Shown here: positions 1-64,000 of the stretch, in pieces
Layout: the number at the start of each line of letters is the position of its first letter
Numbering within the stretch: position 1 is the first letter of the stretch
Source of the DNA: Portibacter marinus
Lineage (GTDB): Bacteria > Bacteroidota > Bacteroidia > Chitinophagales > Saprospiraceae
Assembly (NCBI RefSeq): GCF_021533195.1
Contig: NZ_JAJNKB010000002.1
Coordinates: forward strand, 186,001-250,000
Direction: 5' to 3'
Length of the DNA: 64,000 bases
Translations under genes and position numbers: made by a program
The notes under the pieces: generated by a model
Told to the model about the DNA's origin: nothing
What the model saw: only the letters and a program-made list of their open reading frames with translations
Database searches by the model: none

Positions 1-681
1 GTCGTCAACTTTATATCGGTGATCAAATTTACCGAGCCAATCTTCCAGTTCAATGATTTTCGGATCATAGAAAAAGTTCTCATATTTTTTAGATATGACA
101 TTCAACTCTTGCCCCAGTATTTCTACCAGATTTCCTATAATCCATTTTATTAAGGGTGTGAAGGCAGGAAAATCTTTAATAGGAGGCATATTTATAAAGG
201 CGATGGTGGTTTCTGGAAATTGGAGCCTAATTCGGTTTATCAATGTTTCGATCTGTTTTTTCCATTTCCAGGGTGTATTGAAGGTAAAAGCGTCATTACC
301 ACCCAGGCCTATTATGATGATATCAGGATCTTGTTTCTTTATTTTTGGAAGGAGTCGGTCCGTCACCATTTTAGCGGTATATCCACTTTGAGCATGTACG
401 GTCCAATCTATAGTAAAGCCAGAAAGATCACTCAAATGTTGACTTACAGCACCTGCAATTCCATTTTGATGTTCTTCTACACCCAGGCCTGCAATCGTAC
501 TTTCACCAATGAAAATGATGTGCCTCCGCTCATTTTTTGATCCATGACAAGTACCGTAAGGAGTTTTAGCGCCAGGAAGGCGTGGGACTTCCCTTCGTAC
601 TTTGCGACCCTGCAGAATAAGAAATGGTATTAAGGGAATAGCAATAGTTAAAAGGCCTGAATAGCGAATTCGATTCCACAT
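1..681 (-). CDS. SGNH/GDSL-family hydrolase, C-terminus cut by window edge
   Basis: The reading frame is open from an ATG at 681 down to base 1 (227 codons, no stop), so the C-terminus lies outside the window. The product starts with a basic residue cluster and a hydrophobic segment (about residues 8-24) that would act as a signal anchor. The SGNH esterase blocks are visible: block I reads FIGESTIAGLG, with Glu in place of the usual Asp before the nucleophilic Ser, and block III reads IIGLGGNDAF with the oxyanion Asn. The catalytic Asp-His of block V would lie beyond the edge. It is probably a membrane-anchored lipase or esterase facing the periplasm; the substrate is unknown. It is divergent from the transporter gene at 810. 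Confidence 0.8.
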   Translation of the reverse strand, partial: MWNRIRYSGLLTIAIPLIPFLILQGRKVRREVPRLPGAKTPYGTCHGSKNERRHIIFIGESTIAGLGVEEHQNGIAGAVSQHLSDLSGFTIDWTVHAQSGYTAKMVTDRLLPKIKKQDPDIIIIGLGGNDAFTFNTPWKWKKQIETLINRIRLQFPETTIAFINMPPIKDFPAFTPLIKWIIGNLVEILGQELNVISKKYENFFYDPKIIELEDWLGKFDHRYKVDD

Positions 682-809
682 TTTGCGAAAATATGCATTT
701 CTCCTTCATTGAGTAGGATTGATCTTCAATAGATTCACTTAGTGGCTTCAAGTTTCTTTGGTTGTCATTTCAAAGAATTTATGGTCAAAAGGCTTATATT
801 GACGCCATA

Positions 810-2105
810 ATGAGTACGATTTCCAATGTCATTAAAATCAACGATCGAAAAACCATTAATGGTTGGGCTATATACGATTGGGCCAATTCAGCTTATTTTC
901 TAGTCATTTCTACCGCCATTTTTCCTGCCTATTTTTTGTCTAATACACCTGAGGTGGTGAGTGTTATGGGTTTAGAGATGACCAACAGCAGTCTGTATTC
1001 CTATTCGGTCTCGTTTTCCTATTTGGTGATTGTTTTCTTGTCTCCTTTGCTATCGGGTATTGCTGATTTTGGAAATAAGAGGATGTACTTTTTAAAGTTA
1101 TTTACCATCGTAGGTTCTTTGGCCTGCATTGCACTATATTTTTTCGCCGGCGTAGGTCAGATGTGGCTGGGTACAAGTGCGTTTATATTGGCAACGATAG
1201 GTTGTGCAGGAGGAATTGTTTTTTACAATGCATATCTGCCGGAAATTGTTACAGAGGATAGGGTAGATTCTGTAAGTGCAAAAGGTTATTCCTATGGTTA
1301 TATTGGATCTGTACTATTATTGATCATGATTTTGGTCCTGGCGATGAAACCTGACTGGTTCGGAATTACCAGTGAGACACTACCCTATAGAATAGGTTTT
1401 GTAATGGTTGGATTGTGGTGGATCGGCTTTGCTCAGATTACTTTCAGAAGATTGCCTGGAAGTGGAATCGGTAGAATCACCTTGGAAATGATGAATAAAG
1501 GGGTTATGGAGATCAAGGCGGTGGCAAGAAAATTGAGAGAACAACCCAATATTCTTCGATACTTAGCGTCTTTCTTTTTCTACAGTGCAGGTGTGCAAAC
1601 GGTCATCTATTTGGCATCAGCCTTCGGAGCCAAAGAACTCGGCTTTACCACGATCAATTTGATCACTGTCATACTCATTTTGCAATTTCTTGCCATGGTT
1701 GGCGCCTATCTTTTTGCTCAGGTCTCCAAGCGCGTGGGCAATAAATGGGCGTTGATCATTATGAATATCATATGGATTTCAATTTGCCTGGTCGCTTTCT
1801 TCGTCGAAAACCACATACAATTCTATGTTATTGCCGGTTTTGTAGGTTTGGTGATGGGTGGTATTCAGTCCCTCAGTAGATCTACATATTCTAAAATGGT
1901 AGAAGAAAATCGCGAGGATCTTACCTCCTATTTTAGCTTTTATGATATCGTCTATAAGCTTTCCGTAGTAATCGGAACTTTCGTTTTTGGGTTGATAGAA
2001 CATCTGACATCCAATATGCGATTCAGTATTTTAGGACTCGCCATATTTTTCATTATCGGAATATCTATACTTACAACGGTAAAAGTAAAGTTTAAAAGTG
2101 CTTAA
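810..2105 (+). CDS. MFS transporter, UMF1/Atg22-like family
   Basis: This 431-residue polytopic protein has about 12 hydrophobic segments. Its N-terminus carries the GWAIYDWANSAYF signature typical of the UMF1 branch of the major facilitator superfamily (Atg22-like permeases). The substrate cannot be deduced; distant fungal homologs export amino acids from the vacuole. An upstream TTG at 762 would add 16 residues. The ATG at 810 is preferred because the family motif begins soon after it, and a TTTCTTTG sequence at 753-760, one mismatch from the Bacteroidota -7 box, would put the transcript start near the TTG. It is convergent with the oxidoreductase gene after 18 nt. Confidence 0.85.
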   Translation: MSTISNVIKINDRKTINGWAIYDWANSAYFLVISTAIFPAYFLSNTPEVVSVMGLEMTNSSLYSYSVSFSYLVIVFLSPLLSGIADFGNKRMYFLKLFTIVGSLACIALYFFAGVGQMWLGTSAFILATIGCAGGIVFYNAYLPEIVTEDRVDSVSAKGYSYGYIGSVLLLIMILVLAMKPDWFGITSETLPYRIGFVMVGLWWIGFAQITFRRLPGSGIGRITLEMMNKGVMEIKAVARKLREQPNILRYLASFFFYSAGVQTVIYLASAFGAKELGFTTINLITVILILQFLAMVGAYLFAQVSKRVGNKWALIIMNIIWISICLVAFFVENHIQFYVIAGFVGLVMGGIQSLSRSTYSKMVEENREDLTSYFSFYDIVYKLSVVIGTFVFGLIEHLTSNMRFSILGLAIFFIIGISILTTVKVKFKSA

Positions 2106-2123
2106 GATGATCCAGCAAGTCAA

Positions 2124-2807
2124 CTAGCGCTTCATCTGTTCAGGCAAAATCTTTTGGAAGTCTGACCATGTTAAAGATTCGAACCCTTTACCTGCTTTTC
2201 TGATATTAAACGCCATTGCCGCACCCAGATTTTCAACTTTTACACCCCTGTATTTTTTTAATTGGCCCAGAAATAATGGACTGAGGACCGGCCATATTTT
2301 CAATGTCAAACCCTGTGCAAAGCCATACCGATTTTGGGGAGTCAGTATCATAGAAGGTTTGAAAATACTCAGTCGATTAAACTGGATGTCTTTAAGAGCT
2401 TCCACCAGCTCTCCTTTCGTTCTTAAATAGTAATTATTAGCATTGGGATTGATAGCCACCGATGAAAGAAGTTGAAAGTGCTTGACACCTTGCTCTTTAC
2501 ATTTCTGAGCAAATAGAAGCACTGCTTCCTTATCGATTTTTACAAATTCATCTCTGGGTAATTTTGAAGGCTGACCGACGCCGAGCGTGCAAATGGCCAC
2601 ATCGTGATTTACTAAATGATCAGCATAGGTATCCGCATTGAAAATATCGACCAAATATTGGTCTAAAAGAGGAGCATCTATCTGATCGATCTTCCTTCTA
2701 CCAAACGATGTGATTTTAACAACCTCTTCCATCTTTAATAGTGACTTGAGTACCTCACTTCCCACAGCGCCAGTTGCTCCCAGTAGAGCTATTCGTTTTG
2801 TATCCAT
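2124..2807 (-). CDS. TIP30/HTATIP2-like NAD(P)-binding oxidoreductase
   Basis: This 227-residue atypical short-chain dehydrogenase is a single Rossmann domain. The dinucleotide-binding loop is at the N-terminus (ALLGATGAVGSEV). The middle, with QLLSSVAINPNANNYYLRTKGE, holds the Tyr-x3-Lys pair in the form YLRTK, and it is followed by a segment resembling human TIP30. Proteins of this type bind NADPH and are probably reductases or epimerases; no substrate can be assigned. It stands alone, convergent with the transporter gene on its 3' side. Confidence 0.75.
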   Translation of the reverse strand: MDTKRIALLGATGAVGSEVLKSLLKMEEVVKITSFGRRKIDQIDAPLLDQYLVDIFNADTYADHLVNHDVAICTLGVGQPSKLPRDEFVKIDKEAVLLFAQKCKEQGVKHFQLLSSVAINPNANNYYLRTKGELVEALKDIQFNRLSIFKPSMILTPQNRYGFAQGLTLKIWPVLSPLFLGQLKKYRGVKVENLGAAMAFNIRKAGKGFESLTWSDFQKILPEQMKR

Positions 2808-2894
2808 AGAACATAAAGGTAAGAAAAGCGATTCAAGCGCTTGAAAGAATTAGGTTTAGACGACTTTACCTATGTTGAATAATGAATAAAAGGT

Positions 2895-3536
2895 TTATAC
2901 TACACGCAGATGCTTGCTTTTCCAAATGTAGATTTCTGCTATCCCTAAGTTGACCAACCAACCCAGCCACGCCACCAATCGATAAATGTCCATCGGCGGC
3001 CATTCCAGCCAGTTGGCTATCATCCATTTTAATAGTCTGAGGGTGATAGCGGATAAAGTTAACGCAAGACTTCGTATCATGAAGTTGCGGTGTAGCGTCC
3101 ATTGCTTGTTGCGGGCATATACTAATGCCAACAAAGTGAAGAGAAACCAAATGAAAGCTTGCATGACAAAAGAAAACTGACTGATCATCCCTCCATTGGC
3201 ATAAAATGCCATAATCAATCCAGATGGACTACTAATCACAAGAATGAGAAATACATAACACTTTCCCATTAGCCGATGTACTTTTGGAAATTGTATTCTG
3301 ATCGAAGAAGAAAACTGTACTATTCCGATCAGTAAAACAAATATGCTGGTATAAACATGGCTGAAAAATGCTAACTGGTAAAACTTTTGGTCAATAATAT
3401 CATATTTGATATTTAGAAAAGCCACATCTAATCTCAAAGGAATGTACTGAAGAGTAATCAGAAGCATGAGGTATGAAAAATACAGCAGGGTTGCAAAGTA
3501 AAGTGTTTTGGTGATGATTGATTTGCTGCGTTGCAT
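2895..3536 (-). CDS. DUF2306 family membrane protein
   Basis: The 213-residue product has about six predicted membrane segments, with a His- and Arg-containing stretch (KVHRLMGKCYVF) between helices and a second conserved HRNFMIRS segment, the pattern of DUF2306 membrane proteins. No function is established. The ATG at 3536 is the only plausible start. It lies 9 nt downstream of the YARHG-domain gene on the same strand, so the two are probably cotranscribed. Confidence 0.7.
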   Translation of the reverse strand: MQRSKSIITKTLYFATLLYFSYLMLLITLQYIPLRLDVAFLNIKYDIIDQKFYQLAFFSHVYTSIFVLLIGIVQFSSSIRIQFPKVHRLMGKCYVFLILVISSPSGLIMAFYANGGMISQFSFVMQAFIWFLFTLLALVYARNKQWTLHRNFMIRSLALTLSAITLRLLKWMIANWLEWPPMDIYRLVAWLGWLVNLGIAEIYIWKSKHLRVV

Positions 3537-3545
3537 CCTATGATT

Positions 3546-4523
3546 TTATCCCCTTCCAAAAGAATCGTAGTATTCCGAGGCATTTTTTTCATACCTGAGG
3601 AGCAACTCTATATTTTCCTTTTCCAGATCTGTAAAGTCACTTTTGATGTCAGTGTGAACAGGAATGTACCAGGATTGTGCATCGAAAAACACACGTAAGG
3701 GCCTGTTCTTATAGGAATAACCATGTCTGGCGTATATGGTGTTTCGAATGATGGTGAGGTCTCCCCTTTTCAGATTTTCAACCTGGGATTTAGTAAGGTT
3801 GGTATTTGACGCATTGATGGTGTAAATGAGATCTGTAGCGGTAGCAAACTCTTGAGCAATCCATTCCTCAAACTCATTTTCGTCCATTTCTACCCGCTCT
3901 ATAGTTTCCAGGGATTCGTTCCAGTTGACATATTGTTTAGATCTCTCCAGATTGACATCAGGATTGTACCTGAAGGACCGTTTTTCTAAATCGTATTTTC
4001 TCTTTTTGATGTCAATGTCTTGGTAGGCAGTCCAAGTACCTTGTAAGCGACCATCAATGATGGTAAAGTTGAATTCGCCATCATATCTGTGGTCACCCGG
4101 TTCTTTCAGGGAGAAGTGATGGTTGCCTTCATCAGTTATTCTCATGGTGCCCTTAAATGGACGATCATTACCAGCAACAATGCTTCTTCCGGTCACAGTT
4201 CCGTTTTTAATTTGATCGATGGAAATATTGATTTTGTTCTCTCTGGTCCATACAAATCCTTCATCAACATAAAGGGTTTTGTCTTCCCTACTTTGATCGT
4301 CGTCTCTTTCAAAATAGCCAACCCAGTTGCCGACAAGATCTGGATATTTCGGTTCTTCAGCTTCGTCGATCTTACGGTCCATTTGACGATCACTCATCTG
4401 GATAGAAGGCGTGTCGGTTTGAGTTCCATCTTCAACTACGATTTGCGCATTATGATTTTTTATGTTATCACTGCAGAAGCTAAAAAGGAGTGCTGTGACA
4501 ATCAGTTGAAAAATGGTTCGCAT
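3546..4523 (-). CDS. YARHG-domain exported protein
   Basis: This 325-residue exported protein starts with a short signal sequence ending in FSFC. That makes it a possible lipoprotein, although Phe before the Cys is not a good lipobox. A central beta-rich region (about 40-190) is followed by a C-terminal YARHG domain (about 250-310) containing IYARHGYSYKN and a YIP motif. YARHG domains occur in secreted or surface proteins of unknown role. The GTG at 4547 would add eight residues; the ATG at 4523 places the signal peptide properly. It is followed closely by the DUF2306 gene. Confidence 0.7.
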   Translation of the reverse strand: MRTIFQLIVTALLFSFCSDNIKNHNAQIVVEDGTQTDTPSIQMSDRQMDRKIDEAEEPKYPDLVGNWVGYFERDDDQSREDKTLYVDEGFVWTRENKINISIDQIKNGTVTGRSIVAGNDRPFKGTMRITDEGNHHFSLKEPGDHRYDGEFNFTIIDGRLQGTWTAYQDIDIKKRKYDLEKRSFRYNPDVNLERSKQYVNWNESLETIERVEMDENEFEEWIAQEFATATDLIYTINASNTNLTKSQVENLKRGDLTIIRNTIYARHGYSYKNRPLRVFFDAQSWYIPVHTDIKSDFTDLEKENIELLLRYEKNASEYYDSFGRG

Positions 4524-4632
4524 GGGTAGAGTGATTGATTTGGTCACCTAAAATAAAGAATTATTTCAAATGAGATAGTGAAAATGCTCGAGCCCGAACA
4601 ATGTTTAGTTTCATTCAGTAGATCAAAATAAA

Positions 4633-4989
4633 ATGGCAGAAGTAAATATTCTAAATCATACCAACATCATACATACCAAAATCAGTGAGAAAATTACTAC
4701 TGAGGACTATGAACAAATGGTACCTTTTATACAACGAATAGTGGACAAGTATGATAGTGTCAGATGGATATATGAGTTGCAAGGAAAACCGTCAATGGAA
4801 CCCGGGGCCATGTGGAAGGATGCGAAAACCAGCATGAAATACTTCACTAAGTTTGAGAAGGTGGTTTTAATAGCAGAAAGAGACTGGATAGAGAAAGCAA
4901 CTAAAATAGGAGACAGCCTGGTCCCCTTTGAAATGAAATACTTTGGTTCAGAAGATGCTGCCCAGGCGTATGAGTGGATCAAATCATGA
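4633..4989 (+). CDS. SpoIIAA-like/STAS-related small protein
   Basis: The 118-residue cytoplasmic protein matches the SpoIIAA-like family (former DUF3478), a STAS-like fold. The family features visible are an N-terminal beta strand, a helix with MVPFIQRIVDKYDSVRW, the WKDAKTSMKYFTKFEKVVLIAERDW core and a C-terminal AQAYEWI helix. The role is unknown, and no partner kinase or sigma-factor gene is adjacent. It is divergent from the YARHG gene and 111 nt ahead of the ABC-F gene. Confidence 0.75.
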   Translation: MAEVNILNHTNIIHTKISEKITTEDYEQMVPFIQRIVDKYDSVRWIYELQGKPSMEPGAMWKDAKTSMKYFTKFEKVVLIAERDWIEKATKIGDSLVPFEMKYFGSEDAAQAYEWIKS

Positions 4990-5100
4990 CTTAAAGCTCC
5001 TTAGATATGACGCTGTTTGCTGTATTTTCTATTTATTTAAAATCGACAGAATGATCAATAAGTAAAGCTTATCTTCGCCACATCATCAAATAAATTTGAT

Positions 5101-6990
5101 TTGAATTATTTGACTATAGAAAATGCCTCTAAGACATTTGGAGAAAAAGTTCTTTTTCAGGACCTCAATTTATCGATCAACCAGGGAGACAAGATTGCCT
5201 TGGTAGCAAAAAATGGTACTGGAAAATCTACGCTATTAAGAATTATCAATGGTGAGGAGGCAGTAGAAGGTGAACAAGCTAAAATCTTGTTTAAGAAGGA
5301 CATTACCATAGCTTACCTGACACAGGAGTCGCAATTGAAAGATGATCTGACGGTACTGGAAGAGGCATTGAATAGTGACAACCCCCGTCTAGAGGCTATT
5401 CAGCAGTATGAGTCCGCTTTACTTTCTAAAGATGATGAAAGAATTCAGAAAGCGATAACCAAAATTGAAGACTTGAAGGCCTGGGATATAGAGGCCAAAG
5501 TGAAAGAGATTCTGGGAAAGCTTAAGATTTATAAGTTGGATCAAAAAGTAGGTAGCTTATCAGGAGGGCAACAAAAAAGATTGTCGCTCGCAAAGGTTTT
5601 GATTGCTAATCCCGATTTTTTAATACTGGATGAACCTACCAATCATTTGGACCTTGAAATGATCGAATGGTTAGAAGAATACTTACAACAGCCACACTTA
5701 ACCATTTTCATGGTGACACACGATCGTTATTTCCTGGAGCGGGTTTGTAATACGATCGTAGATTTGGAAGAGAGAAAATTGGCTTCATTTAAGGGTAATT
5801 ACTCGGAATATCTCGAAAAGAAAGCGGCAATTCAGGCAACGGAGAAAGCGAATCTGAATAAAATGAAGAAGCTTTATTCGAAGGAATTGAATTGGATTCG
5901 CAGACAACCAAAGGCTCGGGGAACCAAAGCCAAATCGCGAGTGGATAAGTTTTATGAGATCAAAGAAAAGGCTCATCAAAATGTCCAGGAGGACGAAGTT
6001 GAATTCATTATCCAATCGGAGCGGCTTGGATCGAAGATTTTGGAGGCCTATTATGTGCATAAATCATTTGGTGAACTGAAAGTGCTGGATGATTTTTACT
6101 ATAAATTTAAGAAAGGAGAGAAGATCGGAGTCGTGGGTCCCAATGGGGTAGGGAAGTCTACATTTATTAAAATATTGACTAAACAAATTGAACCTGACCA
6201 GGGAAAAATAGTCATAGGAGAAACTGTTAAATTTGGGGTTTTTGCACAGGAAGGCCTTCAGCTACCAGAGGATAAGCGGGTCATCGATGTAGTCAGGGAT
6301 GTAGCCGAGTATATTCCATTGGAAAAAGGGATGAAACTTACGGCCAGCTCACTTTTAGAGAAGTTCCTGTTTACCAGAAATCAGCAGCAAGTCTATTACT
6401 CCCAACTTTCTGGTGGAGAGAAAAGAAGGCTGTACTTGCTTACCGTTTTGATGCAAAATCCCAATTTTTTGATACTGGATGAACCTACCAATGATTTGGA
6501 TATTGTGACCCTAAATGTTCTTGAGGAGTACCTACAATCATTTAAAGGATGCTTAATGATCATTTCGCATGATCGCTATTTTATGGATAAGATTGTAGAT
6601 CACTTATTCATATTAAGAGCAGGGGGTTCCATTAAGGATTTTAATGGCAATTACACTGAATATAAGGCGAGAGAGGACGAGTTTTTACCGAATAAGCCCG
6701 TTATTGATAAAAAGACCAATGAAAACAAATCAATTCCTGCAGAAACCAAGAAAACCGATACAAAAGCTAGTTCTGCAAAACTAAGTTTTAAAGACAAGCA
6801 TAGGTTGGAAGAGATTGAAAAACTTTTGGCTAGAAATGAAGCACGAAAAAAGGAGATTACTGAACAGTTTTCGGATGCTTCTCTGAGCTCAACTGATATG
6901 GAAGCACTTTCTAAGGAAATGGGTTTGCTGATGTCAGAAATAGAAGACCTGGAAATGGAATGGATGGAGATTGCGGACAAAGTAGGTTGA
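5101..6990 (+). CDS. ABC-F family ATP-binding protein (Uup-like)
   Basis: This soluble 629-residue protein contains two ABC ATPase domains and no membrane segments. The first has Walker A GTGKSTL near residue 40, signature LSGGQQKR and Walker B LILDEPTNHLD. The second has GVGKST, LSGGEKRR and LILDEPTNDLD. A charged inter-domain linker includes RRQPKARGTKAKSR, and a C-terminal coiled coil (about 560-629) is typical of Uup. ABC-F proteins act on ribosomes, and Uup is also linked to recombination intermediates. The start is TTG at 5101: an in-frame stop lies at 5059 and no ATG intervenes. A near-consensus -7 box (TATCTTCG) is at 5070-5077. Confidence 0.9.
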   Translation: MNYLTIENASKTFGEKVLFQDLNLSINQGDKIALVAKNGTGKSTLLRIINGEEAVEGEQAKILFKKDITIAYLTQESQLKDDLTVLEEALNSDNPRLEAIQQYESALLSKDDERIQKAITKIEDLKAWDIEAKVKEILGKLKIYKLDQKVGSLSGGQQKRLSLAKVLIANPDFLILDEPTNHLDLEMIEWLEEYLQQPHLTIFMVTHDRYFLERVCNTIVDLEERKLASFKGNYSEYLEKKAAIQATEKANLNKMKKLYSKELNWIRRQPKARGTKAKSRVDKFYEIKEKAHQNVQEDEVEFIIQSERLGSKILEAYYVHKSFGELKVLDDFYYKFKKGEKIGVVGPNGVGKSTFIKILTKQIEPDQGKIVIGETVKFGVFAQEGLQLPEDKRVIDVVRDVAEYIPLEKGMKLTASSLLEKFLFTRNQQQVYYSQLSGGEKRRLYLLTVLMQNPNFLILDEPTNDLDIVTLNVLEEYLQSFKGCLMIISHDRYFMDKIVDHLFILRAGGSIKDFNGNYTEYKAREDEFLPNKPVIDKKTNENKSIPAETKKTDTKASSAKLSFKDKHRLEEIEKLLARNEARKKEITEQFSDASLSSTDMEALSKEMGLLMSEIEDLEMEWMEIADKVG

Positions 6991-7159
6991 GACGGCTGGG
7001 GGCTATCAAATTTCATTATTGATAACGACCTGGGGACTAGCACTTTTTCTTTGAAGTTAGCATGCTGGAACTTGAAAATTCCATTTACAAGCTTACTTCG
7101 ATACAACATAAAGGCAGCTAACAACTTTTAAATTCCAGTTGCAAGAAAAATACCCCAAC

Positions 7160-9625
7160 TTACGAATTGAACTTATTAGCAACTTTGATATAATCCAAAA
7201 AGTAAAGCACTTTCAGGTTCATGGAAAAGTTGTTGTTATATTGGTAGACAGACTGTACACTACTCTTGTAGGAAGGCTGCAAATTCCGAATATCCTCACC
7301 ATTGTTCGCAAAATTCTTCACTACAAAAACAAGGTCACTTCCCGGTGCAAACCTCCAGTTGTACACCAAATCCATATTCAACAAGTTAAAATTGACATCA
7401 TAGGTTTTTCTTCCATCATCATTGATATCATCAATATCATGTTCAATCAGCTCGCCTTTGTCTCCCAATAAATGATATGAATTATAGTTAACTTTAGACC
7501 AATAATGTCTTCCAATCAGATTCACATACATGTTTTCATTGAAAATGATTCTGGTTGTAAACTCATTGACGACGGTCTTACGGTCTCTTTTACCAAACAA
7601 TATGGCTTCGCTTTGTCCTATAACATCTTCATTCTTGGATACAAAACCCACATCATTCTTCGACAGCGTCCAGTCGTAGTTCCAATCCAGACTGATCTTA
7701 TCGTTTACTCTCCACCTCGGTCCGATCTCAAATGAGTAGCTGTTTCGGGATTCCTCGTTAAAAGTTCTGATGTTCCAATCCATATTGAATGCAAGCGGGT
7801 TGTTGTAATTGGTGCTCAAAAAAGTACCAATCATAAAGTTCTGAGGAAAAGCGTAAAATTTTGAAAAATCGGAAGTTCTTGGTTCGAAGTAATCAAAGGT
7901 CTGTATGGGCTCTAGACGAATGAATCCTCCGGTACCAATAAAATTGTTGGTCCTGACAAATCCATTGGCAGTAACCGCAAAATCGGTAAACACATTAGGA
8001 TCCACAAGCCTCCTGTAATCCGTTCTCAACCTTACACTACCTCGATTAATGTATTTGAATTTAGGATTGTAACTATTGTAAGCTCCACCGACATTGACAC
8101 TTCTCTCATTTGGACTTCGGATAAAACCCAGATCATTAATATCGTAATTAGGGCTTTCTTCTGAATACCTGGCATAGTAGGTTAATTGGCCGCTGGCCTT
8201 TGCGGCGACAAGGTTGTATTTGTAACCCAGATCTACGGATTCAGAGTGATATTTTTGACTTAAGGCAGATGAACCGCTCAACATCCACTTCTGATCCTGT
8301 GTTCTGAGCGTGAACTCAGTGCCGGTTACATTGGCGTCATAATCCTCTCCGAATCTAGTCACATTGGTGTTAATCAAAGATACATAGGAATTATTCTTAA
8401 GATTTTGATCAGCAACCAAAACATTATAATTGGTCAATGGATTGACCTGAATTTGGTGCTCTAATCCATTAGCATCTGTATATGCTGCATTGCTCACACC
8501 TACAATCGCATTGAAAACGCCTATACCCAAACCATTTTGCATCCTTCCAGATAATTTGGAGGCATTGAGCAGTTGCGTTATATTACTATATCTGGTGATT
8601 TTATTGCCTTCACTTTCTTTGTCAAAGATTCTGTGTCTATTGTGTGGAGCACCACCTATTCTCCGGGAATAAAAAAGACCTGCTTTCTGAAAAAGCTCAG
8701 TTCCCTCGGTAAAGAAAGCCCTGTTTTCATCAAACTGGACCTCGAAAGGCGTTAAATTTAAAATTTCCTCATCAAATCTCACCTGGCTAAAATCCGGAAT
8801 AAGGGTCATATCCAGGGTAAAGGCATCATCAATTCCATACTTTAAGTCCATCCCTCCGCTAATTCCAGAGCTGGTAGAGCCAGCCTGTTTCATATTGGTC
8901 TGACCTCCATATGACAAATAAGGGGTCACCATTAAGCGTACAGGAGTTTCAATTTTTTCAATTCCGGTGAGTACTCCAGCCTGAGATAAAAACCCTTCAA
9001 TCGTCGGATCCACCTCATTCCAAAAACTGGTCTCACGCGTTCTACGAACTTCACGACCGAAGTTGATACCCCACTTTTGTACATCTTTTTTTGGAAATCT
9101 CAATGCAGAATAAGGTATTTCCATTTCCACGACCCAACCATATTCTGTAATCTGTACACTTGAATTCCACACTGCATCCCAGTTGTCATCCTCTCCTTCA
9201 GGAGATAGTAAAAAGTCACTTTGAACTCCTGCCGAGGTTACTTTAAAGCCAAACCCGTTGATGCCGGATTGGTAAGAATCTATCGCTATGGTAAAGGAAC
9301 TAGCATTAGCTCGACCATCTCTCTGAGACAGTTGCTTCATGATTTTTTCTGGTTCAGGATCTATCAGAAAAGCACCTATGTATAAAGAGTTATCGTTGTA
9401 AAGAATCCTGACTTGTGTTTCAAATTCAGCCGGCAAACCGGGAGTAGGGCTTAGAGTCGTAAAACCTTCCGCTATTTTGGCACTCACCCAGTCTGATTCA
9501 TCCAGGGCGCCATCTATTCGTATTGAGTTGATTGCTCTTTCTGCTTCTATAACTCGATGAGGAATCTCTCCTCCAAATAATGATACAGGAAGCATTATGA
9601 TAAAAAATAAAATCAGTCTTCGCAT
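7160..9625 (-). CDS. DUF5916 protein with CBM9-like N-terminal domain
   Basis: The 821-residue exported protein starts with a signal peptide (MRRLILFFIIMLPVSLFGG). Next comes a CBM9-like beta-sandwich (about 25-215; motifs IDGALDESDW and NDNSLYIGAFLID). The rest is rich in alternating aromatic/polar strands, as in an outer-membrane beta-barrel, and ends in an aromatic, Asn-rich tail. Such DUF5916 proteins are common in Bacteroidota and are thought to sit in the outer membrane, possibly with carbohydrate-related roles. It is monocistronic, with a 225-nt gap upstream. Confidence 0.85.
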   Translation of the reverse strand: MRRLILFFIIMLPVSLFGGEIPHRVIEAERAINSIRIDGALDESDWVSAKIAEGFTTLSPTPGLPAEFETQVRILYNDNSLYIGAFLIDPEPEKIMKQLSQRDGRANASSFTIAIDSYQSGINGFGFKVTSAGVQSDFLLSPEGEDDNWDAVWNSSVQITEYGWVVEMEIPYSALRFPKKDVQKWGINFGREVRRTRETSFWNEVDPTIEGFLSQAGVLTGIEKIETPVRLMVTPYLSYGGQTNMKQAGSTSSGISGGMDLKYGIDDAFTLDMTLIPDFSQVRFDEEILNLTPFEVQFDENRAFFTEGTELFQKAGLFYSRRIGGAPHNRHRIFDKESEGNKITRYSNITQLLNASKLSGRMQNGLGIGVFNAIVGVSNAAYTDANGLEHQIQVNPLTNYNVLVADQNLKNNSYVSLINTNVTRFGEDYDANVTGTEFTLRTQDQKWMLSGSSALSQKYHSESVDLGYKYNLVAAKASGQLTYYARYSEESPNYDINDLGFIRSPNERSVNVGGAYNSYNPKFKYINRGSVRLRTDYRRLVDPNVFTDFAVTANGFVRTNNFIGTGGFIRLEPIQTFDYFEPRTSDFSKFYAFPQNFMIGTFLSTNYNNPLAFNMDWNIRTFNEESRNSYSFEIGPRWRVNDKISLDWNYDWTLSKNDVGFVSKNEDVIGQSEAILFGKRDRKTVVNEFTTRIIFNENMYVNLIGRHYWSKVNYNSYHLLGDKGELIEHDIDDINDDGRKTYDVNFNLLNMDLVYNWRFAPGSDLVFVVKNFANNGEDIRNLQPSYKSSVQSVYQYNNNFSMNLKVLYFLDYIKVANKFNS

Positions 9626-9850
9626 TAGAATTTCTCTGTCTTAGTCTCGTAAAAGTATTGGAATACTGTGAATGGTATTCGCAATATTGTCTTAATAACA
9701 ATTTGTTAACGAATCATCATGTACATTGTTTCATCGTTCTGGGTCAATGTCGGAAATTTAACATATCAAAATTTTTAAATATGTACAGTGCAAACTATTG
9801 CATGTTGTAGGGACTCTGCAAAGGATCTTCAAATCAATTTCCATTCAAAC

Positions 9851-11131
9851 TTAGAATGTCCGAAAGGTATTCAAGATTTTTTCAATCTCAACTTCACCAA
9901 TTCCTTGACCCAAAAACCAAGATTCATAATTGCTAGGGGGCATGTAAATGCCGGATTTCAAGCCATGATGGAAAATTCTAGAGAAGAGTTTGGTATTCGT
10001 CGATTTCGCATCTGAAAAACTCTTGACTTGTCCCTCCAGATAAAAAATACTGATCATAGACCCTATAGAATTAATGGTGTGGTCAATACCTTTCTCGTCA
10101 AGAATTGTATCCAATTCTTTATGCAATGTTTTAACCGTTTCTTCCAGGTCGACGTAAATCGAGGGGTTATCCTTTAAGATGGTTAGTGTAGCTATTCCAG
10201 CAGACATGGCTACCGGATTGCCAGACAAAGTACCCGCCTGATATACAGGTCCCAAGGGTGCCAGGTGCTCGAATATTTCACGCTTGCCACCGAAAGCACC
10301 TACGGGCATGCCACCACCGATGATCTTTCCAAAGCAAATAATATCCGCCCTTATGTCAAAAAGCTGTTGAGCACCACCAGGAGCTAACCTGAAGCCTGTC
10401 ATGACCTCATCCAGCACAAATAAAGCGCCGTTGCGGTGACATAATTCTTTAATGCCGGACAAGAAACCTTCTTCAGGCACTATACATCCCATGTTTCCTG
10501 CGACTGGTTCAATAATTACACATGCAATGTCATCATGAAGATCAAAAAGTGCTCTCACAGATTCCAGATCATTGTAAGACGCTATAAGTGTATTGGACGC
10601 AGTTTCCTCAGGGACGCCAGGCGAATTTGGGCTTCCCAATGTCAAGGCACCACTACCAGCCTGGACAAGAAAGCTATCATGATGGCCGTGGTAGCAGCCG
10701 GCAAACTTGATGATTTTCTTTTTGCCCGTATATCCTCTTGCCAGTCTGATAGCACTCATACATGCTTCTGTACCAGAATTGACCATTCGTACGATATCCA
10801 GATCAGGAACCATTTCACAGATCAATTTGGCCATTTCAAGCTCTTTAGCTGTGGGTGTACCATATGTGAAACTATGTTGTATCTGTTCGGTTACAGCTTT
10901 TATGACCTCTGGATGGGCGTGCCCAAGGATCATCGGTCCCCAGGAGTTGATCAGGTCTACATATGAATTGTCATTTTCATCAAAAAGATAAGCACCTTTA
11001 GCTCTTTTGATAAAAACAGGTGTACCACCTACAGAATTAAAGGCCCTAACAGGGGAATTGACTCCTCCTGGAATATATTTTTTTGATGCTGAAAAAAGTT
11101 GTTCGCTGTTCGTCAATGTGTGGTTCGTCAT
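9851..11131 (-). CDS. hemL: Glutamate-1-semialdehyde 2,1-aminomutase
   Basis: This PLP enzyme converts glutamate-1-semialdehyde to 5-aminolevulinate, the second step of the C5 heme pathway. The 426-residue length is normal. Visible motifs are the N-terminal GGVNSPVRAF, the cofactor Asp in LDEVMTGFR and the PLP lysine in FGKIIGGGMPVGA, followed by GTLSGNPVAMSAG. It is the last gene of the minus-strand hem operon and overlaps hemF by 4 nt (ATGA), which suggests coupled translation. Confidence 0.97.
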   Translation of the reverse strand: MTNHTLTNSEQLFSASKKYIPGGVNSPVRAFNSVGGTPVFIKRAKGAYLFDENDNSYVDLINSWGPMILGHAHPEVIKAVTEQIQHSFTYGTPTAKELEMAKLICEMVPDLDIVRMVNSGTEACMSAIRLARGYTGKKKIIKFAGCYHGHHDSFLVQAGSGALTLGSPNSPGVPEETASNTLIASYNDLESVRALFDLHDDIACVIIEPVAGNMGCIVPEEGFLSGIKELCHRNGALFVLDEVMTGFRLAPGGAQQLFDIRADIICFGKIIGGGMPVGAFGGKREIFEHLAPLGPVYQAGTLSGNPVAMSAGIATLTILKDNPSIYVDLEETVKTLHKELDTILDEKGIDHTINSIGSMISIFYLEGQVKSFSDAKSTNTKLFSRIFHHGLKSGIYMPPSNYESWFLGQGIGEVEIEKILNTFRTF

Positions 11132-12033
11132 AGATTTATATTTTCTGATGCCCAGTCTCTTGGCTTTAAGGCTTTTAATAATTGTGCTTCAGCGCTGCCG
11201 GCTGCAGGATGATGGTTGTAAACCCAACGTACAGTAGGCGGTAAACTCATCAGGATAGATTCAGTTCTTCCATTTGTTTTCAAGCCGAAAAGTGTTCCAC
11301 GGTCATGGATTAAGTTAAATTCTACGTATCGCCCTCTTCTGATTTCTTGCCATTCTTTATGATGTTCGTCGTATGTGTTATCTTTTCTTTTCTGAAATAT
11401 GGGCATGTATGCTTTTAGAAAAGCATCGCCAACTGCGCTAGTGAATGCCAAGTGAAATTCCGGCCTTCCTTTCAAATAATCGTAGAATATACCACCTACG
11501 CCACGGTGTTCATCCCTGTGCGCATTATAAAAGTATTCATCACATTTAGGTTTAAAGGTAGGATAGAATTCTCCATTGAATTGATCGCAAACGGACTTTA
11601 AAACCTGATGAAAATGTATCGGATCTTCTTCGAAAATATAATAAGGAGTCATATCCATTCCTCCTCCAAACCAGCTGTCGACCATTTGGTCAGATTCGTA
11701 GAGTTCAAAATAACGGATATTGAAATGGACTGTGGGAACAAAAGGATTCAAGGGGTGAATAACAAGGGAAATACCAGAAGCATAAAACGTTGCTGATTTG
11801 GCATGTAGACGCTCTTTCATTTCTTCCGGGAGCTCTCCATGTACCATAGAAATGTTGACTCCCCCTTTTTCTATGTATTTACCATTAGATAGAATATTGG
11901 AGAATCCACCTCCGCCACCAGGCCTTTCCCATTCATCTTCAAGTAGTATTAAATCAGGATCATCGTTTAGAAAAGCACCAACGATCTCTTTTTGAAGTAA
12001 TTTAATTTTTTTCTCAAATCGATCTTTGATCAT
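11128..12033 (-). CDS. hemF: Oxygen-dependent coproporphyrinogen III oxidase
   Basis: The 301-residue protein oxidatively decarboxylates coproporphyrinogen III to protoporphyrinogen IX using O2. It shows the HemF signature regions WERPGGGGGFSN, HFNIRYFE with the conserved His and Arg, WFGGGMDMTPYY and the C-terminal SLPPTVRWVYNH. Finding HemF, not the radical-SAM HemN, in the operon points to aerobic heme synthesis. Overlaps of 4 nt join it to both hemE upstream and hemL downstream. Confidence 0.97.
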   Translation of the reverse strand: MIKDRFEKKIKLLQKEIVGAFLNDDPDLILLEDEWERPGGGGGFSNILSNGKYIEKGGVNISMVHGELPEEMKERLHAKSATFYASGISLVIHPLNPFVPTVHFNIRYFELYESDQMVDSWFGGGMDMTPYYIFEEDPIHFHQVLKSVCDQFNGEFYPTFKPKCDEYFYNAHRDEHRGVGGIFYDYLKGRPEFHLAFTSAVGDAFLKAYMPIFQKRKDNTYDEHHKEWQEIRRGRYVEFNLIHDRGTLFGLKTNGRTESILMSLPPTVRWVYNHHPAAGSAEAQLLKALKPRDWASENINL

Positions 12034-13049
12034 GAATACCTATAGTTTTTTACCGTTTGGATAAAAAGCTTTGCCTTTTCTACAGGAATATTTGGCAGAA
12101 TACCATGACCTAGATTGGCGACGTAGGGATGTCCTTCAAAAGACGCAATCATTTCATTTGTTCTTTGAACCAGGATCTCATCTGATGAAAGCAACATCGA
12201 CGGATCAAGGTTGCCCTGTAATACTTTATCTTTACTAACCTTTGATTTTGCATAATCTGCAGAAATGGTCCAGTCTAGTCCTAATGCATTGCATTGTAGC
12301 TGGTTAAGATCATCTAATAAGTGCCATCCACCTTTAGCGAAAACAATAGATGGAAAGTCAGGAAATGCATCACAAATTCGCTTAATAAACGGATAACTGA
12401 ATTGCAGATAGTTTTTTCGATCTAATAAACCACCCCAGCTGTCAAAAACCTGAAATACATCAACGCCGCTGTCAATTTGATGCCCCAGATATTCTATGGT
12501 TGCTATGGTAATCTTATCCAGAATTTTTAAAGCCAGGCTGGGATGATTATAAGCAAAAGACTTGGCCTCAGAAAAATCTTTTGATCCCTTTCCCTGAACC
12601 ATATAACAAAAAACTGTCCATGGCGATCCCACAAATCCAATGAGTGGTATATGATCAGGGAGCTCCGCTTTGATCATTTTAATACAGGCTTCGACAGTTG
12701 GCATCCTTGAAATGATATCCTCACCATTCAGCTTTTTATATTCTGATTCACTTTTAACGGTCCAGTCCAGAACCGGTCCTTTGCCTGGAATCAGTTCTAC
12801 ATCGATGCCTAAAACTTTAGGAATAACCAGGATGTCAGAGAATAAGATGGCCGCATCTACACCAACCTGGTGGACCGGCATCACAGTGATCTCGGTGGCC
12901 AATTCCGGTGTTTCAATTCTTTCGAAAAAAGAATACCTTGCTTTCAGTTTCATGTAATCAGGCAAATATCTTCCTGCCTGCCTCATCATCCATACCGGTG
13001 GCCTATCTACTGCTTCTCCCTTTAAAACTTTGATGAAACGGTTGTTCAT
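12030..13049 (-). CDS. hemE: Uroporphyrinogen decarboxylase
   Basis: The 339-residue TIM-barrel enzyme removes four acetate carboxyls from uroporphyrinogen III to give coproporphyrinogen III. The N-terminal PPVWMMRQAGRYLPDY carries the substrate-binding Arg residues; ILFSDILVIP holds the conserved Asp. GFVGSPWTVFCYM and the C-terminal NLGHGILPNIP also match the family. It overlaps hemC by 1 nt and hemF by 4 nt. Confidence 0.97.
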   Translation of the reverse strand: MNNRFIKVLKGEAVDRPPVWMMRQAGRYLPDYMKLKARYSFFERIETPELATEITVMPVHQVGVDAAILFSDILVIPKVLGIDVELIPGKGPVLDWTVKSESEYKKLNGEDIISRMPTVEACIKMIKAELPDHIPLIGFVGSPWTVFCYMVQGKGSKDFSEAKSFAYNHPSLALKILDKITIATIEYLGHQIDSGVDVFQVFDSWGGLLDRKNYLQFSYPFIKRICDAFPDFPSIVFAKGGWHLLDDLNQLQCNALGLDWTISADYAKSKVSKDKVLQGNLDPSMLLSSDEILVQRTNEMIASFEGHPYVANLGHGILPNIPVEKAKLFIQTVKNYRYS

Positions 13050-13954
13050 TATTGATGTTTAATTTTATACATGATTTTATCTCCACCTTCATCCAAAATA
13101 TTTTGGACCCAGTCCGAAACGTATTCCAATGCTGAATTTTTATCGACGGATTCATTGACATAAAATGCCGCTTTACCATTTGGATCATGCAAGCATCCTT
13201 TGAAGATGATCTGATCACTGCGAACCTTAGCCAATGCACCAATCGGTGCGCTGCATCCACCTTCCAGCAAATTCAGAAACTTTCTTTCTATTTCAGCACA
13301 TAATTGAGTATCTGGATCTACCAGTTGATGTCCCATTTTATCTATAAATGCATCATCAGATCTGTAACTAATGCCCAGGATACCCTGCGATGGTGCCGGT
13401 ATCATCCAATCCAGTTCGGTGCATTGACCATTGATAAGATTAAGCCTGGACATGCCCGCATAAGCCATGATGATCCCATCCCAATCTGAATCCCACAGCT
13501 TCTCAAGTCGGGTGGGGACATTTCCCCTTAATGGAACAAACTCAGAATTGGGGTATTTGAACAACCACTGTGCCTTACGCCTCACGGATCCAGTTCCTAT
13601 TTTGAAAGTAGAAGCTGAAATGCTTTTTTCAATGACATTATTGACCAGGACATCTTTAGGATTTTCGCGTCGCCCCGTACTTATGACCTTAATGCCTTCG
13701 AGTGGCAGGGTGGGATAGTCTTTGAGTGAATGAATGGCCAGGTCAATTTTGTTATCTATTAAGGCTCGGTCAAGAGCTTTTGTAAAAATACCTGTCTGAT
13801 TTAGGGATTCTAATTTGGATTTTTTATCGATGTCTCCAAGAGAATCTATCAGGACCAATTCTGCTTTTAATCCCAGATCCTGGATTCTTTTCAATAGATG
13901 ATTTGCCTGCCAAAGGGCTAGTTTGCTTTTTCGAGTACCAATTCTAATCTGCAT
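13049..13954 (-). CDS. hemC: Hydroxymethylbilane synthase (porphobilinogen deaminase)
   Basis: The 301-residue enzyme polymerises four porphobilinogens into hydroxymethylbilane on a covalent dipyrromethane cofactor. The cofactor Cys is in LLEGGCSAPIGA. The N-terminal RIGTRKSKLALWQA, the active-site Asp segment LAIHSLKDYP and TGSVRRKAQ are all present. The start overlaps the 3' end of hemA by 11 nt. In many Bacteroidota hemD lies close to hemC, but no uroporphyrinogen III synthase gene is found here. Confidence 0.97.
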   Translation of the reverse strand: MQIRIGTRKSKLALWQANHLLKRIQDLGLKAELVLIDSLGDIDKKSKLESLNQTGIFTKALDRALIDNKIDLAIHSLKDYPTLPLEGIKVISTGRRENPKDVLVNNVIEKSISASTFKIGTGSVRRKAQWLFKYPNSEFVPLRGNVPTRLEKLWDSDWDGIIMAYAGMSRLNLINGQCTELDWMIPAPSQGILGISYRSDDAFIDKMGHQLVDPDTQLCAEIERKFLNLLEGGCSAPIGALAKVRSDQIIFKGCLHDPNGKAAFYVNESVDKNSALEYVSDWVQNILDEGGDKIMYKIKHQ

Positions 13955-15119
13955 TCACAGCCCTGTTTCGCACTTTCTTAATCCATTGCTGAGAGAGTTG
14001 ATTGAAAAGTTCATCGGTATACTCATTCAAAAACTTTTCAGAATGTGCTCTTTCTCCTGAATCGACGTTCATCAAAGCCTCCCTTTTCATGTCAGCAAGT
14101 TCCTCCTTAAGTTCTGCAAGCATTGGCATTCCAGATTTAATGGTGAACCACGCTTTTAAATCCTCAATACGGTCTTCTATAATTTGCTCAACGACTGCTT
14201 TTTCAGCTTCACGCTTCTTTAGATTTTGGTTGATTATTTCAGATAATTCATCAACATTTAGGAGCTGAATATTGGGTCGGCTCTTTAGTGAGGGATCCAC
14301 ATTTAAAGGAACGGAAAGATCTATGATATATTGATTCTTATGCTCAATAATATGCTCAGCTGTAATGATAAAATGAGGAGCATTAGTTGCACAAATGATG
14401 ACATCAAATTGTGCAATATTTTGGTGCATTTGATGAAAGGGTAATATATTGATATTTTTTCTTCCGCCAAGTGCTGTGGCTTTGTCTATCGAACGGTTGG
14501 TGAGTGTGATATTTTCAGCAGGGACCAATTTCAGTAAGTGGTCAATGGTGTGGCTGCCAATTTTTCCCGCTCCTAAAATAATATATTTAAGATTTTCCAT
14601 GTCAATATCAGCATTGCGCAGGTATTCTATGCAAGCATAACTGGTGGAGCTAGCACCGCTGTAGAATCCAGTTTCCGTTCTGGCTTTTTTCGCAGCTGAT
14701 AAAGCATTGTTTATGATTCTTTCCCACGTTCCTGAAATCATTCCGTTTTGCTTAGCCAGGGCACAAGCTTTTTTTACCTGTCCTAGAATTTCATAATCGC
14801 CAGCAATCTGTGATTCTAACCCACTACAAATCCTGAAAAAATATCTGGTTGCTTCATCATTTTTTTTGCAGTGAAAAAGCTCGGGTTCGACGTCATTTTG
14901 ATAGATGTGTGTCGTGATCAGGTCAATAGCAGTCTGCTTTTGATCGATGGGAATAAAAAACTCTGTTCGGTTACAGGTGGATATAATCAATGCTTGTTGA
15001 ATTCCGGACTTTTTGAGCAAGTGAAAGGTTTCTATGATACGATCTTCATTCAGGGCATACTTTTGGCGTTGACTGAGATTAGCCTTTTGATAATTTACGC
15101 CTATAACCGTCCAGTTCAA
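13944..15119 (-). CDS. hemA: Glutamyl-tRNA reductase
   Basis: HemA reduces glutamyl-tRNA(Glu) to glutamate-1-semialdehyde, the committed step of the C5 pathway. The nucleophilic Cys is in ISTCNRTEFF; an NADPH-binding Rossmann segment (ILGAGKIGSHT) and a C-terminal dimerisation helix follow. The frame stays open to a GTG at 15251, but that stretch has no family similarity and contains a -7 box. I choose TTG at 15119, giving 391 residues beginning NWTVIGVNYQKA after the initiator Met. It is first in the hemA-C-E-F-L operon. Confidence 0.93.
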   Translation of the reverse strand: MNWTVIGVNYQKANLSQRQKYALNEDRIIETFHLLKKSGIQQALIISTCNRTEFFIPIDQKQTAIDLITTHIYQNDVEPELFHCKKNDEATRYFFRICSGLESQIAGDYEILGQVKKACALAKQNGMISGTWERIINNALSAAKKARTETGFYSGASSTSYACIEYLRNADIDMENLKYIILGAGKIGSHTIDHLLKLVPAENITLTNRSIDKATALGGRKNINILPFHQMHQNIAQFDVIICATNAPHFIITAEHIIEHKNQYIIDLSVPLNVDPSLKSRPNIQLLNVDELSEIINQNLKKREAEKAVVEQIIEDRIEDLKAWFTIKSGMPMLAELKEELADMKREALMNVDSGERAHSEKFLNEYTDELFNQLSQQWIKKVRNRAVNAD

Positions 15120-15144
15120 ATAATTTGCTTTAATAATTGAAACG

Positions 15145-15152
15145 CAAAAATA
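15145..15152 (-). promoter_or_regulatory. Predicted -7 box of the hemACEFL operon
   Basis: On the minus strand this reads TATTTTTG, an exact match to the Bacteroidota -7 consensus TAnnTTTG. It lies about 25 nt upstream of the chosen TTG start of hemA. No clear -33 TTTG is seen. The position supports the TTG at 15119 over the GTG at 15251. Confidence 0.5.
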
Positions 15153-15240
15153 CTTGTAAAAACCTCTGATAACACGGGTTTTTGTGTCATATAATTGTAA
15201 AAGCCAATGCTTAGTTCCAACTAATGTGGACGGATTAAGT

Positions 15241-15248
15241 TTAATTTG
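15241..15248 (+). promoter_or_regulatory. Possible -7 box for hemH
   Basis: TTAATTTG differs from TAnnTTTG at one position and sits 16 nt before the preferred GTG start of hemH at 15265. With the minus-strand box at 15145-15152 it would make this a divergent hem promoter region. Confidence 0.35.
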
Positions 15249-15264
15249 CACTCAAAATATAGAA

Positions 15265-16320
15265 GTGGGAAGTAAGAAAGTCGCATTAATGGTCAATTTA
15301 GGATCTCCGGATTCCACTGCTAAAAAAGATGTTCGAAAGTATCTGGACGAGTTTCTGATGGATGAGCGGGTGATTGATCTGGCCTATTGGAAAAGAGTTC
15401 TTTTGATTCGTGGCATCATATTGAATTTTCGCCCCGGTAAAAGTGCTAAAGCATACCGAAAAATTTGGTGGGACGAAGGTTCACCTTTGATCGTGATTTC
15501 AGAACGGCTTCAGGAAAAAGTTGCGAATCGCACTGAGTTTCCGGTCTATCTGGCAATGCGTTACGGTAATCCTTCTATCGAGGATGTGCTACTGAAAATT
15601 AAGGAAGAAAATCCATTTGTCGAAGAAATTTTACTCATTCCGCTGTATCCTCACTATGCCATGAGCTCCTATGAAACGGTAGAAGTTAAAGTGAGAGAAT
15701 CATTAAAATTAATGAGTCATCAGGTTGGTTTAAAGGTCATGCCACCCTTCTACAATTCTAAGGAATACATCAAATTATTGGCTGATAAAATAGCGAATCA
15801 CAACCCGGATCAATATGATCAGGTTCTTTTTAGCTATCACGGTATTCCTGAAAGACACGTACGTAAAACGGACCCTTCAGGTGGTCACTGCTTAAAAGTG
15901 GACAATTGTTGTGAAGTTCCTCATCCATGTCAGAAGTTTTGTTATCGTCACCAGACGCTTAAGATGACTGAATTGATTAATGGAGAATTGCAACTTGCTG
16001 AAGACAAAGTAGCTTCCAGTTTTCAGTCAAGACTAGGCAATGATCCCTGGCTGCAGCCATTCACGGACAAAAGGCTGGAAGCACTCCCTGATGAAGGAGT
16101 GAAAAAATTACTGATCGTTTGTCCCGCGTTTGTCTCTGATTGCCTCGAAACATTAGAAGAAATAGAAATGGAAGGTCAGGAAGAGTTCCTGGAGAATGGT
16201 GGCGAAGCGTTTAAAATGGTACCTTGTTTGAATGATGATGATGAATGGGCGGAATTACTTGCGAAATGGATCAATGAATTTGAACCGGAAATAAGCCTAA
16301 GTGAAACCAACACATTTTGA
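15265..16320 (+). CDS. hemH: Ferrochelatase
   Basis: HemH inserts Fe2+ into protoporphyrin IX, the last step of heme synthesis. The product begins GSKKVALMVNLGSPDS after the initiator and carries the metal-binding His in FSYHGIPERH and a later conserved acidic segment (SDCLETLEEIEMEG). A Cys-rich insertion holds Cys209, 215, 216, 222 and 226 and could ligate an Fe-S cluster. The frame is open back to a GTG at 15184, but the GTG at 15265 gives the normal family length (351 residues). It is divergent from hemA, and hemG overlaps its 3' end by 20 nt. Confidence 0.95.
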   Translation: MGSKKVALMVNLGSPDSTAKKDVRKYLDEFLMDERVIDLAYWKRVLLIRGIILNFRPGKSAKAYRKIWWDEGSPLIVISERLQEKVANRTEFPVYLAMRYGNPSIEDVLLKIKEENPFVEEILLIPLYPHYAMSSYETVEVKVRESLKLMSHQVGLKVMPPFYNSKEYIKLLADKIANHNPDQYDQVLFSYHGIPERHVRKTDPSGGHCLKVDNCCEVPHPCQKFCYRHQTLKMTELINGELQLAEDKVASSFQSRLGNDPWLQPFTDKRLEALPDEGVKKLLIVCPAFVSDCLETLEEIEMEGQEEFLENGGEAFKMVPCLNDDDEWAELLAKWINEFEPEISLSETNTF

Positions 16321-17608
16321 TTACATTGTTTTAGGCGCAGGTGTGAGTGGATTGGTCGTGGCCAATGAGCTGCAGGCTAGTGGTGCTGATGTATTGGTCT
16401 TAGAAAAAAGCGATGTTCCTGGTGGTGTTTTACAATCTGTAAATAAGGATGACCTAATTTGGGATCGAGCTGCCCATACTATCGCTGCAGATAATGAGCT
16501 CCGTTCTTTTTTCGAAGCGTACCAACTTGAGGATTTACTGGAAGAACCAGATGACACTGCTAAGGCCAGACAATTAGTGATCAATGGGAAAATCTCAAAT
16601 ATTGAGCCGCATCCAGCTAAAATCTTGTCATCAGATTACCTGAGTTGGAATGCAAAGTGGAAAATTATAAAAGAAGTATTTAAAGGACCAGTGGGTGATC
16701 TTAACCCAACCGTTGCTTCCTTTTTTCAATATCATTTTGGTGACGAAATCACAAAGAATATCATAAGTGCAATATTTTCAGGAATTTACAATGGTGACAT
16801 TGAACAAATGGAAATGAAGGCAGTGATGCCTGAAATATTTGCGAAAGAACAGGAAATGGGAAGTTTAATCAAAGTGGTGGCCCGAATGACTAAAAGCAAT
16901 GGTGGTGGAGGGCGAAAAATTTTTGGAATAAAAGGTGGGACAGCTTCCATGATGCAACGATTAGCTGCGAGGCTGGAGAGTATATTGTTTCGGCAATATG
17001 TTATAAGCCTTGATCACATTGGCGATAGATACGTAGTCAAAACCACTGAATCTGAGTGGACGTGCAACAAGCTTATTTCAACCCTTCCTGCATTTGCCTT
17101 GGCCCCCATCGTTCAAAAGCGATCTCCTGAGCTAGCAAGCTTACTTTCCTCTATTACTTACAGTTCTATCGCTCTTTTACACGTATCAATTGAGGATGAG
17201 GGACAGAAAGAACATGAAGCCTTTGGTTTTTTATGTTCCCAATACCATACCTCGCCATTAAAAGGCGCTATTTATAATTCAAATCTCTTCCCCTCCAGAT
17301 CAAGAAAAGGACTGCACACTTTCACCATTTTCATGGATTACTGGGAGGACATGGATTTCAAGAGGGAAAGTCAGCTCGTTATTCAGGAATTTCTTGATTT
17401 AAAAAAGATCAAAGGACCAGCTACATTGCACTGTCATACGATATGGGCAAATGGAATTCCACAATTTAATAGACCCTATCTTTCGAGGAAAAAAGAAATA
17501 TTGGCACTTGCTGATTTCGAGTTAAGTGGATCTTTTGTCTCCGGGGTGTCTGTCCCTAACTGCATTAAGTACAATCAAGCACTGGCCAAGCGCTTGATCT
17601 CTTCTTGA
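16301..17608 (+). CDS. hemG: Protoporphyrinogen oxidase, FAD/oxygen-dependent (HemY type)
   Basis: This 435-residue flavoprotein oxidises protoporphyrinogen IX to protoporphyrin IX. An N-terminal FAD-binding motif (YIVLGAGVSGLVVANEL) is followed by GGVLQSV and DRAAHTI, and by the C-terminal FAD-contacting segment LSGSFVSGVSVPNCI. The GTG start at 16301 lies inside hemH (20-nt overlap), so translation is probably coupled and substrate may be handed from HemG to HemH. The enzyme is distinct from the flavodoxin-like HemG of E. coli. Confidence 0.93.
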   Translation: MKPTHFDYIVLGAGVSGLVVANELQASGADVLVLEKSDVPGGVLQSVNKDDLIWDRAAHTIAADNELRSFFEAYQLEDLLEEPDDTAKARQLVINGKISNIEPHPAKILSSDYLSWNAKWKIIKEVFKGPVGDLNPTVASFFQYHFGDEITKNIISAIFSGIYNGDIEQMEMKAVMPEIFAKEQEMGSLIKVVARMTKSNGGGGRKIFGIKGGTASMMQRLAARLESILFRQYVISLDHIGDRYVVKTTESEWTCNKLISTLPAFALAPIVQKRSPELASLLSSITYSSIALLHVSIEDEGQKEHEAFGFLCSQYHTSPLKGAIYNSNLFPSRSRKGLHTFTIFMDYWEDMDFKRESQLVIQEFLDLKKIKGPATLHCHTIWANGIPQFNRPYLSRKKEILALADFELSGSFVSGVSVPNCIKYNQALAKRLISS

Positions 17609-17711
17609 TCTCCGCTTCAAATATTGTGCAGTCAAATAATTTTTAGCATATTTGAAAAGGAAAGACTTATATTTTAAGCCACATTAAAGAATATTTTAAA
17701 CTAGTCTAAAA

Positions 17712-19022
17712 ATGAGCATAGTTGAGATGAAGGTTCCTACAATCGGGGAATCAATTACGGAAGTGACCTTATCGCAATGGTTAAAGGCCAATGGTGATTA
17801 CGTGTCCCTAGATGAGCCGATTTGTGAATTTGAGAGTGACAAAGCTACTTTAGAATTTCCCGCAGAAGCAGCAGGAAAGCTGATTCATGTTGCACAGGAG
17901 GATGACGATCTTGAGATTGGTGCACTTGTGGCTAAAATAGATACCAGTGTATCCGCTCCCGGTGGCGACGATTCTGCTTCTAAAGAGGAGAAAGAAGAAG
18001 TCTCGAAAGAAGAGTCTGCATCGAAACAACCCTCGGATAAGAAAGAAGAAGCTGATTCTGAAGAATCGGCGGAAAGTGAAGATAGCTATGCTACCGGACA
18101 TCCCTCTCCAGCAGCTGCTAAAATATTGAGAGAAGGGGGTGTTGACGCTAAAAAGGTAATTGGAACTGGAAAAGATGGAAGGATAACGAAGGAAGATGCT
18201 GAGAAAGCGGTAGCCGATAAGGATAGCAGCAGTGCCGAAAAGAGTTCTTCCGTTGCTTCTGAGACTCCAAATAAAACTTCAGAGGCAGCCACCAACGAGT
18301 CCAAAAGTAAGGAAACTTTCAGTAGAAATGTGAGGAGAGAGAAAATGAGCAGAATGAGAAGGACCATAGCATCCAGATTGGTTTCTGCGAAGAATAATAC
18401 CGCGATGCTCACTACCTTTAATGAGGTTGATCTCACAGAGATTATGAAATTGAGAAAGACTTATCAAGACAGGTTTGTAGAGAAAAATGGCATCAAATTA
18501 GGATTTATGTCTTTGTTTGCCAAGGCGTGTGCCAAGGTACTCTTGGAAATGCCTGAGGTCAATGCGCAAATAGATGGCAATGAATTGATCTACCACGATT
18601 ATGCAGACATATCTATCGCCATTTCAACGCCTAATGGATTGGTAGTTCCCCCGGTTCATAATGTTGAATCATTAACCTTTGCAGAAATTGAAAAAAAGAT
18701 TAAAGAATTGGCTGTAAAAGCAAGGGATGGAAAGCTAAGCCTTGAGGAAATGAAAGGTGGTACTTTTACGATTACCAATGGTGGAATTTTTGGATCAATG
18801 ATGAGCACACCTATTATCAATGAACCTCAATCTGCCATCTTGGGTATGCACACCATACAGCAACGACCCATGGCGATCGATGGTGAAGTGAAAATAAGAC
18901 CCATGATGTATTTGGCCTTATCTTACGATCACAGGGTCATTGATGGAAGTTCTTCCGTGACTTTCTTAGTGAAAGTCAAGCAATTGCTCGAAGACCCGAC
19001 TACGCTGTTATTAGACTTGTAA
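17712..19022 (+). CDS. sucB: 2-oxoglutarate dehydrogenase E2 (dihydrolipoyl succinyltransferase)
   Basis: The E2 core enzyme transfers succinyl from lipoyl-lysine to CoA in the TCA cycle. Domain order: one lipoyl domain (1-78; modified Lys in [10 protein letters not shown]), a very acidic Ser/Glu-rich linker, a peripheral-subunit-binding domain near 130-170 ([28 protein letters not shown]), a second Ser-rich linker, and the catalytic domain (about 205-436) with the active-site HRVIDG. The [10 protein letters not shown] start and the single lipoyl domain favour succinyl over acetyl transfer. The E1 gene is not beside it. Confidence 0.93.
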
Positions 19023-19031
19023 GCAGGAAAG

Positions 19032-19535
19032 ATGACGTTAGGTGACTTTTTTAATGTATTGAGTGAAAATCCTTCGATTGTTATCTTCTACTTCATAGCG
19101 GTTCCATTAAGCGCCTTGCTGGGATGGATTTTTGGAAGAGGAGATGGACATCTTACACCATGGAAGTATTTTTATTGTGCCATTATTTATTTTGCCTGTG
19201 TACCCGGAATATTTGCGATTACATTGAGTATTTATCAATTTTTATTTGAGCGGATGTCGGTCAATGAAATAAATATATACACTCAGATCTTACCAATTAT
19301 CAGCATGGTTTTAACCATTTGGCTGGTAAAAAAGAATGTCGCATTGGATCAGATTCCGGGTTTTGGAAAACTACCTGCCCTGATGGTGATCATCTTAGTC
19401 CTTCTTGCATTGATGTGGGCACTGGACAGGACCAGAATCATTGCATTTACAGGATTTCCTTTTTTCTATGTCATTATCATCTTAATTGCGCTTTTTGTTG
19501 TGATTCGCGTAGCTATGAAAAGACTTGCCCGTTAG
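19032..19535 (+). CDS. Small integral membrane protein, unknown
   Basis: The 167-residue product is almost entirely hydrophobic, with about five membrane helices, a GWIFGRGDGHLTPWKY loop after helix 1 and a basic C-terminus. I do not recognise a family with a known function. It starts 9 nt after sucB and is probably cotranscribed with it, but nothing in the sequence links it to 2-oxoglutarate metabolism. Confidence 0.7.
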   Translation: MTLGDFFNVLSENPSIVIFYFIAVPLSALLGWIFGRGDGHLTPWKYFYCAIIYFACVPGIFAITLSIYQFLFERMSVNEINIYTQILPIISMVLTIWLVKKNVALDQIPGFGKLPALMVIILVLLALMWALDRTRIIAFTGFPFFYVIIILIALFVVIRVAMKRLAR

Positions 19536-19633
19536 AGTAACCATTGACATAAAATATCAAACTACTCATCCTTAATGAGGATTCACTTTTAAGATTAGAA
19601 GTTTGGATGATATCTCGCCTAAATTTCGATGGA

Positions 19634-20707
19634 TTAGAATAAAGCCGCTGTAATCACCACAAAGAGTAGGAAAGTAACTAGAAAGACTACAAAGAAGACA
19701 ATGCCTATCAATATATATTTGATGATGGTCTTTATGTTTCCTTGTTTGTAATAATTCTTAAAGGCAAAATAGGGAAATAGCAAGCCGATCATAGCCATAA
19801 GCCCTGCAATGGTTTGATTGTACTCTAGAGGTACAAGTATTCCTAAAATGATTGCAGAAAATAAAATCAAGGCTGAAAAGAGATGGAGGAGAAAGACAAA
19901 ATGTTCCATGTAATATCTTTTCCTTCTGATATAAAAGACTTTTAAAATCAGTGAGAAAATGGGAATCACGGCCAGAAAAAGCCAGGTGAGATTGGCAAAA
20001 ATGAAGTTGTTGAGTGAATTCAGATCGCGTGCAGCCTTTATATATTGTCTAAATGCAATGCGATCTATAAAATTGTTTAGATTTTTATTGGCAACCACTG
20101 TATCAATGTCACCATTGTAGATTTCTTCATTGGTATACTGAATGGTATTAGAAATAAATTTAAATGTGTTGGAATCTTTGCCTATAGAACTATTTAAATA
20201 AATGGTGTCTGATCGATGAACAAGGTAAAGTTCTTTATCAAGCGAATCCAATAGTGCTCTCTGTTGGGTATTAGTATAAATTTCTCTCAAAGAATCGAGC
20301 GTTGCACCTAGAATGGGTTTTTGATCATAAACGACTTTCTTGTTATTATACCTTTGACCTAAATTTAATGTGTCATTATCAAATTTGATGACGTTGTCCA
20401 GTTTCAATAGAGAAATCACAGTAAAGAATATGATCACACAAACAATATACAATCTGAGTGGGTGATAAAAAGACGCGCGTTTACCTTCGAAGAATAGTTG
20501 GGTCAATTTTCCAGGCACAAAAACATAGCCCAGTGTCCTCCAGAATTTATTTTCAAGATTTAGAACGATGTTAAAAAACTCTTTGATGAATTCAAAGAAT
20601 GTGATTTTTAAAGGTCTGTTTTTCTGTCCGCAAGAAATACAATAATTGTAGCCTGGCGGATTTTCCGTACTGCAATTAGGGCAAATATTTTGGGTGGTTT
20701 CTGACAT
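19634..20707 (-). CDS. DUF3667 family membrane protein with zinc ribbon
   Basis: The 357-residue protein has an N-terminal zinc ribbon with two CxxC pairs (CPNCSTEN and CISCGQ), then the DUF3667 region (LENKFWRTLGYVFVPGKLTQ, GKRASFYHPLRLY). One membrane helix follows, then a soluble loop of about 130 residues and four C-terminal helices. The function is unknown. The frame extends to a TTG at 20758; the ATG at 20707, just ahead of the zinc ribbon, is preferred. It is divergent from radC across a region with a strong hairpin. Confidence 0.8.
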   Translation of the reverse strand: MSETTQNICPNCSTENPPGYNYCISCGQKNRPLKITFFEFIKEFFNIVLNLENKFWRTLGYVFVPGKLTQLFFEGKRASFYHPLRLYIVCVIIFFTVISLLKLDNVIKFDNDTLNLGQRYNNKKVVYDQKPILGATLDSLREIYTNTQQRALLDSLDKELYLVHRSDTIYLNSSIGKDSNTFKFISNTIQYTNEEIYNGDIDTVVANKNLNNFIDRIAFRQYIKAARDLNSLNNFIFANLTWLFLAVIPIFSLILKVFYIRRKRYYMEHFVFLLHLFSALILFSAIILGILVPLEYNQTIAGLMAMIGLLFPYFAFKNYYKQGNIKTIIKYILIGIVFFVVFLVTFLLFVVITAALF

Positions 20708-20796
20708 CAGTTGTAAAATATTGAAATTTTCTTTCAATCTAAGGTAACGTTTGGACAAATTCTTACACTAATAGGCAAAGGTTTATTTAATGATGG

Positions 20797-20833
20797 CCGA
20801 AAGCATGCAAACGCTTGTTTGTATTGCTTTCGG
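20797..20833. promoter_or_regulatory. Long inverted repeat between divergent DUF3667 gene and radC
   Basis: Arms CCGAAAGCA (20797-20805) and TGCTTTCGG (20825-20833) are perfectly complementary. The pairing continues inward (ATGCAAAC against GTTTGTAT with one bulge and a wobble) to a short GCTT loop. There is no T-run on either side, so it is not an obvious terminator; an operator or a 5' UTR hairpin for radC is more likely. Confidence 0.5.
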
Positions 20834-20862
20834 TTCATTCTAACAAGTGGTAAGAAATACAG

Positions 20863-21537
20863 ATGATTATTAAAGATTGGGCTTTGGAGGACAGGCCGAG
20901 GGAAAAGCTTTATATGCTTGGTCCCAGACAACTTACAAATGCTGAATTATTAGCAATTATACTCTCTTCGGGAACACGGACCAAAAGTGCATTGGAGGTG
21001 GCCAAGGAACTTTTGGCAGCGTCAGATAACAATCTGGATAAGTTGGCCATAAAAGACATTGAGTGGTTGATGGAAATCCAGGGCATAGGTCATGCGAAGG
21101 CAATAGCGATAAAGGCAGCTATGGAATTGGCTAACAGGAGAAGTGAGCGCAAGGTGAAGAGACGCAAGATCACAAGTTCAGAAGAAGCCTACGAGGAAGT
21201 CAAAAATCTGTTTCTAGATTTACAAGTAGAGGAGTTTTGGGTGGCATATTTGAATAGAGGGAATCGTATACTAGCAAGAGAAAGGATCAGTGTGGGAGGC
21301 GTTGCGGGGACGATAGTGGATCCGAAAGTGATTTTTAAGCCGGCCATTTTACTCTTGGCTACTGGAGTAATTCTATTTCACAATCATCCGTCAGGTAACT
21401 TGAAACCCAGTCGAAACGACTTAATGTTGACGAACAAATTGATAGATGCTGGACGTCAACTTGACATTGTAGTGCACGATCATTTGATCGTAGGAAATGG
21501 AGGATATTACAGTTTTCGGGACGAAGGTGAAATGTGA
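20863..21537 (+). CDS. radC: RadC family JAB/MPN-domain protein
   Basis: The 224-residue protein has an N-terminal UPF0758 helical region with a helix-hairpin-helix (IQGIGHAKAIAI, about 65-76). A JAB/MPN metalloprotease-like domain with the full JAMM motif HNHPSGNLKPSRND follows. It was once called a DNA repair protein, but the biochemical role is unsettled. It ends just before a tandem hairpin-repeat region. Confidence 0.93.
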   Translation: MIIKDWALEDRPREKLYMLGPRQLTNAELLAIILSSGTRTKSALEVAKELLAASDNNLDKLAIKDIEWLMEIQGIGHAKAIAIKAAMELANRRSERKVKRRKITSSEEAYEEVKNLFLDLQVEEFWVAYLNRGNRILARERISVGGVAGTIVDPKVIFKPAILLLATGVILFHNHPSGNLKPSRNDLMLTNKLIDAGRQLDIVVHDHLIVGNGGYYSFRDEGEM

Positions 21538-21574
21538 GAATGATGTTGAATTTAACCTATTTTATGAGTAGAAA

Positions 21575-21885
21575 ATGGAGTCTGGGACTGGCACATTTCA
21601 TTTGTCAGAGGGTGATTAAATTAAAACATTTTTTATGTGTACAGAATAGAATATCAGTAGTAAAGTGCTTTGGGACTGGCAAATTCCCTATGCCTTAAGA
21701 TCGTTTATAAAAATTTTGTCTTTTAAAGAGGTCTCTTTATTAGCAGTAAACTGCTTTAGGACTGGCAAATTCCATTTGCCAGAAGTTCATTAAATTAAAA
21801 AAATTCATATGTGTACAGAATAGAATATCAGCAGTAAAAATTGCCTTGAGATTGGCACATTCCATTTGCCAGAAGGTTACTAGTT
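21575..21885. repeat. Tandem array of four hairpin units, about 88-bp spacing
   Basis: The 470-nt gap between radC and yraN holds four copies of a motif based on GACTGGCAAATTCCATTTGCCAG. Their inverted-repeat cores begin at 21588, 21676, 21762 and 21852, spaced 88, 86 and 90 nt. The third copy is a perfect 9-bp palindrome with a TCC loop (21762-21782); the others are degenerate. Copies 1 and 3 are followed by the same AT-rich linker, including an identical 23-nt stretch at 21635-21657 and 21809-21831 (174-nt offset). Linker 2 differs and contains its own palindrome (AAAGAG/CTCTTT, 21725-21738). A smaller AGCAG/CTGCT stem precedes copy 3. No protein is supported here. Confidence 0.75.
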
Positions 21886-22008
21886 AATAGATCTTTCCCC
21901 ATTGAATAAAGAAAACCACAAGAAAAATATTGAGATGTAAACTTCAAATTAAGCAACATAGCTAATACTGATTTTAAGTGAACTTGCAATTGATGAAAGG
22001 AACAAACC

Positions 22009-22368
22009 ATGGCCGCACATAATGAACTTGGAAAAAAAGGAGAGCAAATCGCTGTCGACTATCTTATCGCTGATAATTACGAAGTTTTAGAAGTCAACTA
22101 CAGATTCAGCAGAGCAGAAGTAGACATTATCGCCAGAAAAGATGGTTTATTAATTTTTGTAGAAGTAAAAACAAGATCCTCTCTAAAACACGGTTGTCCG
22201 GAATCAGGAGTGAACCATAAGAAAGTGAAATTGCTAATGGATACAGCCTATCACTACATGGAAAAGATAAATCATGATTGGGAAATCAGATTTGATGTTA
22301 TTGCACTACTGTTTCCAAAAAACCGCCTACCTTTTCTGAAACACATCAAAGATGCATTCGTGCCTTAA
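22009..22368 (+). CDS. yraN: YraN/UPF0102 family endonuclease-like protein
   Basis: The 119-residue protein has the UPF0102 fold. GKKGEQIAVDYL precedes the restriction-endonuclease-like core, where VDIIARKDGLLIFVEVKTR supplies the Asp and Glu-x-Lys residues of a PD-(D/E)XK site. The cellular role is unknown; it is usually called a putative Holliday-junction-resolvase-like protein. The start ATG lies just after the hairpin-repeat gap. Confidence 0.9.
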   Translation: MAAHNELGKKGEQIAVDYLIADNYEVLEVNYRFSRAEVDIIARKDGLLIFVEVKTRSSLKHGCPESGVNHKKVKLLMDTAYHYMEKINHDWEIRFDVIALLFPKNRLPFLKHIKDAFVP

Positions 22369-22409
22369 TTTTTTCCATATAATTGCTTTCCTAATTCATA
22401 TAAATATTC

Positions 22410-22417
22410 TATCTTTG
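22410..22417 (+). promoter_or_regulatory. Predicted -7 box for rpmE2
   Basis: TATCTTTG matches TAnnTTTG exactly and lies 48 nt upstream of the rpmE2 ATG. A TTG at 22383-22385 is a possible but slightly distant -33 element. Confidence 0.5.
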
Positions 22418-22465
22418 CACTCCGAATTTAAAAATATAGTCAATTAGGCTATTAAATAAACGATT

Positions 22466-22753
22466 ATGAAAAAAGAAATTCATCCGGAGAGTTATAGAAC
22501 AGTTGTCTTTAGAGATGTATCATGTGACTATGAATTTATTTCAAAGTCTTGTGCACCAAGCAAGGAAACAACGACTTGGGAAGACGGAAATGAATATCCA
22601 TTGATCAAGCTAGAGATTTCTTCTGAGTCTCATCCATTCTTCACAGGAAAGATGAAGTTTGTGGATACTGCAGGTAGAATTGATAAATTCAATAAGAAAT
22701 TTAAAAACTTCGGTATTAAGAAGGACGAGGAACAAGATGCAGCTGCAGAATAA
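22466..22753 (+). CDS. rpmE2: 50S ribosomal protein L31, type B
   Basis: The 95-residue protein matches type B L31: the N-terminus [15 protein letters not shown], the central CAPSKET segment and [24 protein letters not shown]. It lacks the CxxC zinc knuckle of type A L31, so it is the zinc-independent form. The tail is acidic (EEQDAAAE). It has its own promoter box and is followed by a terminator hairpin. Confidence 0.95.
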
Positions 22754-22804
22754 TCCCTCCTCTTTTCTATTTTACTGAATCATTAAAATACATTAATTTT
22801 CATT

Positions 22805-22841
22805 GCCCTGTTGAATATTTCTTCAGGGCTTTGTTATTTTT
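22805..22841 (+). terminator. Predicted terminator after rpmE2
   Basis: GCCCTG (22805-22810) pairs with CAGGGC (22824-22829), followed by a T-rich tract (TTTGTTATTTTTAT). It ends just before the start of the GlmU-like gene, so rpmE2 appears monocistronic. Confidence 0.6.
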
Positions 22842-22847
22842 ATCACC

Positions 22848-24053
22848 ATGGATTCCAATCTAATACTTTTTGATGATGATTCTCGTGACAAGTTATTGCC
22901 ATTGGCATATACACGACCGGTCTGCGAGTTAAGAGTGGGTATTTTGACCATAAGAGAAAAATGGGAATTGATGATGAATTGCAAAGCTTCATACATCACC
23001 CAGGAGTACCTCTCCAAAAAATATCCTATTCATATCGAGAATTCAAATCTTGTGATTAATGGTGCGCTACTTCCAACTAAGAAATTAGTTGACCTTTTTA
23101 GTCAATTAGATGTTAATCAAGCCATTATATTTAACGATGAATTATTGGCAGCCCACCTGGATCGAAAGCAATTTAAGAACCTCGAGGCTGACGTTCCCAT
23201 TTCACAATTAACAGGTTACGATATATCCGATGATGAATCGGTTCAATTAATTGATGCAGCCTGGAAAATATTTACATTAAATGGTCAGGAAATTGAAAGA
23301 GATTTTGACCTGATTACCCAGAATAGAACCACTCAACCTATCAGTCATTCAAATACGATAGTAGGAACCGGAAGAATTTTTGTTGAAAAAGGAGCAAAAG
23401 TAGAAGCCTCAATATTAAATACCTCTCACGGGTCTATATATATTGGAAAAGAGGCTGAGGTGATGGAAGGGGCTATGATTAGAGGTGGCTTTGCCCTATG
23501 TGAGCATGGAATTGTTAAAATGGGAGCTAAAATTTATGGAGCCACGACGATTGGTCCCTGGTCTAAGGTTGGAGGCGAAGTTAACAATTCTGTTATTCTA
23601 GGTTATAGCAATAAGGGACACGACGGTTATATGGGAAACTCCGTGGTAGGGGAATGGTGTAATATAGGTGCCGATACTCAAACTTCTAATTTAAAAAACA
23701 ACTATACCGAAATAAAGCTTTGGGATTATAGTAGTGAACGCTTTATCAAAACTGGCCAACAATTCTGTGGACTTATCATGGCAGATCATGCAAAATCGGG
23801 TATCAGTATAATGTTTAATACAGGTACCACAGTGGGTGTCGCCTCTAATATTTTTGGAACCGGTTATCCTCGTAATTTCATCCCATCTTTTGCATGGGGT
23901 GGCTTAAAAGGATATGAAACTTATAGGCTAGACAAAGCTTTCGATACAATGGAACGCGTCATGGCCAGAAGAAAAATGAGCTTGACAGATCTCGACCGGG
24001 AAATTATTGAAAGCATTTTTAAGCAATCTTCCAAGTATAGATCCTGGGAATAA
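22848..24053 (+). CDS. GlmU-family sugar nucleotidyltransferase (alternative Bacteroidota type)
   Basis: The 401-residue protein matches the alternative bacterial GlmU group, with N-terminal MDSNLILFDDDSRDKLLPLAYTRP-type sequence. A left-handed beta-helix of hexapeptide repeats fills about 180-330 (GTGRIFVEKGAKV, GATTIGPWSKVGGEV, SVVGEWCNIGADTQ). The N-terminal half is a diverged nucleotidyltransferase domain without the standard GlmU LAAGxGTRM loop. It may supply UDP-GlcNAc for cell-envelope synthesis, but activity cannot be read from sequence. It overlaps the methyltransferase gene by 1 nt. Confidence 0.85.
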   Translation: MDSNLILFDDDSRDKLLPLAYTRPVCELRVGILTIREKWELMMNCKASYITQEYLSKKYPIHIENSNLVINGALLPTKKLVDLFSQLDVNQAIIFNDELLAAHLDRKQFKNLEADVPISQLTGYDISDDESVQLIDAAWKIFTLNGQEIERDFDLITQNRTTQPISHSNTIVGTGRIFVEKGAKVEASILNTSHGSIYIGKEAEVMEGAMIRGGFALCEHGIVKMGAKIYGATTIGPWSKVGGEVNNSVILGYSNKGHDGYMGNSVVGEWCNIGADTQTSNLKNNYTEIKLWDYSSERFIKTGQQFCGLIMADHAKSGISIMFNTGTTVGVASNIFGTGYPRNFIPSFAWGGLKGYETYRLDKAFDTMERVMARRKMSLTDLDREIIESIFKQSSKYRSWE

Positions 24054-24736
24054 TGAAGCAGCCATGGTGGAAAAGAATGCTGTCCCATTTCTCAGATATA
24101 CATATAGAAAGTGTCGACTCCTCTGTCAATCCAGAATTATATGTCTGTTTATCGAAAGGCAGATATCAATTATGCGTTAAGAATGCCATCTATTCTTTCG
24201 AAGATAAATACGATAATTTCTGGGACACCTTTGCAATGCTGGACCTGGGTGATTTCATCGGGAAAGATATTTTAATATTGGGTTTTGGGCTGGGAAGCAT
24301 ACCAAAAATGCTTGAGATGAAAGGCCTGAAGGCTCACTTCACCGGAGTGGAATACGATGAACAAATCATCTACTTATTTCACAAATATATGGCTGACAAA
24401 ATAGAGGCACCCTTGGAAATTATTCAAGCTGATGCTGAAATTTTCATGAAACTGAATGAAAGAAAATACGATATGATCGCCATGGATGTATTTGTCGAAG
24501 ACCTAATACCTAATCAGTTTTTACAGCCAGCATTTCTCACTGACCTTAAAAATGGTCTCAGTGATAATGGACTTCTGATTTGGAATCATTTATATCACTA
24601 CGAGAAAGATAGAAAAGCCGCAGATAATTTTTTTGAAGACACTTTTCAAAAGATTTTCACAAATGCGTCTTTTATCCAAACCAGCGGCAACAAGATGTTG
24701 TTAAATAAGAAAATTGTACCTTCGCAGGCAAAATAA
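24053..24736 (+). CDS. Class I SAM-dependent methyltransferase, spermidine-synthase-like
   Basis: The 227-residue protein has a Rossmann methyltransferase core: motif I DILILGFGLGSIPKML (about 78-93), an acidic residue after strand 2 in FTGVEYDE and motif IV IAMDVFVEDLIP. The arrangement resembles spermidine-synthase-like enzymes, but the polyamine signature is incomplete. The substrate is unknown. TAATG coupling to the GlmU-like gene suggests an operon. Confidence 0.7.
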   Translation: MKQPWWKRMLSHFSDIHIESVDSSVNPELYVCLSKGRYQLCVKNAIYSFEDKYDNFWDTFAMLDLGDFIGKDILILGFGLGSIPKMLEMKGLKAHFTGVEYDEQIIYLFHKYMADKIEAPLEIIQADAEIFMKLNERKYDMIAMDVFVEDLIPNQFLQPAFLTDLKNGLSDNGLLIWNHLYHYEKDRKAADNFFEDTFQKIFTNASFIQTSGNKMLLNKKIVPSQAK

Positions 24737-24745
24737 ATCAAGAGT

Positions 24746-25357
24746 ATGTTAACGATAAATGTATATCTCAAAATAGCCTTAATCATCGTGTCCATGATCC
24801 TGGGAATATGGCTGACAGCTGCTTTTGGGGTGTGGTACGGATTGTGGTTTATTATCATTTCTCTAGGGCTTCTGGCGAGTTATTTACTTTTGGGAACGGT
24901 AAATTCGGCTGCAAAATTTGTTCAAGTTTCCGATTTTGAAGGCGCAGAGGAAAGACTAAAATTGACCTTGTCTCCGAAATTGTTGTACGTAACAAATAGA
25001 GCCATTTACTATATCATGCAAGGATCTATTGCCATGAATAAAAAAGACAATGCTCTAGCAGAAGATCTTTTTCAGAAAGCATTGGCACTGAAGCTTCCGA
25101 CTGATAACGAGAAAGCCATGGTTTTGCTGCAACTTGCGAACATCAATGCCATGAAAAACAAATGGACTGCCGCCAAAATATATCTGAATGATGCCAAGAA
25201 ACTGAAGGTTTCAGAGGGACAGATTAAAGAGCAGATTCAACAGTTTGATAAAGCATTCTCTAATAGAGGCCAAGCTAAAGCAGCAGCAACCATGGGTCGA
25301 AAGGGATATCGACAAATGGGTGGTGGCGGCAAGCGAAGAAGACCTAAAATGAGATAA
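24746..25357 (+). CDS. Membrane-anchored TPR-like protein with basic tail
   Basis: The 203-residue protein has two N-terminal membrane helices (about 7-50) and a helical repeat region (about 60-170) resembling two to three TPR units (NALAEDLFQKALAL, AAKIYLNDAKKL). It ends in a Gly/Arg/Lys-rich tail (GGGGKRRRPKMR) that could bind nucleic acid or phospholipid. No function is known. It sits 9 nt after the methyltransferase gene and 4 nt before the EamA gene. Confidence 0.65.
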   Translation: MLTINVYLKIALIIVSMILGIWLTAAFGVWYGLWFIIISLGLLASYLLLGTVNSAAKFVQVSDFEGAEERLKLTLSPKLLYVTNRAIYYIMQGSIAMNKKDNALAEDLFQKALALKLPTDNEKAMVLLQLANINAMKNKWTAAKIYLNDAKKLKVSEGQIKEQIQQFDKAFSNRGQAKAAATMGRKGYRQMGGGGKRRRPKMR

Positions 25358-25361
25358 GGGC

Positions 25362-26300
25362 TTGAATTCTAACAATTTCCTCATTGTAGTCTGTTTTTTT
25401 ATTATTTACATCGTATGGGGAAGTACTTATCTGGCTAATATTATAGCCATTGAATCCATTCCCCCATTCGCACTGGTGTGGTCTCGTTTATTAGTAGCCG
25501 GCACCATTTTGCTTTTGATCACCTACGCTATTGGAAGATGGCAAATGCCTACTCAATTACAATGGCGAAACCTGATTATATCTTCTATCTTATTTCTTGC
25601 AGTAGGGCTTAGCGGGGCAGTATGGGCAGAGCAATTCATAGATTCAGGTATAACTGCACTGGTCATATCCATAGAACCATTGGTAGTCGTCATGTTGATG
25701 TGGCTATTTAACAGAGTATTACCCAAGTGGAATAAATTCATCGGCTGTTTCATTGGAATGGTTGGTATGTATCTTCTGGTCAGTCAGCAGGAAGTTGTTG
25801 CCGGTCCTGAGGATATCAAAGGAATTGCAGCCATCATGCTTTCAGTCATATGCTGGGGAGTTGGATCCGTTTTTATCAGTAAGGCTGAATTGCCAAAATC
25901 AATGTTTACGGTAGCAGCCTTACAAATGCTAATTGCTGGTGTGTTGGTATTCTTTGTCAGCTATTTATCCGGTGATTTAAAAGGTCTTGAAATCTGGAAT
26001 TGGGAACCGCAAATTTATTACAGCTGGATTTATCTGGTTGTATTTGGATCAATTTTAGCTTACTCGGCCTTTAATTATTTGCTTAAAAATGTATCTCCAG
26101 AAAAGGTAGCTACTTCCACTTACGTACATCCCATAGTAGCCGTTTTCTTAGGATGGTTCATTCGAAATGAGGTAATCACCACTCAGACTTTAGTGGCCAT
26201 GGCCGTGATGTTGACTGGAGTTTATTTCATCAACACCAACATGGACCTTCTACTTGTCATCAAGAATCGCAAAAGAAAAAGCAGCGCTAAATCTCTTTAG
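25362..26300 (+). CDS. EamA/DMT-superfamily transporter
   Basis: The 312-residue protein has ten predicted membrane helices in two EamA repeats, with the family start IVWGSTYLANIIAIESIPP and the first-repeat end YLLVSQQ. It is probably a metabolite exporter; the substrate is unknown. The TTG at 25362 is the only start giving helix 1 and lies 4 nt after the previous stop, consistent with coupling. An imperfect hairpin (26281-26306) spans the stop codon but lacks a T-run on the coding strand. Confidence 0.85.
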   Translation: MNSNNFLIVVCFFIIYIVWGSTYLANIIAIESIPPFALVWSRLLVAGTILLLITYAIGRWQMPTQLQWRNLIISSILFLAVGLSGAVWAEQFIDSGITALVISIEPLVVVMLMWLFNRVLPKWNKFIGCFIGMVGMYLLVSQQEVVAGPEDIKGIAAIMLSVICWGVGSVFISKAELPKSMFTVAALQMLIAGVLVFFVSYLSGDLKGLEIWNWEPQIYYSWIYLVVFGSILAYSAFNYLLKNVSPEKVATSTYVHPIVAVFLGWFIRNEVITTQTLVAMAVMLTGVYFINTNMDLLLVIKNRKRKSSAKSL

Positions 26301-26492
26301 CACTGCCAATCACTTGCTTGCTCTCATACCTGATTTCTCTGGTAAAGAGGGGTGCTAAATGACTAGTCGTTATAGGCAATTATATTCTTTGAAAAAATTG
26401 ACCGTTTTGATCCTGGTTTCAACCTAATTAGATATTTCTCAATTATCTTGGCTGATTACATTGTTAAGACGACACCATTTAAATAAGCCACA

Positions 26493-26500
26493 TATCTTTG
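26493..26500 (+). promoter_or_regulatory. Predicted -7 box for the unknown gene at 26541
   Basis: TATCTTTG is an exact TAnnTTTG match, 40 nt upstream of the ATG at 26541. It supports separate transcription of that gene. No -33 TTTG at the right distance is seen. Confidence 0.4.
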
Positions 26501-26540
26501 GAGATTTTTTTTAAAAAATTAACTTAAGGTCAAAAAAATC

Positions 26541-27224
26541 ATGAAAACTGATCTGGATATTGTCTTGGAGTCACTTGAAAATAGCGTCAGGGAATTAGAA
26601 ATTGAATTAGAAGACTCAGTCCAGCATGGTGAATTTCAAGCAGCGCATTATCTATCGAACGCGCTGAATGAAGAAAGAAGGAAATTGGAAATATTTAACC
26701 ATTTGAAAAATCCTTATAAGGATCAGATTCAAATGTTAAAGTCTCGCATAAAAAGCAAAAAAAAATGGATTGAACAGGATAAAAAATCTTGGATTGCTTT
26801 TCCTCCTGGTGAGGTTCCAATAACAGATCATCAGAAAATGATTGAAGACTTGCAATCAAAATTGGAAATACTTGAAAACTCAACAACAAGCTACTTTTCG
26901 GATAGTACAATTTTGATGCAATATATTCAGGAACTGATCAATGGAAATCTACATATTTTAGAACTTATACTAAAGGAAGAAAAGCTCCAAATCACAAAAA
27001 GTGAGGAGGCCATTCTTATACAATTATCACCAGTTTCTAATCTTAATTTTAAATGGCATTCGCTTCAACTTGCTAAAATCAAACTGGATCTTGAATCGAA
27101 GAGAATTGCTGTTCCTATTACAGGAAGAGCGGTACAGGACGCTTTACAAATCTTATCAATCATTGTTTACGAACTGTACCCTTCAGTTAAGACTGCCAAG
27201 CTTATGGCTCAAAAAATCATTTGA
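26541..27224 (+). CDS. Coiled-coil protein of unknown function
   Basis: The 227-residue soluble protein is strongly helical and charged: a coiled coil (about 5-55), a middle WIEQDKKSWIAFPPGEVP segment, a second coiled coil (about 85-150) and a C-terminal alpha/beta segment (about 160-227). I do not recognise any family. It has no signal peptide. The early segment HGEFQAAHYLSNALNEERRKLE looks like a short UvrB/UvrC-type helical hairpin but is too short to assign. Its end overlaps the convergent DUF6702 gene by 16 nt. Confidence 0.65.
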   Translation: MKTDLDIVLESLENSVRELEIELEDSVQHGEFQAAHYLSNALNEERRKLEIFNHLKNPYKDQIQMLKSRIKSKKKWIEQDKKSWIAFPPGEVPITDHQKMIEDLQSKLEILENSTTSYFSDSTILMQYIQELINGNLHILELILKEEKLQITKSEEAILIQLSPVSNLNFKWHSLQLAKIKLDLESKRIAVPITGRAVQDALQILSIIVYELYPSVKTAKLMAQKII

Positions 27225-27694
27225 AAGGGTTTCGAGTGAACATCAAACTTTTGACTTTGCTTCTTCCCATTAGCCTGAATAGAAATCACATTATCCTGAT
27301 CATCAAAAAGTTCAAAAAGGATATGAGAAAAAATGTCAATAGATTTCAATTTTTTAACATTGGCCTTAAACAAATAAAGCACTATGGCATCGTTGCTTAT
27401 TTCGTACTCCAGTAATTCGAGTTCACTGGCTTTATCATTGACATAAAGATCGATATGGCGATTGGCATATTCCTGGAAAAGGGAATCGTAATCTAAAGTG
27501 CTTTCTTCTGGTTTTAAAATATTGAAATGCTCGTTCTGCATCTGAATTTGAAGCGATTTTTCCAGATCGTCGTAAAAAATTCGCTGTTGTACCTCGATTC
27601 TTTGAGCATCTTCGTTATAAACAATAGAGCACATACTCAAGTGTAGGTCGTGAAAGGAGTTAAATATGACGAACAAAAAAAGAAATATTTGCAT
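27209..27694 (-). CDS. DUF6702 family exported protein
   Basis: The 161-residue protein starts with a hydrophobic signal sequence, then HDLHLSMCSIVYNEDAQRIEVQQRIFYDD, the His/Ser/Tyr pattern typical of DUF6702 in Bacteroidota, followed by an alpha/beta fold. Such genes often neighbour M1 aminopeptidases and have no known function. Here it is divergent from an M1 peptidase gene, which fits that association. Confidence 0.7.
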   Translation of the reverse strand: MQIFLFLFVIFNSFHDLHLSMCSIVYNEDAQRIEVQQRIFYDDLEKSLQIQMQNEHFNILKPEESTLDYDSLFQEYANRHIDLYVNDKASELELLEYEISNDAIVLYLFKANVKKLKSIDIFSHILFELFDDQDNVISIQANGKKQSQKFDVHSKPFQMIF

Positions 27695-27817
27695 TTAATA
27701 AAAACGGATTATGTGTTGAGAAAGTTTCAAACTATTTTCACGCGTCATTGATGAAAAGTATTAAACGCCAAATCGGCTACATCAATGCAATTCTATTCAG
27801 TAAACATAAACAGTAAT

Positions 27818-30097
27818 ATGAAAAAATTATTTTATTTGTTGACGATTTCCCTTCTAGCTTTAAATGTCAATGGGCAGAAAGAGTGGGAAGGAAAATTCGA
27901 GCAATTAGGTCCAGATCTCCCCACACCAAATGAATATAGAACAGGAAGTGGTGCGCCAGGAGAAGATTACTGGCAACAGAAAGTTGATTATGATATGGTG
28001 GTGGTTTTAGATGACAACCAGCAAACCATCAAGGGAACTGAGGAGATACATTATCACAACAATTCCCCAGACCAATTGAAGTACTTATGGGTTCAATTGG
28101 ATCAGAATATGAGAAATAAGAATTCCAATACTTATAAGATTCAGACCAATGGGATGCTTGAAGAAGGCGATACCATTCCTGCTAAAATATTTTCTCAGTA
28201 TATGGAATCTCCGGACTTAGATCGAGGGTTTAATATCACTTCAGTAGTAGATGTCAATGGAAATCCACTAAAGTACATCATCAATCAAACTATGATGAGA
28301 ATTGATCTGCCAGAACCCATTGAGTCTGGCGGAGACTATAGGTTCTCTATATCCTGGAACTATAATATTAATGATCGGATGAGTGAAGGTGGACGCAGTG
28401 GATATGAATACTTTCCAAAAGATGATAACTACCTCTATACCATAGCACAGTTTTACCCTAGACTGGCAGTTTATGACGATGTCAACGGATGGCAGAATAA
28501 GCAATTTTTAGGAAGGGGCGAGTTTGCGCTGGAGTTTGGAGATTTCAAAGTCGCCATTACGGTTCCTGAAGATCATATTGTTGCCTCTACTGGAACACTT
28601 CAGAATCCTGATGAAGTATTGACGGTCACTCAGAGAGAAAGACTTGAAAAGGCCAGGAATACATATGATAAGCCAGTACTTATTGTGACCGAAGAAGAAG
28701 CCATTGAAAATGAGAAAAGTAAGACACAGGGAAGCAAAACGTGGGTTTTCGAAGCTGAAATGGTAAGGGATTTTGCTTTTGCAAGTTCACGAAAGTTCAT
28801 TTGGGATGTTCAGGCTGTCAAATTGGAAAATAGCACCCCGCTCGCCATGTCTTACTATCCTAAAGAAGGAAATCCTTTATGGGAAGAAGAATCTACAAAA
28901 GCAGTTGCGGCTACATTGAGAGTATATTCAAAGCATACCATTGAATATCCTTATCCTAAAGCCATTTCGGTTCATGCCGCTTCGATAGGAATGGAATATC
29001 CTATGATTTGCTTCAATTTTGGTAGGCCCAATGAAGACGGTACATATTCTGATAGAACTAAGTACGGAATGATCGGTGTCATTATTCACGAAGTTGGTCA
29101 TAACTTCTTTCCTATGATTATTAATTCTGATGAACGTCAATGGACGTGGATGGACGAAGGTTTGAATACTTTTGTGCAATACCTGACGGAGCAAGAAGGG
29201 TATGTTGATTTCCCTTCCAGAAGGGGGCCAGCAGATAAGATTGTGCCTTATATGAGCATGCCTAAAGATCAGATTAGGCCTATCATGACCAATTCAGAAC
29301 AAGTTAAACAGTTTGGTTGGAATGCTTATGCAAAGCCGGCAACTGCCCTGAATATTTTACGTGAAACCATCATGGGGCCTGAGCTTTTTGATGCTGCATT
29401 CAAAGAATATGCAGAGCGATGGGCATTTAAGCATCCCGAGCCTGCAGATTTTTTCAGAACCATGGAAGATGCTTCTGCTGTAGATTTAGATTGGTTCTGG
29501 AAAGGCTGGTTTTATACCGTAGATCATGTAGATGTTGAAATAGATGAAGTGAGGTGGATGAAAATCGGTGCAGAACCAAGTATGGCAATGGAGGACAAGG
29601 ACATAGAAGAGGCTCCTAAGAAAAAGAAGCGCAAGAATAAGAAAAGTGAAAAGGAAGAGGTAGCAGAGTCACCCAGACATGATGATGTCCCTGCACCACA
29701 GACCGATTTTAGCGCTGGGCCTAAGCCTTTCGTACTGGTAGAAACAGATGACCGTATGTATGGAGAGTATAGAAATAAAGTGGACGATCAGAAGATCATA
29801 GATGAAGTAGCTCAAAAGAATTACTATTCTATCAAGTTTTCGAATAAAGGTGGATTGGTAACGCCTATTATTCTTGAATTCACCTTTAAAGATGGTAGTA
29901 CGAAGCTGGAAAGAATTCCTGCAGAAGTATGGAGATTAGACGAAGACAGCATTACAAAGATGTTTTCCTTCGAAAAAGAAGTGGAGAAAATTGTTTTAGA
30001 TCCATACAAGGAAACGGCGGACACCAATACTGAAAACAATGTTTTTCCTAAAATGGAGAAAAAATCTAAGTTTGATAAGTTGGATGGGAAAGCTTAA
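27818..30097 (+). CDS. M1 family metallopeptidase (aminopeptidase-like)
   Basis: The 759-residue exported protein has a signal peptide (MKKLFYLLTISLLALNVNGQ) and the M1 zinc site: His424-Glu425-x2-His428 in HEVGH and the third ligand Glu447 in MDEGLN. The substrate-binding motif is GMEYPM in place of the classical GAMEN. A Lys/Arg-rich low-complexity stretch (EAPKKKKRKNKKSEKEE) separates the helical domain from a C-terminal beta domain. An ATG at 27785 would put 11 residues before the signal peptide, so 27818 is preferred. It probably trims peptides in the periplasm. Confidence 0.9.
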   Translation: MKKLFYLLTISLLALNVNGQKEWEGKFEQLGPDLPTPNEYRTGSGAPGEDYWQQKVDYDMVVVLDDNQQTIKGTEEIHYHNNSPDQLKYLWVQLDQNMRNKNSNTYKIQTNGMLEEGDTIPAKIFSQYMESPDLDRGFNITSVVDVNGNPLKYIINQTMMRIDLPEPIESGGDYRFSISWNYNINDRMSEGGRSGYEYFPKDDNYLYTIAQFYPRLAVYDDVNGWQNKQFLGRGEFALEFGDFKVAITVPEDHIVASTGTLQNPDEVLTVTQRERLEKARNTYDKPVLIVTEEEAIENEKSKTQGSKTWVFEAEMVRDFAFASSRKFIWDVQAVKLENSTPLAMSYYPKEGNPLWEEESTKAVAATLRVYSKHTIEYPYPKAISVHAASIGMEYPMICFNFGRPNEDGTYSDRTKYGMIGVIIHEVGHNFFPMIINSDERQWTWMDEGLNTFVQYLTEQEGYVDFPSRRGPADKIVPYMSMPKDQIRPIMTNSEQVKQFGWNAYAKPATALNILRETIMGPELFDAAFKEYAERWAFKHPEPADFFRTMEDASAVDLDWFWKGWFYTVDHVDVEIDEVRWMKIGAEPSMAMEDKDIEEAPKKKKRKNKKSEKEEVAESPRHDDVPAPQTDFSAGPKPFVLVETDDRMYGEYRNKVDDQKIIDEVAQKNYYSIKFSNKGGLVTPIILEFTFKDGSTKLERIPAEVWRLDEDSITKMFSFEKEVEKIVLDPYKETADTNTENNVFPKMEKKSKFDKLDGKA

Positions 30098-30189
30098 TCC
30101 AAAAATTAAGTAGAAATGATTTAGCAATGGATGCCTTTAGCATTCGATGTGGTCATTGCATATAGTTATTGAATAAAAAAGACAAGGAG

Positions 30190-30220
30190 GACTTGAAAAT
30201 TCAATTTTCAAGTCTTTTTT
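30190..30220 (+). terminator. Strong Rho-independent terminator after the M1 peptidase
   Basis: GACTTGAAAATT (30190-30201) and AATTTTCAAGTC (30203-30214) form a perfect 12-bp inverted repeat around a single C, followed by TTTTTT and a further T-rich run. It ends about 19 nt before the next gene. Confidence 0.85.
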
Positions 30221-30238
30221 ATTTTTTACATTTAACAA

Positions 30239-32344
30239 ATGATGCGTTGGTTGCTTTTTCCTATTTGTCTCTATTTATTTATAGCCTGCTCAGATGATCG
30301 ACCTGACTATGAAAATTGGTCCCATTATCTTGGCGATCCGCAACGCTCACATTATACGACACTGGATCAAATCAGTACCGATAATTTGGATCAACTTGGC
30401 ATTGCCTGGGTTTATCAAACCCCTGATACAGGGCAGATGCAGATGAATCCCATAGTTGTTGATGGCATATTGTACGGAGTAACTGCAGGGTTAAAAGCCT
30501 TTGCTTTAGATGCGGAAAGCGGAGAAGAAAAATGGATTTTTGAGGATTCGACTAAAGACTGGCATAGTACAAGTCGAGGTGTTTCCTATTGGGAAAAAGA
30601 GGGGGATAAAAGAATTCTGTTCACAAGAGGTGATCAATTGATCGCGCTTAACGCTGACTCAGGACTTCCTGTCAAAACATTTGGAAAAGACGGGTACCTT
30701 GACTTAAGAACAGGCCTGCCTTCAATAGCAAGAGAGAAATATATAGTATCTAATACTCCAGGAGCTATTTACGAAGACCTCATTGTGATGCCAACCAGAG
30801 TTGCGGAGCAGGCAAACGCTGCACCTGGAGATATAAGAGCATTTAATATAAAGGATGGTTCTCTGGCATGGACATTTCATGTCATTCCTTATCCTGGTGA
30901 GAAGGGTTACGAAACTTGGGAAAATAAAAGTGCCTACAAGAACACCGAAGGAATAGGTGCGGGAAACAATTGGGCAGGGATGACAGTGGATGAAGAGGAA
31001 GGTATCCTTTATGTTCCTACTGGATCTTTAGCACCTGATTTTTATGGAGGTCACCGAAGTGGAAGCAACCTGTATGCCAATTGTTTGCTTGCGCTTGATG
31101 CTTCTACCGGCGAGCTTATCTGGTATCAACAATTGACGCACCACGATCTTTGGGACAGGGATCTTCCAGCGCCCCCGAATCTTCTTGATCTAAACATTAA
31201 AGGGGCAAAAAGATCGGCAGTAGTACAACCTACGAAGCAAGGTTATGTCTATGTTTTCGATAAGTACACAGGAGAGCCATTGTTTCCCATAGAAGAAAGG
31301 CCTGTTCCCTCATCCAATCTAGAAGAAGCCTGGCCTACCCAACCTTTACCAACTAAACCTCTGCCATTCGCTCGTTTGTCATCAGAGTTATCGGACAAAG
31401 ATATTAGTCCCTATGCTCCAAATCCGGATGAAATTAAGAGATTGATGCAAGCGAGCCATCGGGACTTTTATCATCCACCGGACACCATTCCCACCCTTTT
31501 GCTTCCTGGCTACGATGGAGCGGCAGAGTGGGGCGGAGCAGGAGTAGACCCGAAAAATGGCATCATTTATATCAATTCAAATGAAATGGCCTGGATACTT
31601 AAAATGGAAAAAGTAGCTGACTTGGAAGGCAAGCAGGTAGCCAGAGGCGCTTACCAATACAAGCAATATTGCTCTAGCTGCCATGGTGCAAATATGGAAG
31701 GGAATGCATTGAGTGGTTATCCTGCCTTAAAAAGTGTAAATGAAAAGTTCAACAGACCACAAATCATGGAGATGATAAATTATGGCAAAGGAATGATGCC
31801 CGGTTTTGAATTTATTGATCAGAAAGATAAGGATGCCATTATTAACTTTTTATTCGACAAGGATGATGAAATGATTACGGTGCATGAAAGTTCAGAGCTT
31901 CGATATAATATACCCTACAAACATACAGGATATCAGAAATTTTTGGACGCCAATGGACTTCCTGCAATTAGTCCACCCTGGGGAACACTGAGTGCCATTG
32001 ACTTAAACACCGGTGAGTATTTATGGAAAAACGTATTTGGTGAAATAGACAGTCTGATGGAATTAGGTCATCCTGCAACTGGGTCTGAGAACTATGGCGG
32101 TCCCATAATCACTGAAAATGGCTTATTAATTATCGCGGCTACTAAGGATGGTAAGGTAAGAATATACGATAGGTATACTGGGGAATTGCTATGGTGGGAT
32201 AGATTACCAGCTGCCTCTTTTGCAACACCGACGACTTATATGGCTGGAAACAAACAATATCTTGTCTTTGCTTGTGGAGGTGAAAAGTTAGGAACAAAAC
32301 CTGGACATCAGTTGGTAGCCTATGCTATTGACGATGAAAATTAA
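30239..32344 (+). CDS. PQQ-dependent dehydrogenase with inserted cytochrome c domain (lipoprotein)
   Basis: The 701-residue protein has a lipobox (CLYLFIAC). A PQQ beta-propeller begins YENWSHYLGDPQRSHYT and shows tryptophan-docking repeats such as LDASTGELIWYQQ and LNTGEYLWKNVFG. A cytochrome c motif CSSCH (Cys478, Cys481, His482) with a downstream GMMPGF Met ligand lies inside the propeller, and propeller repeats resume from about residue 580 to the end. It likely oxidises a sugar or alcohol in the periplasm and passes electrons through its own heme. No pqq biosynthesis genes are in the window. The CIA30 gene follows after 62 nt. Confidence 0.88.
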   Translation: MMRWLLFPICLYLFIACSDDRPDYENWSHYLGDPQRSHYTTLDQISTDNLDQLGIAWVYQTPDTGQMQMNPIVVDGILYGVTAGLKAFALDAESGEEKWIFEDSTKDWHSTSRGVSYWEKEGDKRILFTRGDQLIALNADSGLPVKTFGKDGYLDLRTGLPSIAREKYIVSNTPGAIYEDLIVMPTRVAEQANAAPGDIRAFNIKDGSLAWTFHVIPYPGEKGYETWENKSAYKNTEGIGAGNNWAGMTVDEEEGILYVPTGSLAPDFYGGHRSGSNLYANCLLALDASTGELIWYQQLTHHDLWDRDLPAPPNLLDLNIKGAKRSAVVQPTKQGYVYVFDKYTGEPLFPIEERPVPSSNLEEAWPTQPLPTKPLPFARLSSELSDKDISPYAPNPDEIKRLMQASHRDFYHPPDTIPTLLLPGYDGAAEWGGAGVDPKNGIIYINSNEMAWILKMEKVADLEGKQVARGAYQYKQYCSSCHGANMEGNALSGYPALKSVNEKFNRPQIMEMINYGKGMMPGFEFIDQKDKDAIINFLFDKDDEMITVHESSELRYNIPYKHTGYQKFLDANGLPAISPPWGTLSAIDLNTGEYLWKNVFGEIDSLMELGHPATGSENYGGPIITENGLLIIAATKDGKVRIYDRYTGELLWWDRLPAASFATPTTYMAGNKQYLVFACGGEKLGTKPGHQLVAYAIDDEN

Positions 32345-32406
32345 GCTGTTATTGATTTAGTTTCTATAAGGGAGAACATTCTTAAACTTCAAGGTATTAG
32401 AAAGAT

Positions 32407-32952
32407 ATGAAAGCGTATTTTTTCACCTTTATAATGATCTCTATGGTGACCATGACAAACAAGGTTTATTACCTCACAGAATTTAAAGTGAACGATCCCG
32501 AATGGTATATTGTCAATGACGGAGTAATGGGTGGACTTTCGGAAAGCCAGATCGTGACCGAGGAAGACAAAGCTATATTTAGTGGGAATGTGTCACTGAA
32601 GAATAATGGCGGATTTGCCTCTGTCAGAATGCCAATCAAAGAACAATTGCCTTCCAATTTTAACAAAGTAATCATTAGGCTGAAAGGGGATGGCAAGCAA
32701 TATCAATTTAGACTACGTAAAGAGAATGACTTTGATGGACTTGCTTACGATTACGGTTTTTCAACACCAAAAGGACAGTGGGAGAAGATCGAAATTCCGT
32801 TGAGTGAAGTTGTCGGAACTTTCCGAGGTAGAAAGTTTCCAGACAAAACGGGTGTCTCTTCTGATGAGATCCAACAAATCGGTATTCTCATAGCAGATAA
32901 ACAAGAGGGTTCATTTCAGCTGGAGCTAGATTACATTGCACTCAGCGAATAA
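32407..32952 (+). CDS. CIA30-domain protein
   Basis: The 181-residue protein matches the CIA30 family (jelly-roll fold related to mitochondrial complex I intermediate-associated protein 30). Visible motifs are WYIVNDGVMGGLSES, FSGNVSLKNNGGFASVR and the C-terminal IGILIADKQEGSFQLELDYI. An N-terminal hydrophobic stretch could be a signal peptide. Bacterial members have no defined role; the similarity does not imply a complex I function. Confidence 0.85.
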   Translation: MKAYFFTFIMISMVTMTNKVYYLTEFKVNDPEWYIVNDGVMGGLSESQIVTEEDKAIFSGNVSLKNNGGFASVRMPIKEQLPSNFNKVIIRLKGDGKQYQFRLRKENDFDGLAYDYGFSTPKGQWEKIEIPLSEVVGTFRGRKFPDKTGVSSDEIQQIGILIADKQEGSFQLELDYIALSE

Positions 32953-33030
32953 TATTATAATAGTTTTAACAGCTTTTTAAAATCTTAATGGTGTATATCT
33001 TGTTATAATTGTAATATAATTTGGCAAGAT

Positions 33031-35352
33031 ATGAGTGCAACAGCAAAGAAGAGCAAATATTCACCGGGAGTGTTATCCTTACTTCCCATTTTCTATGTTA
33101 CCTGGTCAGATACGGTACTAAGTCCCACTGAAATAAAGTTGATTCGCAAAAGAATTCAAGATTTAACGTTTCTGACTTTTTCTGACAAAAGACAGTTGGT
33201 TAAATGGCTTAATCCGGCGAAACCACCCAGTGCGGAGGATTTTAAGGAGTGGATCAAAGTGATCAGAAAACACGCTCCTGAAATGGAAGAGGATGAGAAA
33301 ATGGATTTGAGCGTGTTGGGGCTTAAAATTGCTCAAGCCAGTACTTCAGGAGATAAAGACGAGGTGTGGAGGGCTCCTAGAACGAGAAAGGCACTCAAGG
33401 AAATAGAGGAAGCCTTAGGCATAGAAAGTGAGATCAGTAAAGTTTTGATTCAGACCAAGCTGCAACCAGAAAGTAGTACGGTAGAAATCAGCAATGAAGG
33501 CAGTTTTGATCCCAAAACAATGCAGATGATTTTAGATGGAAAACATGGCGAATTAATCAATAGAATCAAGCAGTTACTCAGAGATCCGGTTTTTGAACAT
33601 AAGATCATTAGGGATAAAGAAGAACATCGCTTAAGAGTGCTAAATCAGGTGAAGTTACTGGCAGATCAGGGCATCAGTAAGTTCGCCTTCCCCGAAAAGT
33701 ATGGGGGTAAAGGAGATGTGGCTAAAAGCATTGCAGCTTTTGAAGGTCTGTCCTTTCATGATTTTTCTATGCTGATCAAGTTTGGCGTACAGTTTGGTTT
33801 GTTCGGAGGTGCTTTATATGGTTTAGGAACAGAACGCCACTTCGAAAAATATCTGGAGGACATGATGAAGCTGAATCTACCGGGTTGTTTCGCCATGACT
33901 GAGACAGGTCACGGCTCTAACGTACGTGGATTGACCACGACAGCTACCTACAATCATGATAAAAAGACCATAGTCATCCATTCTCCGGATCACGATTCCG
34001 GAAAGGAATACATTGGAAATGCCATGCATTCAAGAATGGCTGCTGTATTTGCACAACTTATGGTTAATGGAGAAAATCAGGGGGTACATGCTCTTTTGGT
34101 GCCTTTGAGGGACAGGCATCATAATTTGTTGCAAGGTATAAAGGTCGAAGATTGTGGCTATAAATTGGGGCTAAATGGTGTCGATAACGGTAGAATATGG
34201 TTTGATAATGTCGAAATTCCCAAAGAAAATTTACTTAATAAATACGGAGATATTGACGAGGATGGCCATTATATCAGTTCGATCGAAAATCCATCCAAAC
34301 GATTTTTTACCATGCTTGGGGCTTTAGTAGCAGGCAGGGTAAGTGTTGGAATAGGCGGTAATACAGGAGCAAAGTCTGCTCTTGCGATTGCGATTAAATA
34401 TGCCATAAAGAGAAGGCAATTTGCTCCTAAAGATGGAGAACAGGAGACACTTATTATGGATTACCCTTCACACCAAAGAAGACTCATTCCTAAATTAGCC
34501 AAAACATATGCCTTAAATTTTGCGCTCCATGATTTGCAGGATTTTTATACCAAGCAATATGGGACCGGTGAAATGCGGGAGGTAGAAACTCTGGCAGCAG
34601 GATTAAAAGCATACGCTACCTGGCACGCCACGGAAACCATTCAGGAGTGCAGAGAGGCATGTGGTGGAAAGGGTTACTTAATGGAAAATCGAATAGCTGA
34701 TATCAAAGGAGATACGGACATATTTACCACCTTCGAAGGGGATAATACCGTATTGATGCAGTTGGTAGCAAAAGCATTAATGTCAGAATTTAGAGATAAC
34801 TTCAATGATGGCGGATACATGGCCATCATTAGATTTCTCGCTGGCAGATTTACTACTTCAATTACTGAATTAAACCCCATTACCATCCGCAATACCAATG
34901 CAGAGCATCTTCTGGATGAAGACTTTCATCGCAGTGCGTTTGATTATAGAGCACAGAAATTGACCATCACTGTTGGTCAGAGAATGCGCAACTATTTAAA
35001 GCGCAGGATCACCCCTTATCAGGCTTATTTAAGATGTCAAAACCATATGCAAACGATGGCAGAAGCCTATATAGAAAAAATCATTCTGGAAAAGTTTTAT
35101 CAGAAGATTGCTGAAACCGAAGATGCGGCTTGTGCAACGACTTTGACCAAGTTATGCCAATTGTACGCACTGGATACCATGCAGAAGCATAAGGGTTGGT
35201 ACCTGGAAAACGATTATGTAACTGGGAATAAAACCAAAGCCATCAGAAGGGTGGTCAATAAGCTGGTGCAGGAGCTCAGACCTGAAGTACTGAGTTTGGT
35301 CGAAGCTTTTAACATTCCGGATGAATTACTTGGAGCCAGGATAGTAACCTGA
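33031..35352 (+). CDS. Acyl-CoA dehydrogenase/oxidase family protein (ACOX-like)
   Basis: The 773-residue flavoenzyme has an N-terminal extension of about 140 residues, then the acyl-CoA dehydrogenase core. FAMTETGHGSNVRG is the FAD/substrate-binding segment, and GYKLGLNGVDNGRIWFDNV is typical of acyl-CoA oxidases. The catalytic Glu lies in TTFEGDN. A C-terminal helical ACOX domain follows. It should catalyse the first step of fatty acid beta-oxidation; whether O2 or an electron-transfer flavoprotein is the acceptor cannot be told. It is followed after 31 nt by fabG with its own promoter box. Confidence 0.88.
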   Translation: MSATAKKSKYSPGVLSLLPIFYVTWSDTVLSPTEIKLIRKRIQDLTFLTFSDKRQLVKWLNPAKPPSAEDFKEWIKVIRKHAPEMEEDEKMDLSVLGLKIAQASTSGDKDEVWRAPRTRKALKEIEEALGIESEISKVLIQTKLQPESSTVEISNEGSFDPKTMQMILDGKHGELINRIKQLLRDPVFEHKIIRDKEEHRLRVLNQVKLLADQGISKFAFPEKYGGKGDVAKSIAAFEGLSFHDFSMLIKFGVQFGLFGGALYGLGTERHFEKYLEDMMKLNLPGCFAMTETGHGSNVRGLTTTATYNHDKKTIVIHSPDHDSGKEYIGNAMHSRMAAVFAQLMVNGENQGVHALLVPLRDRHHNLLQGIKVEDCGYKLGLNGVDNGRIWFDNVEIPKENLLNKYGDIDEDGHYISSIENPSKRFFTMLGALVAGRVSVGIGGNTGAKSALAIAIKYAIKRRQFAPKDGEQETLIMDYPSHQRRLIPKLAKTYALNFALHDLQDFYTKQYGTGEMREVETLAAGLKAYATWHATETIQECREACGGKGYLMENRIADIKGDTDIFTTFEGDNTVLMQLVAKALMSEFRDNFNDGGYMAIIRFLAGRFTTSITELNPITIRNTNAEHLLDEDFHRSAFDYRAQKLTITVGQRMRNYLKRRITPYQAYLRCQNHMQTMAEAYIEKIILEKFYQKIAETEDAACATTLTKLCQLYALDTMQKHKGWYLENDYVTGNKTKAIRRVVNKLVQELRPEVLSLVEAFNIPDELLGARIVT

Positions 35353-35358
35353 AAATTT

Positions 35359-35366
35359 TATCTTTG
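35359..35366 (+). promoter_or_regulatory. Predicted -7 box for fabG
   Basis: TATCTTTG matches TAnnTTTG exactly, 18 nt upstream of the fabG ATG and just after the acyl-CoA oxidase stop codon. No well-spaced -33 TTTG is seen. Confidence 0.45.
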
Positions 35367-35383
35367 GCCTAAAGTTTAGATTT

Positions 35384-36133
35384 ATGAAAATATTGACAGG
35401 GCATACCACATTATTGACTGGAGGATCAAGAGGGATAGGAGAGGCCATCGCTGAAAGATTCGCCGCACAAGGTTCGAATGTTGCTTTTACTTATGTTTCT
35501 TCAGCTGATAAGGCCAATGCATTGGCAGACCGTCTGAGCGAGGAATATGGGGTCATGGTCAAGGCATACCAGTCAGATGCCAGCTCCTTCGAAGAGGCAC
35601 AATTGCTGGTGGACAAAGTCATTGAAGCCTATGGCAAAATAGATACTTTAATTAACAACGCGGGAATTACTAAGGACACATTGATGCTTAGGATGTCGGA
35701 AGAACAGTGGGATCGAGTGATCGACGTCAATCTGAAATCTGTTTTCAATCTTACCAAGCACTGTTTAAAACCAATGCTTAAAGCCAGGAGAGGTTCGATC
35801 ATCAATATGAGCTCGGTTGTAGGTGTCTTTGGAAATGCTGGGCAAGCCAATTACGCGGCATCTAAAGCGGGAATAATCGGATTTACCAAGTCTATTGCAA
35901 AGGAAGTAGGCACGAGAAGTATAAGGTGTAATGCTGTTGCTCCCGGATTTATTGAAACAGATATGACCGAAGAGTTAGACGATAAAACCAAAGATTCATT
36001 TTTAACCAATATTCCTATGAAAAGATTGGGAACCGGGGAGGAAGTAGCTAATACTTGCCTGTACCTGGCTTCAGACCTTTCGGAATATGTGACGGGTCAG
36101 GTCATTAGTGTATGTGGTGGATTAAATACTTAA
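35384..36133 (+). CDS. fabG: 3-oxoacyl-ACP reductase, SDR family
   Basis: The 249-residue classical SDR has the NADPH loop TGGSRGIGEAIAERF, NNAG at about residue 88, catalytic Ser in INMSSVVG and Tyr-x3-Lys in YAASKAG, and the FabG-type ending LASDLSEYVTGQVISVCGG. It reduces 3-oxoacyl-ACP in fatty acid elongation, although a related beta-oxidation or PHB role is possible beside the acyl-CoA oxidase. The next gene starts 22 nt before its stop. Confidence 0.88.
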   Translation: MKILTGHTTLLTGGSRGIGEAIAERFAAQGSNVAFTYVSSADKANALADRLSEEYGVMVKAYQSDASSFEEAQLLVDKVIEAYGKIDTLINNAGITKDTLMLRMSEEQWDRVIDVNLKSVFNLTKHCLKPMLKARRGSIINMSSVVGVFGNAGQANYAASKAGIIGFTKSIAKEVGTRSIRCNAVAPGFIETDMTEELDDKTKDSFLTNIPMKRLGTGEEVANTCLYLASDLSEYVTGQVISVCGGLNT

Positions 36134-37338
36134 TTTTCCTATTACTGATAACGTTTTGGTGCTGCAATTCCAGAGTGTCTGAACTTTCTGTGACACCTGA
36201 ATTAATGGAAGAATTAAGTCTTGAACACGTCGGTGTTTCGGAAAATGATTGTCATGTCATTGAGTCCTACATACCTGACACAACAATACCCTATGCTGAT
36301 AATTTATTGCACATCAGAATGAACTTTCACTTCATGAATACTTCTGATTGGAGCAACAATTTTACCGGGGAGAGAGGAATTTACTATGCCAAAGAACTGG
36401 TGAGGTATGCCAATGAGAAGCTATTTTATAATCAAAAAATGAGACTTCCTGAAGGAAATGACACCCCTGTCTATTACCCTGGTTACAGGTATGATTTGCA
36501 GGAAGACGGTATTTACTTTCACGCCGACGATGAACTTTGCTTTTATATCAATGAAGGAAAGAGTAACAACTACAAGCGAGATGTCATTGATAAATACAGC
36601 GTTGGTGAAGATTCTATACTCAATGTTTTTTTTATGGTTCATCATCCTGATTCGGTTCGCTCTGATACCTACAGTGCCAGTAGTGCAGGGATCGCGCTGG
36701 GAAAAAGCTTAAAGTTGGGTGTGAAATTTGATCCTAATGAAGAGCCATGGCGGCACTCATCATTACTGAACCATGAAGTAGGACACGTTCTGGGTTTGAG
36801 GCATACCTGGAATCTCAATGATGGCTGTGATGATACGCCGAAAAACGCCAATTGCTATGGAGCAACAGAATCAGGAAGGTGCAAAGCGCCTACATCCAAT
36901 AATATGATGGACTATAACAATGCACAAAACGCTGTGACGCCATGCCAGATTGGAAAAATGCGTATGCAAATGGCTAATTTAAATTCCAGACAAAGAGACT
37001 TACTCGATAAGAAATGGTGTGAACTTGATACCCTTAGAAATGTGATCATCAATAAGCCTGTCCACTGGACTGGTGCTAAAGATTTACGAGGAAATATTAT
37101 CATACAGGAAGGCGGAAGCTTGATGGTTTCGTGTAGATTATCAATGCCCCCATCTAGTGAAATAAGAGTAGAACCGGGTGGTGAACTGATATTGAATGAG
37201 GCTCGGATATACAATGATTGTAATCTGCAATGGAAAGGCATCGTGGTCGTAAAAGAAGGCAGAAATCAGGGAAAAGTTTACAGGAGAGGTGCCGTAAAGC
37301 TTGAAAACGTCAAAGGTCTCCCAGCTGTGGCCGAATGA
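36112..37338 (+). CDS. M43-like (pappalysin) zinc metalloprotease, lipoprotein-like
   Basis: The 408-residue protein has a hydrophobic leader ending in Cys-Cys (LLITFWCCNS), a likely export signal. It has an extended metzincin zinc site HEVGHVLGLRH, then DGCDDTP, several Cys residues and a Met-turn NNMMDYNN, as in peptidase family M43. The C-terminal 100 residues form short beta repeats (GNIIIQEGGSLMV, EIRVEPGGELILNEARIYN) resembling a small beta-helix. The start lies within fabG (22-nt overlap), and the 3' end overlaps the convergent SDR gene by 29 nt. Confidence 0.82.
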   Translation: MWWIKYLIFLLLITFWCCNSRVSELSVTPELMEELSLEHVGVSENDCHVIESYIPDTTIPYADNLLHIRMNFHFMNTSDWSNNFTGERGIYYAKELVRYANEKLFYNQKMRLPEGNDTPVYYPGYRYDLQEDGIYFHADDELCFYINEGKSNNYKRDVIDKYSVGEDSILNVFFMVHHPDSVRSDTYSASSAGIALGKSLKLGVKFDPNEEPWRHSSLLNHEVGHVLGLRHTWNLNDGCDDTPKNANCYGATESGRCKAPTSNNMMDYNNAQNAVTPCQIGKMRMQMANLNSRQRDLLDKKWCELDTLRNVIINKPVHWTGAKDLRGNIIIQEGGSLMVSCRLSMPPSSEIRVEPGGELILNEARIYNDCNLQWKGIVVVKEGRNQGKVYRRGAVKLENVKGLPAVAE

Positions 37339-38011
37339 TGATTTCTTCAACCACTGCCGAAGAACTTAATTGATAAGCGGACCACAAGGCTTCCGCAACA
37401 TCACTGGCCTTCATTAGTCGCTCTTCTGGGAGGTCAACACCATCCCACGAATGGGACCAGGTAGCTCCTGGCATGATTGCAGTGACCTTTATACCTTTGT
37501 TCTTCAGCTCTTCTCTTAAGACTTTCGAAAATCCCAGTAAGGCAAATTTACTGATAGAGTAGGAGCCGCCATTTGGATAAGCTATTAAACTTGCTACGGA
37601 ACACATATTGAAAATATGCCCTTGGTTTCTTTCCAGAAACTTCGGTAAAAGTGCTTTGGTAAAATAATAGGCGCTGTATAAATTGGTTTCAATTTGAGAT
37701 TCAAGAATTCCATCCTCTTCTTTATGAACTTCACCTGGAATAAATACTCCTGCATTATTTACCAGTATTTCAACAGTTTTCCATTGCTTTTTAACTAGTT
37801 CTGCAAAGGCCGTGACCTCAGACTTAATACTCATGTCTGTAGGCTTGCTTATGAATTCAATGTTAGGATGTTTTGCTTTTAATGCCTTTTCCATAGCTAT
37901 AAGATCGGCAGAACTACGAGAGCAAATGGCCAGATTGGAACCTTCTTGCGCTAATCTTTCAGCAATAGCTCTTCCGATTCCCTTGGTTCCACCCGTTATT
38001 ATAGCGTTCAT
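37310..38011 (-). CDS. SDR family oxidoreductase
   Basis: The 233-residue short-chain dehydrogenase has the cofactor loop TGGTKGIGRAIAERLA, NNAGVF and the active-site Tyr-x3-Lys in YSISKFALLG. The Arg after strand 2 (CSRSS) suggests NADP(H). The substrate is unknown. It is divergent from the mlaE-like gene and convergent with the M43 protease gene. Confidence 0.85.
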   Translation of the reverse strand: MNAIITGGTKGIGRAIAERLAQEGSNLAICSRSSADLIAMEKALKAKHPNIEFISKPTDMSIKSEVTAFAELVKKQWKTVEILVNNAGVFIPGEVHKEEDGILESQIETNLYSAYYFTKALLPKFLERNQGHIFNMCSVASLIAYPNGGSYSISKFALLGFSKVLREELKNKGIKVTAIMPGATWSHSWDGVDLPEERLMKASDVAEALWSAYQLSSSAVVEEIIIRPQLGDL

Positions 38012-38088
38012 GTTATAAGTTTATGAAATACTAAGCATATTGTTAGCTTTACCAAACAAAAGCTTTAAAATTAGGTTTAAAACGTTGT

Positions 38089-38835
38089 ATGATTTCAAAA
38101 ATTTTCACTGACTTCGGCAGATTCATTCTTTGGTTGCCGAAGGTTTTCGCCAAACCAGAAAATCTTTCTATGTACTGGAAAGAGATTTCCAGGCAAATGA
38201 ATGATATTGGGATAGGATCATTTATCATCGTTTTCTTAATTGCCATATTCATTGGAGCGGTTACAGCGGTGCAGTTTGCCTATCAGATGGATGGTACTTT
38301 GATTCCGAGGTATTATATTGGTTACATCGTGCGAGATATGACCATCATAGAAATGGCACCTACGATTTCATGTTTGGTTCTATCAGGAAAAGTCGGCTCT
38401 AATATAGCGGCAGAAATTGGTGGGATGAGACAAAAAGAGCACATCGATGCTATGGAAATCATGGGTGTTAATACTGCGGCCTATCTGGTGATGCCTAAAA
38501 TAATTGCTGCTTTGGTAGTTATTCCTTTATTGGTTTGTATGGCTGCCATCGTAAGCATCCTTGGAGCCTATCTTGCTAGTGTACCCACAGGAATGTTTAC
38601 AGGTGGAGAATTTGTGCAGGGGTTAAGATCATGGTTTGAAGGATGGAATGTGTTTATTATGCTGGTTAAATCTGTGGTTTTTGCATTCATCTTAACGAGT
38701 GTAGCTTGCTATCAGGGCTATTTTGTGAAAGGAGGAAGTATTGAGCTCGGAAAAGCGAGTACACAAGCGGTAGTAACCGGAAATATTCTGATTCTGGTTG
38801 CTGATTACGTCATCGCATTAGTATTGACCACATGA
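38089..38835 (+). CDS. mlaE: MlaE family ABC transporter permease
   Basis: The 248-residue permease has the MlaE fold: an amphipathic N-terminal helix, then about five membrane helices, with the family segments MAPTISCLVLSGKVGSNIAAE, IGGMRQKEHIDAMEIMGV and VPTGMFTGGEF. It forms the inner-membrane part of a phospholipid (Mla-type) transporter that helps keep outer-membrane asymmetry. It overlaps the ATPase gene by 4 nt. The MlaD substrate-binding gene does not follow in this window. Confidence 0.9.
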   Translation: MISKIFTDFGRFILWLPKVFAKPENLSMYWKEISRQMNDIGIGSFIIVFLIAIFIGAVTAVQFAYQMDGTLIPRYYIGYIVRDMTIIEMAPTISCLVLSGKVGSNIAAEIGGMRQKEHIDAMEIMGVNTAAYLVMPKIIAALVVIPLLVCMAAIVSILGAYLASVPTGMFTGGEFVQGLRSWFEGWNVFIMLVKSVVFAFILTSVACYQGYFVKGGSIELGKASTQAVVTGNILILVADYVIALVLTT

Positions 38836-39587
38836 TAAGAGTTGAGCATATAAAGAAGTCTTTTGGAGACACTGAAGTACTTAAAGGAATCAGTTTTACA
38901 TTTTTAAAAGGAAAAACCAATTTAATTATTGGTAAGAGTGGTGCCGGCAAGACGGTCTTATTGAAATTATTAGTTGGCCTACTCAAACCTACCTCCGGTA
39001 AAATATGGTATGATGATGTCGATTTCACTAAATTAGATCAGGAAGCAGTACGTCGGATTAGAATGCAAGTAGGTATGCTTTTTCAAGGTTCAGCTTTATT
39101 CGATTCGATGACTGTTGAGGAGAACATCAGATTTCCGATGGATATGTTTACCAAGAAAACCATGAAGGAGAAGAGAAAAAGAGTGGATTACTGCCTGGAA
39201 CGCGTCAATTTGGAGGGCGTTAATGATAGATATCCTTCAGAAACCAGTGGAGGGATGCAAAAGAGGGTAGGGATTGCCAGAGCCATTGTTCTAGAGCCTA
39301 AGTATCTTTTCTGTGATGAGCCCAATTCGGGTTTAGATCCGAAGACTTCTATAGTTATCGATGAGTTGATCGCTAGTATTACCGAAGAAAACAATATTAC
39401 TACAGTCATCAATACGCACGATATGAATTCTGTAATGGAAATAGGAGAAAATATTGCACTACTTCATGACGGACATCTGGCATGGGAAGGGAGTAAAGAA
39501 GAAGTTTTGAAATCAGGCAATGAACTTCTACACGACTTTATTTTCGCTTCTCCATTTTTACAAAAGCTGAAAGAAAGTGCAGACTAA
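38832..39587 (+). CDS. mlaF: ABC transporter ATPase, MlaF-like
   Basis: The 251-residue ATPase has Walker A GKSGAGKTVL, a Q-loop in MLFQGSALFDSMTVEEN, the signature ETSGGMQKR, Walker B YLFCDEPNSGLD and the H-loop in INTHD. The FQGSALFDSMTV segment is typical of MlaF, the partner of the preceding MlaE permease. Overlap of the two genes by ATGA suggests equimolar synthesis. Confidence 0.9.
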   Translation: MIRVEHIKKSFGDTEVLKGISFTFLKGKTNLIIGKSGAGKTVLLKLLVGLLKPTSGKIWYDDVDFTKLDQEAVRRIRMQVGMLFQGSALFDSMTVEENIRFPMDMFTKKTMKEKRKRVDYCLERVNLEGVNDRYPSETSGGMQKRVGIARAIVLEPKYLFCDEPNSGLDPKTSIVIDELIASITEENNITTVINTHDMNSVMEIGENIALLHDGHLAWEGSKEEVLKSGNELLHDFIFASPFLQKLKESAD

Positions 39588-39692
39588 ACTGTCTTCTTAA
39601 ACACGTCGTTCATCATAATATAAAAACTTGTCATAAGTTATATACGCTGAAGTTCAATAGGAGAGCTTTGATTGTTTAACAAATTATAATTT

Positions 39693-40631
39693 ATGACAAT
39701 TAAAAATTTATTGATGATGCTGTTTGCGATCCTGATGGTAGCTGCAGCATGTGAAAAAGAAGTCGCAGAAATCCCTAAGGAAGAAACCAAACCAACTGGT
39801 AGATTTCAGTTGGAAATGACGGATTCGCCTGTTGATCATCCGGAGGTGGAAGCTGTATTTATAACCATTGCAGATGTCAAGCTTGATGGCGAGTCAATTG
39901 AAGGTTTTGAAAAAACCACATTTGATATTTCAGCTTACCAGCAAGGTGATGTGAAAGTTTTATTTGACGGTAGTTTAGCTGTGGCCAATTACAGTGATCT
40001 TGAGATCGTTTTAGACCATGCTAAGGATGATCAAGGGAATTCCCCCGGAAGTTACGTGCTGGAAAAAGATGGTGAAACATACGGTTTGTCTGAGCTTGCT
40101 GAAAGCACAATCAAATTCGAGCGGACTATTACCATCGATAGTATTGAAACATCCAATATCCTGGTAGATTTTGATCTAAGAAAAACCATCAAGGAGGGTG
40201 ATGAAGATCGAAAATACGAGTTTACAGCCGGTTCTTCCTTTGAATCTGGTTTTAGAATAGTAGACAAAAAAGACTCCGGAAAGATTATTGGGCAAATAAA
40301 TGATCCTTTGTCAAATAGTGAAGTTACTGTCGCCTATATATATAAAAAAGGAACATTTAATTCTGAGATTGAAACTTCTGCACAAGATGGAATTTTATTT
40401 GCCAATGCTTACAGTAGCGCCAAAGTGGATGATGAAGGAAACTTTGAATTACATTATTTGGAGACAGGTAAGTATGAACTTTACTTCGGCTCTTTTGATG
40501 TTGAAGAAGATGGTGGCCTATCCTTAGAAGGGAGATTGACCATGGACGCGTTGAATTTAACAGATATTGATATTCAGGCCAACAGTACACTGAATATTGC
40601 ACTCACAGTAACTGGAATATTAAATCTGTAG
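39693..40631 (+). CDS. DUF4382 lipoprotein
   Basis: The 312-residue lipoprotein has a signal peptide with lipobox VAAAC. A DUF4382 domain covers about 35-190: it starts GRFQLEMTDSPVD, the family hallmark, and includes VEAVFITIADVKLDG and NILVDFDLRK. A C-terminal domain (about 195-312) looks like a carboxypeptidase-regulatory-type beta sandwich. The function is unknown; DUF4382 proteins are exported and Asp/Glu-rich. It is the first of two DUF4382 genes flanking the TonB receptor and feoAB. A 12-bp palindrome, AAATTATAATTT, abuts the ATG. Confidence 0.85.
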   Translation: MTIKNLLMMLFAILMVAAACEKEVAEIPKEETKPTGRFQLEMTDSPVDHPEVEAVFITIADVKLDGESIEGFEKTTFDISAYQQGDVKVLFDGSLAVANYSDLEIVLDHAKDDQGNSPGSYVLEKDGETYGLSELAESTIKFERTITIDSIETSNILVDFDLRKTIKEGDEDRKYEFTAGSSFESGFRIVDKKDSGKIIGQINDPLSNSEVTVAYIYKKGTFNSEIETSAQDGILFANAYSSAKVDDEGNFELHYLETGKYELYFGSFDVEEDGGLSLEGRLTMDALNLTDIDIQANSTLNIALTVTGILNL

Positions 40632-40738
40632 CTAAACGAAAGCACACTTTGTATATTCGAAGCAGGCAAATGAGGTGTTTTTAAGCTTATTTCCCCGTAA
40701 TTTGGTCAATATTAGACCATGAAAAATTTAACAACACA

Positions 40739-40801
40739 GAAGCTGCCTCCATTAGTTAGTTGTTTTTATTATTCCATAGAATCCGGGGGCAGCTTCATTT
40801 T
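40739..40801 (+). terminator. Predicted terminator between convergent DUF4382 and TonB-receptor genes
   Basis: GAAGCTGCCTCC (40739-40750) pairs with GGGGGCAGCTTC (40785-40796) over 12 positions with one T-G wobble, around a 34-nt AT-rich loop. It is followed by ATTTTTG. The long loop makes it less certain than a standard hairpin. Confidence 0.5.
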
Positions 40802-40803
40802 TG

Positions 40804-43239
40804 TTAAAAATCCAATCTATAATAGAAAAGCGGTAAAAAGCCCAATTGGTACTCTTCCCTGATAGGTCCTAATGGATTATCAGGAGCATAAGTTAAAGTC
40901 AGGATATTTTTAGTGTCAAAAATATTGACAAAATCAATGGCCAATTCATGGGTTAAGTTCCTAGTATTGTATCTGTAATTGATTTTAGCATCAGCCCGGA
41001 AATAGGGTCTGAATTGAAATTCATTAAAATTGACATTATCCCTGTAAATAATCTCAAGTTCCCTTGCAGATTCTATCTCATTGACTTCACCATATCGTCT
41101 TCCACCGGCATAAGTTACCTTTCCACCGATATTTAATGAAGACTTGTTGCTGAATTGAAATTCTTTTGCAAATAGTGCATTTGATGCATGATTTCCGTTG
41201 AAGGATGTATTGGTCCATCGACCATTGGACCCCCTGTATTCTGAATTGAAAAGAGATGAAGTGATGAGGAAATAGTAACCACTGGCAAAAAACTTTTCGA
41301 TGGTCAACTCTATACCATAATTCCTTCCATCTCCTGAATTGGATAACTCAGCTGGGAAAAAACGCGAAAAGCCAGACCCGGCATTGACCAAACTAAAAGA
41401 TGACTGCTCGATTTCTACAGGTATATTATATAAGTATTGATAATAGGTTTCGAATTTAAGTCGCATATTCTTAGCTAAATTCCTATCATAAGAGAAAACG
41501 GCGTGATTGCTTTTGGTTAAGCCCATATCTCTGTTATATTCTACAGGCTGTCCATTTTCATCGGATCGGTTTCCATAGAAATAGAGGTAATTGGATTGAA
41601 TTTGTGAATGCACACCTAGTCCTAAGCCAATCTTTTGTTTATTATCAATCTGATAGGAAAGACCGACTCGCGGTTCAAGCGGGGAGAACGAATTATTATT
41701 AAGACTGTAATAAGTGCTTGTTATTCCTGAAGTCAAGGTCAGATCCTCATTTAATCTGAATTTGGCTTGTATATATGGTTGAATTAAAGCGGTCATTACA
41801 TTGGCATTCCATCTGGTTCTCCAGTCCCTAAAAATGGTTTCTCCTCCGGAAATATCAGGTATTATTCTTCTGACGCTATCCTGATACCTGAGATCGAAGA
41901 AATCTGTATTGATTCCCACTTTCAAAGAAAGCCTCTTATTTGCTTTCCAGTTAGTAAAAATGTACGCACTATACTTATTCTCTGTAAAGGTATAGTCGAG
42001 AACATTTACCAGTGTATCCACATTATATCGGTTGTTAATAATACTTCGTTCAAAATAGTCGTGATTCGCATCAACGTTGGAATGAGATGCAGCTATACCT
42101 GCCTTTATAAAGGTATTGATGTTAATAGGTTGTGTGTATGTAGCGCCTACAATGCCCATTCTGGAACCAAAATATTGGTCGCGGTCGTTTGAACCAAAAA
42201 TCAATGTACTGGTGTCCACTTCAGTATCTTCGCTGAGTATGATGTCTATATTACTTAAACCACCTATTCCAAAAATGGCCAGATTTCCACCTTTTTTCAT
42301 TGGAAAATTCAACCGAAAAGCACCATCCTGATATTGAGGTACAGCATCAGTACCTACATTGATGTTGAGGAATTGAAATAATGAAAGGGTTGAATATCGA
42401 TATGTTGCCAGATAGGATGCGCCTCCAGAATTTAATGGTCCTTCAGCCATTAATTCAGTTCCCAGAAAACCCAATTGAGCACTAAACTCATGCTTTTTGT
42501 TATTCCCATTTCGCATTCTCAGATCAAACACACCCGCGATTCCATTTCCATATTCGGCAGGAAAAGCACCGGTGAAAAAATCTGAATTGGCTAAAAACTT
42601 ATTATTGAGTATGGTAACCGGCCCTCCACCTGTTCCGGGTATGGAAAAGTGATTGGGATTGGGAATATTGAAACCATCCAAACGCCATAAAACGCCTTGA
42701 GGAGAATTCCCTCTGATTATGATATCGTTTCTGGAATCATCGGCTCCTTGTACACCTGCAAAATTGGATGCCATTCTTGCAGGTTCTCCCCTTGAACCGG
42801 CGTAGCGATCAGTTTCCTGAACAGAAAATTCACGTGCACTGACGGTTGCCATCTCGTTGGTCACATCACCACTTCTTTTGGCAAAAACCACGACTTCATC
42901 AAGTTCAAGAACCTGTTCCTCCATTTTAATATTGAGGATCACTTCCTTAGCAGAATTAACAATGATGTCTGTAAGCCTGACCTCTTTGTAGCCCAGGTAG
43001 GTAAACGAAATGGTCATGCGTCCCAATGGGACATTTTCAATCATAAACTGACCATCGAGGTCACTTGTCGTTCCCAGAATTGTACCGTCCTCCTGTGGAA
43101 TGGCGACATTAACTCCGATCAAAGGAAATTGAGATTCTTGATCTACGACAGTACCACGAACTGTTTGGGTAATTTGGCATTGAACCCAAAAACCAAAGAA
43201 GCACATCAGAGAAGTGAGTAAAATTCTAAACTTCTGCAT
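40804..43239 (-). CDS. TonB-dependent receptor with carboxypeptidase-regulatory-like domain
   Basis: The 811-residue outer-membrane protein has a signal peptide, a CarboxypepD_reg-like domain (about 28-115; VRGTVVDQESQFPLIGVNV, LGYKEV), a plug domain (about 130-240; NDIIIRGNSPQGVLWRLDG) and a 22-strand-type barrel ending in aromatic FYYRLDF. It would import a ligand using TonB energy. The ligand is unknown; divergence from feoAB hints at iron, but no SusD partner or siderophore genes are present. Its promoter region shares an inverted repeat with feoA. Confidence 0.9.
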   Translation of the reverse strand: MQKFRILLTSLMCFFGFWVQCQITQTVRGTVVDQESQFPLIGVNVAIPQEDGTILGTTSDLDGQFMIENVPLGRMTISFTYLGYKEVRLTDIIVNSAKEVILNIKMEEQVLELDEVVVFAKRSGDVTNEMATVSAREFSVQETDRYAGSRGEPARMASNFAGVQGADDSRNDIIIRGNSPQGVLWRLDGFNIPNPNHFSIPGTGGGPVTILNNKFLANSDFFTGAFPAEYGNGIAGVFDLRMRNGNNKKHEFSAQLGFLGTELMAEGPLNSGGASYLATYRYSTLSLFQFLNINVGTDAVPQYQDGAFRLNFPMKKGGNLAIFGIGGLSNIDIILSEDTEVDTSTLIFGSNDRDQYFGSRMGIVGATYTQPININTFIKAGIAASHSNVDANHDYFERSIINNRYNVDTLVNVLDYTFTENKYSAYIFTNWKANKRLSLKVGINTDFFDLRYQDSVRRIIPDISGGETIFRDWRTRWNANVMTALIQPYIQAKFRLNEDLTLTSGITSTYYSLNNNSFSPLEPRVGLSYQIDNKQKIGLGLGVHSQIQSNYLYFYGNRSDENGQPVEYNRDMGLTKSNHAVFSYDRNLAKNMRLKFETYYQYLYNIPVEIEQSSFSLVNAGSGFSRFFPAELSNSGDGRNYGIELTIEKFFASGYYFLITSSLFNSEYRGSNGRWTNTSFNGNHASNALFAKEFQFSNKSSLNIGGKVTYAGGRRYGEVNEIESARELEIIYRDNVNFNEFQFRPYFRADAKINYRYNTRNLTHELAIDFVNIFDTKNILTLTYAPDNPLGPIREEYQLGFLPLFYYRLDF

Positions 43240-43264
43240 TGAATTCTCATTTAAGTTATGACAT

Positions 43265-43298
43265 AAAGATATGTTATTCCATCCAAATCCATATCTTT
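43265..43298. promoter_or_regulatory. Inverted repeat in the divergent TonB-receptor/feoA promoter region
   Basis: AAAGATATG (43265-43273) and CATATCTTT (43290-43298) are perfect 9-bp complements with a 16-bp spacer. The right arm lies within the predicted feoA -7 box (TATCTTTG, 43292-43299), and the left arm gives TATCTTTA on the minus strand for the receptor gene. It may be a divergent promoter pair, an operator, or both. Confidence 0.5.
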
Positions 43299-43299
43299 G
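43292..43299 (+). promoter_or_regulatory. Predicted -7 box of the feoAB operon
   Basis: TATCTTTG matches TAnnTTTG exactly, 26 nt upstream of the feoA TTG start. Confidence 0.45.
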
Positions 43300-43325
43300 T
43301 TATTTTAATTAAGTCTAAATAAAGC

Positions 43326-43547
43326 TTGAGAACTATATTGGATTTAAAGAAGGGAGAATCTGCAATTGTAGAGCAATTCATAGATGAATCGCTTTCCTGT
43401 AAATTGTTGACCATGGGCATTTTGCCCCATGCGAAAATTACAATGGTTAGGGTTGCTCCCTTTGGAGGTGCGTTCTACCTGAAGTTGAACGGACTAAATG
43501 TAGCTGTACGAAAAAATGAAGCAGCTACCATTATAATTAAAGATTAA
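43326..43547 (+). CDS. feoA: Ferrous iron transport protein A
   Basis: The 73-residue SH3-like protein fits FeoA: LKKGESAIVEQF, LLTMGILPHAKI and APFGGAFYLKLNG. It assists FeoB in Fe2+ uptake at the inner membrane. The start is TTG at 43326; the only nearby ATG is inside the conserved core. It overlaps feoB by 1 nt (TAATG), so the two are coupled. Confidence 0.92.
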   Translation: MRTILDLKKGESAIVEQFIDESLSCKLLTMGILPHAKITMVRVAPFGGAFYLKLNGLNVAVRKNEAATIIIKD

Positions 43548-45667
43548 TGGTGCAGAGAGAAAAGCCGGTAATTGCACTTATTGGCAACCCTAATTGTGGA
43601 AAATCAAGTCTTTTCAATATTCTTACTGGTTTGCGTCAACAAGTAGGGAACTTCCCTGGCGTTACTGTAGATAAGAAAATCGGCGCAACAGACCTGGGGC
43701 AGGGAACCTATGCTGATGTACTTGACTTACCCGGAACCTATAGTCTCTATCCCAATTCCACTGACGAAAGAATCGTTACAGAAATACTGACTCACCCTGG
43801 TAACCCGAATTATCCAGACTTCATCATATATGTGTTGGATGTCATGAATATGGAAAGGCACCTTTTGCTCGCCTCCCAACTAATTGATTTAAAAATCCCC
43901 ATGGTTATAGCCATCAATATGACGGATATTGCCGATAAGGAAGGGTTAAAATATGATTCAGTTTATCTAGAAAAGAAATTAGGTGTTAAAGTCATTCCTA
44001 TCAGTTGCCGTGAGGAAAGAAACATTGATGTATTAAAAAATACGGTATTGCAACTCATTAAGAAAAATGAGGGTATACCGGACACTTCTTTTCACAGCTT
44101 TTCAAGGGCTGACATAGAGACGATTGAGAAATTGAAACCATATCTTGAGGAAACTAACGACTACAGAACATTATTGATCGCCCATCATCATGACTGGCTG
44201 AAGAGTAAAAGTGCTGCTGAAAAGATTAACATCAAAAACCTTACAGATCAGGCCCATTTTGAATCGATAAAATCCCAGATTAATGAAACCATGGGACGTT
44301 TTTCAAAATTTACGCCGTATCTGCGTCACATGCAGTCCAAAGACGACCTTAAGAGTGAAAGTCTGACTGATGCCATAGATAACGTGATCACTCATCGGAT
44401 CTTTGGTCCGGTGATTTTTTTCGGAATCATGCTGCTGGTATTTCAATTGATTTTCTCATGGTCAGAATATCCAATGACATGGATCGAGGATGCATTTGTA
44501 TGGGGAGAACAAGTGGTGAAAGAATTTCTTCCTGACGGATGGTTTACCCGACTTTTAACTGAAGGAGTGATTGCTGGATTAGGTGGGATCATGGTTTTTA
44601 TACCTCAAATTCTGTTTTTATTTCTTTTAATCTCTTTTCTTGAGGAGGTCGGGTACATGTCGCGTGCCGTCTTTATGTTTGACAAGCTTTTTCAGAAGTT
44701 TGGACTAAATGGTAGAAGCATAGTCGCACTGGTTTCCAGTGGAGCTTGTGCTATTCCTGCGATCATGTCGACGCGAACCATTAGCAACTGGCGAGAAAGA
44801 TTGATTACTATCATGGTAACACCTTTGATCAGTTGTTCTGCCAGAATACCCGTTTATACAGTCCTGATAGGTTTTGTCGTTCCTGCAGGTTCTATTTATG
44901 GATTTAATCAACAAGGCCTTGCTTTTATGGGTTTGTATCTATTGTCGATTGTGGCAGCATTGGGCTCAGCCTCTGTATTTAATCTGATATTGAAGAAAGA
45001 AGATCATTCATATCTGATGATGGAACTTCCTATATACAAGCCACCTTTATGGAAAAACATCTTCTTCACGGTAAAAGAAAAAGTATTGACCTTCATCATA
45101 GAAGCCGGCAAAGTCATACTCGTTATTTCTATCATCCTATGGTTCCTGGCCTCATACGGACCTAAAGCGGATATGGCGCAGGCAGAAAAACAAGCTATCC
45201 AATTAGCAGAGGATCGCAATCTGGATGAGACCTCTTCTGAACAACTATTGGCTTCCCTTAAGATTGAAAACTCTTATGCCGGGCATTTAGGCAAATTTAT
45301 TGAACCAGTGATAAGACCCTTGGGGTTTGACTGGAAAATAGGAATCGCCTTAATTACATCTTTTGCTGCTCGGGAGGTATTCGTCGGAACCATGGCCACG
45401 ATTTATAGTATCGGTGGAACGGAGGATGAAGCGACTGTCAGAGAGCGAATGGCGGCTGAAGTAAACCCTATTACCGGACGTCCGGTCTATGGATTTGCGA
45501 CATCCCTTTCCTTGCTGGTATTTTATGTTTTTGCAATGCAATGTATGAGTACTCTTGCAGTGACCAAACGCGAAACCAAATCGTGGAAATGGCCTGTCAT
45601 CCAATTTATTTATATGAGTTTAATGGCTTATACAGGAAGTTTGCTCGTCTACCAAATCTTAGGCTAA
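43547..45667 (+). CDS. feoB: Ferrous iron transport protein B
   Basis: The 706-residue GTP-gated Fe2+ transporter has an N-terminal G domain: G1 GNPNCGKSSL, G2 region NFPGVTVDK, G3 DLPGTYSL and G4 NMTD. A helical guanine-dissociation-inhibitor domain (about 170-260) follows. The membrane domain has two Gate repeats with conserved Cys (SSGACAIPAIMSTRTI; CSARIPVY), and a C-terminal helix ends the protein. Length and order are standard. It brings in Fe2+, which may feed the heme pathway encoded elsewhere in the window. Confidence 0.96.
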   Translation: MVQREKPVIALIGNPNCGKSSLFNILTGLRQQVGNFPGVTVDKKIGATDLGQGTYADVLDLPGTYSLYPNSTDERIVTEILTHPGNPNYPDFIIYVLDVMNMERHLLLASQLIDLKIPMVIAINMTDIADKEGLKYDSVYLEKKLGVKVIPISCREERNIDVLKNTVLQLIKKNEGIPDTSFHSFSRADIETIEKLKPYLEETNDYRTLLIAHHHDWLKSKSAAEKINIKNLTDQAHFESIKSQINETMGRFSKFTPYLRHMQSKDDLKSESLTDAIDNVITHRIFGPVIFFGIMLLVFQLIFSWSEYPMTWIEDAFVWGEQVVKEFLPDGWFTRLLTEGVIAGLGGIMVFIPQILFLFLLISFLEEVGYMSRAVFMFDKLFQKFGLNGRSIVALVSSGACAIPAIMSTRTISNWRERLITIMVTPLISCSARIPVYTVLIGFVVPAGSIYGFNQQGLAFMGLYLLSIVAALGSASVFNLILKKEDHSYLMMELPIYKPPLWKNIFFTVKEKVLTFIIEAGKVILVISIILWFLASYGPKADMAQAEKQAIQLAEDRNLDETSSEQLLASLKIENSYAGHLGKFIEPVIRPLGFDWKIGIALITSFAAREVFVGTMATIYSIGGTEDEATVRERMAAEVNPITGRPVYGFATSLSLLVFYVFAMQCMSTLAVTKRETKSWKWPVIQFIYMSLMAYTGSLLVYQILG

Positions 45668-45781
45668 TAGTTCGCATGTCCCCAAACATTTGTCAGCTAT
45701 TTGTCGTAAGTAGTGACAATTGTACGTTATTACCCTGAAAAGGATAATCTTCTTTGAGGGAGCTCGTTTTTTAAACTGTCT

Positions 45782-45799
45782 AACTATTAGTTAATAGTT
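45782..45799. promoter_or_regulatory. Palindrome upstream of the poly-Glu DUF4382 lipoprotein gene
   Basis: AACTATTA and TAATAGTT are perfect 8-bp complements around GT, ending 11 nt before the ATG at 45811. The position and symmetry fit an operator, although AT-rich palindromes can arise by chance. Confidence 0.4.
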
Positions 45800-45810
45800 C
45801 ACTTAAAATA

Positions 45811-47709
45811 ATGAAATATATGAAATTTACTAATCTATTCAACCTGTTTATTTTGCTATTCATAGGTCTGATCAGCTTTTCGTCTTGTAATAAAGACCTG
45901 ATAGACAACTTGAATAAAGAAAGAAAATTATTAATAAGATTGACTGATGCACCTGTAGATGCAGAGGAGGTCAATGTAGATATACAAGGTATTATCATCA
46001 AAACTGATGGTGGTCTTGATTCCGTTAGTTTGGATACCGAAGCCGGAGTTTACAATTTATTAGATTATCAGAATGGTGCAGATACACTTATAGGCAACGC
46101 CATCATCGATTTTATGGACATCAAGGAAATCAGATTGATCCTTGGAGAAAATAATTCCATTAAGATTAATGGGCTCGTATATCCGTTAAAGGTACCTAGT
46201 GGATCTGAGAGTGGCTTAAAAATTAAAGTTGATGTTGATGTATCTGACGATGAAATAGTGGAGATACTAATTGATTTTGATGCATCTCAATCTGTAGTAG
46301 ATCTTGGTAACGGAAACTACATTCTGAAACCGGTGATCAGTGTTGCAGAAATTATCGAAGACGGAGAGGTTACCTTTGATGAAAATTCTGAAGAAAGTGA
46401 AGTAGACTGTGTAAGAGGAAAAGGTTACTGGAAAACTCATTCTGAATATGGTCCGGCACCGTTGGATTCAGCGTGGCTGGCTTTACCAGATTCTTCTGAT
46501 ACTGAATTATTTACCTCGGAATTGACATATTTGTCTATCCTTGAAGCATCTGCTGGAGGAGATGTTTACTTGAAATTGGCACAGCAATACATCATTGCAG
46601 AACTAAATGTGCTTGCGGGAGTAGATGCTGGCGACGAAGTGCTGACCATTTGGCAAACAGCTCAAGCATTATTGGAAACCAATGCTGATACTCAAATCAT
46701 TCCTGAGGCGGATGAAGAAAGTGCGAAGGAATTAACAGAGGCGCTTGCTGAATTCAACGAAGGTGAGGGGGACGTAGCTTCTTGTGATGATGACGAGGAG
46801 GAAGAGGAAGAAGAAGAAGAGGAAGAGGAAGAAGTGGAAGATGATTTGGAAATTAGCGATGTGGATTGTGTAAGAGGAAAAGGTTACTGGAAAACACACT
46901 CAGAATTTGGACCAGCTCCTTTAGATTCTGCATGGTTACTTTTACCGGATTCTTCTAGAACTACATTATTCGAATCTGAGTTGAAATATATTACCATACT
47001 TGAAGTTCCAACCGGTAATAATCCTTACCTGAAGTTAGCAGAGCAATATATCATTGCTGAATTAAATGTTATCGCAGGTGCTGATGCCAATGCTGATGTA
47101 TCTGCGGCTTGGGAGGAGGCTGGCGCTTTATTGGAAGCCAATATTGTAGAGCAAACCATTCCTGACGCTGATGAGTCAAGGGCGAAAGAACTGAGAGAAA
47201 TTTTGTCTGAGTTTAATGATGGTGATTTAGATGTTGCCTCTTGCGATGATGAAGAAGAGGAAGAAGAAGAGGAGGAAGAAGAAGAGGAAGAGGAAGAAGA
47301 AGAGGAGGAAGAACAAGGACCTTGTGTTAGGCAAAAAGGATACTGGAAAACTCATTCAGACTTAGGTCCTGCTCCATTAGATGAAGCATGGTTAGAGCTT
47401 GAAGATGGTGCGAACACTGACTTCTTGGGTACTGAAAAATCATACATGTACTTCCTGGAAATCAATACAGGTAACAATGCTTATCTTAAGTTGGCTCAAC
47501 AGTACATTATTGCAGAATTAAACCAATTTGCAGGTGCAGAAATGAATGGTGACACGCAAGAATCGTGGGAAGCTGCAAAAGAATTATTGGAGAAATATCA
47601 AGATGATCTTGAAATAGCGGAGGAAGATGAAAAAGACGCTAAAGATCTCGAAAAGGATTTAAAGAAATTTAATTCTGGAGAGGCTGGAGTAGAATCTTGT
47701 GATGAATAA
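45811..47709 (+). CDS. DUF4382 lipoprotein with three Cys-bounded GYWKTHS modules and poly-Glu linkers
   Basis: The 632-residue lipoprotein has lipobox ISFSSC and a DUF4382 domain (about 38-185; LLIRLTDAPVDAEEV, VEILIDFDAS). Three modules follow at residues 200-325, 353-478 and 505-630. Each is exactly 126 residues, starting with Cys in CVRxKGYWKTHS and ending with Cys in (A/E)SCD. Shared features are GPAPLD(S/E)AWL, YLKLAQQYIIAELN and a final helical DE-rich segment. The linkers contain 13 (329-341) and 21 (481-501) consecutive Glu. Similar Cys...GYWK(N/T)H modules occur in secreted bacterial proteins, with unknown function. Anchoring at the cell surface is likely; cation binding or adhesion is inference. 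It lies downstream of feoB. Confidence 0.85.
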   Translation: MKYMKFTNLFNLFILLFIGLISFSSCNKDLIDNLNKERKLLIRLTDAPVDAEEVNVDIQGIIIKTDGGLDSVSLDTEAGVYNLLDYQNGADTLIGNAIIDFMDIKEIRLILGENNSIKINGLVYPLKVPSGSESGLKIKVDVDVSDDEIVEILIDFDASQSVVDLGNGNYILKPVISVAEIIEDGEVTFDENSEESEVDCVRGKGYWKTHSEYGPAPLDSAWLALPDSSDTELFTSELTYLSILEASAGGDVYLKLAQQYIIAELNVLAGVDAGDEVLTIWQTAQALLETNADTQIIPEADEESAKELTEALAEFNEGEGDVASCDDDEEEEEEEEEEEEEVEDDLEISDVDCVRGKGYWKTHSEFGPAPLDSAWLLLPDSSRTTLFESELKYITILEVPTGNNPYLKLAEQYIIAELNVIAGADANADVSAAWEEAGALLEANIVEQTIPDADESRAKELREILSEFNDGDLDVASCDDEEEEEEEEEEEEEEEEEEEEEQGPCVRQKGYWKTHSDLGPAPLDEAWLELEDGANTDFLGTEKSYMYFLEINTGNNAYLKLAQQYIIAELNQFAGAEMNGDTQESWEAAKELLEKYQDDLEIAEEDEKDAKDLEKDLKKFNSGEAGVESCDE

Positions 47710-47760
47710 ACACAAGATTAATCTGCGAATGATATAATACCTAGTTATCTATGTATTGGG

Positions 47761-47798
47761 GGTGAAATTCTTTTTGAGAGTTTCACCTCATTTTTTTT
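47761..47798 (+). terminator. Predicted terminator after the poly-Glu lipoprotein gene
   Basis: GGTGAAA (47761-47767) pairs with TTTCACC (47781-47787), followed after TCA by eight T residues. The T-run overlaps the 3' end of the convergent hydrolase gene. Confidence 0.65.
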
Positions 47799-48624
47799 GG
47801 TTGAGTCTGTTTTCACACCATGCCAAAATATTCTTCATGACCTCCTCCTTTTCAGGCTCATTCAACAGTTCGTGGTATAATCCTTCATAGTGTGTTTTTG
47901 TCTTATCGACAGAGCTTATGTCCTCGAAAAACTGTTCCGAAGCATTCGGATAGACCACTCTGTCAGCCAGAGAATAATTCAAATAAACATTCTGAGTAAT
48001 CAGATGGGCATTTTTTCTAAGCCATTGGCCAGATTTATCAAACTCATCTGCAAATCCAGGTCTTGTTCCACCTCTGTAAACCAGTGGATCTTCATCATAT
48101 TTTCGACGCTCTTCAGGATCTCTACTAATATGCTCAATACCAAGCTTGGTGGTCTGCATCTTTGGAGCAATTTTGGCAAGTCTTCTAACTGTCCAAACTA
48201 ATATTCCAGGTTGATTGGATACAATATCCAGCGCCGGATTACTAAAAATGATATGATCAATGTTGCTCAATTTCTTTTTTGCGGCAGCAATCCCTGTTAC
48301 GACACCTCCCATGCTGTGCGCAAGTATAAAAAGTGGAATGGAGGAATAGTCTCTAACAAGGTCGAAAGCAGACTTTTCAAGTTCGTGTACATACAGATCA
48401 AAGTTACTGACGTAGCCACTTAGCCCTCCTGATCTTCCATGCCCTGAAAAATCAAATGACCTGACAGTAAACCCTGCATCATTAAAAAATTTAGCTACAT
48501 GCTCATACCTGTGACTATGCTCAGCATAGCCATGAACGATGAGGATTCCACCTCTTGGATTTTCGATCTCCCAATCAATGGTATGAATCCTGGTGCCGTG
48601 AATTTTATTTTCGTAAACTTTCAT
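47788..48624 (-). CDS. Alpha/beta hydrolase, monoacylglycerol-lipase/lysophospholipase-like
   Basis: The 278-residue serine hydrolase has the oxyanion HG motif (ILIVHGYAEHSHRY), FSGHGRSGG, the nucleophile elbow LAHSMGG and a C-terminal His in YHELLNEPEK. This pattern is typical of monoglyceride lipase-like proteins (Hydrolase_4). It lacks a signal peptide, so it acts in the cytoplasm, possibly on monoacylglycerols or lysophospholipids. It is monocistronic. Confidence 0.88.
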   Translation of the reverse strand: MKVYENKIHGTRIHTIDWEIENPRGGILIVHGYAEHSHRYEHVAKFFNDAGFTVRSFDFSGHGRSGGLSGYVSNFDLYVHELEKSAFDLVRDYSSIPLFILAHSMGGVVTGIAAAKKKLSNIDHIIFSNPALDIVSNQPGILVWTVRRLAKIAPKMQTTKLGIEHISRDPEERRKYDEDPLVYRGGTRPGFADEFDKSGQWLRKNAHLITQNVYLNYSLADRVVYPNASEQFFEDISSVDKTKTHYEGLYHELLNEPEKEEVMKNILAWCENRLNQKK

Positions 48625-48739
48625 CTCAAAACTTGTTATAGTCTTTAGGTGGTTTTAAATTACTCTGTTGTTAATATTCTGCAAAAGAACATATTAATGA
48701 AAAATATTCTCGATCCAGAACACTAAGTTAGTTTAACAA

Positions 48740-49807
48740 TTGAAAAACCTAATAATTATATTATTTGTTCTGACGAGCTGCCAACCTGAATATCAGGCGG
48801 TCACCCTGGAAAAACTTACAGGAATATGGATGGCCGGTAGTCTTCAACTAGACATGGATTATTATGTGCCATTTAATCAGGTGATGCAAATCAACACCTC
48901 GAGTGAAATTCAATATGCTCAAGGATCAGAAACCGATACATTTCAGTCTTTGATTTTAGATCCGGATTCTATTTTTTTTCCTTACCAAAAGTATGATCGT
49001 AAAGAGGTGTCAATGATTGATGACCAACTTAAAATGGGTTATTTATATCCGAGAATTTTCAAACGCGCAAGAAATGCTCCTTTAAAAATGGAGGATGCAG
49101 TAATCAGGAGTCGGTTAATGCAAGGAAACTGGAAAAGCAATCGGGAGATACTTGATTTCAAACAAACAACGTTATTCGAAGCAGATTTGAATTCTAATGT
49201 GAAGACCAGTTACTGTTGGCAAGTATACCGTGTAAAGGATCTTGTCTTTCTCAAAACGAAGGATGATTTTAAAGGTTGTGAAGAACCATTCAGTGAAGTG
49301 GCCCAAATCATTAAAGTGACAGAGGATAGTCTGGTGCTCGAGAAATGGAGTGGTCATTCTTTCAAAACCTTAGCTTATGAATTGACTAAAGCAAGTGTAG
49401 AAAACGTGCCAATGTCCTCCTTCAGGCTTTGTAATCCTTATTTATATGAAAACAGCTGGAGTTCCTGGTACTTTTTTAAATATTCTGGATTTGAAGGAGG
49501 GCTTTATGAATTGACAAAGATTTTTAATGATAAGTATCAAAAAGTGACCGGAGATAATATAGATGGACACATTAGAGCTCAATTCATCATCAATTGTGAG
49601 GGTCAAATGGGGCAGTTGCAATTACTTGAAATGAATGAAAGTTATGAATTGTCAAAGCTCCATCCTGATATTAGCAGTCAAATAGAAGAAATATTAACAC
49701 ATGCTGGACCATGGGTTGCAGGGGAGCGAAGAGGACAAATCCTCGATACGTATAAGTTTTTAATTTTCAGAATCAAAAATGGCGAGATCGATGAAATTTA
49801 TCCGTAG
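48740..49807 (+). CDS. Lipoprotein with TonB-C-like C-terminal domain, unknown
   Basis: The 355-residue product starts at a TTG (48740) that gives a short lipoprotein signal (LIIILFVLTSC). The body (about 25-225) is a beta-rich domain of unknown type. The last 100 residues resemble the TonB C-terminal fold: EGGLYELTKIFNDKY, GHIRAQFIINCEGQMGQLQLLEM, then a helix and RGQILDTYKFLIFRIKNGEI. That similarity is by eye. It overlaps the TPR lipoprotein gene. Confidence 0.6.
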   Translation: MKNLIIILFVLTSCQPEYQAVTLEKLTGIWMAGSLQLDMDYYVPFNQVMQINTSSEIQYAQGSETDTFQSLILDPDSIFFPYQKYDRKEVSMIDDQLKMGYLYPRIFKRARNAPLKMEDAVIRSRLMQGNWKSNREILDFKQTTLFEADLNSNVKTSYCWQVYRVKDLVFLKTKDDFKGCEEPFSEVAQIIKVTEDSLVLEKWSGHSFKTLAYELTKASVENVPMSSFRLCNPYLYENSWSSWYFFKYSGFEGGLYELTKIFNDKYQKVTGDNIDGHIRAQFIINCEGQMGQLQLLEMNESYELSKLHPDISSQIEEILTHAGPWVAGERRGQILDTYKFLIFRIKNGEIDEIYP

Positions 49808-50618
49808 CCTTTTTGTAATATATATTTTATCCTCTTGCCAGCAGGTACCTCTGGAATATCGTTTGCAATATTTCTATACTTCGGAGGAACGATTGGATAT
49901 GGAAGCACGCATTTCAGATGAAATTAAGAAAATGTACGAAGGTAGCCTTTTACGACAATCTAAGTTAGATACCTTACTTGCCCTCAATCCTGAAAAAGAA
50001 GAATATTATAGAAGAAAATCTTTCAAATTTTCTCAGACGGGAAATTTTCATCAGGGTTATCCCTTGATGGAAAAAGCGATACAATTAGACCCTGCTAACG
50101 CACTTTATTACACCAGTTGGCACATGTTATCCTTATATCGAAATTATGAGCAAGCACTTGAGGACTTGGAGTATTACGATGATATCACACAGGGAGTAAC
50201 CTACGTTTGGGGTGAAAATGTCCATTATCTTAAAGGATTGGCTTATAAACAGATGGGAATGTATGACCAGGCAGTAAGTGAATTTAATCATTGCATCTAC
50301 ATCGAAGGGATAAATACCTCTGAATATGTCTACGTCTATCGTGGTATTGCCAATTTAAGACATGAGTGCCTGGAAGATGCTGTTCATGACCTTCAAACGG
50401 CCATTGACATGTATTCTAATTGTACCATGGCTTACGTTTACCTGGGAGAAACCAAAATTCGTATGAGAGAATGGGAGGAAGCAAAATCTTATTTGTGGAA
50501 AGCTGAAGAATTGCTTTGCCGAGGTGTTAAGAAAACACATCCATACTTCGAAGTCTTTGATGAAGTACAGTTGTCCCAGGTTTATGATTTGCTGTCAATG
50601 GTGGATAAAGAATTATAG
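49791..50618 (+). CDS. TPR-repeat lipoprotein
   Basis: The lipoprotein (275 residues from the ATG at 49791) has signal MKFIRSLFVIYILSSC and about four TPR units from residue 65 on (YYRRKSFKFSQTGNFHQGYPLMEKAIQLDP, YKQMGMYDQAVSEFNHCI, RGIANLRHECLEDAVHDLQTAI, LGETKIRMREWEEAKSYLWKAE). An ATG at 49779 would add four residues. It likely serves as a protein-interaction scaffold facing the periplasm. It overlaps the previous gene by 17 nt and its 3' end overlaps the convergent synthase gene by 6 nt. Confidence 0.78.
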   Translation: MKFIRSLFVIYILSSCQQVPLEYRLQYFYTSEERLDMEARISDEIKKMYEGSLLRQSKLDTLLALNPEKEEYYRRKSFKFSQTGNFHQGYPLMEKAIQLDPANALYYTSWHMLSLYRNYEQALEDLEYYDDITQGVTYVWGENVHYLKGLAYKQMGMYDQAVSEFNHCIYIEGINTSEYVYVYRGIANLRHECLEDAVHDLQTAIDMYSNCTMAYVYLGETKIRMREWEEAKSYLWKAEELLCRGVKKTHPYFEVFDEVQLSQVYDLLSMVDKEL

Positions 50619-52232
50619 GTGCATTTTTTCCAGCAAAGCATTTTTCATGAAAACATTTTCATCTGCCAGGTCCATATGCATTTTGTAATGCACCGGAATG
50701 GTGGATTCTTTCAATAAACATCCTGCGGGAATATAGGGGTACAATTGGTCATAACGGGCTATTTTGTCAGGTGAAACTCTGGAATAGATAAAAGATCTAT
50801 TAATGGCATCAAGATTGTCAACGCCCGATGCCGCCATCAACTCAATAAAGCTATTGACCGTTTGTTTATGATATTCTGCAACTCTTTCTTTCTTATCTTT
50901 TACCACTAGTCCTTTTACCAAATGCGGTTCCTGAGTTGCTACTCCGGTGGGACAGGAATTTTTGTTACATTCCAGAGCCTGAATGCATCCCACTGCCATC
51001 ATCATCGCTCTTGCACTATAACACAAGTCTGCTCCTAATGCCAGAGAACGATAAATATCGAAGCCGCTGACGATTTTACCAGACGCAATGAGTGCAATGT
51101 CTTTTTTTAAGTCAAATCCTTCAAGAGCATTATAAGCGAAGGACAGACCATCTTTGTAAGGCATACCTACAGAATTACTAAACTCAACGGGAGCAGCACC
51201 TGTACCTCCTTCTCCTCCGTCAATACTGATGAAGTCAGGCTTAATGCCTGTTTTGACCATAGCCTTACAAATGCTCAAAAACTCTGATTTATGCCCAATG
51301 CAAAGCTTGAAACCAATGGGTTTGCCTCCAGAGAGATCTCTCAGCTTTTTAATAAACTCAAGTAACCCAATGGGTGTGCTAAATGCCGTATGGTATGGCG
51401 GAGAAAGCACCGCTTTTCCCGGCTCGATATTTCTTATTTCTGCGATTTCCTTTGTGGCTTTTGAAGCAGGAAGAATGCCTCCGTGTCCTGGTTTGGCACC
51501 TTGCGAAAGTTTAAGCTCCACCATTTTAACATTGTCAGCAGATGTTCTTTTCCTGTACAAGTCTGGATCAAAATGACCCTCATCATTTCTACACCCGAAG
51601 TAGCCTGTTCCGATTTGGTATATCAGGTCGCCACCAAAGGCATCGTGATAAGGACTGATACCACCTTCGCCGGTGTTATGCGCAAAGCCGCCAATGGCTG
51701 CCCCACCATTTAAGGCTTCAATGGCGTTACTTGACAAAGAGCCAAAACTCATGGCCGAAACATTGAAAATACTGGCCGGATATGGTTTCAGGCAGTCAGG
51801 ACCTCCTATTGTAACTCTTGGATTGTGATCTATTTTTTCATGGTTTAGGGCTGCAATCGAGTGATTCATCCACTCATAAGACTCATCGTATACATTGAGA
51901 AGGGTTCCAAAAGGAGAAGTCGATGTCTCATTCTTAGCCCTTGAATAGACTAAAGATCGATTGATCCTTGAGAAAGGTCGGCCGTCGTGATCAGGCTCTA
52001 TAAAGTACTGATATATTTTTGGACGAAACCACTCAAGTATATATCTGGACCTTCCTACCAAAGGAAAGTTTCGCATCAAGGCATGTTTGGTTTGAAGCAT
52101 ATCATAAACACCGAGAAGAATCAGTGGACCTATGCACAGAAAGGCATAATAAAAATGTTCATTTACAAGTACAGCTAATACAATAACCAGTATAGTTAAA
52201 GTGACTGAAGTCCATATAAAAATTTGTCGCAT
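50613..52232 (-). CDS. Membrane-anchored FMN-binding glutamate-synthase-family protein
   Basis: The 539-residue protein has two N-terminal membrane helices (about 3-45), then the glutamate synthase alpha/beta barrel. It shows FMN-site segments SAMSFGSLSSNAIEALN and ISIDGGEGGTGAAP and the Cys triad CIQALECNKNSCPTGVATQ, which in GltB ligates a 3Fe-4S cluster. It lacks the N-terminal amidotransferase and C-terminal beta-helix domains, so it cannot be a full glutamate synthase; the true substrate is unclear. ATG at 52232 is preferred over the TTG at 52253. Confidence 0.88.
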   Translation of the reverse strand: MRQIFIWTSVTLTILVIVLAVLVNEHFYYAFLCIGPLILLGVYDMLQTKHALMRNFPLVGRSRYILEWFRPKIYQYFIEPDHDGRPFSRINRSLVYSRAKNETSTSPFGTLLNVYDESYEWMNHSIAALNHEKIDHNPRVTIGGPDCLKPYPASIFNVSAMSFGSLSSNAIEALNGGAAIGGFAHNTGEGGISPYHDAFGGDLIYQIGTGYFGCRNDEGHFDPDLYRKRTSADNVKMVELKLSQGAKPGHGGILPASKATKEIAEIRNIEPGKAVLSPPYHTAFSTPIGLLEFIKKLRDLSGGKPIGFKLCIGHKSEFLSICKAMVKTGIKPDFISIDGGEGGTGAAPVEFSNSVGMPYKDGLSFAYNALEGFDLKKDIALIASGKIVSGFDIYRSLALGADLCYSARAMMMAVGCIQALECNKNSCPTGVATQEPHLVKGLVVKDKKERVAEYHKQTVNSFIELMAASGVDNLDAINRSFIYSRVSPDKIARYDQLYPYIPAGCLLKESTIPVHYKMHMDLADENVFMKNALLEKMHL

Positions 52233-52441
52233 ACCATTATTAAATTGACACAACGAAAGGTAATTCTATCTTTTGAAAAACAAAGTGAGTTCCTACTCAT
52301 AATTCTTGTTTAAAGTGCCTGAAACTTCGATCCATTTTGGATCCTTCATGGATTTTTGATGTTTTTTTTCATCATTATAAGCTATCTCTGTCGAAGATCT
52401 TAAGAAGTTTTTAACTACTTGGAGATAACACGAACATAAAC

Positions 52442-52472
52442 TTGCTACGTTAGTAGAAAAAACGTAATTTTG
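52442..52472 (+). promoter_or_regulatory. Predicted promoter of the bamD-rpoZ-coaBC operon
   Basis: TTG (52442-52444) and TAATTTTG (52465-52472, exact TAnnTTTG) are separated by 20 nt, the spacing expected for the Bacteroidota -33/-7 pair. The bamD ATG is only 7 nt further, which implies a very short leader. Confidence 0.55.
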
Positions 52473-52479
52473 TGCCCGC

Positions 52480-53289
52480 ATGAGTAAATCCGTACATTTT
52501 CTATTCACCATCTTATTGTGTATTCTTGCTTTTACGTCTTGTAAAACAGAATTTGAGAAGATCAGGACCAGTAATGATCCACCTGTCATCTTAAAGGAAG
52601 CCAACAAGTTATACAAGCAAGGACAATATCTTAAAGCTCAATCTCTTTACGACATTATTATCCCTTTTTATCGGGGGAGACAAGAGGCTGATGATATTTT
52701 TTACAATTATGCACAAACTCACTATGAGCTGGGGGATTATATTTTGGCTGCACATTATTTTGATAGCTACGCTAAAACGTTCGGAAACTCACCTCGAAGA
52801 GAAGAAGCTAGTTTCATGGCAGCCTATTCGAATTATCTTTTGTCTCCATCTTTTAGACTCGATCAAACTTATACAGAGAAAGCCATCGCTGAATTGCAAC
52901 TTTTCGTAAATAATTTTCCGATGAGTGAAAAAGTGGGAGAAAGCAATGAAATGATTGAAGAGTTGCGAGCTAAATTGGAAATCAAAGCTTTTGAACAGGG
53001 CAAGCTATATTTTAGAATTAGGGAATACCAATCCGCAATTACCTCGTTTAAGAACGTTTTGCTGGATTACCCTGATACCGATAATTATCAGGAAATTTAT
53101 TATTACATTATCAAGTCGGCATACTTATTGGCCGCCAATAGTGTATATGACAAGAAGAAAGAACGTTTCGAAGAAACTTTAAAGTACTATAATCAGTTTA
53201 AGAAAAGGTATCCGAAAAGTAAGTACCTCAAGGAACTTAGGAGTGATATCGAAAATGCTAACGAACAGATAAAATCTTTATCAGTATGA
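52480..53289 (+). CDS. bamD: Outer membrane protein assembly factor BamD
   Basis: The 269-residue lipoprotein has lipobox AFTSC (Cys21) and five TPR-like repeats (AQSLYDIIIPFYRG, HYELGDYILAAHYFDSYAKTFG, KLYFRIREYQSAITSFKNVLLDYPDT) characteristic of BamD. It works with BamA to insert beta-barrels into the outer membrane. The N-terminal KTEFEKIRTSNDPPVILKEAN is the usual Bacteroidota form. It overlaps rpoZ by 4 nt. Confidence 0.92.
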   Translation: MSKSVHFLFTILLCILAFTSCKTEFEKIRTSNDPPVILKEANKLYKQGQYLKAQSLYDIIIPFYRGRQEADDIFYNYAQTHYELGDYILAAHYFDSYAKTFGNSPRREEASFMAAYSNYLLSPSFRLDQTYTEKAIAELQLFVNNFPMSEKVGESNEMIEELRAKLEIKAFEQGKLYFRIREYQSAITSFKNVLLDYPDTDNYQEIYYYIIKSAYLLAANSVYDKKKERFEETLKYYNQFKKRYPKSKYLKELRSDIENANEQIKSLSV

Positions 53290-53630
53290 ATGATTTAAAA
53301 ACACAGGTTCAAGGAATAGATCCTAATCTTCAAGGAAAAGATATGGAGAAATTTGTCTCAAAAACTCAGAATGTTTATGAGACGCTAGAAATCATTTCTA
53401 AGAGAGCTAATCAACTTGCGGGTGATCTTAAAGAAGAACTTCATCAGAAGTTGGAGGAATTTGCAGTGACCACAGATGCCATAGAGGAAGTGCATGAGAA
53501 TAAGGAGCAGATCGAAATCTCTAAGTTTTATGAGAGGCTGCCAAACCCTGCCGTCATCGCAACATATGAATACCTAAACGGAGAACTTAAAGCAGAATAC
53601 AAACAGCGCGAGCGAAACAATAATGAATGA
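53286..53630 (+). CDS. rpoZ: RNA polymerase omega subunit, Bacteroidota type
   Basis: The 114-residue protein holds the Bacteroidota omega pattern: NVYETLEIISKRANQLAGDLKEELHQKLEEF and a C-terminal FYERLPNPAVIATYEYLNGEL. Location between bamD and coaBC is the usual order in this phylum. It stabilises the beta' subunit. Overlaps of 4 nt on both sides suggest coupled translation. Confidence 0.9.
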   Translation: MNDLKTQVQGIDPNLQGKDMEKFVSKTQNVYETLEIISKRANQLAGDLKEELHQKLEEFAVTTDAIEEVHENKEQIEISKFYERLPNPAVIATYEYLNGELKAEYKQRERNNNE

Positions 53631-54820
53631 ATGTCTTAATAGGCATTACAGGGAGTATTGCGGCTTACAAATCCGCGATACTCGCCAGGCTTTTCATTAA
53701 AAAAGGTCATCAGGTAAAGGTCATAATGACTGAATCTGCGCAGTCTTTTATATCCCCTTTGACCTTATCCACACTTTCAAAGAACAAGGTAGAAACTGAC
53801 TTATTCCATGAAGGAACATGGAGTAATCATGTAGAACTCGGATTATGGGCTGACCTATTTATCGTTGCCCCGGCGACGGCAACCTCCATTTCGAAGATGG
53901 CTCATGGTCTCGCGGATAACATGTTGGTGGCCACATACCTATCTGCCAAATGCCCAGTGTATATCGCTCCAGCAATGGATCTGGATATGTGGAAACACCC
54001 ATCCACCCTACATAATTTGGATTTACTAAGAAGTTATGGAAATAAAATTATTCCCGTAGAGCATGGAGAGCTGGCCTCTGGTCTGGTGGGTGATGGAAGA
54101 ATGGCTGAGCCTGAGCATATCATTGATTTTTTAGATGACGACTTACACATTGTATCGGATCTGCTTTCAATGAAGATTTTAGTCACTGCCGGGCCAACTT
54201 ATGAGGACCTGGATCCGGTAAGATTTTTAGGCAACAACTCAACCGGCAGAATGGGAGTCGAAATTGCAGATGTGGCGGCTGAGAGAGGAGCTCAAGTTAT
54301 TTTAGTTCAAGGCCCAGGTCTGATTAAGGCTAAATCTTCGAACGTAAAAACAATTAAAGTACGGACAGCAGCCGAGATGTACGAGGAATGCATAAAACAT
54401 TTCAATGATTGTGATGCCGCAATACTAGCCGCTGCGGTGGCAGATTACACACCAAAAGAGAAGTCAGAAATTAAAATCAAGAAAAAGGAGGATGACCTCA
54501 AGATTGAATTACAAAGAACCAGAGATATTGCTGCAGCATTAGGAGAAAGTAAAAAACCAAACCAACGTCTTGTAGGGTTTGCCTTGGAGACCAACAACGC
54601 TATGGAGAATGCAAAGCGAAAGTTGATCAAGAAGAATCTGGATTTTATTGTTTTGAATTCACTGGAAGATGAAGGGGCTGGTTTTGAGCATCATACCAAT
54701 AAGGTCAGTTTTGTATTTTCAGATAAGCATACTAAAAAGTTTGACCTGAAATCAAAGAAAAAAGTGGCCGCAGATATAATAGATCAGTTGAAGGATTTGT
54801 TTAAAGAAGGTAATCGATGA
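53627..54820 (+). CDS. coaBC: Bifunctional phosphopantothenoylcysteine decarboxylase/synthase
   Basis: The 397-residue protein makes 4'-phosphopantetheine in CoA synthesis. The N-terminal CoaC flavoprotein half has GITGSIAAYKSA, the catalytic His in WSNHVELG, and APAMDLDMW. The CoaB half (about 185-397) has TAGPTYEDLDPVRFLGNNSTGRMG and KKKEDDL. It overlaps both neighbours by 4 nt. Confidence 0.95.
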   Translation: MNVLIGITGSIAAYKSAILARLFIKKGHQVKVIMTESAQSFISPLTLSTLSKNKVETDLFHEGTWSNHVELGLWADLFIVAPATATSISKMAHGLADNMLVATYLSAKCPVYIAPAMDLDMWKHPSTLHNLDLLRSYGNKIIPVEHGELASGLVGDGRMAEPEHIIDFLDDDLHIVSDLLSMKILVTAGPTYEDLDPVRFLGNNSTGRMGVEIADVAAERGAQVILVQGPGLIKAKSSNVKTIKVRTAAEMYEECIKHFNDCDAAILAAAVADYTPKEKSEIKIKKKEDDLKIELQRTRDIAAALGESKKPNQRLVGFALETNNAMENAKRKLIKKNLDFIVLNSLEDEGAGFEHHTNKVSFVFSDKHTKKFDLKSKKKVAADIIDQLKDLFKEGNR

Positions 54821-55722
54821 AAATGGTGAGAATAAATCTGAGTATAATTATACTGTTCATGGGACTAAACTTAGTAGCCCAGGAGCTTGATTTTAACGTC
54901 AAGGTCATAGCAAGCCCGAGTTTAAGCCAGGTTGATCCGAAAATTTTTAACAGCTTAGAAGGACAGATTGAGGAATTCATTAATAACACCAAATGGACCG
55001 ATGATGAATTTGAAGAAGAAGAAAGGATCAAAGGCAACTTACAAATCACCATAACAGAAGATATTTCTCCAACCTCTTTTGTCGCAGACATATTAATCCA
55101 ATCGATTAGACCGGTTTTTAACTCTGACTATAGTACTCAGGTTATCAATTACAAAGATGAAGGCATTCCATTTACCTATGTGCAACTACAACCGCTGGAA
55201 AATAATGTGAATGATTACAAGGACAATCTTTCGTCGGTACTTCTCTTTTATGTTTACTATGTGCTGGGAGTAGACTATGATACATTTTCTCCAATGGGCG
55301 GTGAAAGATTCCTGCAAATGGCAAGAAACATTGCTTCCATCGTCCCTCCGGGCTCTGGAGGAAATGGTTGGAGTATTTCTGTGAGGGACAGTAGAACCAC
55401 CATTATCGAGACTTTACTAAATCCTAGATCCAGGAGAGTACGAGAAGCGTATTACTATTATCACAGGTTGGGATTAGATGAGGCCTCAGGGGATTTGGGA
55501 AAGGCGAAGGCTTCCATGGTTTCGGCCATAAAGGATGTTCAGGCAGTGAATGCTGCCGCTCCTAATTCAATGGCGGTGCAGATGTTTATGGATGCCAAGC
55601 GAAAGGAAATTGTAGAGATATTTAAACAATCAGATACCAGGCAGATTTCTCAAATGTATGACATGCTTACTGAAATAGACCCTTCCCAGGCAAAGGTGTA
55701 TAATGAACTAAGACAAAAGTAA
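54817..55722 (+). CDS. DUF4835 protein, PorD-like type IX secretion component
   Basis: The 301-residue exported protein has a signal peptide ending near AQE and the DUF4835 pattern: ELDFNVKVIAS, the FINNTKWTDDEFEEEERI segment and YYVLGVDYDTFSPMGGERF. The family is annotated as PorD in type IX secretion, though its role is not clear to me. The presence of a T9SS cargo gene nearby (57877-59001) agrees. It overlaps coaBC by 4 nt and purN by 1 nt. Confidence 0.85.
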   Translation: MKMVRINLSIIILFMGLNLVAQELDFNVKVIASPSLSQVDPKIFNSLEGQIEEFINNTKWTDDEFEEEERIKGNLQITITEDISPTSFVADILIQSIRPVFNSDYSTQVINYKDEGIPFTYVQLQPLENNVNDYKDNLSSVLLFYVYYVLGVDYDTFSPMGGERFLQMARNIASIVPPGSGGNGWSISVRDSRTTIIETLLNPRSRRVREAYYYYHRLGLDEASGDLGKAKASMVSAIKDVQAVNAAAPNSMAVQMFMDAKRKEIVEIFKQSDTRQISQMYDMLTEIDPSQAKVYNELRQK

Positions 55723-56306
55723 TGACCAACATTGCCATCTGGGCTTCAGGAACTGGATCCAATGCACAAGCCATTATCGATTATTTTAGGGAAAATGATC
55801 ATGTGAATATAGCCATGATCGTCAGCAATCGAAAGCAAGCTGGAGTAATAGACAAAGCTGTAAAAGAGGGTATCCCTTACGTTTATTTTTCTAAAAATCA
55901 GATAGATACCAATGATGGTGTTTTGGATAAGCTGGCTAGTTCGAAAATTGAGGTAATTGTTTTAGCTGGCTTCTTGTTAAAAATTCCATCTTATCTTATT
56001 AGAGCTTTTACAGATAGAATTCTGAACATTCATCCTGCATTGCTACCCAAATATGGCGGAAAAGGCATGTATGGAAGTCATGTACACCAGGCTGTATATG
56101 ACCAGAAAGAAACAGAATCAGGAATCAGTATCCATCTCGTTAATGAGCATTATGACGAAGGCAAAATCTTGTTTCAAGCCAGTACTGATCTGACACCAGA
56201 TGACCGACCATCGGATATTGGCCGAAAGGTTTTAGAATTAGAGCACTACTATTATCCTAGAGTGATAGAAGCTTTCGTGGAAAATGCTCTGCCACAAGCT
56301 GATTAG
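55722..56306 (+). CDS. purN: Phosphoribosylglycinamide formyltransferase
   Basis: The 194-residue enzyme formylates GAR with 10-formyl-THF in purine synthesis. The phosphate-binding loop GTGSNAQAI and the catalytic Asn and His in LNIHPALLPKYGG are present, and the Asp lies in NEHYDEGKI. Many Bacteroidota carry recN after the DUF4835 gene; here purN is in that position with a 1-nt overlap. Confidence 0.93.
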   Translation: MTNIAIWASGTGSNAQAIIDYFRENDHVNIAMIVSNRKQAGVIDKAVKEGIPYVYFSKNQIDTNDGVLDKLASSKIEVIVLAGFLLKIPSYLIRAFTDRILNIHPALLPKYGGKGMYGSHVHQAVYDQKETESGISIHLVNEHYDEGKILFQASTDLTPDDRPSDIGRKVLELEHYYYPRVIEAFVENALPQAD

Positions 56307-56315
56307 CCGCCCAAC

Positions 56316-57188
56316 TTAAGTCCTGATGATATGGCCAAATCTTTCATTGAAGCCAGCTATACCCTGAAGACCTCCTGTATGAATGGCCAGAATGGGTCGA
56401 TCGGGGTCAAACTTTTCTCTATTTATTAAATCCTTTATTCCATAAAACATCTTACCTGTATAAATTGGATCTAGTGGGATAGGGAATAAGTTAATAAAAT
56501 CGATCAATTCGCTATTCCATTTGCCATATCCACCAAAGTGAAATTCATCATGCAGTATATATCGACTGGCTTCTATTCTCAAATGTCTACATTTTAGTAG
56601 GAATTCCATCTCAAATGAGGGGAACTTTAATGCAGAGAAGATGTGAAGATTAGAGTTGGGCTTTAGGTTGGACATTATACCAAGGCTCGTGCCCCCTGAA
56701 CCATAAGGAACGCAGATTTGCACATCCTGAAGTTCGATTTCCGTCATCATTTCGCCTACTCCTTTCAAAGCAAGATCATTAGTACCGCCTTCAGGTATAA
56801 CATATGCCTCCGGCCATTCTGAAAAATAGGTTTGATTCTTTATCGTCCTGTATTCGGTTCTGGTAACAAATCGAATTTCAGCTCCGAATTCTTCAACGTG
56901 ATCTAGCGTAGGATTATTCACTTCTTCTCCCCGGATGAAGAGGATGAGTCTTAGTTTGAAATAATGACACGCAAATGCAAGGGCATGAATATGATTAGAA
57001 TAGGCACCTCCAAAACTGACCACCAACTGATGCCCCTGGTTTTCTAGGTTAACCAGATTGTATTTTAATTTTCTGAATTTATTACCTGATAGGGAAGGAT
57101 GAATAAGATCCTCTCTCTTAATGAGGACCTTTCTGCCAGCGATTTCAACTTCAGATATAGGACTTGGAATATTGAGCTCTAGGTTCAC
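56316..57188 (-). CDS. PLP-dependent ACC deaminase/D-cysteine desulfhydrase family protein
   Basis: The 290-residue fold-type II PLP enzyme has the Lys Schiff-base segment HPSLSGNKFRKLKYNL and GGAYSNHIHALAFAC. A glycine-rich phosphate loop (VPYGSGGTSLGI) follows. It could be ACC deaminase or D-cysteine desulfhydrase; sequence alone does not decide. The frame opens at a GTG (57212), but that lies within a terminator; the GTG at 57188, after a -7 box, is more likely and may be nearly leaderless. Confidence 0.82.
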   Translation of the reverse strand: MNLELNIPSPISEVEIAGRKVLIKREDLIHPSLSGNKFRKLKYNLVNLENQGHQLVVSFGGAYSNHIHALAFACHYFKLRLILFIRGEEVNNPTLDHVEEFGAEIRFVTRTEYRTIKNQTYFSEWPEAYVIPEGGTNDLALKGVGEMMTEIELQDVQICVPYGSGGTSLGIMSNLKPNSNLHIFSALKFPSFEMEFLLKCRHLRIEASRYILHDEFHFGGYGKWNSELIDFINLFPIPLDPIYTGKMFYGIKDLINREKFDPDRPILAIHTGGLQGIAGFNERFGHIIRT

Positions 57189-57193
57189 ATGAG

Positions 57194-57201
57194 CAAAGAT
57201 A
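57194..57201 (-). promoter_or_regulatory. Predicted -7 box for the ACC-deaminase-family gene
   Basis: On the minus strand this is TATCTTTG, an exact TAnnTTTG match. It ends 5 nt before the GTG at 57188, so the transcript could begin at or next to the start codon. Confidence 0.4.
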
Positions 57202-57228
57202 AAAAAAGCCACTTCCCGGAAAAGTGGC
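57201..57228 (-). terminator. Rho-independent terminator of the outer-membrane protein gene
   Basis: On the minus strand, GCCACTT and AAGTGGC form a 7-bp stem (plus-strand arms 57208-57214 and 57222-57228) with a CCGGG-containing loop, followed by seven T residues. It lies 8 nt after the stop codon at 57236. Confidence 0.8.
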
Positions 57229-57235
57229 CATCATG

Positions 57236-57796
57236 TTATCGGCCCCAGGACCACCCAAACTTTGCTCTTAATCCAAAATATGGACCTGATAAATCTTTAT
57301 CGCTAACAGCCTCCAGTTGAGAGCCACTTATAATTCTGTATCCTCCATCAACACTTAATCTCAACCATCTCAGCACATTCACTTCAAGGGCAATTGCAGG
57401 TTGAATGCTGATTCCCTTCCCCTCATTTTCTCCATCTATCCGAATGTTTCCATTTCCGATGCTGGTATAGAAAAAAGGGTGGATAGGTTTATATGAAATA
57501 GGTGAATATCCTACTAAAAAATCATTCGAACCCAAGGTCACTCTTGAATCGTTGATAATGGTATTCAATTCGTAGTTGCTCCAGCCAATTAAAACCTTTT
57601 TACTGATCTCGAACGTAAAGTAGCCACCGCTGAAATAATCGAAGTCATTGGAGGAGGTGTTAAAATTAGATGTAGTCCCGCCCCAGATTCCAGTAAGTCT
57701 CAGCCCACTGTTACTAAAAATGGTCTGGTCTTTCTGAGCATTCAAGCATAAGCAAAAGATGGCAAGGGTTAAAGCGAGTAATGTTTTCTTCATCAT
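57236..57796 (-). CDS. Small outer-membrane beta-barrel-like protein, unknown
   Basis: The 186-residue product has a signal peptide (MMKKTLLALTLAIFCLCLNAQ) and alternating strands suited to an eight-stranded barrel, including FTFEISKKVLIGWSNYEL and a C-terminal YFGLRAKFGWSWGR. The ATG at 57796 is chosen over an upstream in-frame start at 57943 that would bury the signal peptide. No specific family is recognised. The T9SS cargo gene lies upstream on the same strand. Confidence 0.65.
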   Translation of the reverse strand: MMKKTLLALTLAIFCLCLNAQKDQTIFSNSGLRLTGIWGGTTSNFNTSSNDFDYFSGGYFTFEISKKVLIGWSNYELNTIINDSRVTLGSNDFLVGYSPISYKPIHPFFYTSIGNGNIRIDGENEGKGISIQPAIALEVNVLRWLRLSVDGGYRIISGSQLEAVSDKDLSGPYFGLRAKFGWSWGR

Positions 57797-57876
57797 TTCT
57801 TGTGTTTGATTAATAGACACCAACAAGACGAGAGGGTTGCATGAAATGTTACTATAACTACTCAGAATTTTGAAAA

Positions 57877-59001
57877 TCAAGGAGTGACTATTACCAACCT
57901 TTTTGTTGTTATGCGTACTCCTTGGGCATCTGTGATGGCCCACAAATAAGTACCTTTACCGAGGAAGCTAAAATTGTATTTGGTAGAAGATAGCTTTCGA
58001 TTGATGTCAAGTTCATCTCCCCAGAGTTTTTTCCCTATGATATTAAAAACTTCGAAATAATACTTTCCTGGCTCTAGATTCATCAATTCTAATTTCACAT
58101 CTCCATAGGTTGGATTAGGTGATAAAATCAAACGCTTTTCGTCAGTATTAGCAGGAACGTAATTGTCAATAGTGCCAGGTGCTTTAACCTCAATATTTTT
58201 GATTGATCCATTTTCATTCAGTAAAATAGAAGCCAAAGGTAGTGGTTCTTCATTGGCATAAAAGACATATGACTTTTGCGTCACGGTGCCGAGAAGCTCA
58301 CCAGTGGGGTCCAGTATATAATCGTTAATTTTTGACCACTTTCCAGCACTGTAGATCTCAAGCGAAGTCGTTGTCCTGGAAGTAATTTCCTGTCGAAGAA
58401 CATCAAAACGGTCATATGGTAAAAATAGCGTACCGGATGCATCTACTCTGAAATCCCTTACTTCACTCACTTTTAGTCTGAGAGAATCTGCTGTAATCGG
58501 AAGTTTCTTCTGGATCAATTGTGGAATTTGGTTGCCAGGCATATAGAAAAAGATGTTTGAGCGATCCGTTTTTTCTGATCGATAGGAAAGAGGGCCGTAC
58601 GCTACCAACTTAGGCGATTCATATTTTGCAAAAACGATAAAGTCACTGTTAAGCGGATGAGGTCTTTGAATGGCCACTTCATATAATTCATCTCCCTGCC
58701 TCTTGAATAAGCGATAGATCTTATTTCCGGAATGAATGAAAAAATCATAATCAAGCGCATTAAAGATAAGAACAGGATCCGGCGGTAACATGGTGGTCTG
58801 ATAGATCAGACCCGAATTAAGCGTACTGAAATCCCATTCCTGATCGGTCCCTTGTCTTCCGAGATTCACTTCCGGCATATCATCAATAAAAGTATTGTAA
58901 ACATCATTTACCTTAGGGAGAATACCTTCATCGATAGTGATCTGGCCTTTCAGGAGCACAGGCAGTATAAATATGATTACAAATACACTTCTTTTCATCA
59001 T
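57877..59001 (-). CDS. Secreted protein with type IX (T9SS type A) sorting domain
   Basis: The 374-residue protein has a signal peptide (FVIIFILPVLLKG) and a large beta-rich body of unknown type. Its C-terminal 75 residues match the T9SS type A sorting signal: LILSPNPTYGDVKLEL, then YYFEVFNIIGKKL, GKGTYLWAITDAQG and TKRLVIVTP. It should be exported across the outer membrane and either anchored or released. ATG at 59001 is preferred over a GTG at 59010. Confidence 0.85.
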   Translation of the reverse strand: MMKRSVFVIIFILPVLLKGQITIDEGILPKVNDVYNTFIDDMPEVNLGRQGTDQEWDFSTLNSGLIYQTTMLPPDPVLIFNALDYDFFIHSGNKIYRLFKRQGDELYEVAIQRPHPLNSDFIVFAKYESPKLVAYGPLSYRSEKTDRSNIFFYMPGNQIPQLIQKKLPITADSLRLKVSEVRDFRVDASGTLFLPYDRFDVLRQEITSRTTTSLEIYSAGKWSKINDYILDPTGELLGTVTQKSYVFYANEEPLPLASILLNENGSIKNIEVKAPGTIDNYVPANTDEKRLILSPNPTYGDVKLELMNLEPGKYYFEVFNIIGKKLWGDELDINRKLSSTKYNFSFLGKGTYLWAITDAQGVRITTKRLVIVTP

Positions 59002-59098
59002 TGCACGCACGAAACTACAAAAGTAATCGCCCAGATAGAACTACCCAAATGATTAATTTATTTTAATACATTCTTTTATACTAATGTGTTCAAAGTGT

Positions 59099-60907
59099 CT
59101 ACAACCTTTGTAATTCTAAATTTTTTAGATACTCTCCATCCGACTGCATCAAGTCCTCATGGCTGCCCGACTGAAGAATGCGACCTTCTTTCATGACAAC
59201 GATAAGATCTGCATTTTGAATGGTGGAAAATTTATGTGCGATAGTGATCACCGTTCTGTTTTTCATGGCTTTTTCCAGTGCCTGCTGAACAAGTGCTTCG
59301 GATTCTGCATCCAGAGCGGAAGTAGCTTCATCAAGAATGAGAATATCTGGATCTTTTAGGATAGCGCGCGCTATGGTAATACGTTGGCGCTGTCCACCGC
59401 TTAACTTGGACCCTTTGTCCCCTACGATGGTGTCGTAACCGTAGTCTAGTTCCATAATAAAATCATGTGCATTAGCCACTTTTGCGGCCTGGATGATTTC
59501 ATCTTCGCTTTTATCTTCCATACCGAAACAAATATTATTGCTTATGGTATCGTGGAATAGTGTAGGTTCCTGGGAAACTATGCCATAAAGATTTCTAAGA
59601 CTTTTCAGATCGATGCTTTTAATAGGGATGTGGTCGACTAAAATATCGCCCTGATTTATTTCATAGAATCTGGGAAGCAAGTTGACCAGAGTAGTTTTTC
59701 CCGACCCTGAAGCTCCTACCAATGCATAATGTTTGCCCTTGTGGATCGTCAGATTGACGTCATCCAACACTTTTATATCTGAGTTGGGAAAACTAAACGT
59801 CAAATCCTTTATCTCAATCTTTTCAGTTAATTCGTCTTTTATTACTCCATTTTTTTCTGACAGAATAATATTTTGGAGATCATATATGGACTGTATTCGT
59901 TCCAAGGCCGCTGTGCCTTTTTGAATATTATAATATGCAGATGAAAATAATTTAGATGGTTCTATAACCTGATAAAAGGCAAAAATAAAGGCGAAAAAAG
60001 TCTCAGGCTCTAATCGATCACTGAAGACCAGAGTAGATCCATAATAAAGTAGAACGGTAACTACTGTGATGCCTAAAAATTCTGAAAGGGGAGAGGAAAG
60101 ATCCCTTCTCCAGATAATCCTTGTAAGCGTACGCATATAACTATCATTGACTTTCCCGAATTTATTCAACTGTGTCTTTTCAGCATTAAATCCTTTGACG
60201 GTTCGGATATTACCAATGCTTTCTTCCGTTACGCTAATCATTTCACCTAGCTTGCTTTGGGCGGCATGTGATTGTTTCTTTAATGATTTAGAAATACCGC
60301 CTATGATGACTACTGTGATCAATAGGAGCACAAAAACAAATGTGGTCAACTGCGGACTGACATATATCATGAATAATAGGCTGCCGATGATGATGAGCGG
60401 AGCTTTAAAAATGGCTTCGACCACATTGAGGATACTGGCCTCCACTTCTTGTACGTCCGAACTCATTCGACTGATCAGATCCCCTCTTTTTTCATTTGAA
60501 TAAAATGACAACGGTAATTCCATATATTTACTCATTAATTGACTCCGAATATCTCTGATGATACCGTTTCTTGCAGGTGCTAAAAAAAATAGTGCCAGGT
60601 ATCGAAAGACATTTTTTAGCAGAAAAACGACCAGGAAAAAGAGGCAGATGTAAAGGAGTGCCTCTTTACGATCCAGCGAATTGATGATATCCGAAAAATA
60701 ATATTCAATATAGGCCATCACATCTGTGGAAGAACTGGGTTCTTCCAAAACCTTAGGAGTTTTCTGAAAAAGAATCTGAAAGAAAGGAATGATGAGTGGG
60801 ATCGAAAAAACGGCAAAAACAGCCATCAGAATGTTAGCCCCTATGGCTGCTATCACATGAGATTTATAATGAGCAAAGTAGCCTATTAAATCTTTAATCC
60901 CTTTCAT
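59099..60907 (-). CDS. ABC exporter, MsbA-like half transporter
   Basis: The 602-residue protein fuses a six-helix transmembrane domain (about 15-320) to an ATPase: Walker [12 protein letters not shown]-loop SQEPTLF, signature LSGGQRQR, Walker [13 protein letters not shown] and H-loop IAHK. MsbA-type lipid or multidrug export is likely; the substrate is not resolved. The start overlaps the 3' end of accC by 14 nt, so it is probably in the same transcript. Confidence 0.88.
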
Positions 60908-62240
60908 TTAGGCGAAAAGTATCCATGAAGGAAGTATCAAAATTTCCTTCTATAAAGTTCTTGTCTTCCATCAATTGTTTATGAAATGGGATGGTCGTCT
61001 TGATCCCTTCTATGATGAATTCATTCAAAGCTCGTCTCATTTTCGTTATACATTCTTGCCTGGTTTGAGCTTTGCAGATCAATTTTGCAATCATAGAGTC
61101 ATAATACGGTGGAACAGTATATCCAGCATAAACGTGGGTATCTACTCTGACGCCATGCCCTTTTGAAGAATGAAAAGACTCAATTTTGCCGGGACTCGGC
61201 CTAAATCCATTGTAGGGATCCTCAGCATTGATCCGACATTCTATAGCGTGTAATTGCGGAATGTAATTCTCGCCGGTCAACTTTTCACCTGCAGCCACTT
61301 TGATTTGCTCTTTAATCAGATCGTGGTCAATCACCTCCTCTGTTACCGGATGTTCCACTTGTATTCTGGTATTCATTTCCATAAAGTAAAACTTACGATA
61401 CTTATCCACCAGGAATTCAACAGTTCCGACACCTTCATAGTTAATACATTCTCCTGCACGTATGGCCGCTTTTCCCATTTCTTCTCTGAGCTCATCGGTC
61501 ATGAAAGGTGAGGGAGATTCTTCGACTAATTTCTGATGCCTCCTTTGAATGGAGCAGTCTCTTTCTGAAAGATGAATTACCTTTCCATGCTGATCTCCTA
61601 TGATCTGAATTTCAATATGACGAGGTTCTTCCACAAATTTCTCAACATAGATCCCATCGTTACCAAAAGAAGATTTGGCTTCCTTTCGGGCACTGTCCCA
61701 CATCTCCTCAAACTTATCCTCAGACTTGACAATTCGCATACCCTTTCCTCCGCCGCCTGCAGTGGCCTTGATCATGACAGGATATCCGATTTCTTTCGAA
61801 ATTTTCTGACCTTCCTTGACATCCTTAACCAGCCCATCTGATCCGGGAACTACTGGCACTCCGGCTTTGATCATTGTTTCTTTCGCAGTTACTTTATCTC
61901 CCATTTTACGGATCATTTCCGGCGTGGGACCTATGAATTTAATACCATATTGTTGGCAGACTTCCGCAAAATCTGCATTTTCTGCCAGGAATCCGTAGCC
62001 TGGATGAACAGCATCTGCATTGGTGATTTCCACCGCAGCCATGATTTTGGGAATGCTGAGATAGGAATCTGCAGAAGCGGGCGGTCCTATGCATACCGCT
62101 TCATCTGCAAATCGTACGTGCAGACTGTCTTTATCAGCTGTAGAATAAACAGCGACCGTAAGAATATCCATTTCCTTGCAGGTTCGAATGATTCTTAAGG
62201 CAATTTCTCCTCTATTAGCAATGAGAATTTTATTGAACAT
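60894..62240 (-). CDS. accC: Acetyl-CoA carboxylase biotin carboxylase subunit
   Basis: The 448-residue ATP-grasp enzyme carboxylates biotin on Acc[19 protein letters not shown] starts the N-terminal domain, and the ATP loop is [12 protein letters not shown]. The metal and substrate site [17 protein letters not shown] and the C-terminal FRPSPGKI are present. It follows accB by 14 nt on the minus strand, a classical accB-accC pair. Confidence 0.97.
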
Positions 62241-62254
62241 ATATGAGCATTAAT

Positions 62255-62764
62255 TTAACTAGGGTCAACCAGGAATAATACCTGATCGTATTCTACCGGA
62301 GATGCATCCTCTACCATGACTTTCACAACTTTGCCACCAACTTCGGATTCGATCTCATTAAAAAGTTTCATAGCTTCTACTATGCAAACAACTGATCCCT
62401 TTTCAATGGTATCACCAACTTTCACATAAGCTGGCTTGTCTGGAGAAGATGATCTGTAAAAAGTACCTACAATGGGAGACTTCACTTCCAGTAAGTTCGC
62501 ATCACTTCCCTTATTTTCCTTGGATTCTGTAGGTTTTAGATCTGGCACTGAATCTCGTGTTTGTGGGGCTGGGCTTGATGCGGCTGGAGCAGCTGCTGGA
62601 GGAGGAGTAAATTGGACTGCAGCAGGAGCTGGCGGATTTTTGCCTTTAATCATGTAGTTTTTAGTCCTAATATTGATTTTGAACTCACCTTCTTTGATTT
62701 TCACTTCAGTAAGTTCTGTTTTGTTGACCAATTTGATCAATTCAACGATTTCCTTGTAATTCAT
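62255..62764 (-). CDS. accB: Biotin carboxyl carrier protein of acetyl-CoA carboxylase
   Basis: The 169-residue carrier has an N-terminal helical segment (MNYKEIVELIKLVNKTELTEVKIKEGE), a Pro/Ala-rich linker (about 45-80) and a biotinyl domain with the biotinylated Lys in VCIVEAMKLFNEIES. It supplies carboxybiotin for malonyl-CoA synthesis. It lies 2 nt after efp and 14 nt before accC. Confidence 0.96.
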   Translation of the reverse strand: MNYKEIVELIKLVNKTELTEVKIKEGEFKINIRTKNYMIKGKNPPAPAAVQFTPPPAAAPAASSPAPQTRDSVPDLKPTESKENKGSDANLLEVKSPIVGTFYRSSSPDKPAYVKVGDTIEKGSVVCIVEAMKLFNEIESEVGGKVVKVMVEDASPVEYDQVLFLVDPS

Positions 62765-62766
62765 TG

Positions 62767-63333
62767 TTATTGTTTTGCTCTTTCGACGTAAGAAGAAGAT
62801 GCGGTATCAATTTTGATCTTATCTCCCTCATTAATAAATAATGGAACTCTTATTTCTGCGCCAGTTTCCACCGTTGCTGGTTTCATTGCATTGGTTGCAG
62901 TGTCTCCCTTTACACCTGGTTCTGTATAAGTAATTTCCAGGACGATATATTGAGGCATCTCCATAGTCAATGGAGTATTATCCTCAGTGTTAAATAAAAT
63001 TTCTACAATCGATCCTTCTTTTAACAAATCCGGAGCAGGTACAATTTCTCTTTGAAGCAAAATTTGTTCAAATGTTTCCTGATCCATAAAGTGAAGGCCC
63101 ATGTCATCGCTGTAGAGGTATTGAAAATTCTTGCGTTCTACTCTAACATCATCTATTTTATGTCCTGCCGGAAATGTATTATCGATTACTTTTCCGGAAG
63201 TCAGGCTTTTTAGCTTTGTTCTCACGAATGCATTTCCCTTACCCGGCTTAACATGCTGAAATTCAACCACTGAATAGATATCGTGGTTGTATTTGATACA
63301 TAATCCATTTCGAATATCTGAGGTACTTGCCAT
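62767..63333 (-). CDS. efp: Elongation factor P
   Basis: The 188-residue factor rescues ribosomes stalled at polyproline. It has the three OB/KOW-type domains; the tip loop is PGKG with Lys32 at the modifiable position. The C-terminal GDKIKIDTASSSYVERA matches the family. A Shine-Dalgarno-like AAAGGAG precedes the ATG, one of the few clear ones in this window. It is clustered with accB, accC and fabH, a common Bacteroidota arrangement. Confidence 0.96.
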   Translation of the reverse strand: MASTSDIRNGLCIKYNHDIYSVVEFQHVKPGKGNAFVRTKLKSLTSGKVIDNTFPAGHKIDDVRVERKNFQYLYSDDMGLHFMDQETFEQILLQREIVPAPDLLKEGSIVEILFNTEDNTPLTMEMPQYIVLEITYTEPGVKGDTATNAMKPATVETGAEIRVPLFINEGDKIKIDTASSSYVERAKQ

Positions 63334-63363
63334 TTTCTCCTTTAAAATATTTCTAAATATAAG

Positions 63364-64000
63364 TTAATATGCCCACTTTAATAAACTTGATCCCCAAGTA
63401 AATCCCCCACCAAAAGCAGTTAGTATTAAATGATCTCCTTTTTTCAATTGATCTTCGTAATCCCATAAACAAAGTGGGAGCGTCCCGGCAGTGGTGTTTC
63501 CGTATCTATGAATATTAACCATCACTCTTTCCATCGGGAAATCCGCAAATGCAGCAACCGAATTGATGATCCTCATATTGGCCTGATGGGGCACCAACCA
63601 ATCGATTTCATCTTTAGTAATATTATTTCTGTCAAATATTTGCTGAACCGTCTCAGTCATTCCTTTTACAGCAGCTTTAAATACCGGTCTGCCATCCTGA
63701 AAGACATAGTGCATCCCATTTTTTACCGTTTCTTCACTGGTGGGATTTAAGGATCCACCACCCTTCATATTCAAGAAGTGCCTTCCATTTCCGTCTCCTC
63801 TAAATACAGAATCGATTACGCCAAAACCCTCATCATTGGGCTCAAGCAAAACCGCTCCTCCTCCATCACCGAAGATTACACAAGTCGTTCTGTCTTTATA
63901 ATCAATAATGGAAGACATCACATCTAGACCGATTACAATCACTTTCTTTAATCTGCCACTCTCTATGTAGGTAGCACCAGAAGACAAAGCAAAAAGAAAA
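63364..64000 (-). CDS. fabH: 3-oxoacyl-ACP synthase III, N-terminus cut by window edge
   Basis: KAS III condenses acetyl-CoA with malonyl-ACP to start fatty acid synthesis. The frame is open to the window edge; the visible part begins FLFALSSGATYIESGRLKK, just after the catalytic Cys, which is outside. Catalytic His (LVPHQANMRI) and Asn (HRYGNTTAGT) are present, and the protein ends FGGGFTWGSSLLKW. It lies 30 nt upstream of efp. Confidence 0.95.
   Translation of the reverse strand, partial: FLFALSSGATYIESGRLKKVIVIGLDVMSSIIDYKDRTTCVIFGDGGGAVLLEPNDEGFGVIDSVFRGDGNGRHFLNMKGGGSLNPTSEETVKNGMHYVFQDGRPVFKAAVKGMTETVQQIFDRNNITKDEIDWLVPHQANMRIINSVAAFADFPMERVMVNIHRYGNTTAGTLPLCLWDYEDQLKKGDHLILTAFGGGFTWGSSLLKWAY

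Follow-up and report, generated by a model that had tools for sequence, protein, structure and literature searches.

Gene and Protein Layout at the Locus

The window, a stretch of 64,000 nt from the genome of Portibacter marinus (contig NZ_JAJNKB010000002.1, positions 186,001–250,000), contains a gene encoding a lipoprotein-like protein in which a DUF4382 domain is followed by three modules joined by runs of glutamate (table 1). The modules belong to an unnamed family for which we use the label GYWK domain throughout. The gene has feoB as its upstream neighbor, 143 nt away, and on its 3' side a terminator-like hairpin is followed by a convergent lipase-like gene; gene names in this neighborhood represent our own reading of the translations. 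The pattern scan identified two terminator-like sites in the region against a mean of 1.1 in shuffled sequences, and a scan for sigma-70 promoters was uninformative (four sites versus a mean of 6.8 in shuffles).

Table 1. Features of the Three-Module Gene and Its 3' Flank (positions in the window)
Feature	Position	Strand	Basis
CDS, 632-aa lipoprotein-like protein, DUF4382 and three GYWK modules	45811..47709	+	Open reading frame
Signal peptide with lipobox-like FSSC, Cys26 the predicted lipidated residue	45811..45888	+	Inferred from sequence reading and pattern scan
DUF4382 domain (PF14321), residues 41–174	45931..46332	+	Pfam, E=3.9e-28
GYWK module 1, residues 200–325	46408..46785	+	Module alignment; AlphaFold2 pLDDT 93.6
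Poly-Glu run of 13, residues 329–341 (8 GAA, 5 GAG)	46795..46833	+	Codon count
GYWK module 2, residues 353–478	46867..47244	+	Module alignment
Poly-Glu run of 21, residues 481–501 (14 GAA, 7 GAG)	47251..47313	+	Codon count
GYWK module 3, residues 505–630	47323..47700	+	Module alignment
Terminator-like hairpin, then T run	47759..47789	+	Pattern scan, 14 pairs

The DUF4382 match scores 98.8 bits against a gathering cut-off of 25 and covers positions 5–136 of the 136 in the profile, in agreement with the original prediction. The N-terminal domain thereby belongs with the DUF4382 lipoproteins, one of which, from Haloferax, is listed as exported and as having a lipobox in an excerpt of PMC8241124, whereas the fused modules are no part of DUF4382. 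The genome encodes two DUF4382 proteins and both genes lie inside the window; the second (39693–40631, forward strand) is found across a TonB-type receptor gene and encodes a lipoprotein-like protein that has no modules.

As read from the sequence, the protein begins with a short hydrophobic signal ending in FSSC at Cys26, and its only cysteines are Cys26 and those at the six module ends. The predicted lipidated residue starts the sequence C-N-K-D-L, which has one acidic residue past the Lys. According to an excerpt of PMC5080379, the minimal surface-export signal of C. canimorsus is K-(D/E)2 or Q-A-(D/E)2 after the lipidated Cys, and the signals SDDDD and SDDFE are given for other genera. C-N-K-D-L differs from the C. 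canimorsus signal as given in that excerpt, a rule that comes from another genus and may not be that of this lineage. Because the sequence is incomplete by this rule, it is possible that the lipoprotein faces the periplasm instead of the cell surface. The protein has a net charge of –120, to which modules 1, 2, and 3 contribute –19, –14, and –17, and the two linkers –22 and –23.

Relationship and Age of the Three Modules

The three modules are each 126 aa long, have a Cys at both ends, and align without gaps at exactly the coordinates that had been proposed for them. Pairwise identity is 68% for modules 1 and 2, 52% for modules 1 and 3, and 54% for modules 2 and 3, and module 1 used as a query retrieves modules 2 and 3 with e values of 2.7e-52 and 6.6e-37, respectively. 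Each module had been described as opening with a Cys followed by GYWKTHS and closing with a Cys; the terminal cysteines are as described, whereas GYWKTHS begins at module position 6, four residues past the first Cys.

The original prediction also held that the modules were duplicated recently, and here the data point the other way. Among fourfold-degenerate sites in shared codon boxes, 13 of 34, 6 of 21, and 8 of 25 are identical in the three module pairs, compared with means of 12.0, 7.9, and 9.9 when third positions are shuffled, and 42%, 89%, and 85% of the shuffles reach the observed identity. Because these sites are no more alike than shuffled third positions, they are saturated between the modules. 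A tree of 23 modules agrees weakly: the three modules of the window and the two of a similar protein in the congeneric genome G001 form one clade (support 100/100), within which the G001 pair (92/94) groups with module 3 on a poorly supported branch (83/82). We therefore reject a recent duplication; judged from these comparisons, the duplication is specific to the lineage and old, and there may have been more than one such event. We consider an assembly artefact unlikely because the modules differ from one another by 32–48% in protein sequence and the congener encodes a similar two-module protein.

Poly-Glu and Other Linkers

Both glutamate runs have the lengths originally predicted. In the 5.19-Mb genome, a search for eight GAR codons in a row yields 20 overlapping matches, all of which fall in these two linkers; since the runs are unique in the genome and mix GAA with GAG, they are not a plain codon repeat. 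We surveyed the flanks of 28 tabulated modules. The linkers of G001 are rich in Asp, Glu, and Ser, a Flavobacteriaceae protein (L009) has an Asp/Glu run on the C-terminal side of its module, the linker of G003 is Gly-rich, a Saccharospirillaceae protein (L011) has (DPT)n ahead of its module, and L010 has Lys/Pro/Cys/Asp repeats after it, and many of the 28 have no low-complexity linker. The modules themselves vary in charge, the two of G001 being acidic (–11 and –9) and others neutral or basic, up to +9. The glutamate runs had been proposed to serve as spacers or to bind cations. Because varied low-complexity spacers surround a conserved module, the survey favors a spacing role, and the idea of a specific metal site is weakened. 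Charge is kept as a possible second function of the linkers because acidic runs recur in three proteins (the window protein and those of G001 and L009).

The GYWK Domain Is Apparently Uncatalogued

The module had been thought to represent a domain without a defined function, and the profile searches support reading it as an uncatalogued domain. Scanned alone, the module matches nothing in Pfam, NCBIfam, or the sequences of the PDB. Searches with 20 family members against Pfam and NCBIfam returned only scattered matches to single members, 23 members searched against PHROGs returned nothing, and even the best match from a PDB sequence search by profile, to a chain named dAID23.4L, was not convincing (e value 0.03). 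A Pfam match to SACK1 (residues 482–529, 22.8 bits with a cut-off of 21.4) was rejected as an effect of composition because it sits on the run of 21 glutamates and disappears when module 3 is scanned alone. TcpQ, DUF6084, SAP130_C, DUF5111, CysQ, and two other models were likewise rejected, as each matched one member and, wherever a curated cut-off was given, fell short of it. The strings GYWKTH, GYWKNH, and GFWKNH are absent from the open-licence papers searched, and among the matches listed for GYWK in such papers none evidently concerns the module domain.

GYWKNH-like motifs occur in secreted bacterial proteins, and their link to the module was tested with hhalign and a shuffle control. Alignment of the three modules of the window with seven GYWKNH members gave a probability of 97.3 and an e value of 2.5e-11 over columns 1–92 of 126 only, and alignment of six single-copy GYWKTHS-type modules with the same seven members gave a probability of 99.6 over nearly the whole length. 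A profile of the seven distant GYWKNH members scores the modules of the window at 23.4, 36.2, and 36.8 bits, compared with at most 9.1 bits for 3,000 shuffled modules. By these profile comparisons, the GYWKTHS and GYWKNH branches are one family. Both share the opening motif and the closing Cys, and the GYWKNH type is found in secreted-looking proteins and is likewise unnamed. The seven GYWKNH members are, as far as read, single-copy, whereas the protein of the window has three modules and poly-Glu linkers; GYWKNH rows also lack the GPAP stretch that follows the motif in the branch of the window.

An alignment of 28 rows that includes the three modules of the window has five invariant residues (Trp8, Trp23, Leu57, Asn67, and Asn117), and Gly6, His11, and Gln60 are each conserved in 26 of the 28. 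The first Cys is present in 25 rows and the last in 27, counts that are partly built in by construction, since ten rows had been extracted with a pattern running from Cys to Cys and three others were placed on a Cys by eye.

Divergent members were also observed. Two loci in genome G642 (L019 and L021) have AWWKTV or AWWRAV in place of GYWKTH and carry extra cysteines (eight and seven per module, respectively), and L019 has a tail of Cys/Pro/Lys repeats. Two genes about 5 kb apart in genome G1081 (L045 and L047) encode modules that lack the first Cys, and the Cys pair is therefore not universal in the family.

Predicted Structure and Viral Matches

AlphaFold2 models computed with a family alignment have a pLDDT of 93.6 and a pTM of 0.89 for module 1, and 96.9 and 0.91 for L024, a distant GYWKNH-type member. 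Both models open with a short helix at residues 5–10, and their three long helices follow in matching order (residues 53–69, 76–91, and 100–117 in module 1; 44–60, 66–80, and 95–111 in L024), so that the long helices of the two branches are predicted similarly; the L024 model has two extra short strands. Foldseek searches of the PDB returned nothing at an e value of 0.001 or less for either model, and the 15 (module 1) and 43 (L024) matches obtained up to an e value of 10 have best e values of 3.3 and 0.93, respectively. The predicted fold is thus likely unrepresented among solved structures.

A Foldseek search of predicted viral structures with module 1 identified three uncharacterized pithovirus proteins (LCPAC001, LCPAC202, and LCDPAC02; e values 1.7e-6, 2.8e-5, and 6.8e-4; query TM scores 0.79, 0.83, and 0.77; 25–31% identity). 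A weaker match was to an Indivirus protein named for collagen triple-helix repeats (e value 0.016, TM score 0.59, 19% identity). The likeness of the pithovirus and Indivirus proteins to module 1 is that of these structural matches.

Distribution and Domain Architectures

Relatives were counted by profile at an e value of 1e-4 or less unless stated otherwise, the genome of the query is included in each count, and the sampled genome sets overlap. The module was found in at least 3 of 60 related genomes (e value of 1e-3 or less), 1 of 395 genomes of the class of the query (its own genome alone), 4 of 199 of its family, and 3 of 199 of the phylum of the Planctomycetota genome, these four counts being lower bounds because the profiles lacked divergent members. 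The module was also found in 4 of 296 genomes of the phylum of the query and in 6 of 149 genomes of the class of the Ignavibacteriaceae genome, two of which are apparently identical to genomes of the query's phylum (same contig coordinates). A pattern scan of genome contigs yielded 115 matches, five of which were confirmed, in Bacteroidetes, Ignavibacteriaceae, Flavobacteriaceae, Planctomycetota, and Saccharospirillaceae. Taken as sequence matches, these place an apparently uncatalogued GYWK domain in Bacteroidota/Ignavibacteria, Planctomycetota, and Pseudomonadota, where it is widespread but rare.

A sequence on a Massilia plasmid is matched weakly by the G003 module (e value 7e-4) and shows the motif variant GYWGSK in translation, the plasmid searches with module 1 and the L024 module found none, and the phage collection holds no relative of the G003 module. 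One scan of viral_contigs found a single GYWKNH-type locus (L040) and three other scans of that set found no locus. A phage origin was rejected on these searches of the phage collection (G003 module), PHROGs (23 members), and viral_contigs, in which L040 was the one locus found.

The module is single-copy in most relatives examined. A survey of copy number had been suggested for related genomes; among DUF4382 proteins, that of G003 carries one module, that of G001 two, and that of the window three, and the linkers vary among them. Among six relatives scanned whole against Pfam, L007 contains DUF4382, L008 contains CBM96, L009 contains fn3, and L011 (3196–7545) contains PKD, PD40 propeller repeats, and a match to the hydrazine synthase alpha middle domain, and L010 and L027 contain no Pfam domain. 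By our own reading, several other module proteins have C-terminal sorting-like sequences. Genome G473, from the Planctomycetota phylum, encodes five modules in five reading frames (L020 and L022–L025), each secreted-looking and with one GYWKNH-type module; in L024 and L025 a Gly-rich stretch precedes a hydrophobic tail, resembling a sorting signal.

Genomic Neighborhood

The two-module gene of G001 also adjoins feoB. A match to feoB was obtained in 23 of 30 genomes, and among 14 neighborhoods examined a DUF4382 gene lies near feoB in two, the window and G001 (the others represent 12 genomes). A second congener, G002, has no module match in its genome. Here the 3' ends of feoB and the lipase gene overlap without an intervening gene (L076, 6015–8954), and the locus looks like an unoccupied site of the module gene. 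Because G002 has these two neighbors side by side and no module gene, the latter is accessory. The module protein and feoB of G003 are encoded on different contigs. A partnership with FeoB as a general link was rejected on the basis of the 2 of 14 neighborhoods and the absence of the gene from G002, and is kept only as a weak rival below. The suggestion that the locus represents an undescribed system was not borne out, as it concerns a single accessory gene whose feoB adjacency is common to one congener only among the 14 neighborhoods; rather than a system, it is an apparently uncatalogued domain family in a new arrangement.

Possible Functions of the Module Protein

The reading that we prefer, with a probability of about 0.42, is that the modules act outside the cytoplasm as tethered binding units, multivalent and each closed by a disulfide, arranged as helical beads on a flexible polyanionic string. 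Cys26 would anchor an outer-membrane-type lipoprotein with DUF4382 as its base, and each module would fold into a compact bundle, its two ends probably held together by a C1–C126 disulfide. The poly-Glu linkers, extended by charge repulsion, would keep the modules apart, and three copies would provide avidity for an extracytoplasmic ligand, most likely a polymer of the surface or matrix, by analogy with the accessory domains of adhesins and of secreted enzymes. The partner domains (CBM96, fn3, PKD/PD40, and DUF4382), the sorting-like C termini of several other relatives, the copy number of one to three, and the spacers led us to this reading, and the viral company, in the form of the weakly matching Indivirus collagen-repeat protein, was counted in its favor; the two of six whole-scanned relatives that have no Pfam domain and the incomplete export signal count against it. 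Because the module is usually single-copy, avidity would not be its general role. Trp8, His11, Trp23, Gln60, Asn67, and Asn117 are candidates for either core or ligand-site residues, and the polar positions among those conserved may have only a structural role.

The acidity of modules and linkers in the protein of the window, together with the acidic modules and Asp/Glu/Ser-rich linkers of G001, would also suit a stalk or polyanionic surface brush that extends and charges the cell surface without a specific ligand. This seems rather unlikely, since different phyla retain the residue signature even in neutral and basic modules, which argues for a specific role of the module itself. Position near the C terminus raises a different idea, namely, that the module is a tag recognized by an export or anchoring machine, like other C-terminal-proximal domains of secreted proteins: in 11 of the 28 modules tabulated, no more than 12 residues separate the module end from the stop codon. 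However, L009 has its module at the N terminus and L011 and L027 have theirs in the interior, and by our own reading a sorting-like sequence follows the module in L017, L030, L031, and L043, making a tag very improbable.

Capture of cations, in which poly-Glu and acidic modules would concentrate Fe2+ or Ca2+ in connection with the neighboring FeoB, draws on the proximity to feoB in the window and G001 and on the acidic runs that flank the module also in G001 and L009. Against it stand the confinement of that proximity to these two of the 14 neighborhoods examined, the retention of feoB in G002 without a module gene, and the separate contigs and Gly-rich linker of G003, and we regard it as distinctly improbable.

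Beyond the tethered binding module, we tentatively propose that the GYWK domain may define an undescribed extracellular superfamily, shared by several bacterial phyla and giant viruses of eukaryotes, with a fold absent from solved structures and possibly with a common ligand bound through the Trp/His/Gln/Asn signature, and that in this lineage the domain would have become a multivalent receptor by tripling on charged spacers. A conserved domain that occurs in several phyla, and in giant viruses as judged from structural matches, but has no match in Pfam, NCBIfam, or PHROGs as searched here and no fold match in the PDB constitutes an annotation gap, and one binding screen or crystal structure could lead to the annotation of many secreted proteins. 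The protein of the window presents three natural variants of the module on one polypeptide.
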